From the NCBI RefSeq assembly GCF_002993885.1, contig NZ_CM009578.1, positions 3,491,569 through 3,555,568 of the forward strand: a stretch of 64,000 nt of DNA, in the 5' to 3' direction. Made by a program: the position numbers and the translations under genes. This DNA comes from Sphingopyxis lindanitolerans (lineage in GTDB: Bacteria; Pseudomonadota; Alphaproteobacteria; Sphingomonadales; Sphingomonadaceae). The notes below the pieces were generated by a model. That model searched no databases and was not told the DNA's origin. It was given only the letters and a program-made list of their open reading frames with translations. Positions 1 to 64,000 of this stretch are shown one piece after another (the stretch's first letter is position 1; each line of letters starts with the position of its first letter).

Positions 1-959
1 TTGCTTTCTTCGGCGGGGTGCCAGGCCGCGGCATCTACGATAATATGAAGACGGCGGTGACGAGCGTGTTCACCGGCAAGGAACGGGTCTTCAACCGGCG
101 GTTCCTGATCATGACCGCCCATTATATGATCGAGCCGACCGCCTGCTCACCTGCGGCGGGATGGGAGAAGGGGCAGGTCGAGAACCAGGTGCAGACGATC
201 CGGGGTCGCTTCTTCCAGCCCCGGTTGCGGTTCGCCAGCCTCGAGGAGCTCAATGGCTGGCTGGAGGCCGAGTGTCGGCGCTGGGCGGAACGGCAGGCGC
301 ATCCTGAACAGGGCGAGCTGACCGTAGCGCAGGCGCTGGAGATCGAACGATCGGCACTGCAACCGATGTTGGGGCCGTTCGACGGCTTCAACGAGAGCGA
401 GCATGCGGTGACGGGCACCTGCCTGATCAGCTTCGACCGCAACCGCTACTCGGTTCTCTCGACGATGGCGCGGCGCACGGTGCAGGTCCGTGCCTATGCC
501 GACCGCATCATCGTGCGCTGCGGCGAAGAGGTTGTCGCCGAGCATCCTCGCACCTTCGGGCGTAACCGCACGATTTACGACCCCTGGCATTATCTGCCGG
601 TGCTGGCCCGCAAGCCCGGCGCGCTGCGGAACGGTGCGCCCTTCCAGGACTGGGATCTGCCGCCGGCGCTGGCGCGCCTGCGCCGCAAGCTTGGTAATGG
701 CGACGATGCCGACCGCCGGTTCGTCCGTGTGCTGTCGGCCGTGCTGATCGATGGCCTGGATCCGGTCGAAGCGGCCGTGCGCGAAGCGTTGGCGACCGGC
801 ACGGCGAGCGACGATCTGATCCTCAACATCCTGGCGCGGCACCGCGAGCCGCCGCGCCCACTTACGATCATCACCTCCGAGGATAGCGCGCTGCGCCATC
901 CGCCGATCGCCGACTGCGCCCGTTACGACCAGCTGAGGACCTTCGATGCAGCGGCATGA
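1..959 (+). CDS. istA: IS21-family transposase IstA (3' part)
   Basis: Open from base 3 to the stop at 959 and identical in translation to the C-terminal portion of the full 504-residue IstA encoded at 43223-44737. It is a DDE transposase. This partial copy keeps the second catalytic Asp (IYDNMK) and the catalytic Glu (GQVENQ). The N-terminal helix-turn-helix and first Asp lie upstream of the window. It overlaps istB by 14 bp, the usual IS21 arrangement, so the two proteins are translationally coupled. It is partial only because of the window edge. Confidence 0.93.
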
Positions 960-1674
960 CATGATCGAGGCGATGCGCGGGCTTGGGCTCAAGGGCATGG
1001 CGGGCGCGTTCGATGATGCGGTCACCACCGGCCTTCAGCGTCAGCGCACCACGATGGAGATACTGACCGACCTTCTCCGAGCGGAAGCGACGCATCGCCA
1101 TGCCGCGTCGATCCGATACCGGATGGCGGCCGCAAAGCTGCCGGTCGTGAAGGACATCGACGCGTTCCGGTTCGAGGGCACACCGATCAACGAGGGGCTG
1201 GTGCGTTCATTGCACAGCGGCGCGTTCCTGCCCGCTCGGCGCAATATCGTCCTGGTCGGCGGCACGGGCACCGGCAAGACCCACCTGGCCATCGCTATCG
1301 CCGCCAATGTCGTTCGCTCCGGTGCGCGCGGCCGCTACTTCAACACCGTAGATCTGGTGACCCGCCTCGAAGAGGAGGCCAGGATCGGCAAGGGCGGCAC
1401 ACTCACCGCCCAGCTATCCCGCCTCGATCTGATCGTGCTCGATGAGCTGGGCTATCTGCCGTTCGCCCGCTCAGGCGGCCAGTTACTGTTCCATCTGATC
1501 AGCAAGCTCTACGAGCGAACCAGCGTCATCATCACCACCAACCTCGCGTTCGGCGAATGGCCCACCGTGTTCGGCGATCCCAAGATGACCACCGCGCTCC
1601 TCGATCGCGTCACCCATCATTGCGACATCGTCGAGACCGGAAATGACAGCTGGCGCTTCAAAAACCGCAGCTGA
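946..1674 (+). CDS. istB: IS21-family helper ATPase IstB
   Basis: A 242-residue AAA+ ATPase that assists IstA in target selection and strand transfer. Walker A is GGTGTGKT at about residues 105-112 and Walker B is LIVLDELGY near residue 165. Length and motifs match the IstB family, and the protein is identical to the copy at 42508-43236. It starts inside the istA 3' end. It should be functional, although the downstream IS terminus has been split by ISL3. Confidence 0.95.
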
Positions 1675-1813
1675 TCGCCCACGCCTACCCCCGATTAAAA
1701 GATGCTTTGCGCTGCGCGCGCCTCCGGTCGGGCTCCGCCCTCCCTACGCCGCGCGCAGCGCAAAGGCGCGTGTCCGATCAACCTTGCGCCATCTTGAAAA
1801 GGGGGTCCCTTTT

Positions 1814-3474
1814 GGGCTCTGACTCACTTTTGGTGCAATACAGAGGGATGATCGCGAGGTGGCATCAGCCTCGCCCGCAGCAAATCGAGCTTGGCGCGTC
1901 CATACATCTGGCGTTTGACGAGCTTCAACTTCGTGATCTGTCCTTCCGTTTGCCCGTTGGACCAGGGCTCCACGATAGCGGCCTTCACGGCATTCCAGTC
2001 GTCGCTCAAGCCATTCGCAAACGAACGAAGCGGAGTTTTCCGGGCTTCGTCGATCCATGTGGCGAGCTCGAAGTCTTTCTGTTGCCTGATGATCCGGTGG
2101 AATCGGTCGGCAAGATTTCGAACGACGACGAGCGCCGGCACGGCGGCTTCAATCGTCGCGATAAGCGTGGCTTCTGATTTCGAGAGTTGATCGCGGGCCA
2201 TCGTCATAAGCCGGGCAATCACACGGGCTGATGGAATGACGCGCGACACGTTGTTCGGAGCTGCCTCGTTGCGCCTCCGCCGCGTCGCCCATTCTGCAAC
2301 GACACGCAGGCTTCCGTTAAAGCCGATGATTTTGAGCCGCCGCCAGAGTTCGGCACCATTCCGGCAACCGGAACGCCATTCGGCATCGAGCGTCCCGAGC
2401 CACGGGTCGAGAGAGCTAAGCCGGGTGCGGAACATATCGGATCGTCCGCCACGAGCGACCTGGCGTACGGTCTTGCGGGCATAGCCGGTCGCGCGAACAA
2501 CCGCCTTGATGGACGCCCCTTTCCCAAGCAGCGAGCGGATCGTATCATCGGCATCCTGACGCCGCTTGAAGCCTTCGTATTGAAGCCGCTCAGCGCAGGT
2601 GAGGAGTTCTGGATCGGGTTCGGCGGATTGAAGTGCCTGGCGAATGGCGCGCATAGATTTACGGACAGCGTCGAGGAACGCCTGGCTGGCATTCTCCATC
2701 AAATGCCAGCGATCGGCAATCTGCAGGGCGCCAGGCAAGGCCCGCGCGGCCGCATGGCGGTACCCGCCACCGCGATCACGCGAGATAATGCAGATCTCCG
2801 GCCGGGCCTTGAGCCACGCTTCCACGGTGGCGACGCCACGATCGGGGAGGAGGTCGATAATCTGTCGGCGCTCCAGATCACAGACGATCGTGCCATATCG
2901 CTGTCCGCGCTTCCACGCCCAGTCGTCGATGCCGATGATCGTCGGCTTCACCTGAGCGCCCTTGAAGCGCCGACGCACAGTTCGAAGCAATGTGTCCTTG
3001 CTGACCGGCATCAGAAGGCGGCGCGCCAAGCTGGCCGCCGGACGCCCACCCAGCGCCAGCCCAAGGTGATGTACGATAGAATCCAGGCGGGCCGTACGCC
3101 GGGCAAATGTTGCAGCCACATCCGGAGGAAAGCGTTCAACGAAGATACGCGTGGCGCACCGAGATGTGGCGCAACGAAAACGCCGGGCGACAAGAGTAAT
3201 CCGAACCGGCCGGCCATGAGATGGTAGATCGGCGAGTGTACGGTGATATCGACTGTGGACACGCGCAGATGGGCGGCAGCAGTTCGGGCAGATCGAAACT
3301 CGAAATCGGGATCGCCCGGTGATCAGTATCTGATTGGCGGCATACTCGACCTTGTCGATCACCAATCCTATTGGCGCAATGGCTTCGCGAAAACCTCTCC
3401 CATGCATGGCGATGTCCTCCTTCGGGGAAACTCGCCACTATCAACGCACTTGCACCAAAAGTGAGTCAGAGCCC
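1814..3474 (-). mobile_element. ISL3-family insertion sequence, left copy
   Basis: A 1661-bp element with perfect 25-bp terminal inverted repeats at 1814-1838 and 3450-3474 (outer sequence GGGCTCTGACTCACTTTTGG). It is flanked by a 5-bp direct repeat CTTTT at 1809-1813 and 3475-3479. It is inserted inside the istB-side terminal repeat of the IS21 element: removing it and one CTTTT restores the IS21 end seen intact at 42330-42395. A second copy of the same length lies at 44835-46495. Confidence 0.93.
1824..3407 (-). CDS. ISL3-family transposase
   Basis: A 527-residue transposase filling the element. The N-terminus has a zinc-finger-like region (CPNCCRP, then C-x4-C). The core has the ISL3/DDE features DDWAWKRGQRYG near residue 180, ISRDRGGGY, and ADRWHLMENA. 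The C-terminal third carries SNGQTEGQITKLKLVKRQMYG, typical of the catalytic Glu region. Length matches the family. It is identical to the copy at 44845-46428, and both are intact, so either could mobilise both elements. Confidence 0.93.
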   Translation of the reverse strand: MHGRGFREAIAPIGLVIDKVEYAANQILITGRSRFRVSICPNCCRPSARVHSRYHRTLADLPSHGRPVRITLVARRFRCATSRCATRIFVERFPPDVAATFARRTARLDSIVHHLGLALGGRPAASLARRLLMPVSKDTLLRTVRRRFKGAQVKPTIIGIDDWAWKRGQRYGTIVCDLERRQIIDLLPDRGVATVEAWLKARPEICIISRDRGGGYRHAAARALPGALQIADRWHLMENASQAFLDAVRKSMRAIRQALQSAEPDPELLTCAERLQYEGFKRRQDADDTIRSLLGKGASIKAVVRATGYARKTVRQVARGGRSDMFRTRLSSLDPWLGTLDAEWRSGCRNGAELWRRLKIIGFNGSLRVVAEWATRRRRNEAAPNNVSRVIPSARVIARLMTMARDQLSKSEATLIATIEAAVPALVVVRNLADRFHRIIRQQKDFELATWIDEARKTPLRSFANGLSDDWNAVKAAIVEPWSNGQTEGQITKLKLVKRQMYGRAKLDLLRARLMPPRDHPSVLHQK

Positions 3475-3518
3475 CTTTTGCGCGCCGATAGGGGGTCCCG
3501 TTTGCACGCCGATTGACA

Positions 3519-6500
3519 AATGGGCGACGAACAACTGCTCAAGCGTCAGCGTCTTGTGCGCCGCGAGGCGGGCGATGCTCTCGGCCGCCGCCGAACCGAG
3601 GTCGGTTGCCTCGGCGGGCGGCGTGTCGGACCATTCGGGCAGGAGATCCGCCTTGGCCACCTCGTGGACGACGCCGCGAACCATACCGAGGGAATGGGGT
3701 TGCGCGAGCCCGCCTTTCAGTGAAACCGCGCCATAGGCGAGCGCGGAATCGCGGAGCGAACTGCGAACGAGATCGTCGGCCAGCTTGTCCGCCGTCAACG
3801 TGGGCAGGGTGCCGGGAACAGCGTTCACCGGATCGGGTGGGTTCTGCTGCCAATCGCTTTCCGCGATATGCTGGATCCCCTCTACATGCGGGACGAGGAA
3901 GCGCGAAAAATCGTCGATCGACTGGCGTTCGATCCCGTAATTGAGAAGGTCGGTCCGGATCATGACGTCGTGCGCGGGATAGCGCCTGCTGTCGGCGACC
4001 CCCACCCAGTCCAGCACTTCGGCAGGCGGCACGCCTGCGCGTAGCGCAACGCGCGCTAGCATCATCCACGCGGGCGCGAGCGGGCTGAGGGGCTGCGCCG
4101 CGAGCCCCGGGTTGGGCGAGGGGTTGCTGATCGCGCCAGGAACGAAGAGCACCGGCCCGTCGTCGATGCGGATATTCTCATCCTGAGCCCGCATCCACAG
4201 GATGAGGTGGCGTGAAAGGAGGTGCAGCGCGCGCGCCGTCTCGTTCAAGGCCGGGTCGATTGCTTCGAGGCGCCCGAGCACGCTCGCCATCGCACGCACC
4301 GCGCCCGCCCGGTCGCCCGCGGCAAAGGCCGCCCAGACCGCGTCGGCTGCCAGCGCCGTCGCGAACACGTCGCTGGCCGACCGCGCCTCGCGCACCCGGC
4401 GCTCCGCCGCCTCGAACCAGCGCCGCGACTGGTCATAGAGTTCCATTTCGCCCGCGCTCATCGCGCCCTCGCGCCACACGAAGGCGGCCTCGAGCGCATC
4501 GACGTCGTCGACACGACCCGCGAGCTCTCCGGTGATCGCGACCACCTTTTGATGATCGTCGGCGCGCCACGCGATCTTCGCGCGCGAGCGCATGATCTCG
4601 AAGCTTCCCGGGAGTTTCGCCTCGGCAGCGTCGAGCGCCGCTTCGGCACCCGCCCGGTCGTTCGCATATTCGTCGAGCATCACCGACTGCGCCCGGTAGA
4701 GCCTACCCGCGAGTGCCGGTTCGTCCCATCCGGTCGCTATTTCGGCGAGGCGGGCGAACTCGGCGGCTTCGCCGATGGCATCCACGTCGTCCTTTTCGAC
4801 GTCCTTCATCCACGCATTGTCGACGAACATTGAGGTTGCGGCGGCCTGCCCGCCGAGCGCCGCAAGCCAATATCGCCGCTCGCCGGAATCCAATGCGTCA
4901 AGATTGCCGAAGAGATCCGAGAGCGCGGCGCGGCCCGGCAGGTGGACGGCATGCGCCAGAAACAGGAACTGAATCGGGTCTCGGTCGAGCTCGGTCTCGA
5001 ACAGATGCGCATAAGAGGCTTTTTCTTCGGCGATGGTCCGGAAACGCCGGAGGAGGGGGAACCAGTCGCGGATCTTGCCGAAGGCATAGCCGTCCATCAG
5101 CATCTTCATGAAGACGATGCCCGCGGTCGCCTCTTCGGCCTCGGGCCTGGCATCGGGCGACTTGGTCGCGGCGTCGAGGCGCTCGACCAACCGCTCCGCC
5201 GACCGGTTGACGTCGTCGGCCGATCCGATCGAGCTCAGCAGCAGGTGCTGTGCGAGCAGGAGCAGCAGCCGCTGCAACGGATATTCGTCGAGGAAGCCGA
5301 GACCCGCATCGGCGCGGCGGAACAAGGTCATCGCGCTCGCAAGCTTCGGCCGGTTTTCGTCCGTCGACGTGATCACCATCTGCACGATCATGTTCACGAC
5401 GCCGCCGTTTTGCGCGAAGATCGCGTGCGCGAAGGCGAGGTCGATCAGGTCGGGCGACATTGCTGTGCGCTTCAGGAGATGCACGCAGATCGCCTCGTCG
5501 ATCGCCTTCAGCTCGTCCGCAGAAAATGTCTCGCGGTCGAGCCCCGACACCAGCGGCGACGTGCGCAGGCCGCGGCTTCCGACCCGTTCGATCCAGTGGC
5601 CGGTCAGCTGGTCGAGCGAAAGGCCGATGCGTTCGAGCGCCGGCATCGCTTCGCCGACCGCGACCGCGAGCGGGCGGTCGAAGGTGCCGATGATCCGGGC
5701 GGTGCGGGCGAGAAGCGGAAGCGTGTCGCCCGTGAGTTCCGCGAGCAGGCGCCGCCGCGCCGCTTCGCGTTCGGCCTCGACGTCGCTGTTCCGCATTCCG
5801 GCCTCGGCCCATTCCTCCATCGCGGAATCGGGCCAGCCGCGCCGCTTGAGCCCCGCGATCGCCGCATCGACGAGCTGGGGATGCGTGCCGCCGACGAGCA
5901 GCGCGAACCACGCCCATTCGGCGGGATCGCCGCGATAGGCCGCGACGAGGTCGGCGGCGTCGCTCTCGTCGAACGGGGGTGCGGCGAAGACCGCCGCGTC
6001 GACCGCGCCGGTCGCGCGCGCGATGCGGTGCGACGGCGGATGGTTGCTCGTGACGAGGAGCGGCGTGTCCCGGCGCGCCAGCGTCGCCGCCAGCGCCGAG
6101 AGCTCGGATAGGATCTCGGCCTCGAGATCGGGCGACAAGTCGTCGACCACCAGCCCGACGATGTCGGGCGCGGCAAGGATATGCGCGCGCGCGGCGGCCA
6201 GCCGCTCGCGGGCCACCGGGCCCGACGCGCCGCGCAGATCGAGAACCCGCCACGCGCTGCCACGCCGCGCGGCGGCGAGTTCGGCGAGGATCGATTTGCC
6301 GAGCCCGGTCGAGCCGTGAATCCATGCGACGCCATGTTCGGCCGCAATCGCGCCGATCGCATCGACCGCCACGCTACGCGGCGCGAAGGGACCCTGCGGC
6401 GGCGCGGCCGCCCGCCAGACCCCGGTCGCGTCGAGATCGATGCCGCGCGCCGTGAGGCCGCCCGCACCGATTGCCGTGCGCGAGGGCACGCGTATGGTGA

Positions 6501-7278
6501 TGAGGTCGAAGAGCTGCTGGATAAGGTCGCCGCGCGTGAGCCGGCGGTCCGCGCTTTCGATGACCGTGTCGAGAACGCGGACGAGAAGATGGTCTGCGGC
6601 GCGGGCCGCAAGCTCGGGCGTACCGCCGAGCTCATAGCCGAGCTCGACCAGCGCGGCGCGGTTGTCCGCCTCGACGCCCGCGATGTCGGGGGCGCCGCAC
6701 ACGAAACGGATCGGCGCGATCAGCGTTTCGCACAGTTCGTCGTCGCTGGCGTCGGCCAGCAGTGCGGTGATCCCTGCATGGTCCGCAAGCCGCTCCTTCA
6801 GCGCGGCGCGAAGCTCGTCCACCGGGCCGCCGCGCGCCGCGGTCGCCCAGACTTCGAGTCCTGGGGTCCCCGAAGGCAGCGGCGCACGCCGCTCCTTGCC
6901 GATCGGCGAGGTAGTCAGAAAGGCGAACCGGACCTTGCGGCCTTCATTGGCCTCGCGCAGCGACCAGAAGTTCGCGATCGCCTCGAGGACATCGGCGGAG
7001 TTTAGTGTGACGCTGCCGGACTCGCGTTTGTCTTTCACCTGCGTCGCGGCCAGCACCTCCTCGAGCGTCGCGGGATCGCGCGCGATCGCCGCATAATCCT
7101 CCGCGACCTCCAGATGCAAAGTCGCGCCGTTGGGCAGCGCGATCCATGCGGCCAGGCTCTGGTGCAGCTGATAGGCATAGCCGCGCAGCGACGCGATGGC
7201 CTGCCTCTTGCCCTCTTCGGCCGCGAGCGCCCATTCCGAGCCCCCGGCACTGATCAGCGACGAAATATTCTGCCCCAT
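3519..7278 (-). pseudogene. STAND-type NTPase with N-terminal Cap4/DUF4297-like nuclease region, 3' end cut by IS21
   Basis: About 1253 native residues remain; the reading frame then runs into IS21 sequence for 17 more codons. N-terminus: GYAYQ at residues 33-37, E57/E60-D61 and QVK at 80-82, the spacing seen in Cap4/DUF4297 PD-(D/E)XK nuclease domains. A P-loop NTPase follows, with Walker A GSTGLGKS near residue 322 and Walker B LVVDDLS near 376. The rest, from about residue 480, is alpha-helical and TPR-like, as in sensor regions of STAND proteins. This layout matches nuclease-STAND antiviral proteins of the Avs type; family placement is inference. The C-terminus is lost to the insertion, so sensing may be impaired. 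Low similarity to any exact family cannot be excluded. Confidence 0.6.
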
Positions 7279-7410
7279 GGCGCCGCCCTAGCCGATGATC
7301 CGGGCGGCGCAAAGGCGGGGCTCCCAAGTGTTCGCCGGTCTTGCTCGGAAACAGACCCGATGGCCCACAATCGGGGCGCCTCGCCGACTCCTCCTTGTTA
7401 GGGTACTGCG

Positions 7411-7488
7411 ATGAGGAGCGATAACGACCATCTTCAGCCCCACAAGCAGCGAGAGATCGAGTACGTCATGCGCGTCGCCGAAACCCTT
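7411..7488 (+). pseudogene. N-terminal remnant of a HEPN/nucleotidyltransferase-type gene
   Basis: The first about 26 codons read MRSDNDHL..KQREIEYVMRV. This resembles the start of HEPN-nucleotidyltransferase fusion proteins, which typically begin MRTDLDHLP..KQREL.RV. No nucleotidyltransferase motif (GS-x9-DxD) follows: after about 7488 the frame runs into the antisense of the neighbouring gene. I read it as a broken toxin-antitoxin type gene left at the island edge. The evidence is one short match from memory, so confidence is low. Confidence 0.35.
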
Positions 7489-7545
7489 ACACCGAACATC
7501 TTGCAAAGCGGGAAGATATCGGGGCTGCGGGTACTGCCTGCCGCT

Positions 7546-8241
7546 TCAGGATGCGGGCTTGGCGGCCTCCTTCTCCGCATAATAATCTTCAACCGCCTTG
7601 GCGAAGTCCGGAAGCGCTTGGCCCAGCATGTCGTGATAGCCCAGAAACAGGCCGATCGAGCCCACAAGTCGGCCGATGATCGTTCCGCGCTGCGTTTCGC
7701 GGGACCGGCCGCCTCTCGCGAAGCTTATGATCATCTTCTCCTTGTCGATGATCCCGAACGCGCCGAACGCGCCCGACCAGTTCGGATGCGCGATCTCGCT
7801 GAGCGCGGCATAATGCTCTTCGAAATATCCCGGGATCACCTTGCTGACTTCGCGAAGCATGTCGTTGACATGTATAGCCCCGCTCAGTTCCTCCCAGAGT
7901 TTTGAGCCGGTCAGAAAACCGGTAAGTTTCTCTTCAAGGGCGGGAGAGCATCCTTGGCTGACCGCCTGGGTCACCAGCTTGTGCAGAAAGACGAGCGCTG
8001 CAGTCGTTTCCATCACCGCGCGCGTCAACAGCGCGGCCGTGACTAAATTGCCCGCCTCGAGCGCAGCCAAGGCATTCCTTCCCAGTTCTTCCGCGCGCCA
8101 GATCAGGCTTCCGCGGAGCATCTCGACCTTGCCGGGCGCCTTGTACCGCTTGTGCAGGGCAAGAAGGTCGATCGCCGTTGGCAGCTTATCCGCCAGTCGC
8201 GCGAGGTCGGCCCGCAGTTCGGTATGTTTTTTGTCTGACAT
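7546..8241 (-). CDS. HEPN-like / DUF5677-like hypothetical protein
   Basis: A 231-residue helical protein. Start at 8241 is preferred over 8289 because AGGGAG lies just upstream. The centre has LTRAVMETTAALVFLHKL, a pattern of DUF5677-type helical bundles (RA.xE..). Near residue 145 it has LSEIAHPNWSG, like the .HPN/AHPN loop of such proteins. No catalytic role can be assigned. It lies between the broken STAND gene and a nuclease-like gene on the same strand, which suggests a conflict-system context. The family call rests on pattern recognition only. Confidence 0.45.
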   Translation of the reverse strand: MSDKKHTELRADLARLADKLPTAIDLLALHKRYKAPGKVEMLRGSLIWRAEELGRNALAALEAGNLVTAALLTRAVMETTAALVFLHKLVTQAVSQGCSPALEEKLTGFLTGSKLWEELSGAIHVNDMLREVSKVIPGYFEEHYAALSEIAHPNWSGAFGAFGIIDKEKMIISFARGGRSRETQRGTIIGRLVGSIGLFLGYHDMLGQALPDFAKAVEDYYAEKEAAKPAS

Positions 8242-8381
8242 TCTGCTACTCCCTGCGAACGGTTCATGGCCAAATGGAGTGGCGCTCAAGGCGTAGCACA
8301 GTCATCGGAACCAAGGCAGCCGCCGTTGCGGCAGTAGCGGGCTCAGCGAGGCGTAGACGGCTCGACAATAGGTCGCTCCTT

Positions 8382-10646
8382 TCAAAGGTTCTGCGCTTTC
8401 ACCTTTAGCCAATCTGCCTTTTCTCGGATGGCACCAAAATCTCTTTGCAGTGGGGAGGGTGCTGAAACGATCGCGCAGGACATTTGGCTGATTGTTCCAG
8501 ATTTGTCGTAAAAGAGTGTAAGCACCCGGATCTGAGATGCGTCTAGGGAGAGACAGGCGGCCTGAGCGCCGAATCTGAACTCTATTGGGTCCGGCGGGTG
8601 TCCAATCCTGCACAGCCACACTTGTAGCGGTTCCTCCGTATCCATCATGAACCGGCGTTGGGTTTTCTCGCGCAGGGTCGGTTCAAGGTCCGAAATCAAA
8701 CTGGAGATTCTATCCCGGGCATCTCCGCCGAGGTCCCGAAGCGCGTTGTCCATCGCGAGCCATCCGGTCGGTTTCAGAGCATCAAGCGCGGCCAGAACCC
8801 GTGCGAGAGTGGTAGGAATTGACTGGGACGGAACCGGCTTCGCATCCCAGTCGGGACCTTCGAAGTATCGATCGACGACCTCGCAAAACGCGTCCAACGT
8901 CATCAGGTCAGCCTCGATCATCGCTTCCCGAATATCAATATCGATGCGATTGCGGGAGATATATGCGCCGAGGTGATCTACTTCGTCGAACAGCATGGCG
9001 CTCGGTATCCCGGCGACGGCTTGGCGCACCTTGAGATAGTGTAACAAATGGCCCGCCGTGGGGAGGAAACGGTTCAGGACGAAGAGATCATCGACCGACA
9101 TAGAGACAAAGGGAAAGTTGCCTAGAATGGGTACCACCTCAGGCAGCTCTTTGGCCGCAGCGGAGAAGGGCGTGAAAGCCTCGATCGTTAGGCCGATCGG
9201 GAGGATGGAACGATAGTCGGCCCGCTTGAGTCTGCCGATCTCGGTGTAGACGCCATCAGCGAGCCGATAAATCGGCACCTCTGCTGCGCTGTATAGATAT
9301 TCGATGAACCGTTGGCACTGACGATAAGCCTTGACCACCAAATCCTGAATTGCGCGCTCATGGGCTTTGAAGTTCGTAGCCGGTGAATGCATTGGCATCG
9401 TTCCCGCCTTTGCCTCGACTACGAGCAAGCAATCTTCCACCGCTATAAGCAGGTCGGTCTCAGCCCAGTTTCCGCTCTCGACGTCGCGATAGTATACGGA
9501 TGAATGGAGGACCGCGCCGGTAAGCTGCTTCGAGAAGATGACCGGAAACGCTTCTTCCGCGATCGCCCCTTGGCGCTTGAGCCACTCGTCACGGTATGGA
9601 AGCCGCGCGCAAACTCCCCTTTGGATCGCCCTGTAGGCGGCGTCGCGAACAAACTGCGGCTCAGGCGCGTAGTACTCATCTCCAAGCTTGACTCCCGGCT
9701 TGATACGCGCGGGAAGTGTGCGCATTGGTGTCCCGCGAAACGACCCCTCTCCGAAGAATTCGGTGTTTTCACCGGGCAGGAAGCAAAGGTCTTCGAGCAA
9801 CGGCTGCGTCATTTCGGTGTGCCGGCTGAGATTGCTCGTTCCGCCAAAGAGCATGTCTTTCATCAAATCGGCAGTGCTGGACATGAAAGTATCGTCGGCA
9901 ACGGCCAACGCTTTCATGACTGTCTCAAGGTCGTCGCCTGTCACATCGACAAGTGCGTTGACTTGCTCGAAGCGCTGCATCATCCCCTCGGCGGCATTGC
10001 TGAATCCGGCCCGCATACTATCGGCGATGCCCTGAATCGAGGCTGCTACCTGGCCGGAATTCATCCCATAAGCCGAGCGGAGTGCAGCGTCGTGTGGACG
10101 GAGCGCATACCGAAAAAACTCTTCTTCGAGCACTTGGTAGCGATGACCTCGGATCAAGCTCCAGCTCGACTTGGCGTGAAACTGCATCTCCGCCAAGTTG
10201 GGACGCTCCGGATCACGTGATGCAGCCGAACTCGCCATGCAATACAGCATCGTGGTTTTGCTGAGCCGCTCAAAGGCTTCTAGCAATTTCGCTGCCTCCT
10301 CCTCGTTGAGCCGAGTATTCTCGGCCGGCAAGTCGGGTTCGCTGCTCCAGACGGCATGGGCGTATTCGAGCGCTAGCTGATGCTGCTGAAGGGTTTGGGA
10401 GTTGAGACGAGGGAGTTCTTCAGATTCGGAAGCCTCGTACATCAGTGCGATATGAGTTTGCCCCAACAAGTAGCCGAGTAAAGCCACCGGCGGCTGTGAA
10501 GCGATCAGCTCGCGGATTTCTTCAGCGATCTCTTCCATTTGCGATTGAAGCACAGTTGCGTGAGCTGCGAGCTTCTCGCTAGGGTCGGCTGCGTCCATAG
10601 CCAGCATATCGGCGAGGTTGGCATTTCCCGTGTCATCGTCGCCCAT
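8382..10646 (-). CDS. Large protein with NERD/PD-(D/E)XK-like nuclease segment
   Basis: A 754-residue protein of unrecognised full-length family. The first about 300 residues are mostly helical. At about residues 395-415 a restriction-endonuclease-like core is visible: WAETDLLIAVEDCLLVVEAKAG, that is E-x-D on one strand and E-x-K (VVEAKAG) on the next. This is the pattern of NERD and related PD-(D/E)XK nucleases. The C-terminal 300 residues show no motif I recognise. It is divergent from the gene at 10776 across a 129-bp promoter region. Codon use is less GC-rich than in the chromosomal genes from 17 kb on, consistent with transfer. A role in defence is inference. Confidence 0.55.
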   Translation of the reverse strand: MGDDDTGNANLADMLAMDAADPSEKLAAHATVLQSQMEEIAEEIRELIASQPPVALLGYLLGQTHIALMYEASESEELPRLNSQTLQQHQLALEYAHAVWSSEPDLPAENTRLNEEEAAKLLEAFERLSKTTMLYCMASSAASRDPERPNLAEMQFHAKSSWSLIRGHRYQVLEEEFFRYALRPHDAALRSAYGMNSGQVAASIQGIADSMRAGFSNAAEGMMQRFEQVNALVDVTGDDLETVMKALAVADDTFMSSTADLMKDMLFGGTSNLSRHTEMTQPLLEDLCFLPGENTEFFGEGSFRGTPMRTLPARIKPGVKLGDEYYAPEPQFVRDAAYRAIQRGVCARLPYRDEWLKRQGAIAEEAFPVIFSKQLTGAVLHSSVYYRDVESGNWAETDLLIAVEDCLLVVEAKAGTMPMHSPATNFKAHERAIQDLVVKAYRQCQRFIEYLYSAAEVPIYRLADGVYTEIGRLKRADYRSILPIGLTIEAFTPFSAAAKELPEVVPILGNFPFVSMSVDDLFVLNRFLPTAGHLLHYLKVRQAVAGIPSAMLFDEVDHLGAYISRNRIDIDIREAMIEADLMTLDAFCEVVDRYFEGPDWDAKPVPSQSIPTTLARVLAALDALKPTGWLAMDNALRDLGGDARDRISSLISDLEPTLREKTQRRFMMDTEEPLQVWLCRIGHPPDPIEFRFGAQAACLSLDASQIRVLTLFYDKSGTISQMSCAIVSAPSPLQRDFGAIREKADWLKVKAQNL

Positions 10647-10775
10647 GATTTTCTTCCATCCCCCAATTGGTGAGACAATAACTAGTAACTACGCATCCAC
10701 CAAGCACACCCGCCTCCAACTTTCCCTCAACTCGAAGGCTTTGCGGCGTGCTTGGCTGTGGGCTAGAAGTGACCG

Positions 10776-12422
10776 ATGCGCTTTTCACGACATTTGGAAA
10801 TTGGGCAGTTCTTAGACGAGCTCAAAGAACTCAAAGTTCTGGCAATTCCGCCAAATGACAGTGTACTCGAAAGGTTGGAGCAGCAACGAATTTTAATTCC
10901 ACTGCTGCGATTACGCTATCCCGATCCCATCGAACGGCGGTGGTATGCGATGGAGCGGCCGGGCTACCCCCGACCGAAGCCGATGGGGCTGAAGGAGCCA
11001 AACGGTCCGCGCTGGAAGGCGGCCTGCGCCTTGGAACGGGCTCGCCAGAAGCATGACCAAAAGTGGGGATGCGATCCGTTGACCGAGCGCAATCCGCTGG
11101 ACTGCCCTAACAAGGAATGGCGGCAGTTTATTCAGTATCCTGCCAGACGAAAGTTCGTGCCTTGGACGAATTTTCGTGTTCGTGTAGATGCAAAGCGCGG
11201 CGGCCCGCTTTGGCACAACCGTACGGCGGTCACTTATTACAGCACGTGGCAATTGCTACTTTTCCTCGAATGCCATGACATGGGTACGCGATTCTTCGGC
11301 AATACGGAGAATTGGGATTGGCGTTCAGGGCAAATTCCAGAATCTTGGACCGGAGGCGGGATCCTTTTTGAGCCGATTCGTTCGCTGCAGTCATTTAAAA
11401 GATTCGAAAAAGTGCTGGATGCGATCGTTTGTTTTGCGGAAGAGGACGCGAAGAACGATCATTATGTTCTGATGCGATCGGGATGGCAGGGCAGACGCCA
11501 GATCGATGAGGCGGAACACGCAGAAATGGAGGCGAGATCGATCGAACTGGCAAAGCGGTGTCGGGTGCGCTTTAGGGTCAGCTATCCACAGGTCCTTGAG
11601 GTTATTCGGTTCCTCTGTGGACGCTGGGGCGACTGGGAGCGCATAGGGTATCAAAATCACAAGAAGGCCTATCAGACCTTCATCGGTAAGTCCGTCAGTT
11701 TTGCGCGCTATCTGAAGGACGTTCCGCCTCAACAGTTGTTTGAGGACGTTGGCCGCGTAACTGGGCATTTCAAGCCGACTTTGCGGGTGATCTTCCAAGA
11801 CTGGGCGACCGAATGGCGGGAAGATGCGGAACGGTTGATCGTCAGCTTTTCGCGGCCCGACGCGATTCTGAAGGCTGGCTTCAACAGGGAGCAAGCGAAC
11901 ACATTTCTGGACTTTGTTGAGGGCCACGATCTTTACGAATTCTATTGGCGTTGGCGATCACTAAACGAACGGGCGTTTTCGGGTGACTCTCGGCACTTGG
12001 CAGGCCTTAAAAGTGATATCCAAGGCATGGCATTGAGCGTCGAACACCTCGTCCACGCAATGCTGGTCGGCAATGTTCAATTCCCAAAAACCCAGTTGTA
12101 CGAAAAATTCAAACAGATCTGGCCAGTCGCCACTCCAGTTGGAAAGCTCCTGAAAGCCGACGAGTACCGAAAGATTTCGCAGCTGCACTCCGCGATCGAT
12201 TTTGACTGGTTCAACACGAAGCAAGGAGGTCCCCTGTCGGCGCAAATTGCCAGCGATCTCGCTATTTGCCAGGCGATCCGCGGAAACGCACATCATCAAA
12301 TCTCGGAACAGAACCAGCTCAAGTTGGAGCGGATGAGCCTGATACTGCTACGCGGAGTGATGTATACATTTCTGGAAGCAAAATCCCGCTGGCCGATCGT
12401 GGGGCTTACACCAACCCATTAA
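10776..12422 (+). CDS. Unrecognised 548-residue protein with a C-terminal HEPN-like RX4H motif
   Basis: No family recognised. The N-terminal third is rich in Trp, Arg and Pro (for example RRWYAMERPGYPRPKP). The C-terminal 130 residues are helical and contain IRGNAHH near residues 501-507, which fits the R-X4-H signature of HEPN ribonuclease domains, followed by a long helix (LERMSLILLRGVMYTFLEA). It starts 129 bp from the divergent nuclease-like gene and is followed after 77 bp by a second RX4H protein on the same strand. The two could form an operon. Lower GC and rare codons suggest horizontal origin. Confidence 0.45.
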   Translation: MRFSRHLEIGQFLDELKELKVLAIPPNDSVLERLEQQRILIPLLRLRYPDPIERRWYAMERPGYPRPKPMGLKEPNGPRWKAACALERARQKHDQKWGCDPLTERNPLDCPNKEWRQFIQYPARRKFVPWTNFRVRVDAKRGGPLWHNRTAVTYYSTWQLLLFLECHDMGTRFFGNTENWDWRSGQIPESWTGGGILFEPIRSLQSFKRFEKVLDAIVCFAEEDAKNDHYVLMRSGWQGRRQIDEAEHAEMEARSIELAKRCRVRFRVSYPQVLEVIRFLCGRWGDWERIGYQNHKKAYQTFIGKSVSFARYLKDVPPQQLFEDVGRVTGHFKPTLRVIFQDWATEWREDAERLIVSFSRPDAILKAGFNREQANTFLDFVEGHDLYEFYWRWRSLNERAFSGDSRHLAGLKSDIQGMALSVEHLVHAMLVGNVQFPKTQLYEKFKQIWPVATPVGKLLKADEYRKISQLHSAIDFDWFNTKQGGPLSAQIASDLAICQAIRGNAHHQISEQNQLKLERMSLILLRGVMYTFLEAKSRWPIVGLTPTH

Positions 12423-12499
12423 CCGGCTCGAGTGGAAGTTTTTTGACCTGCCCGATATTGGATTGACTGGCACGGCATCGCGCGGCGGAATTTTCTTCG

Positions 12500-13930
12500 A
12501 TGGACGAGGCGGTAAAATTGAGTTGCTCAGCTATGCTGAGGCGACGGCAAAGAGAGGCGGCGTTGCAAAAAGCGCGAGACATTATTGAGCAGATCTTAAA
12601 GGAGTTGCTGTCGATCCAAGTCGTGCCCGTTCCCAAAAGCGGCAGCGGCGAGGTACCTGAGATACCGTGGTGGATCAGCGCGGGCAACGGCGATTCGCTC
12701 ATCATCAACCGGGCTATCAGCGAGCTGATTTTAGAGCTTGCAGGACTTTTGCTCACAGCGCGGCCACAGCTCGCAAACGCCATATCGGGCAAGGATTGGG
12801 GCACGATCGTTCAGCGCGTGATTGGGCCTATCTTGGCCGAGATCGATCTCGATCTGCCGCTGGCAGTGAGCGCGCGGGATGCTCTCATCGCGCTAAACGG
12901 CGAACTCGACCAATCGAAGTGGAACTTTGACAAGCGGACCTTCCTTTTTGGCTGTTCGCTCATCGAGCACCATGAGATCTCGCCCTTCACCGTCGGCCCG
13001 GTCACGATTAGCCGCCGGAATATATGGCTCGACGCCGCGTTGGCCGAGGGCCGCATAACGCCCGTCACTCATCGCCGCTTGACTGCGCGTTGGTCAGGCA
13101 AAAAAGTTCGGCGCCGCAAAGGATCGGTCGATAGCGTCAACGAATCCGACATCTTTGAGACAGTGGGCGAAGCGCCCTTCATCTGTTCGGTCCAAACCGA
13201 TGGTCTGTTTGGCAGTTTTGCGAAGGAAAAGGCGCTTCTCGCCGCACGCATCGCCGTCGTGGGTGTGGCGCTCATGTGGGTGAGCCCAAGAAGCGCGCTT
13301 CGGGATATCAATTTCACTTATGACGGGCCGTCCTACATCGAGACCTATGTTTTCTATCAAGATCGACCTGAATCGCTCGGTGGCAGGCGCCGGGCGCGCT
13401 CTTTCCATGGCCTCACCATCTTCAAGGACATCTGGGAGCCGCTCGTCGCCAAACGCGCTGATTGGTGGGCGACCTTGGCGGAGACCATCGAATTTTTACT
13501 CGGCGATCCGGCTACAGCACGTCGCCCCAAGCTCATGAACAGCTTCGCTCATGCGCTTATCTGGTTTCACGAAGCGTGCCGCGAACCCATGCCCATGATT
13601 GCGATTACCAAATTTATGTCGTGCCTGGATGCACTCGCCTGCGGCAAAGGCGGCGGCGGGATCATGAATTTGATATCCGCGCGCACAGGCGTCGAGCCCA
13701 CCACACCGATCCGAAAGGACGGCCAACCCTATAAGGTCGTCGTGAACGAGCTTTATTCGCAAGGACGGAGCCGTCTCCTTCATGGCAACAGCGATCGGCT
13801 CGGACACGATTGGGAAGATCTGCGCGGCCTTGCCGAAACACTCGCGCGCCGATGCCTCATCCACTGTTTCCACTGGGCTGCTCGCCATAGCGAGAGTGAT
13901 GATCCGCAGCAGATGTCCGTGCCAGACTGA
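12500..13930 (+). CDS. ApeA-like HEPN protein
   Basis: A 476-residue protein. The C-terminal 130 residues carry LYSQGRSRLLHGN (R423 to H428, an R-X4-H motif), typical of the Apea-like HEPN domain (pattern lY..RS.llHG). Upstream it has AKFMSCLDALACG-like helices, also common in that group. The N-terminal 300 residues are not recognised. Known relatives include abortive-infection anti-phage RNases; function here is inferred from the motif only. It is convergent with the PD-(D/E)XK gene ending at 13956, with 25 bp between stops. Confidence 0.55.
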   Translation: MDEAVKLSCSAMLRRRQREAALQKARDIIEQILKELLSIQVVPVPKSGSGEVPEIPWWISAGNGDSLIINRAISELILELAGLLLTARPQLANAISGKDWGTIVQRVIGPILAEIDLDLPLAVSARDALIALNGELDQSKWNFDKRTFLFGCSLIEHHEISPFTVGPVTISRRNIWLDAALAEGRITPVTHRRLTARWSGKKVRRRKGSVDSVNESDIFETVGEAPFICSVQTDGLFGSFAKEKALLAARIAVVGVALMWVSPRSALRDINFTYDGPSYIETYVFYQDRPESLGGRRRARSFHGLTIFKDIWEPLVAKRADWWATLAETIEFLLGDPATARRPKLMNSFAHALIWFHEACREPMPMIAITKFMSCLDALACGKGGGGIMNLISARTGVEPTTPIRKDGQPYKVVVNELYSQGRSRLLHGNSDRLGHDWEDLRGLAETLARRCLIHCFHWAARHSESDDPQQMSVPD

Positions 13931-13955
13931 GACCGACCCATGGCGGCTGGCGCTG

Positions 13956-15218
13956 CTAGTTTTCGTCCGCCAAGGCCTTGGCAGCGATATGTTCGACCGT
14001 TTCAATGAGCGGGCTGAGCTCAGTCCCCTGAAAGTCAGACCAAGCGAGCGAGGCAGTCAGGCTTTGCAGTTCAAAATCGAGCGTTGGTGCAAGACTGGCG
14101 GTTAGCAGCTCGCGGTTGAAGAGGGTTGAATGGTGTCGGCCCATCGGTTTGACCAGTCCTTTGAAAAGGTCTGGTCGGCTCATAGCCCCGGTGTAGATTT
14201 TATCGCGCAGCGGCTGATCTAGCGGCCCCATAACAAGGACAAGATGGACGCGCCCAGTCGATGGATGGAGCTTGATTTCGAATAGGAGGCCTCTGCCTGA
14301 ACGCGTCCAGCTGCTGGTGCTGCAGCGAGCGCCCGCTAGTGTTTCATTCCAGCGCGCCGGATAGAAACGGAAAATATTAGCGACTGAGCGATCTTCCTCG
14401 AGGCCCTCGACACTTAAGACCCGTGCTTTCAGATCATCCAAAATGCCGTTGGGTTCGGGGCGTGCCTTAAAGACAAAATCAAAGGCTTCGCGGTGGCGCT
14501 CATAAAGTCGCAACGCCAAGTCTCTCAATTCCTCGTGGGGCACGACATGTCTCCGGAGCATTTCGACATAATGGGCGAGAAGTAGCTTGGGTTCGGACGC
14601 AATCATCTCGTGTCGCGACAGCTCGTCGAACACCTCAGCTAATCGGCGATAGCTGAAGGCGACATAGCCTTCGCAGTCGGGCGTGATGCCGTGCGGCGTT
14701 AGAAAGACCAGGAGGCGGCGATAGTCCGGATATCGGCGCTCGACGACCGCGCGGTAGCGCTGAAGTTGACCATCGCTGGCGGCGGCGCCCACCTTGTTCT
14801 CGATAAGCACGACAAGCTTCAGTGAGGGGATTTCGATCAGCAAATCGATATTGTCGCGCTCGCGCTGGACGAACGCATCGTCCAAATCGGCAACGGCGAG
14901 CTCAAGCGGCCGGATCGGGCGGCTTTCCGGTGTGATATCATCGAGGATCGCGCGCAGGACTTTCTGAAGGGCAAACCCGGCCAAACCGTGCGCGCGGTTT
15001 GGCGAAAAGAGGAAGGCGAGGAAGTTGGAATGGCGAAGTTCCGAACGCACGCCGCCCATCGCTTCAAAGAGATTAAAGCGGCCAAGCTGTCCGTCGAGAT
15101 GATGAAATTCGCCATCGTCGACTAGTTGGTTGAGCGCCTGTTCGAGATCTGGCGAATGAACCGTTTGCAGCGTGCGTCTCCGAGCTGAAGCCCTGCCATC
15201 TAACCAGATTTGTTCCAA
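13956..15218 (-). CDS. PD-(D/E)XK nuclease superfamily protein (PDDEXK_4-like)
   Basis: Chosen start is TTG at 15218, with AGGGAG 6 bases upstream (420 residues). The frame stays open to 15410 but the extra N-terminus looks non-native. Near the start is GRFNLFEAMGGVRSELRHSNFLAFL, the typical opening of PDDEXK_4 (PF14281-type) proteins. The catalytic core follows: IDLLIEIP around residue 125, then VVLIENKVGA around 138-143 (D...E-x-K) and a Gln-x3-Tyr (GQLQRY). Such proteins are frequent in defence islands as stand-alone nucleases. The target is unknown. Confidence 0.65.
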   Translation of the reverse strand: MEQIWLDGRASARRRTLQTVHSPDLEQALNQLVDDGEFHHLDGQLGRFNLFEAMGGVRSELRHSNFLAFLFSPNRAHGLAGFALQKVLRAILDDITPESRPIRPLELAVADLDDAFVQRERDNIDLLIEIPSLKLVVLIENKVGAAASDGQLQRYRAVVERRYPDYRRLLVFLTPHGITPDCEGYVAFSYRRLAEVFDELSRHEMIASEPKLLLAHYVEMLRRHVVPHEELRDLALRLYERHREAFDFVFKARPEPNGILDDLKARVLSVEGLEEDRSVANIFRFYPARWNETLAGARCSTSSWTRSGRGLLFEIKLHPSTGRVHLVLVMGPLDQPLRDKIYTGAMSRPDLFKGLVKPMGRHHSTLFNRELLTASLAPTLDFELQSLTASLAWSDFQGTELSPLIETVEHIAAKALADEN

Positions 15219-15410
15219 GTTTGCTCCCTGTCTCGTCAAACCGATAATTCCTCTGATGGTTGGAAGCTGGGGTCCAGGACAAAGAGCGTCAAGCGGCTTG
15301 ATTCGGTGCACCGAATTTCTGCTTTTTAAGGCATGCGGTCCGAAAGCAGGCAGCCTCCAAACGGCCATCTCTATCGGGTCAATGTGGCAATCCTTTGCGC
15401 CATGTCGCAA

Positions 15411-15971
15411 TCACGGGCGTGCTGGGTCTCCAGCTTGCAGGTCCCGTATTTTCTGGACTCTTTTTTGAAGCCTTTCCGATGCATCGGCGCTCGTGAGGCG
15501 ACGATCAAGTTCCTCAAGTCGGTCGATTGCGATCTCATACTGCCCAGCTTGCTCGGCGGCGTTCGCCAGCATCAGAACTTCATCGGTAGAATAGCTATAA
15601 TGAGGATCGGCTGAACCTGCTGCGACGAACAACCCGGTCGCCAGAAATGCCCCACCGAAACAGAATGCAACTGCCCCGGCAGCAATGCGGCGCTCCTCTT
15701 CCGTTACGACGACAGCGATCAGTCCAAATAATGCGCCCAGTCCAGCCAGAGCAAACAAGAGCGCAAAGCGTCGGTCGATATTCCCGGTTACGTTGTATTT
15801 GGCGCCCAAGGCGGCGCTCGCCAGAATTCCTAGAAACAGGCCGATCGACATGAAGACAATCACCTTTCGAGTTTCGCGATGTTCTGGAAATGCGTCCGAT
15901 AGCTGTAGGGTGATACCCACAACCGCGATGATGAAGCCAATTGCAGTCAGGTCCATGGCAATTTGTTGCAC
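15411..15971 (-). CDS. Four-TM membrane protein with C-terminal helical tail
   Basis: A 186-residue protein, GTG start at 15971 with AGGGGA upstream. Four hydrophobic segments are visible at about residues 7-23, 38-60, 70-88 and 95-115. A soluble tail of about 65 residues (LANAAEQAGQYEIAIDRLEELDRRL) looks like one TPR-like hairpin. No family recognised. It sits in the accessory block between nuclease-like genes and a second small TM protein. A membrane effector role is possible but unsupported. Confidence 0.5.
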   Translation of the reverse strand: MQQIAMDLTAIGFIIAVVGITLQLSDAFPEHRETRKVIVFMSIGLFLGILASAALGAKYNVTGNIDRRFALLFALAGLGALFGLIAVVVTEEERRIAAGAVAFCFGGAFLATGLFVAAGSADPHYSYSTDEVLMLANAAEQAGQYEIAIDRLEELDRRLTSADASERLQKRVQKIRDLQAGDPARP

Positions 15972-16069
15972 TATCCCCTGCGGTGATGCAACCTAAATTG
16001 GGAACGAACGAGGAACACGCAAGGTGCAGCTATTTGCTGGACACCAATAATGCCCATCGGAGGCGCGAT

Positions 16070-16270
16070 ATGAATGATGTCGAAAAGGCACGGAACAGGC
16101 TGTTGATAGCCCTATTCGTCGATAGCCACCGCCCTGAGCGGCGCCACTTGTCACGCGAAGAGCTGCAAACCGAATATTTCCTCACGCTGGATACGCCCTT
16201 GTTTAACAGTCTGGCGAAGGAGCTGCGGGAAGCTGGTTTGATAAAGACCTACTGTCGAGGGAATTATTGA
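16070..16270 (+). CDS. Small winged-helix-like protein
   Basis: A 66-residue protein. ATG at 16070 with GGAGG upstream decides the start. The sequence (REELQTEYFL...LFNSLAKELREAGLIKTY) looks like the helices of a winged helix-turn-helix, but it stops before the expected wing strand. That strand (DGWLLLT) appears at the start of the next frame. The stop overlaps the next start by 4 bases (TTGA). Either this is a coupled pair or a single gene split by a frameshift. Confidence 0.45.
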   Translation: MNDVEKARNRLLIALFVDSHRPERRHLSREELQTEYFLTLDTPLFNSLAKELREAGLIKTYCRGNY

Positions 16271-16530
16271 AGGCAATCCCCGATGGCTGGTTGCTGTTGA
16301 CGTGGGCCAAGGATAGTCCCGCACCGCCGCCGCCCGGGCCTCCGCCTCAGACCTCTCAAAATATATCGGCTGCTCGAGACGTAATCATGGTGGGTAGAGA
16401 CGTCCATCACTCTGCTATCGTGGGAAGTAAGGACACCGGCTCCTTGGTATGGACGAAATGGGGGACAATATTTGCGGGCCTTAGTTTGATCGTCGCAATC
16501 GTGGCGATAATCGCGAGCGCAATTCTTTGA
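16267..16530 (+). CDS. Small protein with glycine/histidine repeat-like motif and C-terminal TM helix
   Basis: Frame of 87 residues from a TTG overlapping the previous stop. It begins IPDGWLLLTWAKDS (wing strand of a winged helix), then a Pro-rich linker, then NISAARDVIMVGRDVHHSAIVGS. The last part resembles the repeat NI.AGRDV.I.GDV.GS.IV seen next to effector domains in bacterial conflict systems. A hydrophobic helix covers residues 64-87. It may be the second half of one frameshifted protein with the preceding gene. The role is unknown. Confidence 0.45.
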   Translation: MKAIPDGWLLLTWAKDSPAPPPPGPPPQTSQNISAARDVIMVGRDVHHSAIVGSKDTGSLVWTKWGTIFAGLSLIVAIVAIIASAIL

Positions 16531-17252
16531 CGTGCCAGCCCAAAAACCTCTGTTGTAGTTTGGCATATCGATATCCAATGTAGCGAGGATGATAACGGTG
16601 GGCGGGGGAAAGCATCGATTGTGAGAATGGCATTTTTTCAGCCCGAATTTGATTAGGCTGAGCCCGAGGCTGAACGTCCGCTTGTCATAACTTCTCGCGG
16701 TAAGCTGCCTGACCGCGAACGGCCAGTTTGGTCCGATAGCGGCCGACCGTCTGCGTAGGCGATTCGTCAGACCAAGGGAGATTTTTTAGTGAATGAGCGT
16801 AGATTCAGGGGGTGATCGGTAAGGCAAGATATAAAGCTACGGCACCCCCGGTTGCCGTAAGCCATTGTCTGCACATCGTTTTTAGTGGGATTAAAGCAGT
16901 GCCAATCCGCTAGGAATAGTGCCAAAGCCCCCGAAAACAGCGGTTTTCTGCCATCTTTGGCGGCACCAGTTTCCACATGGTTCGACTGCGCTCATGGGTA
17001 GCACGAAGCAGGCTATCCGTTGACGATCATCCCACCTGAATCGGCGATGGCGTCCCGAAAGTGTGGGGAGAAATGTGGGGGAGGGCTTTAGGCTATCTCA
17101 TAAAAAGTATGTATTTCAATTCGCTAGATTAATAGTTCGATACAAGCCCTGGCACCCTCCATTCCGAGGGTATCCGCAGAAGTCCTGCCATCATCCTTCC
17201 GACATTGCGATCGCGAGGCGGCGTTTTTTCGTCGAGGGGCGCCCATGCCCTC
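16531..17252. other. Intergenic gap without a supported gene
   Basis: About 720 bp. No frame here has family-like sequence, a good start or biased codon use. It marks the change from lower-GC accessory genes on the left to ordinary chromosomal genes on the right, so it may hold the right boundary of the island. I see no tRNA, no clear direct repeat and no terminator of note. Confidence 0.4.
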
Positions 17253-17675
17253 TTATTGGTCGATGATGATCGTGCCGGGATGGTGCTTGTCGAGGTGCTT
17301 GCGGATGATCCTGAGGTTGCGGCTGTTCGACCGGAACAGGAAGTCGAAGGCGTCGCCCGCGATCGGAATCGCGCCCAGCGCGGTGTCGACGCCGAGATTG
17401 CCGATCATGCGCCAGATCTGCCATTTCGACATGCCGAGATTGCGCGCTTCCCAGATGATATAGGCGCCCATCGTCGCGGTGATCACGTCGCCGACGACGG
17501 GGACGAGGCCGACGATCGCGTCGAGCCCGACCGGGCGGTTGATGCCGGGGATGACGAAGCTGCGTTCGAGCAGATATTCGAGCGTCTCGACCCGCTTGCG
17601 GAGCGCGGCAGGGCCGCGCCGGTTCGACACCAGCGCGTCGAAGATCGCGTCGGGATTGGGAGTCGAAGGGGCCAT
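17253..17675 (-). CDS. DUF4112 domain-containing membrane protein
   Basis: A 140-residue protein matching the DUF4112 pattern: LDAIVGLVPVVGDVITATMGAYIIWEAR..., then IGNLGVDTALGAIPIAGDAFDFLFRSN.RN. Two hydrophobic glycine-rich hairpins flank a short basic loop, and the C-terminus ends with a conserved RKHLDKHHPG-like segment. Function unknown; the family is widespread in Alphaproteobacteria. It is followed on the same strand by the peptide-binding lipoprotein gene, 41 bp beyond. Confidence 0.85.
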   Translation of the reverse strand: MAPSTPNPDAIFDALVSNRRGPAALRKRVETLEYLLERSFVIPGINRPVGLDAIVGLVPVVGDVITATMGAYIIWEARNLGMSKWQIWRMIGNLGVDTALGAIPIAGDAFDFLFRSNSRNLRIIRKHLDKHHPGTIIIDQ

Positions 17676-17716
17676 CGGGATCCTTTCAGGCAGCGCCGGG
17701 AGCGAGCGCCACTGTA

Positions 17717-19210
17717 TTACTTAGGTAAGGCAATCAGGTGATTCAATGGGTGCGCCGCGCGGGCGTTGGCGCGCAGCCCGGTCAGTCGCGGCGACGCGAT
17801 CGACCAGCGCAACGGCGTCGCGAGCGGAATGAAGGGGACGTAACGCGCGAGCGCTGCTTCGGCCTCGCCGACCTGCGCCGCGCGCTGGCCCGCGTCGATA
17901 TTGATCATCGCCGCGTCGATGAGCTGCTGCGCATCGCGATTGCAGAGCGTGTCGGGCTGGCACGACAGGTGGCGCAGCGCCCACAGCGCATCGTCGTTCG
18001 GCGCGACCTCGTCGATCAGGCGCAGGTCCGACGCGGCGGTCATGCCGACGCGTTTGCTGTCCAGCCCGATCGCGGCGAAATCGGCGGCGACATAGGCGAA
18101 CAGGATACGCCCGCCCGGCGTGTCGGGCACCGCGATGCGCAGCGGGTCTATCGTATGTCCGGCGTGGCGCCAGGCATCGACGGCGCGCTTTGCCTGGATC
18201 TGGCGCGAGGCGTCGTCATCGGCGGTCCAGGCGGGCAGGAGCGGCTCGGGGCCATCGTCGCGGCGATAGACGGCGGGGCGCAGCGCCTCCTGCGGTTGCC
18301 ATTCGGTGAGCCCGAAGGCATCGACGAGCCGCTGGCGCCGGATCGCGCGCGACAGCGCGTCGCGGTTGGCGTCGGTCGCCAGAAAGCCTTCGGCGCGGGT
18401 GAAGGCCAGGCCGAAGAGACCAGGCGCGGGATCGACGATCAGCCGCGAGCGGCCGATGTTCGTCGCGGCGAAATAGGGCAGGGTCGAAAAGCGACCGCCG
18501 ATGACGCCGTCGGCATAGCCGTTCTTGAAACGCGCGACCGCGCCTTCGGGCGAGGTGCCGATCAGTTCGATCGACGCGGCGGGATCCTCGGCCGCCGCCG
18601 CGGCGGCTTCGGGATCTTCGGCCAGCGGGTCGGGGGCGGGTGAAAGCAGGACCACGCGGCCGACTTTGTGCACCCGCATCGGGCCCCAGCCCATGCCCTT
18701 GTAGACGATCGCCATCGATGGCTGCGCGAGCAGGTCGAGCATGTTCGGCTGCGGCACCGACAGGCGGATTTCGATGACGCTGTCGGTCATCGCCTTGATC
18801 GTCTCGATCTCTGGAAAGTCGGCCTTGAGCAGGTGGCGGCTCGCGGGGGCGAGATAGGCGCGCAGCACCGCGGTGACATCATTGGCCGTCACCTTGCGCC
18901 CGTTCGTCCACTTGGCCTCGTGGATACGGAAGATATAGCTGCGCCCGTCGGCGGTGACGGTCCAGCGTTCGGCGAGGCCGGTGTCGATCTGTCCTTCGCC
19001 ATCGAAGCTGACCAGGCCCTGCGCCGACGCGCCGAGCAGCGCCGCATTGGCCGCCGATAATTCGCCGTTCAGCGGATTGGCGGCGGTGTTCAGCGGCCCG
19101 ATCGCGGCGATTCTCACCGGGCCGCCGGTGTCGAACAGGCCGCAGCCGACGAGCGCGAGTGTCGCGGAGGCAGCGAGCAGGGCGGTGGCGGCGGGGCGAA
19201 GGAAGCGCAT
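17717..19210 (-). CDS. ABC transporter substrate-binding lipoprotein (SBP family 5, oligopeptide type)
   Basis: A 497-residue protein from the ATG at 19210. The N-terminus is a lipoprotein signal with lipobox LVGC (residues about 17-20). SBP_bac_5 features follow: AERWTVTADGRSYIFRIHEAKWTNGRKVTANDV, then the C-terminal domain with repeated Ala/Asp segments. It would bind peptides or similar solutes in the periplasm. No permease or ATPase genes lie next to it, so its partners must be encoded elsewhere. It is shorter than typical OppA (about 530). Confidence 0.82.
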   Translation of the reverse strand: MRFLRPAATALLAASATLALVGCGLFDTGGPVRIAAIGPLNTAANPLNGELSAANAALLGASAQGLVSFDGEGQIDTGLAERWTVTADGRSYIFRIHEAKWTNGRKVTANDVTAVLRAYLAPASRHLLKADFPEIETIKAMTDSVIEIRLSVPQPNMLDLLAQPSMAIVYKGMGWGPMRVHKVGRVVLLSPAPDPLAEDPEAAAAAAEDPAASIELIGTSPEGAVARFKNGYADGVIGGRFSTLPYFAATNIGRSRLIVDPAPGLFGLAFTRAEGFLATDANRDALSRAIRRQRLVDAFGLTEWQPQEALRPAVYRRDDGPEPLLPAWTADDDASRQIQAKRAVDAWRHAGHTIDPLRIAVPDTPGGRILFAYVAADFAAIGLDSKRVGMTAASDLRLIDEVAPNDDALWALRHLSCQPDTLCNRDAQQLIDAAMINIDAGQRAAQVGEAEAALARYVPFIPLATPLRWSIASPRLTGLRANARAAHPLNHLIALPK

Positions 19211-19309
19211 GGCGGCGCATCCTAGAGCGGGATGACGGGAATTGGAATCGGCATTGCGAGGGCCGAAGGCGGCGCGGCCATCCAGGCCCAACGCGTCGGC
19301 CGGATTGGC

Positions 19310-20647
19310 TCAGTCGCCGGTCGGGCGCGTCATGACCGCGTCGCCATAATGGCCCGCCAGCGCGCCGCCCTTCGCGAAGTCGATGAGCAGGCGGAAATAG
19401 CCCGGGGTGTAGCGGGTCGACAGGCGCGTGCCGTCGGGCGCTTCCTCGAATTCCGTCATCCCATGCTCGGCCTTGGGAAAGAGGGCGAGGGTGATGGGCT
19501 GCCCGGCGGCGATCAGCGTCTTCAGCCGCCGCGCGGTCTCGGCCGACGGGGCGTCGATGTCCATCCCGCCGAGCGCCCAGAGCTGCGGCGCCGTCACCGC
19601 GCGGAGCGTCGGCATCGGGTCGTAGCGAAAGGGGGTGTGGAAACGGAACTGCGCGCCCTTGGTCCGGATATCCTCGGCGCTCATGCCCAGGATGATGTGC
19701 GTGTAATTGCCGTAGACATCCTTGTACCAGGGCTCGCCGCGATAGCGGGCGCGCACCGCGTCGAGTTCGGCGATCCCGTCGGTCATGCCGCTTTCGAACA
19801 CGCGGGTCGCGGCGTCGCCGATTTCCTGCGCCTTCGCGATGACCTGGGGGCCATAGCCCTTGAGTCCCATCTGGAAAGCGATCGCCTCGCGGTCCTCGTC
19901 GACCACCGACACCGCGAGCCCGAAGCTGATGATGACGAAGTCGATGTCGGTGCGTGTCGCCGCGAGCGGCGCGACCCAGCCGCCCTGGCTCGGCCCCTGG
20001 AAACCGAAGCGTCCGCCGCGCGTCCCCGCGAGGCGCCGTGCCTCGGCGAGCGCCGCGGCGGCATCGTCGGCAAGCAGCGAATAATCCTGGGTATAGGCGT
20101 CGCCCGACGCGCCGGTGCCGCGCTTGTCATAGACGAAGGCGCCGATCCCGGCGGCGGGCAGCAGGCGTTGCAGGCTGTTGGTGTCGCGCGCCGAATCGAA
20201 TTCGGCGCCGTGGAGCAGGATGACGACCGGCACCGGCCCCTTGCCGGGCGGCAGGACGAGTCGGCCGACGAGCCGCGTATCGTGGCTGGTGAAGGCGGTG
20301 TCCTGAACGTCGAGCGCGATGCGCCGCGCGATCTTGCCGTCGAAGGTGATCCGGCCCGCCGCGCAGTCGTCGAGGCGCACGTGGATGCCGTCGGGGCGGC
20401 CGGTCCAGCCGAACTGGCTGATCCAGTCGCCGCCCGCCGCGACGAGTTTGCCGGTCGCGCCGTCGAGCCCCCGCCAGCGCAGCGTGCCGGGGTCCGACGG
20501 TGCGAGATCGATCACGCCGCCGTCGGGCAGGCGGTAGGCGGCGGGGGCGCAGTCCTTCGCGTCCGTGGCGGCGGCGGGCGACGTCATGGCGCCGAAAGCG
20601 AAGGCGGCAGCGAGGAGGCGGAGCGCGCGGATGGGGAGGTTAGGCAT
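19310..20647 (-). CDS. Secreted alpha/beta hydrolase (dienelactone-hydrolase / acyl-peptidase-like)
   Basis: A 445-residue protein. The start at 20647 gives a clear signal peptide (LRLLAAAFAFGAMTSPAAA). Catalytic features: PVVILLHGAEFDSAR (oxyanion region, HG), nucleophile GFQGPSQGGWVAP (G-x-S-Q-G-G), a late Asp region (LWALGGMDIDAP) and His in FPKAEHGMTEF. This is the COG1506/COG1073-like arrangement of periplasmic esterases or peptidases. The substrate is unknown. The upstream frame to 20788 only reads through the tRNA and is not native. Confidence 0.82.
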   Translation of the reverse strand: MPNLPIRALRLLAAAFAFGAMTSPAAATDAKDCAPAAYRLPDGGVIDLAPSDPGTLRWRGLDGATGKLVAAGGDWISQFGWTGRPDGIHVRLDDCAAGRITFDGKIARRIALDVQDTAFTSHDTRLVGRLVLPPGKGPVPVVILLHGAEFDSARDTNSLQRLLPAAGIGAFVYDKRGTGASGDAYTQDYSLLADDAAAALAEARRLAGTRGGRFGFQGPSQGGWVAPLAATRTDIDFVIISFGLAVSVVDEDREAIAFQMGLKGYGPQVIAKAQEIGDAATRVFESGMTDGIAELDAVRARYRGEPWYKDVYGNYTHIILGMSAEDIRTKGAQFRFHTPFRYDPMPTLRAVTAPQLWALGGMDIDAPSAETARRLKTLIAAGQPITLALFPKAEHGMTEFEEAPDGTRLSTRYTPGYFRLLIDFAKGGALAGHYGDAVMTRPTGD

Positions 20648-20668
20648 GGCGCTGTCCCGGGGAGAAGC

Positions 20669-20754
20669 TGGTGCGGACGATGGGACTCGAACCCATACAC
20701 CCGATTGGATAGCAGATTTTAAGTCTGCTGCGTCTACCATTCCGCCACGTCCGC
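20669..20754 (-). tRNA. tRNA-Leu (anticodon TAA)
   Basis: 86 nt including an encoded CCA. The acceptor stem GCGGACG pairs with CGTCCGC. The anticodon stem-loop AGCAGA-CTTAAAA-TCTGCT reads UAA, decoding UUA. A short variable arm and the T-arm GGGTTCGAGTCCC are present. It lies between the hydrolase and the ABC exporter genes. Confidence 0.95.
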
Positions 20755-20858
20755 ACGAGCGCCGCCCGTCAAGCGGATGAGCCCGCACAGGTCAAGCGCT
20801 GTTTGGTGCTTCATGTTGGTGCTTCACCGCGGCGGGCTGCTCGGCTATTCGCGGTGGA

Positions 20859-21815
20859 ATGACTCCAGTCCTTCAAATTTCCGGCCTCGGCAAGACATAT
20901 AAGAGCGGCCACCAGGCGCTCGTCGCCGTCGACCTCAGCATCAACAAGGGCGAGATTTTCGCGCTGCTCGGGCCGAACGGCGCGGGCAAGACGACGCTGA
21001 TCAGCATCGTCTGCGGCATCGTGACGGCCAGCAGCGGCACAGTAACCGTCGGCGGGCACGACCATGCCCGCGATTATCGCGCCGCGCGGTCGATGATCGG
21101 ACTGGTGCCGCAGGAGCTTCACACCGATTCGTTCGAGAAGGTGATCACGACGGTCAACTTCTCGCGCGGGCTGTTCGGCAAGCCGCGCGATCCCGCCTTC
21201 ATCGAGCAATTGCTGAAGGATCTGTCGCTGTGGGATAAAAGGAACAGCAAGATCATGGAATTGTCGGGCGGCATGAAGCGCCGCGTGATGATCGCCAAGG
21301 CGCTGAGCCATGAGCCCGAAGTCCTGTTCCTCGACGAACCGACCGCGGGCGTCGATGTCGAACTGCGCCGCGACATGTGGAACATGGTGCGATCCTTGCG
21401 TGAGCGCGGCGTGACGATCATCCTGACCACCCATTATATCGAGGAGGCCGAGGAGATGGCCGACCGCGTCGGGGTGATCAGCAAGGGCAAGCTGATCCTG
21501 GTCGAGGAGAAAGAAGCGCTGATCAAGAAGCTGGGGCGCAAGACGCTGACGCTCAATCTTGCCGAGCCGCTGGAGGCGGTGCCCGAGGCGCTGGGCGAAT
21601 GGGCGCTCGAACTGGCGGACGCGGGACATGAGCTGGTCTATGAATTCGACAGCCATGCCGAGGCGACGGGCGTGCCCTCGCTGCTGCGGCGGATGAGCGA
21701 CCTTGGTATCGCGTTCAAGGATCTTCGTACCCGGCAAAGCTCGCTCGAGGATATTTTCGTCGGGCTCGTTCATGAACCCAAGGCGGGCCAGCCAGCATCG
21801 GAGCAGCGCGCATGA
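20859..21815 (+). CDS. ABC-2 type exporter ATP-binding protein
   Basis: A 318-residue cytoplasmic ATPase. Walker [10 protein letters not shown] at about residues 40-48, Q-loop VPQELHT, signature LSGGMKRR, Walker [11 protein letters not shown], and switch His in TTHYIEEAE. The C-terminal 90 residues form the extension typical of YadG/CcmA-type exporters. The stop overlaps the permease start by 4 bp (ATGA), so the pair is an operon. The substrate is not evident; the YadG/YadH-like pair is a common housekeeping exporter of unknown cargo. Confidence 0.92.
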
Positions 21816-22579
21816 TCCAGAATGTCCGCGGTATCCGTTCGATCTACCTGTTCGAGATGGCGCGCTTCGGGCGCACGTTCTGGACCAGCCTGATGCTGCC
21901 GGTGATCACGACGACGCTCTACTTCGTCGTCTTCGGCTCGGCGATCGGCAGCCGGATGAGCGATGTCAGCACCGTCCCCTATGGCGCGTTCATCGTGCCG
22001 GGGCTGATGATGCTGACGATGTTCACCGAAAGCATCAGCAACGCGAGTTTCGGCATCTATATGCCCAAATGGACGGGGACGATCTATGAGATGCTATCGT
22101 CGCCGATGTCGCCCTTGGAGCTGCTGATCGCGTACGTCGGCGCCGCGGCGACCAAATCGGTGATCATCGGGGCGATCATCTTTGCCACCGCGCATTTGTT
22201 CGTCGATGTCGAGATCGCGCATCCGCTGCTGATGGCCCTGTTCATGGTCCTGATGGCGGTGACCTTTTGCCTGTTCGGCTTCATCATCGGTATCTGGGCG
22301 CAGAGCTTTGAACAATTGCAGGTGATCCCGCTGCTCGTCGTCTATCCGCTGACCTTTTTGGGCGGCGCCTTCTATTCGCTCGACATGCTGCCCGCGGCGT
22401 GGCGCACGGTGACGCTGTTCAACCCCGTCGTCTATCTGATCAGCGGGTTCCGCTGGACCTTTTTCGGGCAGGGCGACGTCGGCATCGGCGTCAGCATGGG
22501 CGCGGTCACGCTGTTCCTGACCTTGTGCCTGGCGGTGATCTTCTGGATATTCCGCACGGGGTATCGGCTGAAGAATTGA
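21812..22579 (+). CDS. ABC-2 type exporter permease
   Basis: A 255-residue inner-membrane protein with six hydrophobic segments and the ABC-2 permease motif near the C-terminus ([23 protein letters not shown]...[12 protein letters not shown]). It is coupled by a 4-bp overlap to the ATPase gene upstream and closest to the YadH group. A long palindrome at 22598-22669 lies just after the stop and may end the transcript or stabilise it. Confidence 0.92.
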
Positions 22580-22597
22580 TTTTGGTTTAGCCCCTAT

Positions 22598-22669
22598 CGT
22601 CATTGCGAGCACAGCGAAGCAATCTCCAGCTATCGGGCTGGAGATTGCTTCGCTGTGCTCGCAATGACG
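22598..22669. repeat. 33-bp perfect palindrome (REP/PU-like)
   Basis: Two 33-nt arms, 22598-22630 and 22637-22669, are exact reverse complements around the 6-nt loop TATCGG. The arm starts CGTCATTGCGAGCACAGCGA. It lies between convergent genes (ABC permease and ihfB). Repeats with the core CATTGCGAGC..AGCGAAGCAATC are widespread intergenic elements in many proteobacteria. No T-run follows, so it is not a standard terminator. Confidence 0.9.
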
Positions 22670-22697
22670 GCTCGTGACGTTGCGGCGTTTCGCGACC

Positions 22698-22976
22698 TCA
22701 GTCGTTCAGCCGTTCGCGCATTTCCTTGCCGGGCTTGAAATAGGGCACGCTTTTGGCGTTCACCGCGACCGGAGCGCCGGTGCGCGGATTGCGGCCGGTG
22801 CGCGATTCGCGGGATCGCGTCGAGAAGGCGCCGAAGCCGCGCAGCTCGACCCGGCCGCCGGTGGCGAGCTGGTCCACGATGGAATCAAAAAAGGCATCGA
22901 CGATGCGTTCCACCTCTTCAAGGCGCAGATCGCTGTTTTCACTCGCGATTTTTTGCACCAGTTCCGACCGGATCAT
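22698..22976 (-). CDS. ihfB: Integration host factor subunit beta
   Basis: A 92-residue nucleoid protein of the HU/IHF family. The start [11 protein letters not shown], the DNA-binding arm GRNPRTG near residue 63-69 and the ending [14 protein letters not shown] are diagnostic for the IHF beta subunit. It pairs with IhfA to bend DNA. The position directly downstream of rpsA matches the conserved cmk-rpsA-ihfB order of proteobacteria. A terminator at 23121-23152 separates it from rpsA, so it probably has its own promoter. Confidence 0.95.
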
Positions 22977-23120
22977 GTGCTTCCCCTAATATTGTCACGC
23001 GCGCCCGACGGGCGCAGGCCATCCGGTCGTTGCCGGCTCCATTTGCGTGAGGACCCCTCCCAACGCGGCGCGGAGAGTAACATGAATCATTGTTCGGTCA
23101 AAATATATCACCGAAAGAAA

Positions 23121-23158
23121 AAGGCCCGCAGAGGGACACTCTGCGGGCCTTTTCTTTT
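23121..23158 (-). terminator. Rho-independent terminator after rpsA (usable on both strands)
   Basis: Stem AGGCCCGCAGAG / CTCTGCGGGCCT (23122-23133 with 23139-23150), loop GGACA. On the minus strand it is followed by TTTTTCTTTC, and on the plus strand by TTTTCTTTT. It lies 26 bp after the rpsA stop. Confidence 0.9.
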
Positions 23159-23183
23159 GCCTGACGGCGAAGGCGTGAAATTA

Positions 23184-24896
23184 TCAGTCCTTCTTGCCGG
23201 CCTTCAGCGCTTCGCCGAGGATGTCGCCGAGCGACGCACCCGAATCCGACGAGCCATATTGCGCGACAGCCTGCTTCTCTTCGGCGATCTGCAGCGCCTT
23301 GACCGAGAAGCTGGGCTTCTTCGAGCGGTCGAAGCCGGTGACCATCGCATCGAACTTCTGACCGACCTGATAGCGCTCGGCGCGCTGTTCGTCGCGGTCG
23401 CGGCCAAGGTCCGCGCGCTTGATGAAGCCGGTGGCGCCATCGTCGCCGGCCTGGACTTCGAGGCCGTTGTCGCGGACTTCGAGGACGGTGACGGTGACGA
23501 TCTCGCTCTTCTTCAGCGAACCTGCGGCAGCGGTGGCACCGCCGACCGCCGGAGCGCCCTTTTCAAGCTGCTTGATGCCGAGGCTGATGCGTTCCTTTTC
23601 GACATCGACGTCGAGAACGATGACCTGCACATTCTCGCCCTTGCGGTGGAGATGCAGCGCTTCCTCGCCCGAGATGCCCCAGGCGATGTCCGACATGTGG
23701 ACCATGCCGTCGACGTCGCCGGGCAGACCGACGAACAGGCCGAACTCAGTCGCATTCTTGACTTCGCCTTCGACGACCGAACCGATCGGATGGGTTTCGG
23801 CGAAAGCACCCCAGGGGTTCGACTGGGCCTGCTTGAGGCCAAGCGAGATGCGGCGCTTGTCGCTGTCGACCTCGAGGACGATGACGTCGACTTCCTGGCT
23901 GGTCGAAACGATCTTGCCGGGGTGGACGTTCTTCTTGACCCACGACATTTCGCTGACGTGGACCAGGCCTTCGATGCCGGGCTCGAGTTCGACGAACGCA
24001 CCATAATCGGTGATGTTCGTGACGGTGCCCTTGAGCTTCGCCCCGACCGGATATTTGGCGGCGACGCCTTCCCACGGATCGCTTTCGAGCTGCTTCATGC
24101 CGAGGCTGATGCGCTGCGTGTCGCGGTTGATGCGGATGATCTGCACCTTGACCGTGTCACCGATGTTGATGACTTCGCTCGGGTGGTTGACGCGCTTGTA
24201 GCTCATGTCGGTGACATGGAGCAGACCGTCGATGCCGCCGAGGTCGACGAACGCACCATAGTCGGTGATGTTCTTGACGGCGCCTTCGATGATCTGACCT
24301 TCTTCGAGGTTCTGGATCAGGCCCGAGCGCTGTTCGGCGCGCGTTTCTTCGAGGATGGCGCGGCGCGACACGACGATGTTGCCGCGGCGGCGATCCATCT
24401 TGAGGATCTGGAACGGCTGCGGCAGGTCCATCAGCGGGCCGACGTCGCGCACGGGGCGGATATCGACCTGCGAACCCGGAAGGAACGCCACGGCGCCGCC
24501 GAGGTCGACGGTGAAGCCGCCCTTGACGCGGCCGAAGATGACGCCTTCGACGCGGGCTTCCTTGTTGAATTCTTCTTCGAGGCGGTCCCAGGCGGCTTCG
24601 CGGCGAGCACGGTCGCGCGACAGCATGGTTTCGCCATTGGCGTTTTCGACGCGATCGACATAGACTTCGACTTCGTCACCGACCTTGAGGTCGGATTTTT
24701 GCCCCGGCATGGCGAATTCGCGAAGCGGCACGCGGCCTTCGCTCTTCAAACCAATGTCGATGACGGCAAGATCATTTTCAATCGCGGTAACGGTGCCCTT
24801 GACGACGCGGCCTTCAAAGCCGCCGTCGGCACCACCAAGCGATTCGTCGAGCATCGCGGCGAAATCGTCGCGCGTCGGGAAAGCCGTAGTGGCCAT
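23184..24896 (-). CDS. rpsA: 30S ribosomal protein S1
   Basis: A 570-residue protein with six S1 RNA-binding repeats, seen as repeated GTVTNITDYGAFVEL / GLVHVSEMSW / ISLGMKQLESDPW patterns. It helps recruit mRNA to the 30S subunit. Length is typical of alphaproteobacterial S1. It follows cmk on the same strand after a 556-bp leader with hairpins and repeats, and precedes ihfB. The N-terminus starts MATTAFPTRDDFAAML, as in other sphingomonads. Confidence 0.97.
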   Translation of the reverse strand: MATTAFPTRDDFAAMLDESLGGADGGFEGRVVKGTVTAIENDLAVIDIGLKSEGRVPLREFAMPGQKSDLKVGDEVEVYVDRVENANGETMLSRDRARREAAWDRLEEEFNKEARVEGVIFGRVKGGFTVDLGGAVAFLPGSQVDIRPVRDVGPLMDLPQPFQILKMDRRRGNIVVSRRAILEETRAEQRSGLIQNLEEGQIIEGAVKNITDYGAFVDLGGIDGLLHVTDMSYKRVNHPSEVINIGDTVKVQIIRINRDTQRISLGMKQLESDPWEGVAAKYPVGAKLKGTVTNITDYGAFVELEPGIEGLVHVSEMSWVKKNVHPGKIVSTSQEVDVIVLEVDSDKRRISLGLKQAQSNPWGAFAETHPIGSVVEGEVKNATEFGLFVGLPGDVDGMVHMSDIAWGISGEEALHLHRKGENVQVIVLDVDVEKERISLGIKQLEKGAPAVGGATAAAGSLKKSEIVTVTVLEVRDNGLEVQAGDDGATGFIKRADLGRDRDEQRAERYQVGQKFDAMVTGFDRSKKPSFSVKALQIAEEKQAVAQYGSSDSGASLGDILGEALKAGKKD

Positions 24897-25452
24897 GGAT
24901 AGTGTCCTTACTTCATTGTTCCGGCCAAGCGGTTGGGTCCGCTGGTCTTGTGGCCGATCCGCCGCGCGCGCCGAATGCGATGCGCAGCATCCTCAAAGCC
25001 ATCGCGGAGCGAAACACGGGCAAAGCAAAAAGGGCGCGACGAGGGTGTCTCGTCACGCCCGACGCCTGGGTTCAAGCGACGGTTCATCCATGTCTCGACC
25101 GGCGAAACGCCCGTCGGATGGCGCGCCTATAGTCGCGAAGGGGGTTTTCGGCAAGAAAAAAGCCCGTGCCGGCCGGGCCGGCTATGCCTGCGAATGGCGG
25201 CAGGTTGGATTCGCGCAGAGGCGCAGAGATCGCAGAGGATTTTGGTTCACGCGGAGACGCGGAGACGCGGAGAGATTGCGCCAGCCGCGAAGCGGCTTTG
25301 TCCTGCAACCTATCTGGAACCCGATGAGGTGGAGCAGGAAGGGGCCTATCGGCCCAAGTCATAGTCTCCGCGTCTCCGCGTCTCCGCGTGAATCCTTTTC
25401 CCTTTACCCTCTGCGATCTCTGCGCCTCTGCGCCTCTGCGCGAATATTTCGC
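24897..25452. other. rpsA leader region with terminator-like hairpins and inverted repeats
   Basis: No gene is supported. On the minus strand, after cmk, a hairpin at 25032-25060 (stem GGGCGTGACGAG) is followed by TTTTT, and a GC-rich hairpin at about 25159-25180 is followed by TTTTTT. Both look like terminators. Inverted repeat arms at 25211-25274 and 25364-25443 occupy the cmk-proximal half. The last 100 bp before rpsA should hold its promoter and ribosome-binding site. Confidence 0.6.
25211..25443. repeat. Large imperfect inverted repeat made of short tandem units
   Basis: The left arm (25211-25274) consists of GCAGAGGC-type units, a spacer, then three GCGGAGAC units. The right arm (25364-25443) is its reverse complement with one extra GCGCCTCT unit. 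The arms enclose about 89 bp. Expansion and loss of units between the arms is visible. It lies 10 bp beyond the cmk stop. Confidence 0.85.
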
Positions 25453-27500
<2,048 letters not shown>

Positions 27501-27532
27501 CTATCCTGTTTCCAGAAGGTTCCGAGGCATAT

Positions 27533-27856
27533 ATGGTAAAGGCTGAATGGGGCGCGAAGCGTAGCTGCCCGAAATGCGCCACCCGATTCTATGATCTGAC
27601 CAAGGATGATCCGATCAGCTGCATCAATTGCGGCTATGCGTGGATCCCGGAATCGGTGCTGAAATCGAAGCAGCCAATGCCGTTCGAGCAGGTCGAAAAG
27701 CCCGGCAAGGCGCCCAAGGAAGAAAGCGTCGGCGAAGACCTGGATTTGGATGTCGATGTCGACGAAGATAATGATTCGCCCGATAACGACGTTGATCTCG
27801 GCGGCGACGACGATCTGGGCGTCGACACCGGCGACGACGGCAAAGACGAAAGCTGA
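27533..27856 (+). CDS. TIGR02300 family zinc-ribbon protein
   Basis: A 107-residue protein. An N-terminal zinc ribbon has C12-x2-C15 and C30-x2-C33 around the motif RFYDLTKDDPISC, which defines this alphaproteobacterial family. The C-terminal half is strongly acidic (runs of Asp) and probably disordered. Function unknown. Divergent from aroA. Confidence 0.9.
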   Translation: MVKAEWGAKRSCPKCATRFYDLTKDDPISCINCGYAWIPESVLKSKQPMPFEQVEKPGKAPKEESVGEDLDLDVDVDEDNDSPDNDVDLGGDDDLGVDTGDDGKDES

Positions 27857-27999
27857 CACGCCGCGGGCATGGGGCGGCATGAGATCGTGAAGGGGTCAAA
27901 AAAGCATCACCTGATGCATTTGGCCCCTTGCATAACAGGCGCGCGCTGGTAAAGGCGGCGTCCCGGTCGCACCACCCAGGGCGACCTAGAAAATGGCAT

Positions 28000-28075
<76 letters not shown>

Positions 28076-28585
28076 TTTCTTGATATAAAACATTGGAATC
28101 GCTTGGAAAATTTGGACGCCGACAAGGCGACCCCACATTTTTACGCTGCTTTGGGCTCAAGACAGCGCCCTGATGCGACGTGCCGCAGCGACAGAAATAT
28201 TGGCCCGACTCCCCGGCTGGACGGGGCTGTTCGGTTTCCTCGCGATACATGTCTGGCGCGGGCCGACAGCGCCGGATGCTGCGATCCCGACCTCGCGCAT
28301 ATCGCCCGCGAGCCACAGGCCATATTCGTGCGGCGCGATGAGCGTGGGCATTGCGCTGTTGGGCGATATGATGGACCACATGCCAGTGCTCGCATTTGCC
28401 GGTGCTCCAATCATGCTCGTTCGACGGCCGACGCGGCGCCGTTTAACTAAATCGCTCCGCGGACTCGCGCGACTCTCAGCTCCTTTGTTACCTATCGTCT
28501 TGAGCATATTCGCTGAGCCTGGCTGTTGCCCGATACCAGGAAGTCGCTTGTGGGCCCCGAAAAGAAAGACGCTTCGGCAGCCTTT
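28076..28585. other. Gap downstream of tRNA-Ala with no supported gene
   Basis: About 510 bp. Reading frames here lack family-like sequence and good starts. The AT-rich stretch directly after the tRNA (TTTCTTGATATAAAACATTGG) may serve as its terminator region or as an old integration site. No matching tRNA 3'-end repeat was found in the window. Confidence 0.4.
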
Positions 28586-29581
28586 ATGAAATCGACCGAT
28601 GAGACCTTGGAAGCGCTCGGCTGGAAGGCCTATTTCAGCGAGCAGATCATGGGCGAGGAGGCCGAGCAATGTCGTCCCGTCCGGGTGATGGCCGTCCATC
28701 GCGGCAAGATCGCCGTCGCGGGTGCGGGGCTGCAATGTTTCATCTCACCCTATATTCCCGGTGCCCAACCGTCGGACGATCATCCGACGGTCGGCGACTG
28801 GCTGCTGATCGACCGCGATACACTGGAGCCGATACGCGTCCTTGGTCGGAAGAACTTGTTCAAGCGGCGCGCGCCGGGCGATCCACGCAAGGAGCAGATG
28901 ATCGCCGCCAACGTCGATACGCTGTTCATCGTCGCGTCGTGCAACCAGGATTTTAGCGTCGCGCGGCTGGAGCGCTACCTGGTGCTGGCGCGCGAGGTGG
29001 GTGTGGATCCGGTCGTGGTTCTCACCAAGACCGATCTGACGGACACCCCGGAAACTTTCGCGGCGGCGGCACGCGCGATCGAGCCGGGATTGCACGTCGA
29101 AACCGTCAACGGCCGCGATCCCGCCAGTGTCGCGCGGCTCGCGGCATGGTGCGGCAAGGGCGAAACCGTTGCGCTTCTCGGATCCTCGGGCGTCGGCAAG
29201 TCGACGCTTGTCAACACGTTGCGGGGTTCGGACAATATCGCCACCCAAGCGATCCGCGCCGGCGATGGCACGGGGCGCCACACGACCACCGTGCGCGAAA
29301 TGCATCGGCTCGATCGGGGCGGTTGGCTGCTCGACACACCGGGTATGCGCGAGCTGCAGCTGGCGGACGCGACCGCCGGAATATCAGAGGTTTTCGACGA
29401 CTTCATCCTGATGGCGCAGGGCTGCCGCTTCTCGGATTGCGCGCATGGCCGCGAGCCCGGCTGCGCCGTCCGGGCCGCGATTGCCGAGGGCACGCTGACA
29501 TCTGCGCGGTTCGATCGCTGGTGCAAACTGGCAGGCGAGGACAGCGTCGGCGCTGCACGCCATGTGAAACGGCGCCGATAG
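28586..29581 (+). CDS. rsgA: Ribosome small-subunit-dependent GTPase A
   Basis: A 331-residue circularly permuted GTPase acting in 30S maturation. Order: OB-fold, then G4 (VVLTKTDL), G1 (GSSGVGKSTLVN), G2/G3 (TTTVREMH, LLDTPGMREL). A C-terminal zinc site has CRFSDCAHGREPGC. ATG at 28586 aligns with usual family starts; the frame extends to 28526 but I see no reason to use it. It is monocistronic. Confidence 0.94.
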   Translation: MKSTDETLEALGWKAYFSEQIMGEEAEQCRPVRVMAVHRGKIAVAGAGLQCFISPYIPGAQPSDDHPTVGDWLLIDRDTLEPIRVLGRKNLFKRRAPGDPRKEQMIAANVDTLFIVASCNQDFSVARLERYLVLAREVGVDPVVVLTKTDLTDTPETFAAAARAIEPGLHVETVNGRDPASVARLAAWCGKGETVALLGSSGVGKSTLVNTLRGSDNIATQAIRAGDGTGRHTTTVREMHRLDRGGWLLDTPGMRELQLADATAGISEVFDDFILMAQGCRFSDCAHGREPGCAVRAAIAEGTLTSARFDRWCKLAGEDSVGAARHVKRRR

Positions 29582-29593
29582 CGATGTTCAGAT

Positions 29594-29732
29594 AATGTGC
29601 AGGAACATTTGAAGCCGTCCGTCTCGAGCCTCTTGGGCATCAGGCACAGGTCGGGGCCGTCCCATCTGATGAGCATGATCCGGTCGCTGCGCGTCGCTCC
29701 AAAGACATAGATCACGCTCGAATAGGGGGGCG
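29594..29732 (-). pseudogene. IS66-family TnpB (Orf2) fragment
   Basis: On the minus strand about 45 codons read VIYVFGATRSDRI.LIRWDG..LCL..KRLE. This matches the core of the IS66 accessory protein TnpB (pattern VFVFRGRRGDRVKLLYWDGTGFCLY.KRLE). Both ends are missing. It is a decayed insertion remnant between rsgA and the Rrf2 regulator gene. Confidence 0.7.
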
Positions 29733-29780
29733 CCGCTATAATCTGTCAATCGATTCGACACCCCTTTTGACGAAGTGACG

Positions 29781-30227
29781 CTATTCCGCCGCTTCGTCCT
29801 TCTCGAACACGGGTTCCAGCATGATCGGGTCGGCGAGGGTGATGCGATCGAGGATCGACGCGGTGTCGTCGCGCACCTTCAGCATCAGGCTGCGCAGCCG
29901 ACACTCGGATTCGGGCAGGCAATTCTTGCAATGCTCGTGCGCGTTGCGCGCGGCGCAGGGGACGAGCGCGAGCGACCCGCGCGTCAACCGGACGAGGTCG
30001 CCATAGCTGATGTCGATCGGCGACAAAGCGAGCTGATAGCCGCCGTCGCGGCCGCGCTGCGAGATAAGCAGGCCCTCGCGCGCCATTTCCGACAGGATGA
30101 CGGTCAGGAATTTGGGCGGAATATTCTGCGCGTCGGCAATATCCGCGAGTTGCACCTGCCCCTTGCCCCAATGATCGGCAAGATGTTGGAAGGCGCGGAT
30201 CGTATAGCGGGTCTTTTGCGACAGCAT
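29781..30227 (-). CDS. Rrf2-family transcriptional regulator
   Basis: A 148-residue regulator. The N-terminal winged helix has LSQKTRYTIRAFQHLA and the recognition-helix region IPPKFLTVILSEMAREGLL.S.RGRDGGY, typical of Rrf2. The C-terminal half has four Cys (PCAARNAHEHCKNCLPESEC), able to hold an iron-sulfur cluster as in IscR/NsrR/RirA. The spacing is not exactly IscR, and no isc or suf genes are near, so the sensed signal is unknown. Confidence 0.88.
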   Translation of the reverse strand: MLSQKTRYTIRAFQHLADHWGKGQVQLADIADAQNIPPKFLTVILSEMAREGLLISQRGRDGGYQLALSPIDISYGDLVRLTRGSLALVPCAARNAHEHCKNCLPESECRLRSLMLKVRDDTASILDRITLADPIMLEPVFEKDEAAE

Positions 30228-30369
30228 GGCAGGTTAGTGTGCCATATTCAGCCTTAATTCAACCTGTCTGGATGAGATTATCTTGCACTGTTGATGAAAA
30301 TCACAGCGGATGGCATGAACCGGTGTCAAGGGGGTCGCGCACTGGCCCGGAAACGGGTGCGATGAGGGT

Positions 30370-30942
30370 ATGGCGATGATGCGTAAAATTTGGGGTGTTC
30401 CGGCGGTCCTGGCGGCCTGCATGCTGGCGGTGACGCCCGCCGAGGCGCAGTTCGGCAGTATCCTGCGCAAGGTGGCGACGCCCAGTCCGGCGCCGAGTCC
30501 GAGCAGCGACGACAATGGCGGCTGCCCGCAGGGCAAGAAGGGCAGCAGCATCGGGCGCGGCATATTGGGCGGCGTGATCCGCGACGCGGTCGGCGACGCG
30601 GCCAGCAAGGCCGGCGTCTATTCCTATGTGCCGATCTCCGAAGTGAGCGGGACGCTGACCGATGCGATCGCGTGCAGGCTGGACCCTGCCGAACAGGTGC
30701 AGGCCGCCGCTGCGACCGAGGAGATCACGCGCGGCGAGGCCGTCGGCGCGACGTCGAACTGGACCAGCGAGACGCGCGAGAATGTCAGCGGATCGTCGAC
30801 GGTGGCGTCGAAGAACCGGCTCGCCGATGGCACGAGCTGCATGAACGTCACCGACATCGTCATCGTCGAGGGCGAGGAAACGCGCGTCAGCAAGAAAATG
30901 TGCAAGCGGCCGGGCGAAGCGCGCTATGCTCTTGCCGCATAA
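30370..30942 (+). CDS. Secreted hypothetical protein (glycine-zipper-like)
   Basis: A 190-residue protein with a signal peptide (IWGVPAVLAACMLAVTPAEA). A Pro/Ser-rich linker follows, then a short glycine-rich segment (GRGILGGVIRDAVGDAASK) and a domain rich in Thr/Ser with paired Cys. It ends in RVSKKMCKRPGEA. No enzymatic motif. The stop overlaps the next gene by 17 bp, suggesting one transcript. Function unknown. Confidence 0.7.
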   Translation: MAMMRKIWGVPAVLAACMLAVTPAEAQFGSILRKVATPSPAPSPSSDDNGGCPQGKKGSSIGRGILGGVIRDAVGDAASKAGVYSYVPISEVSGTLTDAIACRLDPAEQVQAAAATEEITRGEAVGATSNWTSETRENVSGSSTVASKNRLADGTSCMNVTDIVIVEGEETRVSKKMCKRPGEARYALAA

Positions 30943-31648
30943 GGCCGGGCGCGTCCTGCTGGCGGCGGCGCTGCTCGCCGGTCTGACCGGTGCCGCCAAG
31001 GTCCGGATGGACCCCGCGAACCCGACCTGTCCGCTGAACCCCGACTGGTCGGCGAACCCGACGATGCAATTGACTCCTGTCGTCAAGAACGGGTCCAAGG
31101 TGCTGCTGGCCGAGGGCCGGATCGATGCCGGACTGCCCGACCGGTTGAAAGCCGCGCTCGCCGCCAATCCCGACGTCGAGGAAATATGGCTGCGCTCGCC
31201 GGGAGGTGACGCGCGCGCCGGCAATGCGGCGGGGCGGGTAATCCGTGCGAACTTCGGCCTCGTCACGCGCATCCCGTCGGGCTGGGCGTGCTTCAGCGCG
31301 TGCAATTTCGTCTTCATGGGCGGCCAGCCGCGCGTGATCGACCCGGGCGGGCTGTTCATCGTCCACATGTTCACCCGCACCGGCGACCGCGGGGCGATCG
31401 ACTATAGCGTGGCGATGGGAACCGATGCGACCAAGGAACTGATCGGCGATATCGAACAGGATGCCGCACTGCTTGCGAGCGAGGATAATGATTTCCTGAT
31501 CCGCATGGGCGTGTCGCGCAAGCTGTTGACCGAAGTGATGTATCAGCAAAAGGCGCTTGCCAATGCCGAGGACAAGTCGACGCGCCGCTGCCTGACACAG
31601 GCCGAGGTCAAGACCTATAATGTTGCCAACAACAACGGAAACCAATGA
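30926..31648 (+). CDS. COG3904-like periplasmic protein (ClpP/crotonase-like fold)
   Basis: A 240-residue protein with a signal-anchor N-terminus (VLLAAALLAGLTGAAK). The centre reads LLAEGRIDAG...VEEIWLRSPGGDARAG...ACFSACNFVFMGG, the pattern of COG3904 predicted periplasmic proteins with a ClpP-like fold, including S-x-C in the position of the protease nucleophile loop (CFSACN). Whether it is catalytic is unknown. Its C-terminal 50 residues are partly repeated in the next frame (31649-31955). Confidence 0.75.
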   Translation: MLLPHKAGRVLLAAALLAGLTGAAKVRMDPANPTCPLNPDWSANPTMQLTPVVKNGSKVLLAEGRIDAGLPDRLKAALAANPDVEEIWLRSPGGDARAGNAAGRVIRANFGLVTRIPSGWACFSACNFVFMGGQPRVIDPGGLFIVHMFTRTGDRGAIDYSVAMGTDATKELIGDIEQDAALLASEDNDFLIRMGVSRKLLTEVMYQQKALANAEDKSTRRCLTQAEVKTYNVANNNGNQ

Positions 31649-31955
31649 CGGCGCGCCCGCCCGGTATCGGCGCCATAACCGGGATGCTGTTGTCGGCGGC
31701 GATGTCGGGCGCTTCTATGCGAGTGAGGGGAGCGAGCCGTCGGCCAGCAGCGCGGCGCGGCAGAGCTTCGACGTCGTCGATTATCTGATCCGCATGGGTG
31801 TATCGCGGCGCTTGCTGGCGAACGCATTCGACCGCGAAGCGGCGGGCGCGAGCGCCGACATGCCGCCGCGCCTTTGCCTCACGCCCGCGAACTGCGCCGC
31901 TATAACGTTGCAAATTGGAACGGATGACATAAGTTGCTTCCGACAAGGGCCCTGA
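31649..31955 (+). pseudogene. Partial duplicate of the COG3904-like gene's 3' end
   Basis: The frame running 31620-31955 contains VDYLIRMGVSRRLLANAF....PPRLCLTPA. This aligns with FLIRMGVSRKLLTEV....TRRCLTQAE at the end of the preceding protein. The upstream catalytic-like part is absent. It looks like the 3' remnant of a tandem duplicate that lost most of its sequence, or a degenerate paralogue. Confidence 0.55.
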
Positions 31956-31972
31956 CCCTGGGAGAGGCTGCC

Positions 31973-32575
31973 ATGAACGACATGACACACGAACATGCGA
32001 GCTTCCGGTCGATGATCGACGGGACGCAGGAAGACTGGAACATCATTGCGCGCGAGCAGAAGGAATTCGCGCCGAACAACGGTGCGCGCATCCTCGACCA
32101 TCTGAAATTGCTCGGCGGTGATTATGGGGGGTTCCCGGTCGACCGGCTCGAACATTGCCTGCAGACCGCGACGCGCGCGCATCGCGACGGGCGCGACGAG
32201 GAATATGTCGTGATGGCGTTGCTCCACGACATCGGCGACACGCTCGGCGCCTTCAACCATCCCGACGTCGCGGCGGCGATCCTGAAACCCTTTCTATCCG
32301 AAGAAAATCTCTGGATCGTGCAGCACCACGGCATCTTCCAGGGCCATTATTTCTTCCACTATATCGGGCTCGACCGCGATATGCGGGACCAGTTCGCGGA
32401 TCACCCCTACGCCGCGGCCTGCGCCGAATTCTGCGAGAAATATGACGCGCCGGCGTTCGACCCCGATTATGAGTCGTTGCCGCTCGAATTTTTCGAGCCG
32501 ATGGTGAAACGGCTCTGCGCCTATCCGCGCACCAGCATCTACAAGAAGGTGATGGTCGAGGAAGCGGCGGAATAG
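31973..32575 (+). CDS. HD-domain phosphohydrolase/oxygenase (PhnZ-like)
   Basis: A 200-residue protein; ATG at 31973 with GGGAGAGG upstream. Metal-binding pattern: H61 (RLEHCLQTATRAH), HD at 85-86 (ALLHDIGD), H118 (IVQHHGIFQGHYFFHYIG) and Asp further on. Overall the sequence resembles HD enzymes of the PhnZ/inositol-oxygenase-like mixed-valent di-iron group. The substrate is not evident, and no phosphonate genes lie nearby. Confidence 0.78.
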   Translation: MNDMTHEHASFRSMIDGTQEDWNIIAREQKEFAPNNGARILDHLKLLGGDYGGFPVDRLEHCLQTATRAHRDGRDEEYVVMALLHDIGDTLGAFNHPDVAAAILKPFLSEENLWIVQHHGIFQGHYFFHYIGLDRDMRDQFADHPYAAACAEFCEKYDAPAFDPDYESLPLEFFEPMVKRLCAYPRTSIYKKVMVEEAAE

Positions 32576-32579
32576 ACCA

Positions 32580-32610
32580 TCGTCGCCCCCGCGAAGGCGG
32601 GGGCGCGACG
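32580..32610. terminator. Strong hairpin between convergent genes
   Basis: Stem CGTCGCCCCCGC with GCGGGGGCGCGACG, loop GAAG, between the HD hydrolase stop (32575) and the enoyl-CoA hydratase stop (32619). No T-run, so possibly a REP-like unit serving as a shared transcript end. Confidence 0.6.
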
Positions 32611-32618
32611 CCTGTTGC

Positions 32619-33422
32619 TTACGCCCCCTTGAACGCGGTCTTGCGCTTCTCCTGAAAGGCAAGGATGCCCTCCATCGCGTCGGCGCTGTTGCCGGCGATG
32701 AACTGGCCCTTCGCTTCGGCGTCGAGCGTCTGGGCATAGCTTTGCGACAGGCCTTCGCGCAGTATCTTGCGCATCGTGCCGAGCGCGACGGTCGGGCCGT
32801 TCGCCAGCCGCAGCGCCAACGCCTTCGCCTCGGCCAGCAGGTCCGCATCCTCGACGCATTTATAGACCATGCCCCAATCGGCGGCCTGCTCGCCCGAAAT
32901 CTTCTCGCCCAGCATCATCATCTGCGTCGCGCGCGGCAGGCCGATCAGGCGCGGCAATATCCACGACGATCCGCCGTCGGGAACCAGGCCGATGTTGACG
33001 AAGGCCTGGAGGAAATAGGCGCTCTTGCCCGCGATGGTGAGGTCGCCCGACAGCGCGAAACTGCACCCGACGCCGGCCGCCGGACCATTGACCGCGGTGA
33101 CGACGGGCATGTCGAGATTGGCGATCGCGAGCAGCATCGGGTTATAATGATTGCGCAGCGCCTTGCGGCTGTTCGCGCCGCCGCCGACCGCCGATCCGCT
33201 ACGGTCGCCCGCAAGGTCGGCGCCCGAGCAGAAACCGCGCCCCTCGCCGGTGATCAGCAGCGCGCGCGCGCCCAGTACCGGCAGATAATCGAGCGCGGCG
33301 CGAATATCGTCGGCCATCGCGGGCGGCATCGAATTGAGCCGCTCGGGGCGGTTGAGCGTGATCGTCGCGACATGGTCGGCGATCTCGAACTTGATCGTGT
33401 CAAAGCTGGGGACGTCGGTCAT
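32619..33422 (-). CDS. Enoyl-CoA hydratase/isomerase family protein
   Basis: A 267-residue crotonase-fold enzyme. HVATITLNRPERLNSM, then oxyanion-hole segments GRGFCSGADL and VTAVNGPAAGVGCSFALSGDLTIAGKSA. The segment FVNIGLVPDGGSSWILPRLIG holds the position (Asp/Gly-Gly) typical of PaaG/PaaF-type isomerases rather than the two-Glu hydratases. It probably acts on aromatic- or fatty-acyl-CoA. Single gene, convergent with the HD gene. Confidence 0.9.
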   Translation of the reverse strand: MTDVPSFDTIKFEIADHVATITLNRPERLNSMPPAMADDIRAALDYLPVLGARALLITGEGRGFCSGADLAGDRSGSAVGGGANSRKALRNHYNPMLLAIANLDMPVVTAVNGPAAGVGCSFALSGDLTIAGKSAYFLQAFVNIGLVPDGGSSWILPRLIGLPRATQMMMLGEKISGEQAADWGMVYKCVEDADLLAEAKALALRLANGPTVALGTMRKILREGLSQSYAQTLDAEAKGQFIAGNSADAMEGILAFQEKRKTAFKGA

Positions 33423-33747
33423 GGGGAATATCCTCTTGCGGGTGCTTTACCTTTACGTTCACGTAAAGATTTGGCCGATTTGCGGCGAGAGTGCAAGGGG
33501 GAAGGGTGGGGCGTGCGGTTTGTCAGCTAGTGACCAGTTGTTGCCGCAATCAGCGTGGCGAGCCGTCATAGAAGCCGCATCCCCGAGCGAAGACGAGGGG
33601 CTCTGCCGAGCGAAGTCGAGGCAGCGGAGGCGCGCGGTTCTCGCTCCGCTCGAACGAGCCCCTCGTCTTCGCTCGGGGATGCGGTCTATTGGGTTTCCCC
33701 TAGGAGACCCACCGCCGCTTTCCACACCAAAGGGGTCGTGGCCCTTT
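33423..33747. other. Gap with a 29-bp inverted repeat
   Basis: About 325 bp without a supported gene. It holds the promoter of the enoyl-CoA hydratase gene and, at 33575-33603 and 33656-33684, two exact inverted 29-mers starting CCGCATCCCCGAGCGAAGAC, separated by 52 bp. Confidence 0.6.
33575..33684. repeat. 29-bp perfect inverted repeat, 52-bp spacer
   Basis: Arms 33575-33603 and 33656-33684 are exact reverse complements. The spacer contains a related half-copy (GCCGAGCGAAGTCGAGGC). This is like dispersed intergenic repeat units in sphingomonads; no coding potential. Confidence 0.85.
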
Positions 33748-34386
33748 CTAATCCCCGCCCAGCCGCCTGAACCTGATATCACCTTCGACCCGGTGCAGCA
33801 CCACTCCGCGCTCGGTCGTTTCGAGACAAGCATCTTCCATATCGACCACGCCGATGTCGTTGGGTTCGATGATGACGCGCAGCTTGCCGCCATCGGCTTC
33901 GTTCAATTCGAAGCGCGGTGCGGTGATGCTGTAGATCGGCTCGCGGACCTCGATCCAGCGCGGGATGCGCTTGTCGTTGTCGGGCATCGTCCAGCCATAG
34001 ACCTGGGTGTAATCCGCGATCGCCTCGCCGCTGTCGAAGCCGATGGTGAAATCGACGCCGGGCACGCCCTGGCCGTTCGGCCAGGTCACGAGCAGCGTCG
34101 GGATCGCGCCGTCGACCTCGGCCAGCGCGCCCTTCTTCAGCGCGGGCGGCACGGGTTTCGGCTCGGTGGTCAGGCAGATACCGTCGCCGCGGGCTTCCCA
34201 GCGACCCTCGGCACGCTCGTCGAGCGCGCCTGCAGCGAGCCTATATTCGAAGCGGCCGTCGTTGCGGATGAGCAGCCCGCCGCCGACATCGGGGCCTTCG
34301 GCGAGGCTGTATTCGCCGACGAAGGGCGAATCCTGCGCGGCGGCGGGGGCGGCGATCAGCAGGGCGACGAGAAGAAGGGAGCGCAT
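33748..34386 (-). CDS. Secreted hypothetical protein
   Basis: A 212-residue protein with a clear signal peptide (RSLLLVALLIAAPAAA, then QDSP). The mature part is rich in beta-type segments with repeated G-x-W/Y patterns (EGRWEARGDGICLT). Family not recognised; no Cys pair or catalytic motif. It is divergent from prfC (34464). Confidence 0.72.
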   Translation of the reverse strand: MRSLLLVALLIAAPAAAQDSPFVGEYSLAEGPDVGGGLLIRNDGRFEYRLAAGALDERAEGRWEARGDGICLTTEPKPVPPALKKGALAEVDGAIPTLLVTWPNGQGVPGVDFTIGFDSGEAIADYTQVYGWTMPDNDKRIPRWIEVREPIYSITAPRFELNEADGGKLRVIIEPNDIGVVDMEDACLETTERGVVLHRVEGDIRFRRLGGD

Positions 34387-34463
34387 TGATCAGTCATGCG
34401 CGCACCGCGCCGTGGGCGCCAGCCTCTTTCCACATTTGCCGCCACCTGCTAACCGCCCGCGCC

Positions 34464-36071
<1,608 letters not shown>

Positions 36072-36105
36072 CACACCGTCGCCCGCGCCTGCGCGGGGGC
36101 GACGG
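36072..36105. terminator. Hairpin between prfC and dinB
   Basis: Stem CCGTCGCCC / GGGCGACGG around GCGCCTGCGCGG in the 34-bp gap between two convergent stops. No long T-run on either side; likely a shared transcript end. Confidence 0.6.
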
Positions 36106-37230
36106 TTAGATCAGGCTCAGCAGGTCGTCCGGCCCCGCCGCTTCTTCCTCATCCTCCTCGCCCTCGAACTTGCTCAGCGTGACGCCGAGCAACCGTATCC
36201 CCTGTTCGGTGGGAAGCAGCGGAGCGAGGATCGCTTCGCCCACCGCCAGCAGGCCCGCGCCGTCGGCGATCGCGAAGGGCACCGATTTGGCGCGCGTGAT
36301 AGTGCGGAAATCGGCGTAGCGCAGCTTGAGCGTCACGGTCCGCCCGCGCGCCCCGCGCTTCGCCGCGCGGTCCCACACCACGGTGCAGACATGCGCGAGC
36401 GCTTCGCGGATTTCGGTGTCGGCGATCAGGTCGTTGAAGAAGGTGCGCTCGCCGCCGAGCGATTTCAGCGGCCGGTTCGACTTGACGCGGCGATGGTCGA
36501 TCCCGCGCGCCAGATTGTGGAGCCATAAGGCGCTGTTGCCGAAATGCGCGGCGAGCCATTCCATCTCCTTTACGGCAAGGTCGGCGCCCGAAAAAATGCC
36601 GAACCCCTCCATCTTCGCCGCGGTCACCGGGCCGATGCCGTGGAAGCGCCGGATCGACAGCGTCTGGACGAAGGCCGCGCCCTTGCCCGGCGGGATGATG
36701 GTCAACCCGTCGGGCTTGTTCTGGTCCGAAGCCAGTTTGGCGATGAACTTGTTGTAGGAGACCCCGGCGGAGGCGGTGAGGCCGGTTTCGCGGCGAATGC
36801 GCTCGCGGATCAGCTTCGCGGTCGCGGTTGCGCTGCCGAGCCCGGCCTTGTCGCGGCTGACGTCGAGATAGGCTTCGTCGAGCGACAAAGGTTCGACCTC
36901 GTCGGCATAGTCGCGAAAGACGGCACGGATCTGGTGCGAAACGTCGCGATAGGCGTCGAAGCGCGGCGGCACGAAGATGAGGTCGGGGCATTGGCGCTTT
37001 GCGGTGATGCTCGGCATCGCCGAGCGGACGCCGAATTTGCGCGCTTCATAGGAGGCGGCGGCGACCACGCCGCGCCGCGACGAGCCGCCGACCGCGACGG
37101 GCTTTCCGCGCAGGGCCGGATTGTCGCGCTGTTCGACCGACGCATAAAAGGCGTCCATGTCGACATGGATGATCTTGCGGACCGGGGCGTCCGCGCCATC
37201 TTCGGGTGCTGGGTCTGCGGCGTCTTCCAC
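36106..37230 (-). CDS. dinB: DNA polymerase IV
   Basis: A 374-residue Y-family polymerase for translesion synthesis. The catalytic segment IIHVDMDAFYASVEQRDNPAL starts near residue 19, and the second carboxylates are in EPLSLDEAYLDVS. The helix-hairpin-helix is IRRFHGIGPVTAAKMEGFGI and the little finger follows. A short acidic/Pro-rich N-terminal extension (about 17 residues) precedes the core. No LexA box was confirmed by eye. Confidence 0.95.
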   Translation of the reverse strand: MEDAADPAPEDGADAPVRKIIHVDMDAFYASVEQRDNPALRGKPVAVGGSSRRGVVAAASYEARKFGVRSAMPSITAKRQCPDLIFVPPRFDAYRDVSHQIRAVFRDYADEVEPLSLDEAYLDVSRDKAGLGSATATAKLIRERIRRETGLTASAGVSYNKFIAKLASDQNKPDGLTIIPPGKGAAFVQTLSIRRFHGIGPVTAAKMEGFGIFSGADLAVKEMEWLAAHFGNSALWLHNLARGIDHRRVKSNRPLKSLGGERTFFNDLIADTEIREALAHVCTVVWDRAAKRGARGRTVTLKLRYADFRTITRAKSVPFAIADGAGLLAVGEAILAPLLPTEQGIRLLGVTLSKFEGEEDEEEAAGPDDLLSLI

Positions 37231-37292
37231 GCCTACACGCTAGCATGTTGCCGTAATGTTCTCAACGTTCGCGCGCGCGGTTGTTGCGGACC

Positions 37293-38072
37293 CTAATGCC
37301 GTCCCATGCCGTAATCGATCCTGATTCTGACCCAGCTGCCTACCAATTGCCGTCCGCCAACGCGCGGAGGCCGCACCTTGAACTGCCACGCCGCGGCGAG
37401 CACCGCGCGATTGATCTGCGATCCGTTCGGATATTCGTCGAGCCCGACGCAATCCTCGACCCGATAATCGGGCGCCGTGCGGCAGGCAATCAGGCCCCAG
37501 CCGGGCCCGCTGGCGGTGGACAAATAGCCGCGCAGCTCGTCATCGCTCGGCTCGCGATACCAGGCCGCCGCATAGAGCGGCTCGCCATTCGGCGCCGTCC
37601 CCACCTGCTGCGAATCGCGCGAGGAGGAGGGGCTTCCCGTGTCGGGCGGCCCATAAACCCGCCCGCTGGGCGGGCGAAGGACGCTTTGGGGATTCACCGG
37701 CGATGGCGGCCGCTCGGCGGGCGGGGATGGTGTCGGCGCGGTCTTGGGTTCGGTGACTTGTGGGGGTAGCGGTGTCGGCGGCAGCGGTTGCTCCGCCGCC
37801 GGCTGCGGCGGCACGGGCCGCTCCTTGCTTCGCTCGCGCTCCGGGTTGCTGGGTTTGGGCGCTTCTTCCGCAATCTCGGTGGCCTCGAGGCTCACCATGC
37901 TGACGCGCTCTTTGCTGTTGTCGGGTGGCCTTTTCGAACCAAAGGTCAGCAGCAGGAGCAGCAGGAGCGCCGGGATCAGGACGGCCAGGCCTATGGCGAG
38001 CGCGCGTCGCCCCGCCCCGATGCTGAGCTGTTCGACGTAGGGAGTGGCTGGAACAGGGCTCAGCTGATGCAA
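37293..38072 (-). CDS. TonB-like envelope protein
   Basis: A 259-residue protein. One N-terminal TM helix (ALAIGLAVLIPALLLLLLL), then a Glu/Lys/Pro-rich linker of about 110 residues (QPLPPTPLPPQ and similar). The globular C-terminal domain of about 95 residues has YREPSDDELRGYL and RPPRVGGRQLVGSWVRIRIDY. This is the layout of TonB energy-coupling proteins, although the last strand motif differs from classical TonB. No exbB/exbD is adjacent. Confidence 0.75.
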   Translation of the reverse strand: MHQLSPVPATPYVEQLSIGAGRRALAIGLAVLIPALLLLLLLTFGSKRPPDNSKERVSMVSLEATEIAEEAPKPSNPERERSKERPVPPQPAAEQPLPPTPLPPQVTEPKTAPTPSPPAERPPSPVNPQSVLRPPSGRVYGPPDTGSPSSSRDSQQVGTAPNGEPLYAAAWYREPSDDELRGYLSTASGPGWGLIACRTAPDYRVEDCVGLDEYPNGSQINRAVLAAAWQFKVRPPRVGGRQLVGSWVRIRIDYGMGRH

Positions 38073-38177
38073 TCTTTGGTGGCGGCGTCCGCTGGTGAAG
38101 ATGCCCGGGGCTATATCCGCGAGAGGGTTGGGCGCGAGATAGTTGGGTGGCAGGCCTTTGACAAGTGGGCGCGCCGG

Positions 38178-38440
38178 TCACGCTGTTGCTTCCGCGGGGG
38201 AAGCGCGGCGCGGCGGCCAGCCCCACCAGAGGGCGGCGGCGAGTAGCGCGCCCGCGACGGTCAGCACTACGCGTTGCTCGAACGACGCGGATGTGCTTAC
38301 CAGCACGACCGCCGTCGCGAGCAACAGCAGGCTGGCGCCCCTTGGCCCGAACAGGGCGCCCGCGACATCGGCGAGCGACACGGTTGAACTGGCGAGCGCT
38401 GCGCCGAGCACGCCTTGCCTGAGCGTTTCAACGACGCCGT
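38178..38440 (-). CDS. Possible small membrane protein
   Basis: An open frame of two hydrophobic segments (GASLLLLATAVVLVSTSA and VVLTVAGALLAAALWWGW) ending at 38178. The only upstream ATG (38519) lies inside the response-regulator gene, so the true start is uncertain and may be a non-ATG codon after 38476. Biased towards Ala/Leu as in membrane proteins, but could be non-coding. Confidence 0.35.
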
Positions 38441-38475
38441 AGCAGGCACCGCTATGACCGTAAGAATGTCGGCGC

Positions 38476-39189
38476 TCATTCCATGGCGATGTGCGCCGTG
38501 AAGGTATAGCCGACGCCATAGACGACCTTGATGGCGGACGGGATATTTGTGGTTCGTTCGAGCTTGCGGCGCAACCGGCTGACGATGGCGTCGAGATGGC
38601 GATTGTCGAAATGCCCTCCGGGCCGGGCGAGCGCGGTCACGAGCTCGTCGCGCGGACAAACCTCTCCCTGGCGTTTGCACAATATATGGAGGAACGCGAA
38701 CTCGGTCGCCGTCAGCTTCAGCGCTTGTCCGTCTGGCGTGATCATGGCCCAATTGGCGGTATCGAGGATCCACCGCCCCTTGTCGCGATCCGTAGCGCTC
38801 GCCAGACTCCCGGTTCGCCGCAGCAGGCTGCGGATGGCGGCCTCGACCTCTCGCAATGAGCTGTGTTTGACGAGATAGATGTCGGCGCCGCTGTCGAAAC
38901 CCCGAACGCGATCGGCGCTGTCACCAAAGGCGGTCAACATGATGATGCCGCAATCGTGACTTTGGCGGATTTCCTTCGTCAAATCGAAACCGTTTCCGTC
39001 GGGGAGCCCCACGTCGAGGATGATGACCGCGGGCAGAGGGCCATCCGTGAGCGCTGCGCGCATGTCCCGCGCCGTGCCAGCCCCTGTGACTTCAAAACCG
39101 CGCAATTCCAGGAAGTCGCTGAGATCCTGGCGCAGGCGGAGTTCATCCTCGACGATCAGGATATGGGTCACGCCGTCACGCTTTCGCAA
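38476..39189 (-). CDS. OmpR-family response regulator
   Basis: A 237-residue regulator. Receiver acidic pocket E14-D15, phospho-acceptor D59 (VIILDVGLPDG), Thr/Lys in MLTAFGD and VKHSSLRE. The C-terminal winged helix has LTATEFAFLHILCKRQGEVCPRDEL and LRRKLERTTNIPSAIKVVYGVGYTF. The start overlaps the histidine kinase 3' end by 22 bp, so the two form an operon. The regulon is unknown. Confidence 0.92.
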   Translation of the reverse strand: MRKRDGVTHILIVEDELRLRQDLSDFLELRGFEVTGAGTARDMRAALTDGPLPAVIILDVGLPDGNGFDLTKEIRQSHDCGIIMLTAFGDSADRVRGFDSGADIYLVKHSSLREVEAAIRSLLRRTGSLASATDRDKGRWILDTANWAMITPDGQALKLTATEFAFLHILCKRQGEVCPRDELVTALARPGGHFDNRHLDAIVSRLRRKLERTTNIPSAIKVVYGVGYTFTAHIAME

Positions 39190-40133
39190 AGGGGTTGGCG
39201 CCCCCGGTCGTCGGCTAGCGGGATGCGCACGACTGCCGTGGTGCCGCTTTCGCCGTGAGGTTCGAAATCCACGGTTGCGCCGTGATAGGCCAGGAGTCGG
39301 CGAGCGGAATAGATTCCCAGACCGGTTCCCGCGATAGACTTGGCGTTCGAGGCCCGAAAGAAACGGCGTCCCACTTTGGCCCGTTGCCTTTCGGGAATAC
39401 CCATGCCTCGATCGCGCACCTCGATCACGAGGCGAGCGCGCTCCTCCCGGACCACAATATTCACCCGGCAGTGGTCAGGCGAATATTTGAGAGCATTATC
39501 AACAAGGTTGATGAGGATTGTTACCATCATCTCGGCGTCGGCGAAGAACAGGATGCCCCGATCGGCCACGGTCTCCAGCCGATCGCTGCAGCCCATCATC
39601 GCGAAATGCTTGTCCACGTCCGCGATGACGGAGCCGATCCGGATCGGTTCGGGCTGGTAGGTGCGGACGCGATCGTCCGCCATGAATCGATCGATCAGGG
39701 AGAACAGGCGATCGAGCGCTTCGCCTATCCCCGAGAGCCGCTCTCGCGTCGCTGTCGGCGATCGGTCGCCGACCAGGCCGATCATGTCGGCGGCATTGCG
39801 AATGATGGCGAGCGGCGTGCGGAATTCGTGACTGACGATCCGCATGAGGTCGGCCTGCTCCTCGCGCAGGGCGCGCTCGGTCTCCAGGCTCGCGCTCAAA
39901 TGACTTTCGAGCCGCCGTCGTTCCTGCACTTCGCGTGAAAGACTCTCGTTCTTCTCCCGCAAGTCCACGGACAGCCGCGAACTCACCATGAAGAGCAGAC
40001 AAGTGAAGAGTGCGATCAGGAACAGCGTGCCCTGCAGCAGATACCAGGCATTGCGGTCGGCGAGGACCGGCGCGCTTTGAAAGCCGGCGGGCAAGCCGAA
40101 CTCCAAGGCGCTCTGAACGAGGCTCGCCGGCAT
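39168..40133 (-). CDS. Sensor histidine kinase (apparently 5'-truncated)
   Basis: A 321-residue protein. Core: H-box MRIVSHEFRTPLA with H102, N-box NLVDNALKYSPDH, G1 EVRDRGMGIP, G2 GTGLGIYSARRL. The N-terminus has only one TM helix (LQGTLFLIALFTCLLFMVS) preceded by about 29 residues, with no second TM or sensor domain. The frame is closed by a TAG just upstream, inside SDR-like sequence. So the sensor part seems lost at the 40134-40141 junction. The kinase could still phosphorylate the response regulator next to it. Confidence 0.8.
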   Translation of the reverse strand: MPASLVQSALEFGLPAGFQSAPVLADRNAWYLLQGTLFLIALFTCLLFMVSSRLSVDLREKNESLSREVQERRRLESHLSASLETERALREEQADLMRIVSHEFRTPLAIIRNAADMIGLVGDRSPTATRERLSGIGEALDRLFSLIDRFMADDRVRTYQPEPIRIGSVIADVDKHFAMMGCSDRLETVADRGILFFADAEMMVTILINLVDNALKYSPDHCRVNIVVREERARLVIEVRDRGMGIPERQRAKVGRRFFRASNAKSIAGTGLGIYSARRLLAYHGATVDFEPHGESGTTAVVRIPLADDRGRQPLCESVTA

Positions 40134-40140
40134 AAGGGGT

Positions 40141-40470
40141 GGCGCTGGTGGGTCCGCCTATAGCGCCTCCAAAGCGGCGATGGTTGGTCTTTCTTGCGGC
40201 TACGCGAAAAAATTCGCCGCGCAGGGGCAGGGCGTTCGCGTCAATAGCCTCTCACCGGGCCTGATCTGGAGCGACAGCGTGGCCGACAGTCTCGGGGAAG
40301 AGGGCGCAGAAGCCTTCCGCGCTATGATCCTGCCGAAAACACCGCTTGGACGGGTCGGAAAACCAGAGGAAGTGGCGTCGGTCATTGCTTTCCTTTTGTC
40401 CGACGCAGCCGCATCGGTGACGGGCCAGACGATTACGGTTTCGGGCGGACTCGAACTCGGCTTTCCCTAA
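40141..40470 (+). pseudogene. C-terminal fragment of a short-chain dehydrogenase/reductase
   Basis: About 110 codons starting abruptly at the catalytic motif AYSASKAAM (Y-x3-K) and continuing through VRVNSLSPGLIW, PLGRVGKPEEVASVIAFLLSDAAASVTGQTI and VSGGLELGFP. The Rossmann N-terminal half (TGxxxGIG) is missing, so the gene is broken. The 5' edge meets the truncated histidine kinase, which points to a deletion joining two loci. Confidence 0.85.
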
Positions 40471-40555
40471 GAAGCGGCCTCGCGTCGTCGCCGTGTCTGT
40501 CGAGGGAACGACATCGCAGCCACGGCGGCCGCGACCGAGCCTTCCTCAAGACATG

Positions 40556-40592
40556 AAAAAGGACGCCGCAGATAATCCACGGCGTCCTTTTT
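40556..40592 (-). terminator. Bidirectional rho-independent terminator
   Basis: AAAAAGGACGCCG pairs with CGGCGTCCTTTTT around an 11-nt loop. T-run on both strands. It ends the TBDR on the minus strand and the SDR fragment on the plus strand. Confidence 0.88.
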
Positions 40593-40644
40593 GCTGGTCG
40601 CCCGGCCGGCCTTCCGGGAGGGAGGGGAGCGCCGGCCGGAGGAC

Positions 40645-42329
40645 TTAGAAATCCTTGCTGACGCGAAGGCCGAAGGAGCGTTTCGCCGGTGCGCCGATAT
40701 ACTCGCCGTTCGGCTGGCTCGGGTTGAAGTTTCCCCAATAACGGGAGAAATCGGGGGTCAAGTCGTTGAAGATATTGTCCACGAACAGCAGCGCCGTCCA
40801 GTCGTCACCCTTGAGACCGATCTGGGCGTCCGCCACGATCTTGTTACCAAGGAGTACGCGGTTGTCGAACCGAGCGTAGCGCGAAGAGCGATAGCGACCC
40901 GAGACATCGATGAAGGCGGACGCCGAATCCGAAACCGGCTGTTCATAGCGAACCGAACCCGACAAGGAATGTTTGGGAACCAGCGGCATGCGGTTCCCGC
41001 CAAACTGACGGTCGGTGCCAGCCGGGGCGGGATAGACATCGCGTGCTTCGAAGTTGACGAAGGCCGAGTCCGCATAGGCGTAATTGACCGTCAGGGTCAG
41101 GGCATCGGCGGGACGGATGACAAGGCCGAGTTCAGCGCCCTTAACCTCCGCCTTTTTGGCGTTGACGATGTAGTTCAGCGTTACCGCTGTCGCATTGGGA
41201 CATTCGGCTTCGGGGCCGAAGGGGCTGGCTGTGCCGTAACAGATCGTCGTGACCTGTACGTCGCGCCAATCCGAATAATAGAGCGAAGCATCAAAAGAGA
41301 TAAGGTTGCCCGCGATCCGCCCCTTCGTGCCGAGCTCGTACGTCCACACGGTTTCCTGGCCGAAGGGGCGCAGATCCGCACGCACCTGTCCGACGTTGAA
41401 CCCACCCGGCTTTGCCCCCTTGGCAATGCTGCCATAGATGTTGATATCGTCGGTCACTTGATATTTGGCGTTGAAGCGCGGCAGCCAGTTATTGAAGGTT
41501 TCCTTGCCGCGGAAGGTGATATCGGGATTGCCTGTCTGGAACAGGATGTTGAATTCCGTTGCCGACGCGGCACGAATGATTTCGTGGTTGAAACGCAGTT
41601 CGCCGGTAAGGGTCAGTCGATCGGTCACGTCGGCGTCGATCGAGCCGAACACCGAATAGGTGTTGGTATTAAGCGTCGAGGGACGCGGCGTGATGCCGGT
41701 GCGGTTGCCGGTGACAAAATCCTGCGAGCCGACGAAGCGCGTATAGTCGAGTTCACGATAGTTTTCGTCGAAGGCGTAGCCGCCAACGAGCAGGCGCAGG
41801 TTGTCGCTGTCATAGGTAAGACGCAGCTCCTGGCTAAGCTGTTGGAGACTGTTGTCAAACTCGAAGATGCCGACGCAGACGCCGGGAAGGCAGTTGAGGA
41901 GACCGCCGGGAAGCGCGGTGCCGGACGGCACGTCGTCGCGCTTCGTGTCGAAGTCGAACTGGAGGGTGGAATCGATCTTGTTAAGACCGGTCACCGATGC
42001 CAGCTCAAATCCGCCACCAAGATCAAATTTCATATTGGCAATGGCGCGCCAAGTCTCAGAGATATTGCCTTTATATTTGATGTTCGAGGAGATCGCGACC
42101 CTGCTGGGGTCAAAGAAATCTTCGTTGATCAGATTGACGCCGGTGAGGCTGATATCCGGGCGTTCGATGACATAGCCGGCGCCAGGCGTGCTATGTTCTT
42201 TCATGTAATTGAGCGAGAATTTGCCTTCAAAGGCACCTTTTTCGACGAGGGCTGAGCCGCCCACACCCCAGAGTTCGCTGGCGCCGAGACCCTGCTGGTT
42301 GCCCGGATTCTTGTAGAAGCCGCCGAAAT
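40645..42329 (-). pseudogene. TonB-dependent receptor, C-terminal part (gene split by IS21)
   Basis: Codes for the barrel region down to the C-terminal aromatic strand (GAPAKRSFGLRVSKDF). Joined to 46516-47178 after removing the insert and one copy of the 8-bp target duplication GCCGAAAT, the frame is continuous: 780 codons (779 residues plus stop), the normal size for such receptors. Start of this part reads GGFYKNPGNQQGL. Without the plug-bearing N-terminus this part cannot make a functional receptor. Confidence 0.9.
42322..42329. repeat. Target site duplication GCCGAAAT, left copy
   Basis: Identical to 46516-46523 on the far side of the IS21-ISL3 insert. An 8-bp duplication, consistent with a single insertion and no later recombination through this copy. 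Confidence 0.92.
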
Positions 42330-42507
42330 TGTCAATCGGCGTGCAAACGGGACCCCCTATCGGCGCGCAAAAGGGACCCCCTTTTCAAGATGGCGCAAGG
42401 TTGATCGGACACGCGCCTTTGCGCTGCGCGCGGCGTAGGGAGGGCGGAGCCCGACCGGAGGCGCGCGCAGCGCAAAGCATCTTTTAATCGGGGGTAGGCG
42501 TGGGCGA

Positions 42508-43236
42508 TCAGCTGCGGTTTTTGAAGCGCCAGCTGTCATTTCCGGTCTCGACGATGTCGCAATGATGGGTGACGCGATCGAGGAGCGCGGTGGTCATCTT
42601 GGGATCGCCGAACACGGTGGGCCATTCGCCGAACGCGAGGTTGGTGGTGATGATGACGCTGGTTCGCTCGTAGAGCTTGCTGATCAGATGGAACAGTAAC
42701 TGGCCGCCTGAGCGGGCGAACGGCAGATAGCCCAGCTCATCGAGCACGATCAGATCGAGGCGGGATAGCTGGGCGGTGAGTGTGCCGCCCTTGCCGATCC
42801 TGGCCTCCTCTTCGAGGCGGGTCACCAGATCTACGGTGTTGAAGTAGCGGCCGCGCGCACCGGAGCGAACGACATTGGCGGCGATAGCGATGGCCAGGTG
42901 GGTCTTGCCGGTGCCCGTGCCGCCGACCAGGACGATATTGCGCCGAGCGGGCAGGAACGCGCCGCTGTGCAATGAACGCACCAGCCCCTCGTTGATCGGT
43001 GTGCCCTCGAACCGGAACGCGTCGATGTCCTTCACGACCGGCAGCTTTGCGGCCGCCATCCGGTATCGGATCGACGCGGCATGGCGATGCGTCGCTTCCG
43101 CTCGGAGAAGGTCGGTCAGTATCTCCATCGTGGTGCGCTGACGCTGAAGGCCGGTGGTGACCGCATCATCGAACGCGCCCGCCATGCCCTTGAGCCCAAG
43201 CCCGCGCATCGCCTCGATCATGTCATGCCGCTGCAT
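42508..43236 (-). CDS. istB: IS21-family helper ATPase IstB
   Basis: Identical 242-residue product to the left copy (946-1674), with Walker A GGTGTGKT at about 105-112. It is downstream of, and overlaps by 14 bp, the full-length istA here, so this copy has all genes needed for transposition. Confidence 0.95.
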
Positions 43237-44737
43237 CGAAGGTCCTCAGCTGGTCGTAACGGGCGCAGTCGGCGATCGGCGGATGGCGCAGCGCGCTATC
43301 CTCGGAGGTGATGATCGTAAGTGGGCGCGGCGGCTCGCGGTGCCGCGCCAGGATGTTGAGGATCAGATCGTCGCTCGCCGTGCCGGTCGCCAACGCTTCG
43401 CGCACGGCCGCTTCGACCGGATCCAGGCCATCGATCAGCACGGCCGACAGCACACGGACGAACCGGCGGTCGGCATCGTCGCCATTACCAAGCTTGCGGC
43501 GCAGGCGCGCCAGCGCCGGCGGCAGATCCCAGTCCTGGAAGGGCGCACCGTTCCGCAGCGCGCCGGGCTTGCGGGCCAGCACCGGCAGATAATGCCAGGG
43601 GTCGTAAATCGTGCGGTTACGCCCGAAGGTGCGAGGATGCTCGGCGACAACCTCTTCGCCGCAGCGCACGATGATGCGGTCGGCATAGGCACGGACCTGC
43701 ACCGTGCGCCGCGCCATCGTCGAGAGAACCGAGTAGCGGTTGCGGTCGAAGCTGATCAGGCAGGTGCCCGTCACCGCATGCTCGCTCTCGTTGAAGCCGT
43801 CGAACGGCCCCAACATCGGTTGCAGTGCCGATCGTTCGATCTCCAGCGCCTGCGCTACGGTCAGCTCGCCCTGTTCAGGATGCGCCTGCCGTTCCGCCCA
43901 GCGCCGACACTCGGCCTCCAGCCAGCCATTGAGCTCCTCGAGGCTGGCGAACCGCAACCGGGGCTGGAAGAAGCGACCCCGGATCGTCTGCACCTGGTTC
44001 TCGACCTGCCCCTTCTCCCATCCCGCCGCAGGTGAGCAGGCGGTCGGCTCGATCATATAATGGGCGGTCATGATCAGGAACCGCCGGTTGAAGACCCGTT
44101 CCTTGCCGGTGAACACGCTCGTCACCGCCGTCTTCATATTATCGTAGATGCCGCGGCCTGGCACCCCGCCGAAGAAAGCAAAGCCGCGCGCATGCGCGTC
44201 GAACAGCATCTCCTGGCTCTCGCGCGGATACGCCCGGACATAGACTGCCCGCGATGCACACAGTCGCATATGCGCGACCTTCACCCGCATCGGCTTGCCC
44301 GCGATCTCCACATCCTCATGGCTCCAGTCGAACTGGTAGGCCTCGCCGGGCTTGAACATCAGCGGGATGAAGGCGGTGACACCATCGCCGGCATCCTTGC
44401 GCCGATCGGCCTTCCAGCGCGCCGCGTAGCGCCGCACGGCATCGTAGGAACCCTCAAAACCCTCGCGCTCCAACAGATCATGGATCCGCGTCATCCGCAG
44501 CCGCTCGCGCTTGCCGCGCACCTCATTCTCTTCCAGCAGTGTGTTCAGGCGATCCTGAAACGGCCCGATCCGCGGCAGCGGCTGAACCTTGCGCTGATAA
44601 TCGAATGCGCCTTCCGGCGCCCGGATCGCCTTGCGGATCACCTTCCGCGATACATGCAAATCCCGCGCGATCGCCTTGATCGCCTTACCACCGGCATACT
44701 CGCGCCGAATCCGAACCACTGTCTCCAAAACCAACAT
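43223..44737 (-). CDS. istA: IS21-family transposase IstA (full length)
   Basis: A 504-residue DDE transposase. The N-terminal helix-turn-helix ([19 protein letters not shown]) is at about residues 20-40. Catalytic residues by position: D137 ([10 protein letters not shown]), D199 (IYDNMK), E246 (GQVENQ). The C-terminal beta-barrel domain follows. Length is normal for the family. Identical to the partial left copy over the shared 313 residues. Confidence 0.95.
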
Positions 44738-44834
44738 CCCGATCTCGCCGCCTGATTATCCAGCCGGCTGCTTAAACCATCGAAATGAGGGGTCCCTTTT
44801 AGACGCCGATCACCCCGCTAACGGGGTCCTTTTT

Positions 44835-46495
44835 GGGCTCTGACTCACTTTTGGTGCAATACAGAGGGATGATCGCGAGGTGGCATCAGCCTCGCCCGCA
44901 GCAAATCGAGCTTGGCGCGTCCATACATCTGGCGTTTGACGAGCTTCAACTTCGTGATCTGTCCTTCCGTTTGCCCGTTGGACCAGGGCTCCACGATAGC
45001 GGCCTTCACGGCATTCCAGTCGTCGCTCAAGCCATTCGCAAACGAACGAAGCGGAGTTTTCCGGGCTTCGTCGATCCATGTGGCGAGCTCGAAGTCTTTC
45101 TGTTGCCTGATGATCCGGTGGAATCGGTCGGCAAGATTTCGAACGACGACGAGCGCCGGCACGGCGGCTTCAATCGTCGCGATAAGCGTGGCTTCTGATT
45201 TCGAGAGTTGATCGCGGGCCATCGTCATAAGCCGGGCAATCACACGGGCTGATGGAATGACGCGCGACACGTTGTTCGGAGCTGCCTCGTTGCGCCTCCG
45301 CCGCGTCGCCCATTCTGCAACGACACGCAGGCTTCCGTTAAAGCCGATGATTTTGAGCCGCCGCCAGAGTTCGGCACCATTCCGGCAACCGGAACGCCAT
45401 TCGGCATCGAGCGTCCCGAGCCACGGGTCGAGAGAGCTAAGCCGGGTGCGGAACATATCGGATCGTCCGCCACGAGCGACCTGGCGTACGGTCTTGCGGG
45501 CATAGCCGGTCGCGCGAACAACCGCCTTGATGGACGCCCCTTTCCCAAGCAGCGAGCGGATCGTATCATCGGCATCCTGACGCCGCTTGAAGCCTTCGTA
45601 TTGAAGCCGCTCAGCGCAGGTGAGGAGTTCTGGATCGGGTTCGGCGGATTGAAGTGCCTGGCGAATGGCGCGCATAGATTTACGGACAGCGTCGAGGAAC
45701 GCCTGGCTGGCATTCTCCATCAAATGCCAGCGATCGGCAATCTGCAGGGCGCCAGGCAAGGCCCGCGCGGCCGCATGGCGGTACCCGCCACCGCGATCAC
45801 GCGAGATAATGCAGATCTCCGGCCGGGCCTTGAGCCACGCTTCCACGGTGGCGACGCCACGATCGGGGAGGAGGTCGATAATCTGTCGGCGCTCCAGATC
45901 ACAGACGATCGTGCCATATCGCTGTCCGCGCTTCCACGCCCAGTCGTCGATGCCGATGATCGTCGGCTTCACCTGAGCGCCCTTGAAGCGCCGACGCACA
46001 GTTCGAAGCAATGTGTCCTTGCTGACCGGCATCAGAAGGCGGCGCGCCAAGCTGGCCGCCGGACGCCCACCCAGCGCCAGCCCAAGGTGATGTACGATAG
46101 AATCCAGGCGGGCCGTACGCCGGGCAAATGTTGCAGCCACATCCGGAGGAAAGCGTTCAACGAAGATACGCGTGGCGCACCGAGATGTGGCGCAACGAAA
46201 ACGCCGGGCGACAAGAGTAATCCGAACCGGCCGGCCATGAGATGGTAGATCGGCGAGTGTACGGTGATATCGACTGTGGACACGCGCAGATGGGCGGCAG
46301 CAGTTCGGGCAGATCGAAACTCGAAATCGGGATCGCCCGGTGATCAGTATCTGATTGGCGGCATACTCGACCTTGTCGATCACCAATCCTATTGGCGCAA
46401 TGGCTTCGCGAAAACCTCTCCCATGCATGGCGATGTCCTCCTTCGGGGAAACTCGCCACTATCAACGCACTTGCACCAAAAGTGAGTCAGAGCCC
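44835..46495 (-). mobile_element. ISL3-family insertion sequence, right copy
   Basis: 1661 bp with the same 25-bp inverted ends as the left copy (44835-44859 and 46471-46495). Flanked by TTTTT at 44830-44834 and 46496-46500. Inserted in the istA-side terminal repeat of the IS21 copy: GGGGTCC-TTTTT before, GCACGCCGAT after. Confidence 0.92.
44845..46428 (-). CDS. ISL3-family transposase
   Basis: A 527-residue protein identical to the left copy (1824-3407), intact, with the same DDWAWKRGQ, ISRDRGGGY and ADRWHLMENA segments. Being identical in both places, the two insertions are recent or homogenised. Confidence 0.93.
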   Translation of the reverse strand: MHGRGFREAIAPIGLVIDKVEYAANQILITGRSRFRVSICPNCCRPSARVHSRYHRTLADLPSHGRPVRITLVARRFRCATSRCATRIFVERFPPDVAATFARRTARLDSIVHHLGLALGGRPAASLARRLLMPVSKDTLLRTVRRRFKGAQVKPTIIGIDDWAWKRGQRYGTIVCDLERRQIIDLLPDRGVATVEAWLKARPEICIISRDRGGGYRHAAARALPGALQIADRWHLMENASQAFLDAVRKSMRAIRQALQSAEPDPELLTCAERLQYEGFKRRQDADDTIRSLLGKGASIKAVVRATGYARKTVRQVARGGRSDMFRTRLSSLDPWLGTLDAEWRSGCRNGAELWRRLKIIGFNGSLRVVAEWATRRRRNEAAPNNVSRVIPSARVIARLMTMARDQLSKSEATLIATIEAAVPALVVVRNLADRFHRIIRQQKDFELATWIDEARKTPLRSFANGLSDDWNAVKAAIVEPWSNGQTEGQITKLKLVKRQMYGRAKLDLLRARLMPPRDHPSVLHQK

Positions 46496-46515
46496 TTTTT
46501 GCACGCCGATCCACA

Positions 46516-47178
46516 GCCGAAATTCCGGTAAGTTGCCGAGAGCTTGCCGGCAACGGTGTCGCCGATGATGGGGCCGGTGATGTGAGCGGTCAGTTCGCGG
46601 CGGCCATAATCGCCGATCGCGCCGCTAACGGAGCCGCCCGTCGTGAATTCGGGAGCCTTGCTGATGAATTGGATCGCGCCGGCGAATGCGCTGCGGCCGA
46701 AATAAACGGTCTGCGGACCCTTGACGACTTCGATGCGTTCAAGATCCATCAAGGCTGCGGCCGTCTGCGACCCGCCGCCGCCAACCAGCGTATTCAGCGA
46801 AACGCCCGTGACGTCGATGCCGTCAACGATAATAGCGATATTCGAGCGGCCTTCGATCAGTGCAATACCGCGCAGGCTGGGCCGAACATCGGCTGGCGAC
46901 GCGCCCTTGTCGAACTGCAAGCCCGGGGTCATTTGCGCAACGGACGTGACGTCGGTGATACCGCGGCTCCGAATCGTGTCGGCCGAAATGGCGGAAATGG
47001 CGATCGGCACATCCACAAGCGATTCGTTGCGGCGCCGTGCTGTCACAATGATGGAGTCACCCGCATCCGCTGCTGGCTGCGGGGTGGTTTCCGCCTCTTG
47101 TGCATTGGCGCTGGAGGGGAAAAAGCCGCACATCGCAACAACGGCTGCAGTGCTGCATAAAAATGCCATCTTAAGCAT
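46516..47178 (-). pseudogene. TonB-dependent receptor, N-terminal part (gene split by IS21)
   Basis: About 221 native codons. Signal peptide (MAFLCSTAAVVAMCGFFPSSANA), TonB-box-like DSIIVTARRR, then the plug domain (VPIAISAISADTI, LERIEVVKGPQTVYFGRSAFAGAI). After YRNF the frame enters IS sequence. No STN domain, so it is a simple importer. Divergent from the SDR gene at 47461; the pair, with the dehydrogenase downstream, suggests uptake and breakdown of one substrate. Confidence 0.9.
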
Positions 47179-47460
47179 CGAATAGTGGCTCCCTTTGACC
47201 TGTCTGTGCCGCGACGGGTATGAGCGGGAGGCGATATTGACCTATCGATAGCATCACTTTTGTTCGCGCTGTGAACATTGGGCGTCGGCGCATGTCCCGA
47301 GTGCCTTGCCCGAGGGCCGTGACGAACTTTGCGATATTCGCCAGCTGAACATTCGCAGCGAAGCACCGGGCCTATCGTCTGATAGGCAATAGGACGCACC
47401 CATCGAATATCCGCTGGATTCTTTCGCCCAACGGGACGCGCAACAGGAGACGTCGTCGTG

Positions 47461-48222
47461 ATGCTGCCAACCACCCCAAGCTTTCGTCTTGATGGCCGCA
47501 GAGCGCTGGTAACGGGCGCGGGGCGAGGAATCGGCCTCGCTTTGGCGGCGGCGCTTGCCGAAGGCGGGGCCGAAGTCGTCCTTGCAGCGCGCAGCGCGCA
47601 GGAAATAGAGGGTGGCGCCAAGGCCATCCGTGCGAAAGGTGGGCACGCACGCGCAGTACAACTCGATGTTTCGAACTTGCAGGCGGTTTCCGATTTTTTT
47701 GATGCCCAGCCGGCGTTCCATATCCTTGTGAACAATGCGGGAACCAACCGGCCTATGCCGATGCATGACGTTACACCCGAGGATTATGACGCCGTTCTGT
47801 CGCTTAATCTGAAGGCTGTATTTTTCGTCACGCAGCATTGTTCGCGACGGATGATCGAAGCTGGCATTGCCGGTGGCATCATTCATATCGGGTCACAGAT
47901 GGGCCATGTCGGCGCTTCGAACCGGACGCTCTATTGCGCATCGAAATGGGGCCTGGAAGGTTTCAACAAGGCGATGGCAATCGAACTCGCCCCGCATAAT
48001 ATTCGCTCCAATATCATTGCGCCCACCTTCATCGAAACACCGCTCACCAAACCTTTTTTCGAGAATGCGGATTTCCGCGCCGAGGTGCTCGGAAAAATCA
48101 AGCTCGGGCGTCTTGGGATGGTCAATGATCTCATGGGTGCCGTGCTCTACCTTGCGTCCGATGCGTCCGCTTTGGCAACAGGCACATCGATGCTGATCGA
48201 TGGCGGGTGGACCGCTGACTAA
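47461..48222 (+). CDS. Short-chain dehydrogenase/reductase (SDR)
   Basis: A 253-residue enzyme. Cofactor motif VTGAGRGIGLA, structural NNAGTNR, catalytic Ser region HIGSQMGHVG and Y-x3-K in YCASKWGLEGF; C-terminus GTSMLIDGGWTAD. Classic SDR of the glucose/gluconate 5-dehydrogenase type. A GTG sits right before the ATG at 47461; AGGAGA fits either. It is co-directional with the dehydrogenase gene 53 bp downstream. Confidence 0.92.
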   Translation: MLPTTPSFRLDGRRALVTGAGRGIGLALAAALAEGGAEVVLAARSAQEIEGGAKAIRAKGGHARAVQLDVSNLQAVSDFFDAQPAFHILVNNAGTNRPMPMHDVTPEDYDAVLSLNLKAVFFVTQHCSRRMIEAGIAGGIIHIGSQMGHVGASNRTLYCASKWGLEGFNKAMAIELAPHNIRSNIIAPTFIETPLTKPFFENADFRAEVLGKIKLGRLGMVNDLMGAVLYLASDASALATGTSMLIDGGWTAD

Positions 48223-48275
48223 AGGCGCTAGAGCCAGACCTTTCAAACCTTACAACCAGCAGGAGATGAAATCTC

Positions 48276-49211
48276 GTGAACAGCGCCGTGCTTCCCTATA
48301 AGGTCGCCATCGTTGGGTGCGGATTTGTCGGACTGAGTTGGGCCATCGTTTTTGCCCGGGCCGGACATGAGGTCAGGCTTCATGATCCGGTCCCGGCGGT
48401 ACTGGATGATGCACTTGCCCGGCTTGCCGACACTCTGGATCGTCTCGCGATGGATGGCATGGCCGAGCGGCCAACAAACGACGTCCTGGCGAACGTCACC
48501 GTTGCCGCCTCCCTCCAAGATGCAGTTTCCGGAGCCGGATATGTACAGGAAAGTTCACCCGAACGGCTCGATGTGAAGCAGGCGTTGTTTCGGGAACTTG
48601 ATAATCTTGCGCCCGAAACCGCCATTCTGGCGAGTTCGTCGTCGGGCCTCACCACCAACTCGGTTTGCGGCGATCTGCCTGGCCGAAGCCGATGCCTTGT
48701 CGCTCATCCCGCCAATCCGCCCCATTTGCTGCCGGCCGTCGAGATAGTGCCGGCCCCCTTTACGGAACTCGGGAGTATCGACCGTGCATCGGAGATTATG
48801 CGCGGAGTGGGACAGGTGCCCGTTGTCATCAAGGAGATCGATGGTTTCGTCATGAACCGTCTTCAAGCGGCGCTTGCCCGCGAGGCCCTCGATCTTGTCG
48901 AAAGCGGGATTGCCGGGCCGGAGGCCGTGGATGCAATCATGCGCGGTAGCCTCGGGCTGCGCTGGTCCTTTATGGGGCCTTTCGAGACGATGGATTTGAA
49001 CGCACCGGGCGGCTTTGCCGATTATGCCGAACGCTATGGGCCTGGTTTTGCCAGATTGGCGGGTGCCGTCGCATGGCCGGAAGCCGCGGTCGGCCGCGTC
49101 GACGATGCCATGAGGCGGCAGATGCCCATCGATCGGCTGGAGGAAAAGCGTGTGTGGCGAGATCGGCAACTCGCTTCGCTCAGCAAGCTTCGGTCTTATC
49201 AGAAACAATAA
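48276..49211 (+). CDS. 3-hydroxyacyl-CoA dehydrogenase-like enzyme (lambda-crystallin / carnitine dehydrogenase group)
   Basis: A 311-residue enzyme, GTG start with AGGAGATG upstream. NAD motif VGCGFVGLSWA at about residues 13-23. Catalytic His region VAHPANPPHLLPAVEIVP and the C-terminal domain GFVMNRLQAALAREALDLVESG follow, with ERYGPGFARLAG near the end. One-domain length matches lambda-crystallin/L-carnitine/gulonate dehydrogenases rather than long fatty-oxidation proteins. With the SDR and the split TBDR it likely belongs to a short catabolic route. Confidence 0.85.
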   Translation: MNSAVLPYKVAIVGCGFVGLSWAIVFARAGHEVRLHDPVPAVLDDALARLADTLDRLAMDGMAERPTNDVLANVTVAASLQDAVSGAGYVQESSPERLDVKQALFRELDNLAPETAILASSSSGLTTNSVCGDLPGRSRCLVAHPANPPHLLPAVEIVPAPFTELGSIDRASEIMRGVGQVPVVIKEIDGFVMNRLQAALAREALDLVESGIAGPEAVDAIMRGSLGLRWSFMGPFETMDLNAPGGFADYAERYGPGFARLAGAVAWPEAAVGRVDDAMRRQMPIDRLEEKRVWRDRQLASLSKLRSYQKQ

Positions 49212-49938
49212 TGTGCTTCGCCTGGCGGCGTGCCCATACCAATTTGCGACACCGCTAGCCCAAAGCCATGCCTGCCGAGGTCCGACGACAGTTTGCCGGT
49301 TGCGCATGTAAATTTGGAAAGCGGCCGGGCTGCGGGCGGCCGGATGCAGACGAAGCTGCCAATCGCGCGGCGGGTTTGGTTGGGGTCTCGATGGATGACG
49401 CGGTTCAAGGATTATTGTCCCCGACATGCAATTCGCAACGCTGTAAGAAGCTAGCTTAGCGCGGCCGCGCGTTAAGCGGCATGTGCCAAATTCATCCGTC
49501 AAGGCCAGAAAATCTATAGTTTGATGCGCAGTTCAGCGACTCCAACTTGCTTACGGTTCGTCTGCTGGCGAGAAATCGGCAATGTTTTTCGGACGGTCGC
49601 ACGAGTCAAATGGTCCATCGCCAGATCGTTTAGTGGAATTACGCCAAATTGCCTTATTCAGGGCTGAAAACCGGGAGTTTGGTGCGGGAGTTGGTGAAGC
49701 CAACTCCAGATTGTGCCAAATGCCCAAGAACTGAATGAAATCAGTGTTCATGGTGCGGTCGAGATCGCGCCGGGGCCTTACCGAAAGAGCCAAATATCTG
49801 TTTTCAATACATTTATTTTTACATACTTTGATTTGATCTGACCCTTTCTGACCGCCCATTGCGCCATTCGTGCCAAGCTGTTTAGGCCGTGTTTATCGGA
49901 AACGCACCGTCATAACAGAGCAGCAGGAATTTGGTACA
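49212..49938. other. Gap upstream of the integrase gene with no supported gene
   Basis: About 730 bp. Frames here look non-coding. GC content drops near 49790-49830 (TTTTCAATACATTTATTTTTACATAC). The stretch before the integrase may hold its promoter and an attachment site, but I could not find a matching direct repeat elsewhere in the window. Confidence 0.4.
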
Positions 49939-50964
49939 ATGGCTAGTTTTCAGAAGCGAAAAAACGCGTGGCGAGTGACCATCCGCCGCAAAGGGAAATA
50001 TATTTCCGCAACCTTCGATACGAAGACCGAGGCCAACGCCTGGGCGATCCAGGCCGAGGCCAAAATCCTGAAAGGCTTTGAAGCCGATGCGGTCAGCAAG
50101 GAGCCGGAGGTTCCGGTTGAAGGCATACCGGCCACCGAGGCATTGCAACGCTACGCCAACGAGGTTTCATCGAAAAAGCGGGGCGCGCGCTGGGAACAAA
50201 TCCGGATCGAGGCGATGATCCGAAATGACCGGGTTTTCAAACGTCCCATCGTGACGATCACCGGTGCTGATATCTCGGAGTGGCGGGACAAGCGGTTGCG
50301 CAAGGTATCGCCTTCGACGGTGAACCGCGAGATGTGCCTGCTGTCGAGCATTTTCAATTTCGCGCTTCGTGAATGCCGCATGGGCTTGACGTTCAACCCT
50401 TGCGCGCTCGTCAGCAAGCCACGCAAACCTCGTCCCCGATCGCAGCGCATATCGCTTGAAGAGCGGCAGGCCATTATTGCCAAGCTCGGCTGGAATGGCC
50501 GCAGTGAACCCCGGACACCGAGCCAGTGGGTCGGACTTGCTTTCTATTTCGCACTGGAAACCGCGATGCGCAAAGGCGAGATCCTTTCGCTGCGATGGTC
50601 CGACGTTCATTTCGAGGAACGCTACGCGCATCTCGACATCACCAAGAACGGCGACGAGCGCGATGTTCCCTTGTCGAAGGCCGCCATCAAATTGTTGAAG
50701 ATCGTGCGCGACCGCGACCTCGGCAGTCCGGTCATTCCGGTCCAATCGGGCCATTTCGGGCAGATCTTTACACAGGCCAAGCGGGATGCGGGCCTGGATC
50801 AAATCCATTTTCACGACAGCCGCCGCGAAGCCGCCACGACGATGGCGCCGAAGCTGTCCAACGTATTGGAACTGGCAGCGATCACTGGGCACAAATCGCT
50901 GCAAATGCTACAAATCTACTATAAGCCGAGGCCGCAGGATTTGGCTGCACGGCTCGACCTCTAG
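49939..50964 (+). CDS. Tyrosine recombinase / site-specific integrase
   Basis: A 341-residue integrase, ATG at 49939. An N-terminal AP2-like DNA-binding segment (KNAWRVTIRRKGKYISATFDTKTEANAWA) and a core-binding domain precede the catalytic domain. The first Arg is in LETAMRKGEILSLRW, H-x-x-R in HFHDSRREAATTM, the second His region in ITGHKSLQ, and the nucleophile Tyr is in LQIYYKPRP. All key residues are present. No full mobile element follows, only a DUF2285 regulator, so it may be the residue of an integrative element. Confidence 0.9.
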   Translation: MASFQKRKNAWRVTIRRKGKYISATFDTKTEANAWAIQAEAKILKGFEADAVSKEPEVPVEGIPATEALQRYANEVSSKKRGARWEQIRIEAMIRNDRVFKRPIVTITGADISEWRDKRLRKVSPSTVNREMCLLSSIFNFALRECRMGLTFNPCALVSKPRKPRPRSQRISLEERQAIIAKLGWNGRSEPRTPSQWVGLAFYFALETAMRKGEILSLRWSDVHFEERYAHLDITKNGDERDVPLSKAAIKLLKIVRDRDLGSPVIPVQSGHFGQIFTQAKRDAGLDQIHFHDSRREAATTMAPKLSNVLELAAITGHKSLQMLQIYYKPRPQDLAARLDL

Positions 50965-51062
50965 CGTGGTCGCTCACTCAGAAGCGGCTTTCGGTTTCCT
51001 CTGGCTTCCGGCTTCATCCGGGTGCGGTTAAAGCGATTTCGCCGATAAGTTCATATGCCAAG

Positions 51063-51827
51063 TCATCGAAACCACGGCCCTTGGAAAGGGTCATCGAGAT
51101 ATTTCCTCGCCAGGCGGACAAGGCGTCGTATGCGCAGACGATATGAGGCGTTCTCGACCCGCCAGTTTTTGCCAACGACCATGGTGCCGAAAAAGGACCG
51201 CGCCATCTGTTGTTGCGACGCGCCGACCGCGAGCGCGTCTGCGGTGCGCAGTTCGAGAACCCAGCGCGGCGCCCGGATTTCGCGCGGACGAAGCGACGGA
51301 GGCAAGTCGCCGCGATGCGCCAAGGCTGAAAGTTGGCGCAAGGCCGATATTTTTGCCTCCGCGCTGTCGAACCCGACCAGACGATGCTCGAGGAGTGTGG
51401 GACCGCCGAGCAAGGTTCCGTCGAGAAGATCGAGCCGTACCATCCAGAGTCCGTCGCTGATGAGCCAATGTTCGACATTGTCTTCGATGGCGATCGAAAC
51501 CTTGCTTGCGACGAGGCGCACATCGAACAGATCGGTGTCCTGGCCGCGCTTGGCTAACGGGTTGCTGCCAAGGACGCGAGGATCCGTGTCGGCGGACCAG
51601 ATCGGGCGCGCATCGGGCGTTGCGCGATGCGGGTCTTCATAGGCAAGGAGTCCGAATGCGGTGGGCGGTCGATGGCGCTCGCGCCACGCCGCTCGATAGG
51701 GCGGATGGCGCCTGATCCACTCCCAGGCAAAAGCGCGGCGGTCGGCCCGAAGGAGGGCGCGATAGTCGTGAGCGGATCGCCAGTTCGCCCCGGATGACCA
51801 GACTTCGCGAGAGCCGCGTTTTGACAT
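51063..51827 (-). CDS. DUF6499/DUF2285-type DNA-binding protein
   Basis: A 254-residue protein; ATG at 51827. The N-terminal segment ANWRSAHDYRALLRADRRAFAWEWIRRHPPYR fits the DUF6499 motif. The C-terminal segment (QQQMARSFFGTMVVGKNWRVENASYRLRIRRLVRLARKYL) fits DUF2285, as in regulators and accessory proteins of integrative and conjugative elements. It lies near the integrase gene and divergent from luxR. The frame extends to 52205, but that N-terminus is non-native. Confidence 0.78.
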   Translation of the reverse strand: MSKRGSREVWSSGANWRSAHDYRALLRADRRAFAWEWIRRHPPYRAAWRERHRPPTAFGLLAYEDPHRATPDARPIWSADTDPRVLGSNPLAKRGQDTDLFDVRLVASKVSIAIEDNVEHWLISDGLWMVRLDLLDGTLLGGPTLLEHRLVGFDSAEAKISALRQLSALAHRGDLPPSLRPREIRAPRWVLELRTADALAVGASQQQMARSFFGTMVVGKNWRVENASYRLRIRRLVRLARKYLDDPFQGPWFR

Positions 51828-51832
51828 GATGT

Positions 51833-51865
51833 AATATTTCCATAATATAGTTGAAATATTTCCAT
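51833..51865 (-). promoter_or_regulatory. Direct repeat AATATTTCCAT x2, possible operator
   Basis: Two exact 11-mers at 51833-51843 and 51855-51865, 22 bp apart start to start (about two DNA turns), directly upstream of the DUF2285-type gene start. The surrounding DNA is AT-rich, unlike the neighbours. A regulator-binding site is a reasonable inference. Confidence 0.5.
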
Positions 51866-52029
51866 CGCTTGCGAATAGATAGATGACCTCCCAGTCGTCT
51901 GCGTGGGGCGCGGCGCGACCTTTCATCCTGTCACGGCGGCTCATCGAGATAGCCACGCCGGGCCGGCCGAAGAGAAAGGGTGATCGAACGGCGGCGGCTT
52001 GAAACGCACCGTTCGGTCGCAGCCTAATA

Positions 52030-52770
52030 ATGCCGAGTCTCGATGCCGCGCAGCAACTGGCGCGCGAATTTACCCGGATTGCAGACACATCCGATCTCGA
52101 CAATGTCCTCGCCGAAGTGTGCAGGTTATTGGGTTGCCGCTTTTTTGCGCTCAGCCACCACGTCGATTTTCTGGGCGCGCCCGATCTGGGCTTGCGAGTC
52201 CACAACTATCCCGAGGAGTGGGCGCACTGGTTCGATAGCCAGCGCTTGGGCCTCGACGACCCGGTGCATCGCGCCAGCCAGCGCACGGCGGTGGGGTTCC
52301 TCTGGCGCGATATGGCCCGTCTTGCGCCGCTGGCTGCTGGCGACCGGCACATCCTGGCGCGGGCCAGGCACCACGGGATCGGTGACGGGCTCACCATTCC
52401 CGCGCATGTACCGGGCGACGCCCATGGCTCCTGCTCCTTTGCTTGGCGACGGGGCGCGGCACCCGATGGGAATGCGCTTATTTTCTCGCAATCGATCGCC
52501 AACTTCGCCTTCGAGGCGGCGCGGCGAATTCACGGTCCGCCGGCGACGCCGCGCCTTCGCCTGACACACCGCCAGCGTGAGTGCCTGCTCTGGGCCGCCC
52601 GCGGAAAGACCGACTGGGAGATCTCACGCATAATCGGTATCGGACATATGACCGTCGTCGAGCATATTCGCAATGCACGCGGGCGTTATGGTTCCGCAAC
52701 GCGTGCGATGCTCATCGTTCACGCGCTCTTTGATGGAACCCTTCATTTCAGCGAGATCGCCAAGCACTGA
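52030..52770 (+). CDS. LuxR-family quorum-sensing transcriptional regulator
   Basis: A 246-residue regulator. The autoinducer-binding domain shows W64 (EEW), D77-P78 (LDDPV), W92 (FLWRDM) and conserved G residues; the Tyr of the ligand pocket is Phe here (F68). The C-terminal GerE-type helix-turn-helix is LTHRQRECLLWAARGKTDWEISRIIGIGHMTVVEHIRNA. The adjacent luxI, 80 bp downstream, makes this a complete AHL sensor-synthase pair. It probably controls the genes downstream. Confidence 0.92.
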   Translation: MPSLDAAQQLAREFTRIADTSDLDNVLAEVCRLLGCRFFALSHHVDFLGAPDLGLRVHNYPEEWAHWFDSQRLGLDDPVHRASQRTAVGFLWRDMARLAPLAAGDRHILARARHHGIGDGLTIPAHVPGDAHGSCSFAWRRGAAPDGNALIFSQSIANFAFEAARRIHGPPATPRLRLTHRQRECLLWAARGKTDWEISRIIGIGHMTVVEHIRNARGRYGSATRAMLIVHALFDGTLHFSEIAKH

Positions 52771-52850
52771 CCACCCCCCATTTCTTGGTATAGCGAGCCG
52801 CGTTTTTTCGCTTCAATTGGACTGTCTCTTTCACTGCAAGGGAGACATCC

Positions 52851-53465
52851 ATGCTACGCACCATCGATCAATCCAACCGCATTCTCGAGTCCAGGGCGCT
52901 TCGCGGCATGTTCGAGGCTCGCAAGGAGGTCTTCGTCGATCTTCTCAAATGGGATCTGCCCGTCCTCGCCGATCGCTACGAAGTCGATCATTTCGATGAT
53001 GGCGAGGCGGTATATCTGATCGTCACCGATCTCGAGGCCCGGCATCTGGCTTCGGCGCGGTTGCTGAGGACGACGCGGCCGGCGCTCCTCGACAGCCTCT
53101 ACCCCGATCTCGCCGATGGCGCGGTTCCTCGCGGCGAGGATATTCTTGAAATTACCCGTTTCTGCCTGTCGCGTGGTGTCGGCGCGCGGCTCCGGCGCGA
53201 GGCGCGCGACAGGCTGCTGGTGGGGCTCGTCGAATATGCACTGGCCAACGAGGTTCGCCGCTACACCGGCGTGGCGGAGCTTTCCTGGTTCGAGCAGATT
53301 TGCACCTTCGGCTGGGAATGCCGGTCGCTTGGCAAGCCTTGCCTCCATGACGGCAGGTGGCTGGTGGGGCTCTGCATCGACATTGATGATGGAACCATCG
53401 ACCGGCTCGCCGCCGGCGGGATCACGGCGGCGAGCCGTGAAGCGACCGCGGCTCGAGCGGCGTGA
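52851..53465 (+). CDS. Acyl-homoserine-lactone synthase (LuxI family)
   Basis: A 204-residue enzyme that makes an AHL signal from S-adenosylmethionine and acyl-ACP. Conserved residues are all visible: R24, F28, W34, D46, D49, R70, E100 and R103 (ILEITRF). The acyl chain cannot be deduced. The gene is followed 11 bp later by phyH, so luxI, phyH and the GntR-like gene are probably co-transcribed. Confidence 0.93.
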   Translation: MLRTIDQSNRILESRALRGMFEARKEVFVDLLKWDLPVLADRYEVDHFDDGEAVYLIVTDLEARHLASARLLRTTRPALLDSLYPDLADGAVPRGEDILEITRFCLSRGVGARLRREARDRLLVGLVEYALANEVRRYTGVAELSWFEQICTFGWECRSLGKPCLHDGRWLVGLCIDIDDGTIDRLAAGGITAASREATAARAA

Positions 53466-53476
53466 AGGGAAAGGCC

Positions 53477-54370
53477 ATGAACAATTTCTCACCATGTCCG
53501 TCCGATGCCGACGCTGCCGCGCTTGCCCGCACCGGCTACGTCGTCCTGCGCGGTGTCGCTCAGCCTACAGCCGTCGCTGAAATCGAAGCGGATTTGTCCG
53601 ATCGCTTCGAGGCCACTCCCTTTTGCGAAGGAGGCTTTTATGGCGCGCGGACCAAGAGGTTCGGGCGACTCCTGATCCGTTCGCCGCGCATGGCTGAGCT
53701 GGTCATGAACCCGGCAGTTTTGGCGCTGGCCCAAGATGCGCTTGGCCCTTGGTGCGATCGGATCCAGCTCAACCTCACTCAGGCGATCGAAATCCATCCC
53801 GGCGCGCTCGCGCAGTTTCCGCATCGCGATCAGGATATGTGGCGCGGCGCGGTGGGCGAGATCGAATATCTCGTGAATGTCATGTGGCCGCTGACCCGGT
53901 TCACATGCGACAATGGCGCGACGAAGATTTGGCCGGACAGCCACGGGGCCGACGCGCTTTCCGCCGAAACAGGGGCCGAACCGGTCGTTGCCGAGGCTGA
54001 TCCCGGCGATGCGATCGTGTTTCTCGGCTCAACGCTCCACGGCGCCGGAGCCAATGCGAGCGCTGGCGTGCGGCGCGGTATCATCGTCAGCTACTGTCTC
54101 GGCTGGCTCAAACCCTATGAAAATCAGTGGCTCGCCTATCCGCCCGAGATCGCGCGTGATTTTGCGCCCGAACTGGCCGCGATGGTGGGCTACGCGCAGC
54201 ATCGGCCCAATCTCGGCAACTTCGAGGGCCAATGCCCGTCGGTGCTGTTCGGCGGCTATCCCGACGAACCGCTTGCTGCGATCGACACGCTGCGGCCCGA
54301 CCAGTCCGCAATGCTGGCCGAGTTTGTTGCGACGCAGACTGCACGAGCCGACGGGGAGCGCGGGCAATGA
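53477..54370 (+). CDS. Phytanoyl-CoA dioxygenase (PhyH) family protein
   Basis: A 297-residue Fe(II)/2-oxoglutarate-type oxygenase. Facial triad: H-x-D in FPHRDQDMW (about residues 115-118) and distal His in STLHGAGANAS near 188, followed by Arg in GVRRGIIVSY. Start at 53477 (MNNFSPCPSD). The last codons overlap the next gene (ATGA). luxI-phyH adjacency recurs in sphingomonads as I recall. The substrate is unknown: possible roles are AHL or lasso peptide modification, or independent metabolism. Confidence 0.88.
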   Translation: MNNFSPCPSDADAAALARTGYVVLRGVAQPTAVAEIEADLSDRFEATPFCEGGFYGARTKRFGRLLIRSPRMAELVMNPAVLALAQDALGPWCDRIQLNLTQAIEIHPGALAQFPHRDQDMWRGAVGEIEYLVNVMWPLTRFTCDNGATKIWPDSHGADALSAETGAEPVVAEADPGDAIVFLGSTLHGAGANASAGVRRGIIVSYCLGWLKPYENQWLAYPPEIARDFAPELAAMVGYAQHRPNLGNFEGQCPSVLFGGYPDEPLAAIDTLRPDQSAMLAEFVATQTARADGERGQ

Positions 54371-54987
54371 GTCCCGGCACGACGATGGAGCGGGTCTATC
54401 TCGAACTGAAGGCGCGCATCATGTCGGGACAGTTTGCTGCCGGGGTTCGTATCGATCCTGTGGTCATCGCGCGCGAGCTGGCCGCAAGTGCGACGCCGGT
54501 CCGCGATGCGCTCCACCGGCTCAGCGGCGAGCGGCTCGTCGACAGCTGGCATCAGGATGGATTTCGCCAGCCGGTGCAGAATGAGAGCGACTTGCGCGAC
54601 AGCTACAGCTGGTCGCAGGTGTTGCTCGTCCTTGCCCTTCGATCGCCTGCGGCGGCGTCCCCGCCGGAGGCATTGGTCAGCGGTGTGGCAGGCGAAGACT
54701 ATCCGGCGCGGCTCGGGCGGCTGTTCCGGGCGATCGGGCTACAATCTGACAATCGCGAACTCCGCCTTGCGATCGGCAATCTGGTCGATCGCACTCATTT
54801 TGTGCGCGGCGCCGAGGCCGAGGCGGACCCCGGTTGCATCGACGCACTTGCGGCGATGGAGGGCGATTTTCAGTGTGGCCGCTGGCGCGAATTGCGAGCC
54901 GGAGTCGTGCGATTTCACCGCCGCCGCATTGCCACCGCCGGCACCGTTGCGCTGCGGCTGCGACCGGACAATCGGCAGCTCGGATAA
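54367..54987 (+). CDS. GntR-like transcriptional regulator
   Basis: A 206-residue protein. The N-terminal winged helix has VYLELKARIMSGQFAAGVRID...ARELAASATPVRDALHRLSGERLVD, the GntR pattern. The C-terminal 120 residues are helical but do not show the usual FCD metal ligands clearly. The start overlaps the phyH stop by 4 bp. Directly upstream of the lasso precursor gene, 97 bp away, so it may regulate the operon. GntR genes also accompany known isopeptidase-type lasso clusters. Confidence 0.75.
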   Translation: MSPGTTMERVYLELKARIMSGQFAAGVRIDPVVIARELAASATPVRDALHRLSGERLVDSWHQDGFRQPVQNESDLRDSYSWSQVLLVLALRSPAAASPPEALVSGVAGEDYPARLGRLFRAIGLQSDNRELRLAIGNLVDRTHFVRGAEAEADPGCIDALAAMEGDFQCGRWRELRAGVVRFHRRRIATAGTVALRLRPDNRQLG

Positions 54988-55084
54988 CATTCGCAAAACA
55001 GAAACCGTATAAACTGGCTATATTGCTTCGGGACCATAGCCTTTGACGAGCCGCAATATCGCGGCATCAGCAAAGGAGGGTCCC
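54988..55084 (+). promoter_or_regulatory. Probable lasso operon promoter region
   Basis: 97 bp between the GntR-like stop and the precursor ATG. A -10-like TATATT lies near 55018-55023 and AAAGGAGGG forms a strong ribosome-binding site 7 bases before the ATG at 55085. This Shine-Dalgarno decides the precursor start over the upstream in-frame ATG (55043). Confidence 0.45.
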
Positions 55085-55225
55085 ATGGACCGCAATGACA
55101 TTGCCGAGGACGGCATCGAAGAACTGGGTATCGCCAGCGTTGTGACGCTCGGGCCGGCGCCGCCCTATCCCGAGGATCAGTTCCTCAGCCCGATTCCCGT
55201 CGGCGGCGGCATCAGCGCCGATTGA
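55085..55225 (+). CDS. Lasso peptide precursor (A)
   Basis: A 46-residue precursor. Leader of 22 residues, acidic (MDRNDIAEDGIEELG), ending ...VVTL with Thr at position -2, the hallmark needed for processing. The predicted 24-residue core starts GPAPPYPED and ends PVGGGISAD. Gly1 could close an 8-residue ring on Glu8 or a 9-residue ring on Asp9. A 9-residue ring is commoner in related sphingomonad lasso peptides. Aromatic and bulky residues (F11, I15) and prolines lie in the putative loop/tail. Neighbours B and C confirm the call. The core is not one I know, but resembles the sphingopyxin style at its end. Confidence 0.88.
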   Translation: MDRNDIAEDGIEELGIASVVTLGPAPPYPEDQFLSPIPVGGGISAD

Positions 55226-55233
55226 CGGAATGG

Positions 55234-55260
55234 CGGACGCGGCGTCCGGCGTCGCGTCCG
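55234..55260 (+). promoter_or_regulatory. Stem-loop between precursor and B gene
   Basis: An 11-bp stem (55234-55244 with 55250-55260, one G-U pair), loop TCCGG, in the 45-bp gap after the precursor stop. No T-run. Such a hairpin can protect or partly end the transcript so that precursor exceeds enzyme, as described for other lasso operons. Confidence 0.65.
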
Positions 55261-55270
55261 CTTCCTTGCC

Positions 55271-55936
55271 ATGACCTTTCATCTCGCGCCCCATATGAGC
55301 TATGGTGTCTTCGGCACCCGGGCCGTCCTGCTTGATCTGGTGACAGATCGATATTTGCTGCTCGGCGAAGCCGAAGCCGCCGCGCTCGCTGCCCTGGCGA
55401 AGCCGGATCCATCTGCTTCCCCTGCACTCGTTAATGCGCTGCTCGCGCGCCGCATCATCGTCGAGGGGGCGGGCAGCGTAATCGCGCCCGTCGATCAGCC
55501 GCGACCGCTGGCCAGCGCGCTGGAGACCCTTGACGGCGGCGGCGGCGTTTCGACGTTGGAAGCAAGCCTCTCGTGCATACGGGCGATCCTGTCGATCAGA
55601 ACGATGGGCCTCGCGCGGACTATCATGCGCGCACGCGCATTCCGGCGGCGATGCGAGCGCCGCCGCGATGGCAGGCTGGTCACCGACAGCGGTCGCGCCG
55701 CCTTTTTTGCGCGTGGCTTTGCCGAGGCACGTATCGGCGTCCCATTGCCGCGCCGCTGCGTACCCGACAGCTTGGCGCTCGCGCGTTGCTTGTGGAATCG
55801 CGGAATCGCGGCCGATGTCTTCTTCGGCGTCCAGCTCGATCCGCTTCTTGCGCACGCCTGGGTCCAGATCGACGATGTCGTCCTGTCGGATCCGCTCAAT
55901 ATCGCGGCGGACTATTGTCCGGTATTCAGGCTGTGA
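55271..55936 (+). CDS. Lasso peptide leader peptidase (B protein, B1-B2 fusion)
   Basis: A 221-residue protein. The N-terminal about 80 residues (MSYGVFGTRAVLLDLVTDRYLLL) form the leader-binding RRE-like (B1) part. The C-terminal transglutaminase-like protease (B2) has Cys163 (RRCVPDSLALA), His195 (LAHAWVQI) and Asp207 (LSDPLN). It removes the leader after Thr-Leu. Its stop overlaps the C-gene start (GTGA), ensuring coupled translation. Confidence 0.92.
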   Translation: MTFHLAPHMSYGVFGTRAVLLDLVTDRYLLLGEAEAAALAALAKPDPSASPALVNALLARRIIVEGAGSVIAPVDQPRPLASALETLDGGGGVSTLEASLSCIRAILSIRTMGLARTIMRARAFRRRCERRRDGRLVTDSGRAAFFARGFAEARIGVPLPRRCVPDSLALARCLWNRGIAADVFFGVQLDPLLAHAWVQIDDVVLSDPLNIAADYCPVFRL

Positions 55937-57660
55937 GCCTGCGCATTGCGCTTGTCGAAGGCTCGGTGCTGCGCCCACCCTTGCCGCGCGGCTTGACGCC
56001 GCTTGCCACGATCGGGCCGGCCCGGATTGTCGGCCTCGCCGAGACGCCGGTCGTTGCCGCAGCCGATGCCGTGCTCATCGGCTGGGCGTTTTACCGCGAA
56101 GGCTTCACGGCCTGCACGGCCTTGTCGGAGGGCGAGATCGAGCAGCTTATCACGTCGCGCGGCGCTTGGGCGCTGCGCGCACTTTGGGGCCACTTTCTGT
56201 TGGCCTGGGTCGATCGCGACGATCGTGTCTTCCTGCTGCGCTCGCCTGTCGCAGGGCCCCCCGTTTTTCATACTCGCCGTCAGCGCGGTCAATCGGCCGC
56301 CCTGACCGGCGCCCAAACCGGAAGCTGTGTCTTTACCGACCTCGGTCTCGCGCGTTCGCTTGGCTTCGCGCTTGACCGGCCCGATCCCGGGAGGATCGAC
56401 GCCGCGCTTCGCTATCCGTTTCTTCGTGGGCCCGATACCGAGCTGGCCGGGGTTCGCGAGATCCTGCCGGGCGAGATTGTGGATCTTGTGGAGGGCGACC
56501 GCCAGCCCGCCAGCTGGTCGCCATGGGACCATGCCGCGCGACCGCCGCATCACGCAACGCCTGAGGAACTGCGCGCGCTGGTCCACGCCGTCGTATCGGC
56601 TTGGAGCACGCGCTTCACACGTATCCAGCTTGAGCTCTCGGGTGGGCTCGACAGCTCGATCATCGCGGCGTGTCTTGCCGGCCGCACCGACGACTGGCGG
56701 GGGCTGACGCTCGCGACAAGCGACCCTGACGGCGATGAGCGACCTTATGCGCGCGCGGTCAGCGAGCAATTTGGCGTGCCGCTCGCCGAACGATGGCGCC
56801 CGCCGCCGGGCGATCCGCTCGCACCCCCGCGTACATTGCGTGCGCGACCCGGCGGGTTCGGGCTGCTTGCGCCGAGCGACGCCGTCTTCCTGGATGCGGC
56901 GCGCACATATCGCGCCGACGCCATTTTCACCGGCGCGGGCGGCGATAATGTGTTCGGCTATATCACGTCGGCCGCCCCGGTTATCGATGCGCTGCGTTTT
57001 GCCGGTCCGCGTGCGGCCTGGCGTGCGTCCGGCGACCTGGCGCGATTAGCCCGCGACAATCGGTGGAAAGCCATCGGCTTCGCGATCAGGCGCAGCCTGC
57101 GTCCGCCGCCGCTTTGGCCGATCGATCATTCGCTACTGTCGTGGCGTCACGCCGATATCATGCCTGCGCACCCATGGGCGGCTGACGCGGGGCGTGCAGC
57201 CCCGGGTCAACGGGTTTACGGCATGAGCCTGTTGCTCGTGCAATCCTTCGTCGATGCCTATGACAGGGCGCTGGCCATGCCGATGATCGCGCCGCTGCTT
57301 TCGCAGCCGCTGGTCGAGTTCGGGCTCGGCCATGCCAGCTGGAAGTGGGGCGAGGGTGGGCAGGACCGGGCTTTTGCACGACGCGCCTTTCAGGAAGATT
57401 TGCCGCCGGCAGTGTTGTCCCGGCGCAGCAAGGGACGGATCCTGTCGGTCTTCCTTCCGGCGTTTGCGGAAAATCGCGAACGATTGCGACCGTTTCTGCT
57501 CGATGGCTGGCTCGCGGGCGCGGGATTGCTCGATCTCGATGCCGTGCGTGCAATGCTGGAAACGGGGGCGGGCGATCCGGTGAGCATCTTGCGGTTGCTC
57601 GAAGTCGCCGACATGGAGAGCTGGGCGCGCTCGATTGAGGCGACCCCGTCGGGCGGATGA
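55933..57660 (+). CDS. Lasso peptide macrolactam synthetase (C protein, asparagine-synthetase-like)
   Basis: A 575-residue protein starting at GTG 55933. N-terminal glutaminase-like domain without the catalytic Cys2 (MSLRIALVEG), as is usual in lasso C proteins. The synthetase domain has the PP-loop LSGGLDSSIIAA near residue 235, later TGAGGDNVFGY and SRRSKGRILSV. It activates the Glu/Asp side chain of the core with ATP and closes the ring with Gly1. Overlaps the B stop by 4 bp. Confidence 0.92.
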   Translation: MSLRIALVEGSVLRPPLPRGLTPLATIGPARIVGLAETPVVAAADAVLIGWAFYREGFTACTALSEGEIEQLITSRGAWALRALWGHFLLAWVDRDDRVFLLRSPVAGPPVFHTRRQRGQSAALTGAQTGSCVFTDLGLARSLGFALDRPDPGRIDAALRYPFLRGPDTELAGVREILPGEIVDLVEGDRQPASWSPWDHAARPPHHATPEELRALVHAVVSAWSTRFTRIQLELSGGLDSSIIAACLAGRTDDWRGLTLATSDPDGDERPYARAVSEQFGVPLAERWRPPPGDPLAPPRTLRARPGGFGLLAPSDAVFLDAARTYRADAIFTGAGGDNVFGYITSAAPVIDALRFAGPRAAWRASGDLARLARDNRWKAIGFAIRRSLRPPPLWPIDHSLLSWRHADIMPAHPWAADAGRAAPGQRVYGMSLLLVQSFVDAYDRALAMPMIAPLLSQPLVEFGLGHASWKWGEGGQDRAFARRAFQEDLPPAVLSRRSKGRILSVFLPAFAENRERLRPFLLDGWLAGAGLLDLDAVRAMLETGAGDPVSILRLLEVADMESWARSIEATPSGG

Positions 57661-57727
57661 CGATTGTCCAGCACCAGACCATAGACCGTGCAGAGCGCCT
57701 GCCGGGGTGCCGGCGCCCCGCACGGAC

Positions 57728-59707
57728 CTACGGCGCGGGAGCGGGCAAGGACTGTCCCGCGCGAAGCTTTCGCCAGCGGCGATATTGATCGCCCTTTTCA
57801 GGCGCCGCATCCTCTTCGCGCTTGAGCCAGAAGCGATACCAATCGAGGGTGCGTTCGTAAGATGCGCGCTTGTGCGCGGGCTGGTATTTGATGTGGAGTT
57901 CGTCGGCGAAGACGAACATCTCGACCGGCTTGCCCGCGCGCTTGAGACGCGCATGAAATTCGACGTTCGACTGGACCTCGGACTCGGGCAGTTGCATCAG
58001 CAGCGGCGTATCGAGCGCTTCGATGTCCCAGACGGGCGAAACGAACTTCCAGCGCGCGAGGTCGCTTTCGGGGTCGCCGAGGTTCCAATAGTCCTTGAGC
58101 ATCGCGGTGAAGCCGCGGTCGGGGAGCGCATTGATCCAATAATAATGCGGTGAGACCTGCCCGGAAGCAACCGTCGCGGCGGCGAAGCGCTTTGATTTGC
58201 GGATCGACCAGAGCGCTACCGACGATCCGAAGCTCAGGCCGCCGATGCCGACGCGCCCCGGATCGATCTTGCCTTGCGCCGCGAGCCCGTCGATCGCCGC
58301 ACCGATCGTCTTCAGCGCGAGGTCGTAGGACCCCTCCATCCCCGCCGCCCGCGGTGCCCGGATCGCGTTGATGCACAGCACTGCAATGCCATGCTCGACG
58401 AGCGGCAGCATCGGAATTTCGTCGCCGGTTCCTCCCTTGAGAAAACCGTCGCACATATAATAATGCACGACAACCGGCAGCGGGCTGGTTGCTTGCGGCG
58501 GGGTCAGGAAATATCCCGTGAAACCGCCATCCCAGACCATCGGCTCGACTTTCGCCGCAACCCGCGTGGCCAATTGGTGGTTGGGCTCGGCGAGAATATG
58601 CGTTCGGCCGTTAGCAAAATCGACGCGAACGAGGCGGGGTGGTTCAAGCGGCTGCGCGTCGGCGCAGTAGAGGGCGTCGGCTCCGACCGCGCAGCGCGGC
58701 GGTCGGCCGGGCACACGGAGCGCACCGTTCGTCGTCGCGAGCCGCTTCGCCTCGCTGGCGCCGACCGTCCAAAGCCAGGCAATTTCGCGCGCGCTCCCAA
58801 ACTTCTCGAAGAGGACGAGCCTGTCGCTTCCCGCCCAGGCGAGTGCAAGCAGCTGGCCCGACCGGCATGGCACGGCAGTGCATTCGATCGATCTTCCGTC
58901 AGGGCGGGTCACGCGGATGCGCTGCACGGCCTTGTCGCTGCTGATCTCGGCACGGCTGCCATCTGCGGCGCGGCTCGACAAGTCCTGAACCGGCGCGGGC
59001 GGCGCAGGGAGTTGCACGGGACTTCGCGGTACGATCGACTTCTCGGTTCGCGGCGCGTCCCACAAGATTCGCTGGTTGTCGAACCATGGCGACGAAATGC
59101 GCCGCATGATGCGCCGCCCGTCTTCGATGACGCCGCCTGCCACCGGCTGGTTGAGGTTTAGGGTCCCGTCCACTAGCACCCCGTCGCGATAGGCCGATCG
59201 TTCGGCTGCGGCGATTGCGCCGCGTGTTGGACCGACACTGTACCGGAGCGCTGTGCCATCGACGGATAGCCCGAAGTCGACGATGTCGGCGTCATCGACA
59301 ATCTCGCGCGCCAGCGGTTCGTTCTCGCGCCAATGCCAGATTGCGATGATCCCGTCCTTTAAGGCGAGGAAGCGCAGTCCGCGACTATCGGCGTCCCAAA
59401 GCGGGGCTGCCTCGATGGGCGTTCCCCCCGCATCGGGGCGCTCGACGCCCCCGTCGAGGATGATCGGTTCGCCGCGTTTCGTGACGTCGACAATATACCA
59501 GCCCAGCTGCGCGACATTCGCATCGACCGACGGATGACTGACGCGATAGGCGATGCGGCGGCCATCCGGGGAAAGCGTCGGCGCGGTGATCTCGCGGACT
59601 TCGACCAGGTCGCGCGTCGTGATCGGCGCGCGGTCGTCCGGCAAAGACGTTGGCGCGTCAGTCGGCGCCGCCGCCAGCGCCGCGAGCACATATGCGACCG
59701 TCACCAT
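57728..59707 (-). CDS. Lasso peptide isopeptidase (S9 family)
   Basis: A 659-residue serine hydrolase with an N-terminal beta-propeller region and a C-terminal alpha/beta domain. Nucleophile GLSFGSS near residue 492, acid Glu in QLPESEV near 575, and His in ADELHIKYQP near 605. This S...E...H spacing matches known lasso isopeptidases such as AtxE2. A secretion signal is visible at the start (VLAALAAAPTDAP). It should cut the isopeptide bond of imported lasso peptide. The start overlaps the TBDR stop by 7 bp, so they share a transcript. Confidence 0.9.
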   Translation of the reverse strand: MVTVAYVLAALAAAPTDAPTSLPDDRAPITTRDLVEVREITAPTLSPDGRRIAYRVSHPSVDANVAQLGWYIVDVTKRGEPIILDGGVERPDAGGTPIEAAPLWDADSRGLRFLALKDGIIAIWHWRENEPLAREIVDDADIVDFGLSVDGTALRYSVGPTRGAIAAAERSAYRDGVLVDGTLNLNQPVAGGVIEDGRRIMRRISSPWFDNQRILWDAPRTEKSIVPRSPVQLPAPPAPVQDLSSRAADGSRAEISSDKAVQRIRVTRPDGRSIECTAVPCRSGQLLALAWAGSDRLVLFEKFGSAREIAWLWTVGASEAKRLATTNGALRVPGRPPRCAVGADALYCADAQPLEPPRLVRVDFANGRTHILAEPNHQLATRVAAKVEPMVWDGGFTGYFLTPPQATSPLPVVVHYYMCDGFLKGGTGDEIPMLPLVEHGIAVLCINAIRAPRAAGMEGSYDLALKTIGAAIDGLAAQGKIDPGRVGIGGLSFGSSVALWSIRKSKRFAAATVASGQVSPHYYWINALPDRGFTAMLKDYWNLGDPESDLARWKFVSPVWDIEALDTPLLMQLPESEVQSNVEFHARLKRAGKPVEMFVFADELHIKYQPAHKRASYERTLDWYRFWLKREEDAAPEKGDQYRRWRKLRAGQSLPAPAP

Positions 59708-62631
59708 GCGATCACCGCCTGCAATGCAATCGTCCGCCCCACCGCGCTGGCCTGTTCGGCGTCGTAGGCGATCGCCGAACCGATTGCGCGGACCTGTGCA
59801 TAGGGCGGGGCGCGATCGAAGAGATTGTTGACGCTAAGGGCGAGGCGAAGCGAGCCCGCACCGGAATCGCTCGGCGGTCCGGCGATCGTGGTTCCGAGCT
59901 GGAGATCGACGGTTGTCCAGCTCTTGACCTGCTCCGTCGGCGTTACGGTGAGATTGCGGTAGCCGTCGACATGGTGGACCCCGATCCCGGCGTCAAAAGC
60001 GCCGAGCGTGAACTCGGCGCGGCCGCGTAGCCGCAGCTTGACCGGATTGCCGAGGGTGCCGACGACATTGTTCCGCGCGGCAGTCGCCACCAGGCGATTG
60101 TCGATCTCGAACAATCGGCTTCCTCCGAGCGAGAGATTGATAGTGCCGCCGCCAACCGGGCGGTTGTAGGTGAGGTCGAAATCGATCCCGCGGACGCGCG
60201 ACGAGGCGAGGTTGCGTGTTCGGACGTCGAGTATGGCGCGGACGTCGCCCGGTGCCGCGCCGATCGCGTTCGAGAAATTGGGGCCGGCAAAATAGGCAGC
60301 TATCGTTGCGGAATCCGGGTTTTCCTCGATGAGCGGCGCAAAGACATCGCGCCGCACCAGAAAATTCCGGAACTCTGCCGATCCCGATGTTATGCGGCCG
60401 CGATAGTCGACATCGAAATAGGTCAGGGCAAGTTTGGCGCCCGGAAGAAAGCCGGGCTCGAAGTCGACGCCCGCAGTCCAGCTCTCGGCTTTCTCCGGGC
60501 CGAGATCGGGCCGAAAACCGAAGAGCGCAAGAACGACCGACTGGCCTGAGGGCGCTTGGGGGTCGGCGACGCGCAGTGTCTGGTATCGCGCATTGGCGGT
60601 CCCCACCAGCTCGTCGAAGAAAGGCGCGCGAAACGACCGACCGTAGGACGCGCGAAGCGCGAGACCGGGGAGGGGAGTCCAGCGCACGCCCGCCTTGGGA
60701 TTGGCAGTGTCGCCGACGTCCGAATAATCTTCATAGCGCCCCGCGGCCGAGAGCGTCAGGCTGCCGGGAAAATTCTCTCCGGCATCGAAAACCGGCAGCG
60801 CCAGTTCGGCATACACCGCGCGCACGATGCGCTTGTCGGGGAGTCCGGGGATACCGTCGGTTCGCGGGCTCTCGCTGGCGAGGTCGCTGACCTGGACATA
60901 GGTCAGGCGATCGCGCCGATATTCAGCGCCGAGCGCGAGCTTCGCCTCGCCGGCCGGGAGGCGAAACAGGGGACCGTCGGCACGGACCGCGCCGCTCCAC
61001 ACCCGGAACCGCGTATCGACGGCAAGGCTGCCGCGGAGCCGGTCTATCAGCGCCGGGTCGTTGACTGCCCCATCGCCGAAGGGGTTGAGGGCCTGGTCGA
61101 TGTCGGGGGCCGACGCGGCGCGCGGCAGGCGCAAGAAATGGATCAGATTGACCCCGTCGTAGTGCTCGCGCTGCTCACCAAAGCCTCCGGACAGCTCGAC
61201 GTCCCACGGACCCAGCGCGATGCGACCCCCGAAGGAAGCGTTGAGCGCCTTGACGCGACCGCGCGTCCCTTCGGGTCCAAAATCGGCGGCAGGATCATAA
61301 TAGACGGTGATCGGTTGGCCGGTCCCGATCGGATCGACATAATAGGGGTTTGCGCTGGTCACCGTCAGCGGGATGGTGCCGTTGAGGCGCCGGCGAATGT
61401 CGAAACGGCGATTGGCGTAGAGCAGGCGCACGAAGAAGCCGAGATTTTCTCCGACGTCCTGCTCGGCGCTGGCATAAAGGCTTTCGCTTTTCTGTTTCGG
61501 CAGGAGATCGGTGATGCGCCGCCCATCGCCGCGGTTGAAATCGGCGCTCGGAATGAGGTCGGTGGCGGTGAGATTGCGGCCGTCTTGCCCAGACGGGATC
61601 TGGAACCTCTGGCCGTTCGCTGCCACGATCGTACCCGGGCTGTTGTAGTTCGAGCGAAGATCGGGGCCACCGAAACGCCGCAAATCCTCGGTCGCGAAAG
61701 CGCGCTGGTTCGAGGGCAAATTGCCCCGTCGGTAGAATTCGCCGGCGACGACGAGATGTCCGCCATTCCAGTGCGTGCCAAAAACCTGCCCGATCTGGAC
61801 TTCGCCATAATCGCCGTCGGCGGTCGCAACGCGAAGCCGGGTTTCCGCGCCTTCGAACCGGTTGCGAAGACGGATGTTGACGACGCCGGCGACGGCATCT
61901 GAACCGTAGATCGCCGAGGCCCCATCGGTGAGAATTTCGATCCGCTCGACCGCTGCGGTCGGGATGAGCGACAGGTCGGCGAAAGCGGCCGAGGCGCCGC
62001 CTAGTGCCGGGCGCACACCGTCGAACAGCGTCAAAGTCGCACCCGGGCCGAGGCCGCGCAGGTTGATCGCCGAGCCGAACCCGATGTTGCTGAGGCTGTT
62101 GCCGCGCGCGCTCATCCCGAAATTGGCTTCGGTTGGGCCGCCAGAGAAATTCTGCGGGATTGTCTGGACGAAATCGGCGATCGTTCCGCGGCCGCTTTGG
62201 TCGAGCGCGTCCCGGTCGATCGTGGTGAGCGGGGAACCGATCGGACCGGTGCCGCGGATGCGCGTACCGGTAACGATGATCGCTTCGCCCGCTGGCTCAG
62301 CCAGGTTGGCCGCTTGACCTCCAGCGGGACGGATGACTCTTGCGCCATCTACGATGGAAAAACTGAGTCCGGTTTCCGCAATCAGTCTGGCGAGCGCGGC
62401 GTCTGCCGACAGCCGGCCGCGAACGGGCGTGCTGCGGTGTCCATCGACGATCTCGGCATCGGCAATGACCTCCTGGCCAGACACGTCGGAATACTGGCGT
62501 AGCGCTGCGGCGAGAGGCTGTGCGGCAATAGCATAGTCGCGCACGCTCTCCTGCGCGCAGGCGGCAGGCGCATGAAGCGCGGTGGCCGCACATCCCGTTG
62601 TCAGAAGCGCTGCAAAAACCCGTTTGTGCAT
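59701..62631 (-). CDS. TonB-dependent receptor with STN domain (lasso peptide uptake/sensing)
   Basis: A 976-residue outer-membrane receptor; ATG at 62631 with GAGGGA upstream. Signal peptide (RVFAALLTTGCAATALHAPAACA), then an STN domain (PLAAALRQYSDVSGQEV...VIRP) that signals to FecR. Plug and barrel follow (GTIADFVQTIPQNFSG, VERIEILTDGASAIYGSDAVAGVVN) and the C-terminal aromatic strand RTIALQAVIAW. Sits between isopeptidase and FecR, so it likely imports the lasso peptide and reports its presence. Confidence 0.92.
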   Translation of the reverse strand: MHKRVFAALLTTGCAATALHAPAACAQESVRDYAIAAQPLAAALRQYSDVSGQEVIADAEIVDGHRSTPVRGRLSADAALARLIAETGLSFSIVDGARVIRPAGGQAANLAEPAGEAIIVTGTRIRGTGPIGSPLTTIDRDALDQSGRGTIADFVQTIPQNFSGGPTEANFGMSARGNSLSNIGFGSAINLRGLGPGATLTLFDGVRPALGGASAAFADLSLIPTAAVERIEILTDGASAIYGSDAVAGVVNIRLRNRFEGAETRLRVATADGDYGEVQIGQVFGTHWNGGHLVVAGEFYRRGNLPSNQRAFATEDLRRFGGPDLRSNYNSPGTIVAANGQRFQIPSGQDGRNLTATDLIPSADFNRGDGRRITDLLPKQKSESLYASAEQDVGENLGFFVRLLYANRRFDIRRRLNGTIPLTVTSANPYYVDPIGTGQPITVYYDPAADFGPEGTRGRVKALNASFGGRIALGPWDVELSGGFGEQREHYDGVNLIHFLRLPRAASAPDIDQALNPFGDGAVNDPALIDRLRGSLAVDTRFRVWSGAVRADGPLFRLPAGEAKLALGAEYRRDRLTYVQVSDLASESPRTDGIPGLPDKRIVRAVYAELALPVFDAGENFPGSLTLSAAGRYEDYSDVGDTANPKAGVRWTPLPGLALRASYGRSFRAPFFDELVGTANARYQTLRVADPQAPSGQSVVLALFGFRPDLGPEKAESWTAGVDFEPGFLPGAKLALTYFDVDYRGRITSGSAEFRNFLVRRDVFAPLIEENPDSATIAAYFAGPNFSNAIGAAPGDVRAILDVRTRNLASSRVRGIDFDLTYNRPVGGGTINLSLGGSRLFEIDNRLVATAARNNVVGTLGNPVKLRLRGRAEFTLGAFDAGIGVHHVDGYRNLTVTPTEQVKSWTTVDLQLGTTIAGPPSDSGAGSLRLALSVNNLFDRAPPYAQVRAIGSAIAYDAEQASAVGRTIALQAVIAW

Positions 62632-62688
62632 GTGTCCCTCCCACGCGGCCGTCATGGCCGTCTGAAGAGGAAAATGCCGGGCTGCGGA

Positions 62689-63615
62689 TTACTCCCCCCG
62701 TTTTTGCGCGCGGGGGCTGAGTACGATGCCTTCGCCGTTGGTGCTGACGTCGAGATCGAGCGCGGCGGCGAGCTTGCGTGCCAGCGCAGCGCTGTCCGCA
62801 ATGTCGAAACGACCCGTGACCCGGCGCGCGGCGAGGGCCGGATCAGCCAGACGGATGGCGGTATCGCCGTTACGGTTCGCCCGCTCGATCACCGTTCCGA
62901 GCGGCAGGTCCTGTGCATCGAGCATCGTCCCCGTTACCGGCGCCGGCACCGCCGGGAGGCGGCGTACTTCGCCTTCTGCAACCTCGGCGCTTTCGCCGGG
63001 CGCGAGACGGACGGTGGATACGCCGCGCAAGGCGCGCACCTCGACCGATCCCTCGATCAGCGTGACGCGCGGCTGTGCTGCGCGCAGGTCAACCTCGAAA
63101 ACGGTCCCGAGCGCGATCGTCTCGGAGCCGTTCGCGACCACCGAGAAAGGCCGCCGCGCGTCATGCGTCACAAGGAAGCGCGCGCGGCCCGACAGCAGCA
63201 CGACTTTTCGCGCGGTATCGTCGAAGTGTGTCTCGATCCGCGCTCCGTCCATCAGCATGACCCGGCTGCCGTCGGCCAGCCTGCGCTCCCGTCCTGCGGG
63301 ATCATTGTCGGCAAGCTGCACGTCGGCTGGGCCAGGCCGAAGATACCAGCCTGCGCCCAGCGCCAATGCGAGCAGGAGCGCGCCTGCCATCGCCCAAGCG
63401 GGAGCGTGCGAACGCGGCGTCGGCGCGGTTTCGCGGATCACGCGATCTTCGGGTGCAAGCCCGCCGACGGCGAGCCAGTCGATTTCCGCTTGGGCATAGG
63501 CTTCGGCGTTGGCGGGATCCTGGCGCCAGGCGTCGAACGCCGCGCGATGCGTCCCGGCGTCGGGACCGCGCATGCGCGCGAACCAGTCGGCGGCCTCATT
63601 GTCGCGGGATTTCAC
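62689..63615 (-). CDS. FecR-family anti-sigma / signal-transduction protein
   Basis: A 308-residue protein, GTG start. DUF4880-type N-terminus (AADWFARMRG....AAFDAWRQDPANAEAYAQAE), one TM helix (WAMAGALLLALALGAGWYL) near residue 75-93, then the FecR periplasmic domain (RRLADGSRVMLMDGARIE, VLLSGRARFLV) and a C-terminal STN-interacting part (FDIADSAALARKLAAALDLDV). It overlaps the sigma gene stop by 4 bp. It should hold the sigma factor until the TBDR signals. Confidence 0.92.
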   Translation of the reverse strand: MKSRDNEAADWFARMRGPDAGTHRAAFDAWRQDPANAEAYAQAEIDWLAVGGLAPEDRVIRETAPTPRSHAPAWAMAGALLLALALGAGWYLRPGPADVQLADNDPAGRERRLADGSRVMLMDGARIETHFDDTARKVVLLSGRARFLVTHDARRPFSVVANGSETIALGTVFEVDLRAAQPRVTLIEGSVEVRALRGVSTVRLAPGESAEVAEGEVRRLPAVPAPVTGTMLDAQDLPLGTVIERANRNGDTAIRLADPALAARRVTGRFDIADSAALARKLAAALDLDVSTNGEGIVLSPRAQKRGE

Positions 63616-64000
63616 GGACGCGCCGACCGTGCGCGCCGGACTGCGACCATCGCCTTGGCAATTTGCTTCTCGACACCCTTCACGCCGATCCCTCTCGCTG
63701 CAGCGATCTCCTCATAGCTCAGACCCTCGAAACGATGCATCAGGAATATGTCGCGCGTCTGCGGTTTGAGCCGATCGAGCGCGGCGGCGACGCGCCGCAT
63801 CTGGTCGCGCGCCTCGAGCGCGGCGTGGGGGTCGGGACCGCTGATCTCGGGCTCCTCATAGCTTTGATGGTCTGCGGCCATGCGGCGTTCGTCGGTGCGG
63901 TGGCGCTCGGCGAGCAGGTTGCGCGCGGTACGGAAGAGATAGGCCGCCGGCTGTTCGGCGAGGACGCGCGGATAGGCGCCGCTCGAAATCAAGCGGCGAA
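63612..64000 (-). CDS. ECF sigma factor (FecI-like), partial at window edge
   Basis: The C-terminal about 129 codons. Region 2 end (AAYLFRTARNLLAERHRTDERR) and region 4 (LDRLKPQTRDIFLMHRFEGLSYEEIAAARGIGVKGVEKQIAKAM) are visible. The 5' end lies beyond base 64000. Together with FecR and the STN receptor it forms a cell-surface signalling unit that probably activates its own cluster when lasso peptide is bound. Confidence 0.9.
   Translation of the reverse strand, partial: RRLISSGAYPRVLAEQPAAYLFRTARNLLAERHRTDERRMAADHQSYEEPEISGPDPHAALEARDQMRRVAAALDRLKPQTRDIFLMHRFEGLSYEEIAAARGIGVKGVEKQIAKAMVAVRRARSARP

Follow-up and report, generated by a model that had tools for sequence, protein, structure and literature searches.

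Lasso peptide precursors carry a Thr at position −2 of the leader, a Gly at position 1 of the core and an Asp or Glu at positions 7–9. The precursor described here resembles the subterisin family (PF24178) in scoring above the family cut-off and in its leader (...EELG.ASV.TL), Thr −2 and Gly1, but it differs in having a Pro-rich core that ends in GGGISAD; the core of subterisin itself is a different one. A second close system is the cluster of what we take to be sphingopyxin I (locus L144, core GIEPLGPVDEDQGEHYLFAGGITADD). It comes from the same genus and likewise has an isopeptidase, a TonB receptor, a FecR and a luxR–luxI–phyH–gntR run, but this quartet is found at the far end of the cluster, on the FecR side, and the ring acceptor would be D9 rather than E8. 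The quartet is so placed in seven loci examined as examples (L139–L145), while the source genome's own locus of this arrangement (L064) has luxI just outside the fetched stretch. The isopeptidases of L064 and L139–L145 are 24–27% identical to the one described here.

Sphingocin of Sphingomonas BPH is another sphingomonad example with lasso genes, an adjacent divergent isopeptidase gene and a TonB receptor, but its core is GPGFINNDGVGGKLPFAGLSDD, and the words quorum, homoserine and GntR do not occur in the accessible text of the paper (PMC11006600). Novosphingobium subterraneum has novR–novI–phyH loci, one with a GntR-like gene after phyH, which is the gene order found here; its LuxI proteins, expressed individually, yielded C8-OH, C8 and C10-OH acyl-homoserine lactones (PMC5012321, figure legend), and Gan and co-workers call the reaction of the PhyH protein encoded beside luxI "yet to be described" (PMC5012321). 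Lasso peptides do not come up in the main text of that paper (PMC5012321).

In the window, the whole 64,000-nucleotide stretch of Sphingopyxis lindanitolerans DNA that was analyzed, the locus has the following features.

52030..52770, +, LuxR-type regulator (PF03472, 86.1 bits; PF00196; CviR, RhlR, LasR)
52773..52792, +, lux-box-like site ACCCCCCATTTCTTGGTATA, an imperfect palindrome starting 78 nt before luxI, at a fixed place in relatives
52851..53465, +, LuxI-type acyl-homoserine-lactone (AHL) synthase (PF00765, 63.9 bits; AHL synthases in the PDB)
53477..54370, +, PhyH-family Fe(II)/2OG dioxygenase with HRD and H188 as presumed motif residues (PF05721, 80.9 bits)
54355..54987, +, GntR regulator, predicted full-length FadR/FCD-type fold (PF00392; model pLDDT 86.7)
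54988..55047, +, candidate promoter/operator of A, with blocks conserved in the gntR–A intergenic regions of relatives
55050..55065, +, leader hairpin GCCGC-AATATC-GCGGC with paired changes, its end 19 nt ahead of the start codon
55085..55225, +, lasso precursor gene A, 46 aa (PF24178, 31.6 bits; homologues); leader 55085–55150, core 55151–55222
55227..55265, +, strong A–B intergenic hairpin (−30.3 kcal/mol, z −3.62)
55271..55936, +, lasso B protein (NF033537, 51.2 bits, cut-off 33, residues 109–217; PF13471)
55933..57660, +, putative lasso cyclase C, asparagine-synthase-like, with SGGLDSS motif (PF00733, 79.6 bits)
57728..59707, −, Atxe2-family lasso isopeptidase with GLSFG (NF033523, 519.2 bits, cut-off 400)
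59701..62655, −, TonB-dependent receptor with N-terminal STN domain (PF00593, PF07715, PF07660)
62689..63615, −, FecR regulator (PF04773)
63612..63992, −, ECF-type sigma factor, region 4, which may run past the window (PF08281, 54.8 bits)

The forward strand therefore reads luxR, luxI, phyH, gntR, A, B, C, 97 bp separating A from the gene before it, and the isopeptidase, TonB/STN receptor, FecR and sigma factor genes lie on the reverse strand, convergent to A–B–C.

A subterisin-family precursor and its enzymes

The open reading frame at 55085–55225 (+), immediately preceded by AAAGGAGG, translates into the leader MDRNDIAEDGIEELGIASVVTL followed by the core GPAPPYPEDQFLSPIPVGGGISAD. A preliminary description had taken it for a lasso precursor, and the family model (31.6 bits against a Pfam Subterisin cut-off of 27), the homologues and the complete-looking cluster all support this. 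A search of 5.8 billion proteins returned 11 at E ≤ 1, the window's own included, all with the PF24178 domain; their aligned leaders share the pattern given above, again with Thr −2 and Gly1. One homologue (P0002) has the core GPAPPYPEDHLLSPIPVGGGISAD, which recurs at loci L102 and L124. Given the PF24178 match, the homologues and the adjoining lasso B, C and isopeptidase genes, this reading frame is not a mere product of chance, and sequence comparison confirms a genuine lasso peptide gene of new sequence and ordinary kind. The string GPAPPYPEDQFLSPIPVGGGISAD was not found in the open-licence literature. Among the genomes searched, the Subterisin family exceeds its cut-off in 50 of the 80 from the genus, 40 of the 298 from the family and one of the 289 sampled across the class, which is the window's own.

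The core has 24 residues, and the translation contains what the preliminary description had listed: Thr −2, Gly1, both E8 and D9, and four prolines near the core start (P2, P4, P5 and P7, all within the first eight residues). The general precursor rule is thus borne out in sequence and in conservation, and the described likeness of the tail to sphingopyxin-type peptides is a fair one when set beside GIEPLGPVDEDQGEHYLFAGGITADD. The predicted [M+H]+ of the core minus water is 2363.155. Tandem pairs of different precursors before one B–C pair occur at many clade loci (L088, L089, L098, L112, L117 and others).

The C-terminal part of B is a B2 domain, in which C163, H195 and D207 are what we take to be the proposed triad, and the N-terminal part would be B1. 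Protein C stays far below the cut-offs of both NCBIfam lasso-cyclase models, NF033561 and NF033535 (71.4 vs 300 in one case and 25.3 vs 525 in the other). The best PDB match of the isopeptidase is AtxE2 (E 1.4e-56). No ABC exporter was found among the scanned proteins.

Ring acceptor and the partner of PhyH

The 50 clade loci gave 37 distinct cores, with E8 present in 36, P7 in 10 and D9 in 3. In an alignment of ten sequences, made up of the window's own and nine homologues without P0010 (a longer relative of P0008), P7 and E8 are invariant and position 9 varies. One of the 37 cores (AAGEHGLPMEMGG...) begins with Ala by the regular expression used; a cut two residues later would bring E to position 8, but Thr would then not stand at −2. 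Some of the ring prolines are retained in related cores (GQIPNRPE, GTELPFPE, GGLLPYPE). Because E8 is near-constant and D9 rare among clade cores, the ring is most likely closed between Gly1 and Glu8 and has eight residues, four of them prolines. The preliminary description was right that E8 and D9 are both available, but its nine-residue ring is disfavored by conservation. Closure on Asp9 has in its favor that D9 is present in the core and that the 33 other family loci gave 30 distinct cores, 29 of which carry Asp8 or Asp9 by eye count; with position 9 being other than Asp in 34 of the 37 clade cores, which keep E8 almost throughout, we regard it as highly improbable. The precursors of L186, L190 and L192, which were among the non-clade precursors missed by the core-extracting regular expression, have Glu rather than Asp at 8 or 9, so the Glu acceptor is not confined to the window's clade; that clade uses Glu8, and a few other luxI-linked loci seem to do the same. 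Overall, the acceptor splits by clade, with Glu8 in L063 and L086–L138 versus mostly Asp8 or Asp9 in L139–L190, a difference for which the C enzymes may be the explanation.

The peptide could also be modified by PhyH, which looks intact as an Fe/2OG enzyme and is encoded in the same operon-like run; CanE of Streptomyces canus is a lasso hydroxylase, according to a title cited in PMC9266682. The distribution of phyH makes hydroxylation of the lasso peptide very unlikely. We sampled 40 lasso stretches of the family and, from the 87 luxI loci for which no lasso neighbor was listed, another 40. Of the lasso stretches, 15 hold luxI, and all 15 also hold phyH and gntR matches. Ten of the 25 others have luxI 10–20 kb off, beyond the stretch; in the remaining 15, which have no luxI within 25 kb, gntR lies beside the precursor in 8 and phyH occurs in just one (L175, ~9 kb away). 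Two of the luxI stretches (L192 and L220) turned out to have lasso genes, and the 38 without them contain phyH in 26 cases, 24 of these directly adjoining luxI on the same strand, and gntR in 5. Matches to GntR outside the clade are weak (mostly 26–43%) and are partly perhaps other GntR proteins. From these counts, phyH tracks luxI and gntR mostly tracks the lasso genes; since phyH follows luxI even where lasso genes are absent, its product probably belongs to the AHL module and not to the peptide.

The AHL genes and the region before gene A

The genes for the AHL synthase and the AHL-binding LuxR protein stand in tandem, with PF00765, PF03472 and PF00196 all over their cut-offs. The window's LuxI has matches in 60 of the 80 genomes of the genus, and 55 of the 56 rows scoring at least 246 bits form the clade set, a second copy in G323 being left out. 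Around these 55 luxI genes we found luxR in 54 cases, phyH in 53, gntR and B in 51 each, C and the isopeptidase in 50 each, TonB in 49 and FecR in 45, some of the absences being contig ends (L096, L138). Locus L095 has luxI without phyH or lasso genes, L106 has luxI–phyH only, without gntR or lasso genes, and the L115 stretch has gntR and B but lacks C and the isopeptidase. Among 298 family genomes, luxI lies within 25 kb of 33 of the 53 lasso loci that exceed the cut-off (five rows below it were dropped), and of 27 of the 44 outside the genus; roughly 1 of 53 would be expected by chance, a rough estimate from 50 kb in ~3.7 Mb and one to two luxI per genome. Conversely, a lasso locus is near 33 of the 120 luxI genes. 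The other 20 of the 53 lasso loci lack luxI on their contig within 25 kb, and luxI is thus dispensable. In the source genome, luxI lies less than 12 kb from each of the three lasso loci. This distribution suggests that lasso production is tied to cell-density signaling. Among the open-licence papers listed, we found no record of an AHL–lasso link, luxI with Sphingopyxis included, and one may be in print; quorum, homoserine and autoinducer are not used in the accessible text of a 2026 review (PMC13352647).

Pfam finds the DNA-binding domain alone in GntR. The AlphaFold model (pLDDT 86.7) and its Foldseek matches (2hs5, TM 0.77; TM0439, 3sxy, 0.68) suggest a full FadR/FCD-type regulator, and with such a predicted fold GntR may bind a small ligand.

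Of 65 distinct luxI upstream sequences, 64 have a lux-box-like site between −73 and −83. With both strands counted at each place, in the window as in the shuffles, the luxI site scored 13.0, place 11052 scored 13.5, and shuffles gave 1.2 hits of at least 13 per 64 kb, so the score alone is near chance and only the fixed position counts, in relatives that are not independent. A search for further lux boxes by score was rejected, the luxI site itself scoring hardly above chance in 64 kb. Elsewhere in the cluster, gene A included, there is no lux-box-like site scoring at least 8, and direct control of A by LuxR is thus not supported. Upstream of A, the window has the blocks CATTCG (54988–54993), TATAAAC (55008–55014) and TAGCCTT (55037–55043), all on the + strand; their counterparts in relatives, TATTCG, TATAAAATTC and TAGCTTT, lie at about −62, −42 and −13 from the hairpin. 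If TAGCTTT is a −10-like element, transcription would start near the hairpin. A sigma-70 scan of 51900–57900 gave a single match, inside C, and none before A.

The leader hairpin was aligned over 82 of 84 distinct sequences. Second tandem precursors, whose genes lack the stem at that place, had been taken out beforehand, 14 of them by list and a further two by hand, and stems that MAFFT misplaces (e.g. L188) count as broken. In this alignment, 88% of cells are paired, and five of the six pairs are changed on both sides somewhere. Double-changed cells number 43 versus 12.7 in shuffles (sd 2.9; 0 of 500 shuffles; slid versions at most 30), a count that is not a probability because the sequences are related and the structure was derived from them. 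The number of pairs changed on both sides and that of further pair types do not exceed the shuffled values (147 and 370 of 500). The five inner pairs are also predicted by RNAalifold. The clade's second tandem precursors have no hairpin at the corresponding place, and L186, L190 and L192 have one before both precursors.

A stem score of at least 15 is reached before A in 77% of 100 distinct upstream sequences (8.7% when shuffled), but also before B in 91% (74 distinct relatives), PhyH in 50% and TonB in 48%, and further before LuxR in 30%, the isopeptidase in 29%, GntR in 17%, LuxI in 11%, FecR in 3% and C in 0%. Stem strength alone is therefore not special, and the argument is the paired changes; by its energy, the window's hairpin is unremarkable (z −1.44). 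A covariance model, which is short and weak, matches the window at 55039–55076 with 31.3 bits, this being one of its own training sequences. Of 36 family lasso loci, 21 match at the precursor site (E up to 5) and 15 do not, within 44 matches overall, of which 21 lie elsewhere than the precursor site; L162 and L163 match at the site from outside the training set (E 4.7). The best match in 38 luxI stretches (L193–L230, including L220 with its lasso genes; L191 and L192 left out) has E 0.45. In Rfam 15, scanned over 54700–55400, nothing matches 55050–55065 at E up to 1; three sub-threshold matches in that region all lie off the hairpin and were rejected. No record of the leader hairpin was found among the open-licence papers listed, and it may be in print. 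Production may be tied to this small conserved hairpin. The hairpin between A and B is a probable attenuator.

Control and possible use of the peptide

The luxR–luxI–phyH–gntR run most likely acts as a quorum-sensing module and turns on the cluster. The AHL genes might instead adjoin a real lasso cluster by shared descent or co-mobility, with GntR or the sigma factor alone controlling A. The lasso loci without luxI within 25 kb fit this, as do the gntR matches (26–34% identical) beside the precursor in 8 of the 15 fetched luxI-less lasso stretches, the conserved upstream blocks of A with no lux box, and an integrase gene ~1 kb before luxR. Against it, the order and strand of the quartet are kept beside cores as diverse as GDFGPPVE and GPAPPYPE, and the quartet also accompanies the differently arranged clusters L139–L145; we consider a cluster free of quorum control unlikely. 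The conserved leader palindrome might act as a DNA operator rather than as an RNA hairpin, which we hold to be possible, though not our preferred reading. A palindrome that co-evolves with its protein would also yield paired changes, and this one lies near the predicted transcription start. However, G-U type pairs, which favor RNA, make up 19 cells among the five inner pairs, the loop varies in length, and the second tandem precursors, presumably on the transcript of the first, have no palindrome there, all of which speak against an operator.

With quorum control and an RNA hairpin as the preferred readings, we think it likely that the locus as a whole makes a Glu8 lasso peptide of the subterisin family from a hairpin-led message under a quorum module, and that the peptide is sensed or re-imported and then opened. 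The B protein would recognize the leader and cut after Leu22, leaving Thr at −2, and C would link the amine of Gly1 with the side chain of Glu8, so that a ring of eight residues, four of them prolines, would surround the Pro/Gly-rich tail. Gene A would be read from its own promoter behind gntR, its message starting with or near the small hairpin, and the strong hairpin after A would keep A above B and C. At high density, the luxR–luxI–phyH–gntR module would switch the cluster on, directly or via GntR. The peptide would probably be sensed or re-imported by the TonB/STN receptor, acting on FecR and the sigma factor, and the isopeptidase would open it.

More tentatively, and with some doubt, one may picture a two-signal system of sphingomonads, in which an AHL circuit (luxR–luxI–phyH) and a lasso-linked GntR switch on hairpin-led lasso genes, and the lasso peptide would be a second, re-imported signal, read through TonB/STN, FecR and the sigma factor, with the isopeptidase resetting it. 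The stable link to AHL genes offers a direct test of the role of the lasso peptide. Some clusters may be silent for want of a quorum signal, and added AHL may wake them; the leader hairpin may likewise matter when such clusters are expressed. What deserves a bench test is the AHL link and the leader hairpin.

Upstream of the cluster, the window contains a phage-type integrase and an ISL3-type transposase (49870–50964 and 44845–46428), which may point to mobility. A gene at 51063–51812 (−), just 5' of luxR, encodes transcriptional regulator-like and RovC DNA-binding domains. The same genome has two further subterisin-family lasso loci, G000:C1:2547633 (L001, L063) and G000:C1:1727707 (L002, L064), with the cores GDFGPPVEIGGKDLQNGISLD and GIEPVGPRDEDTNEHFLLVGGITAED.
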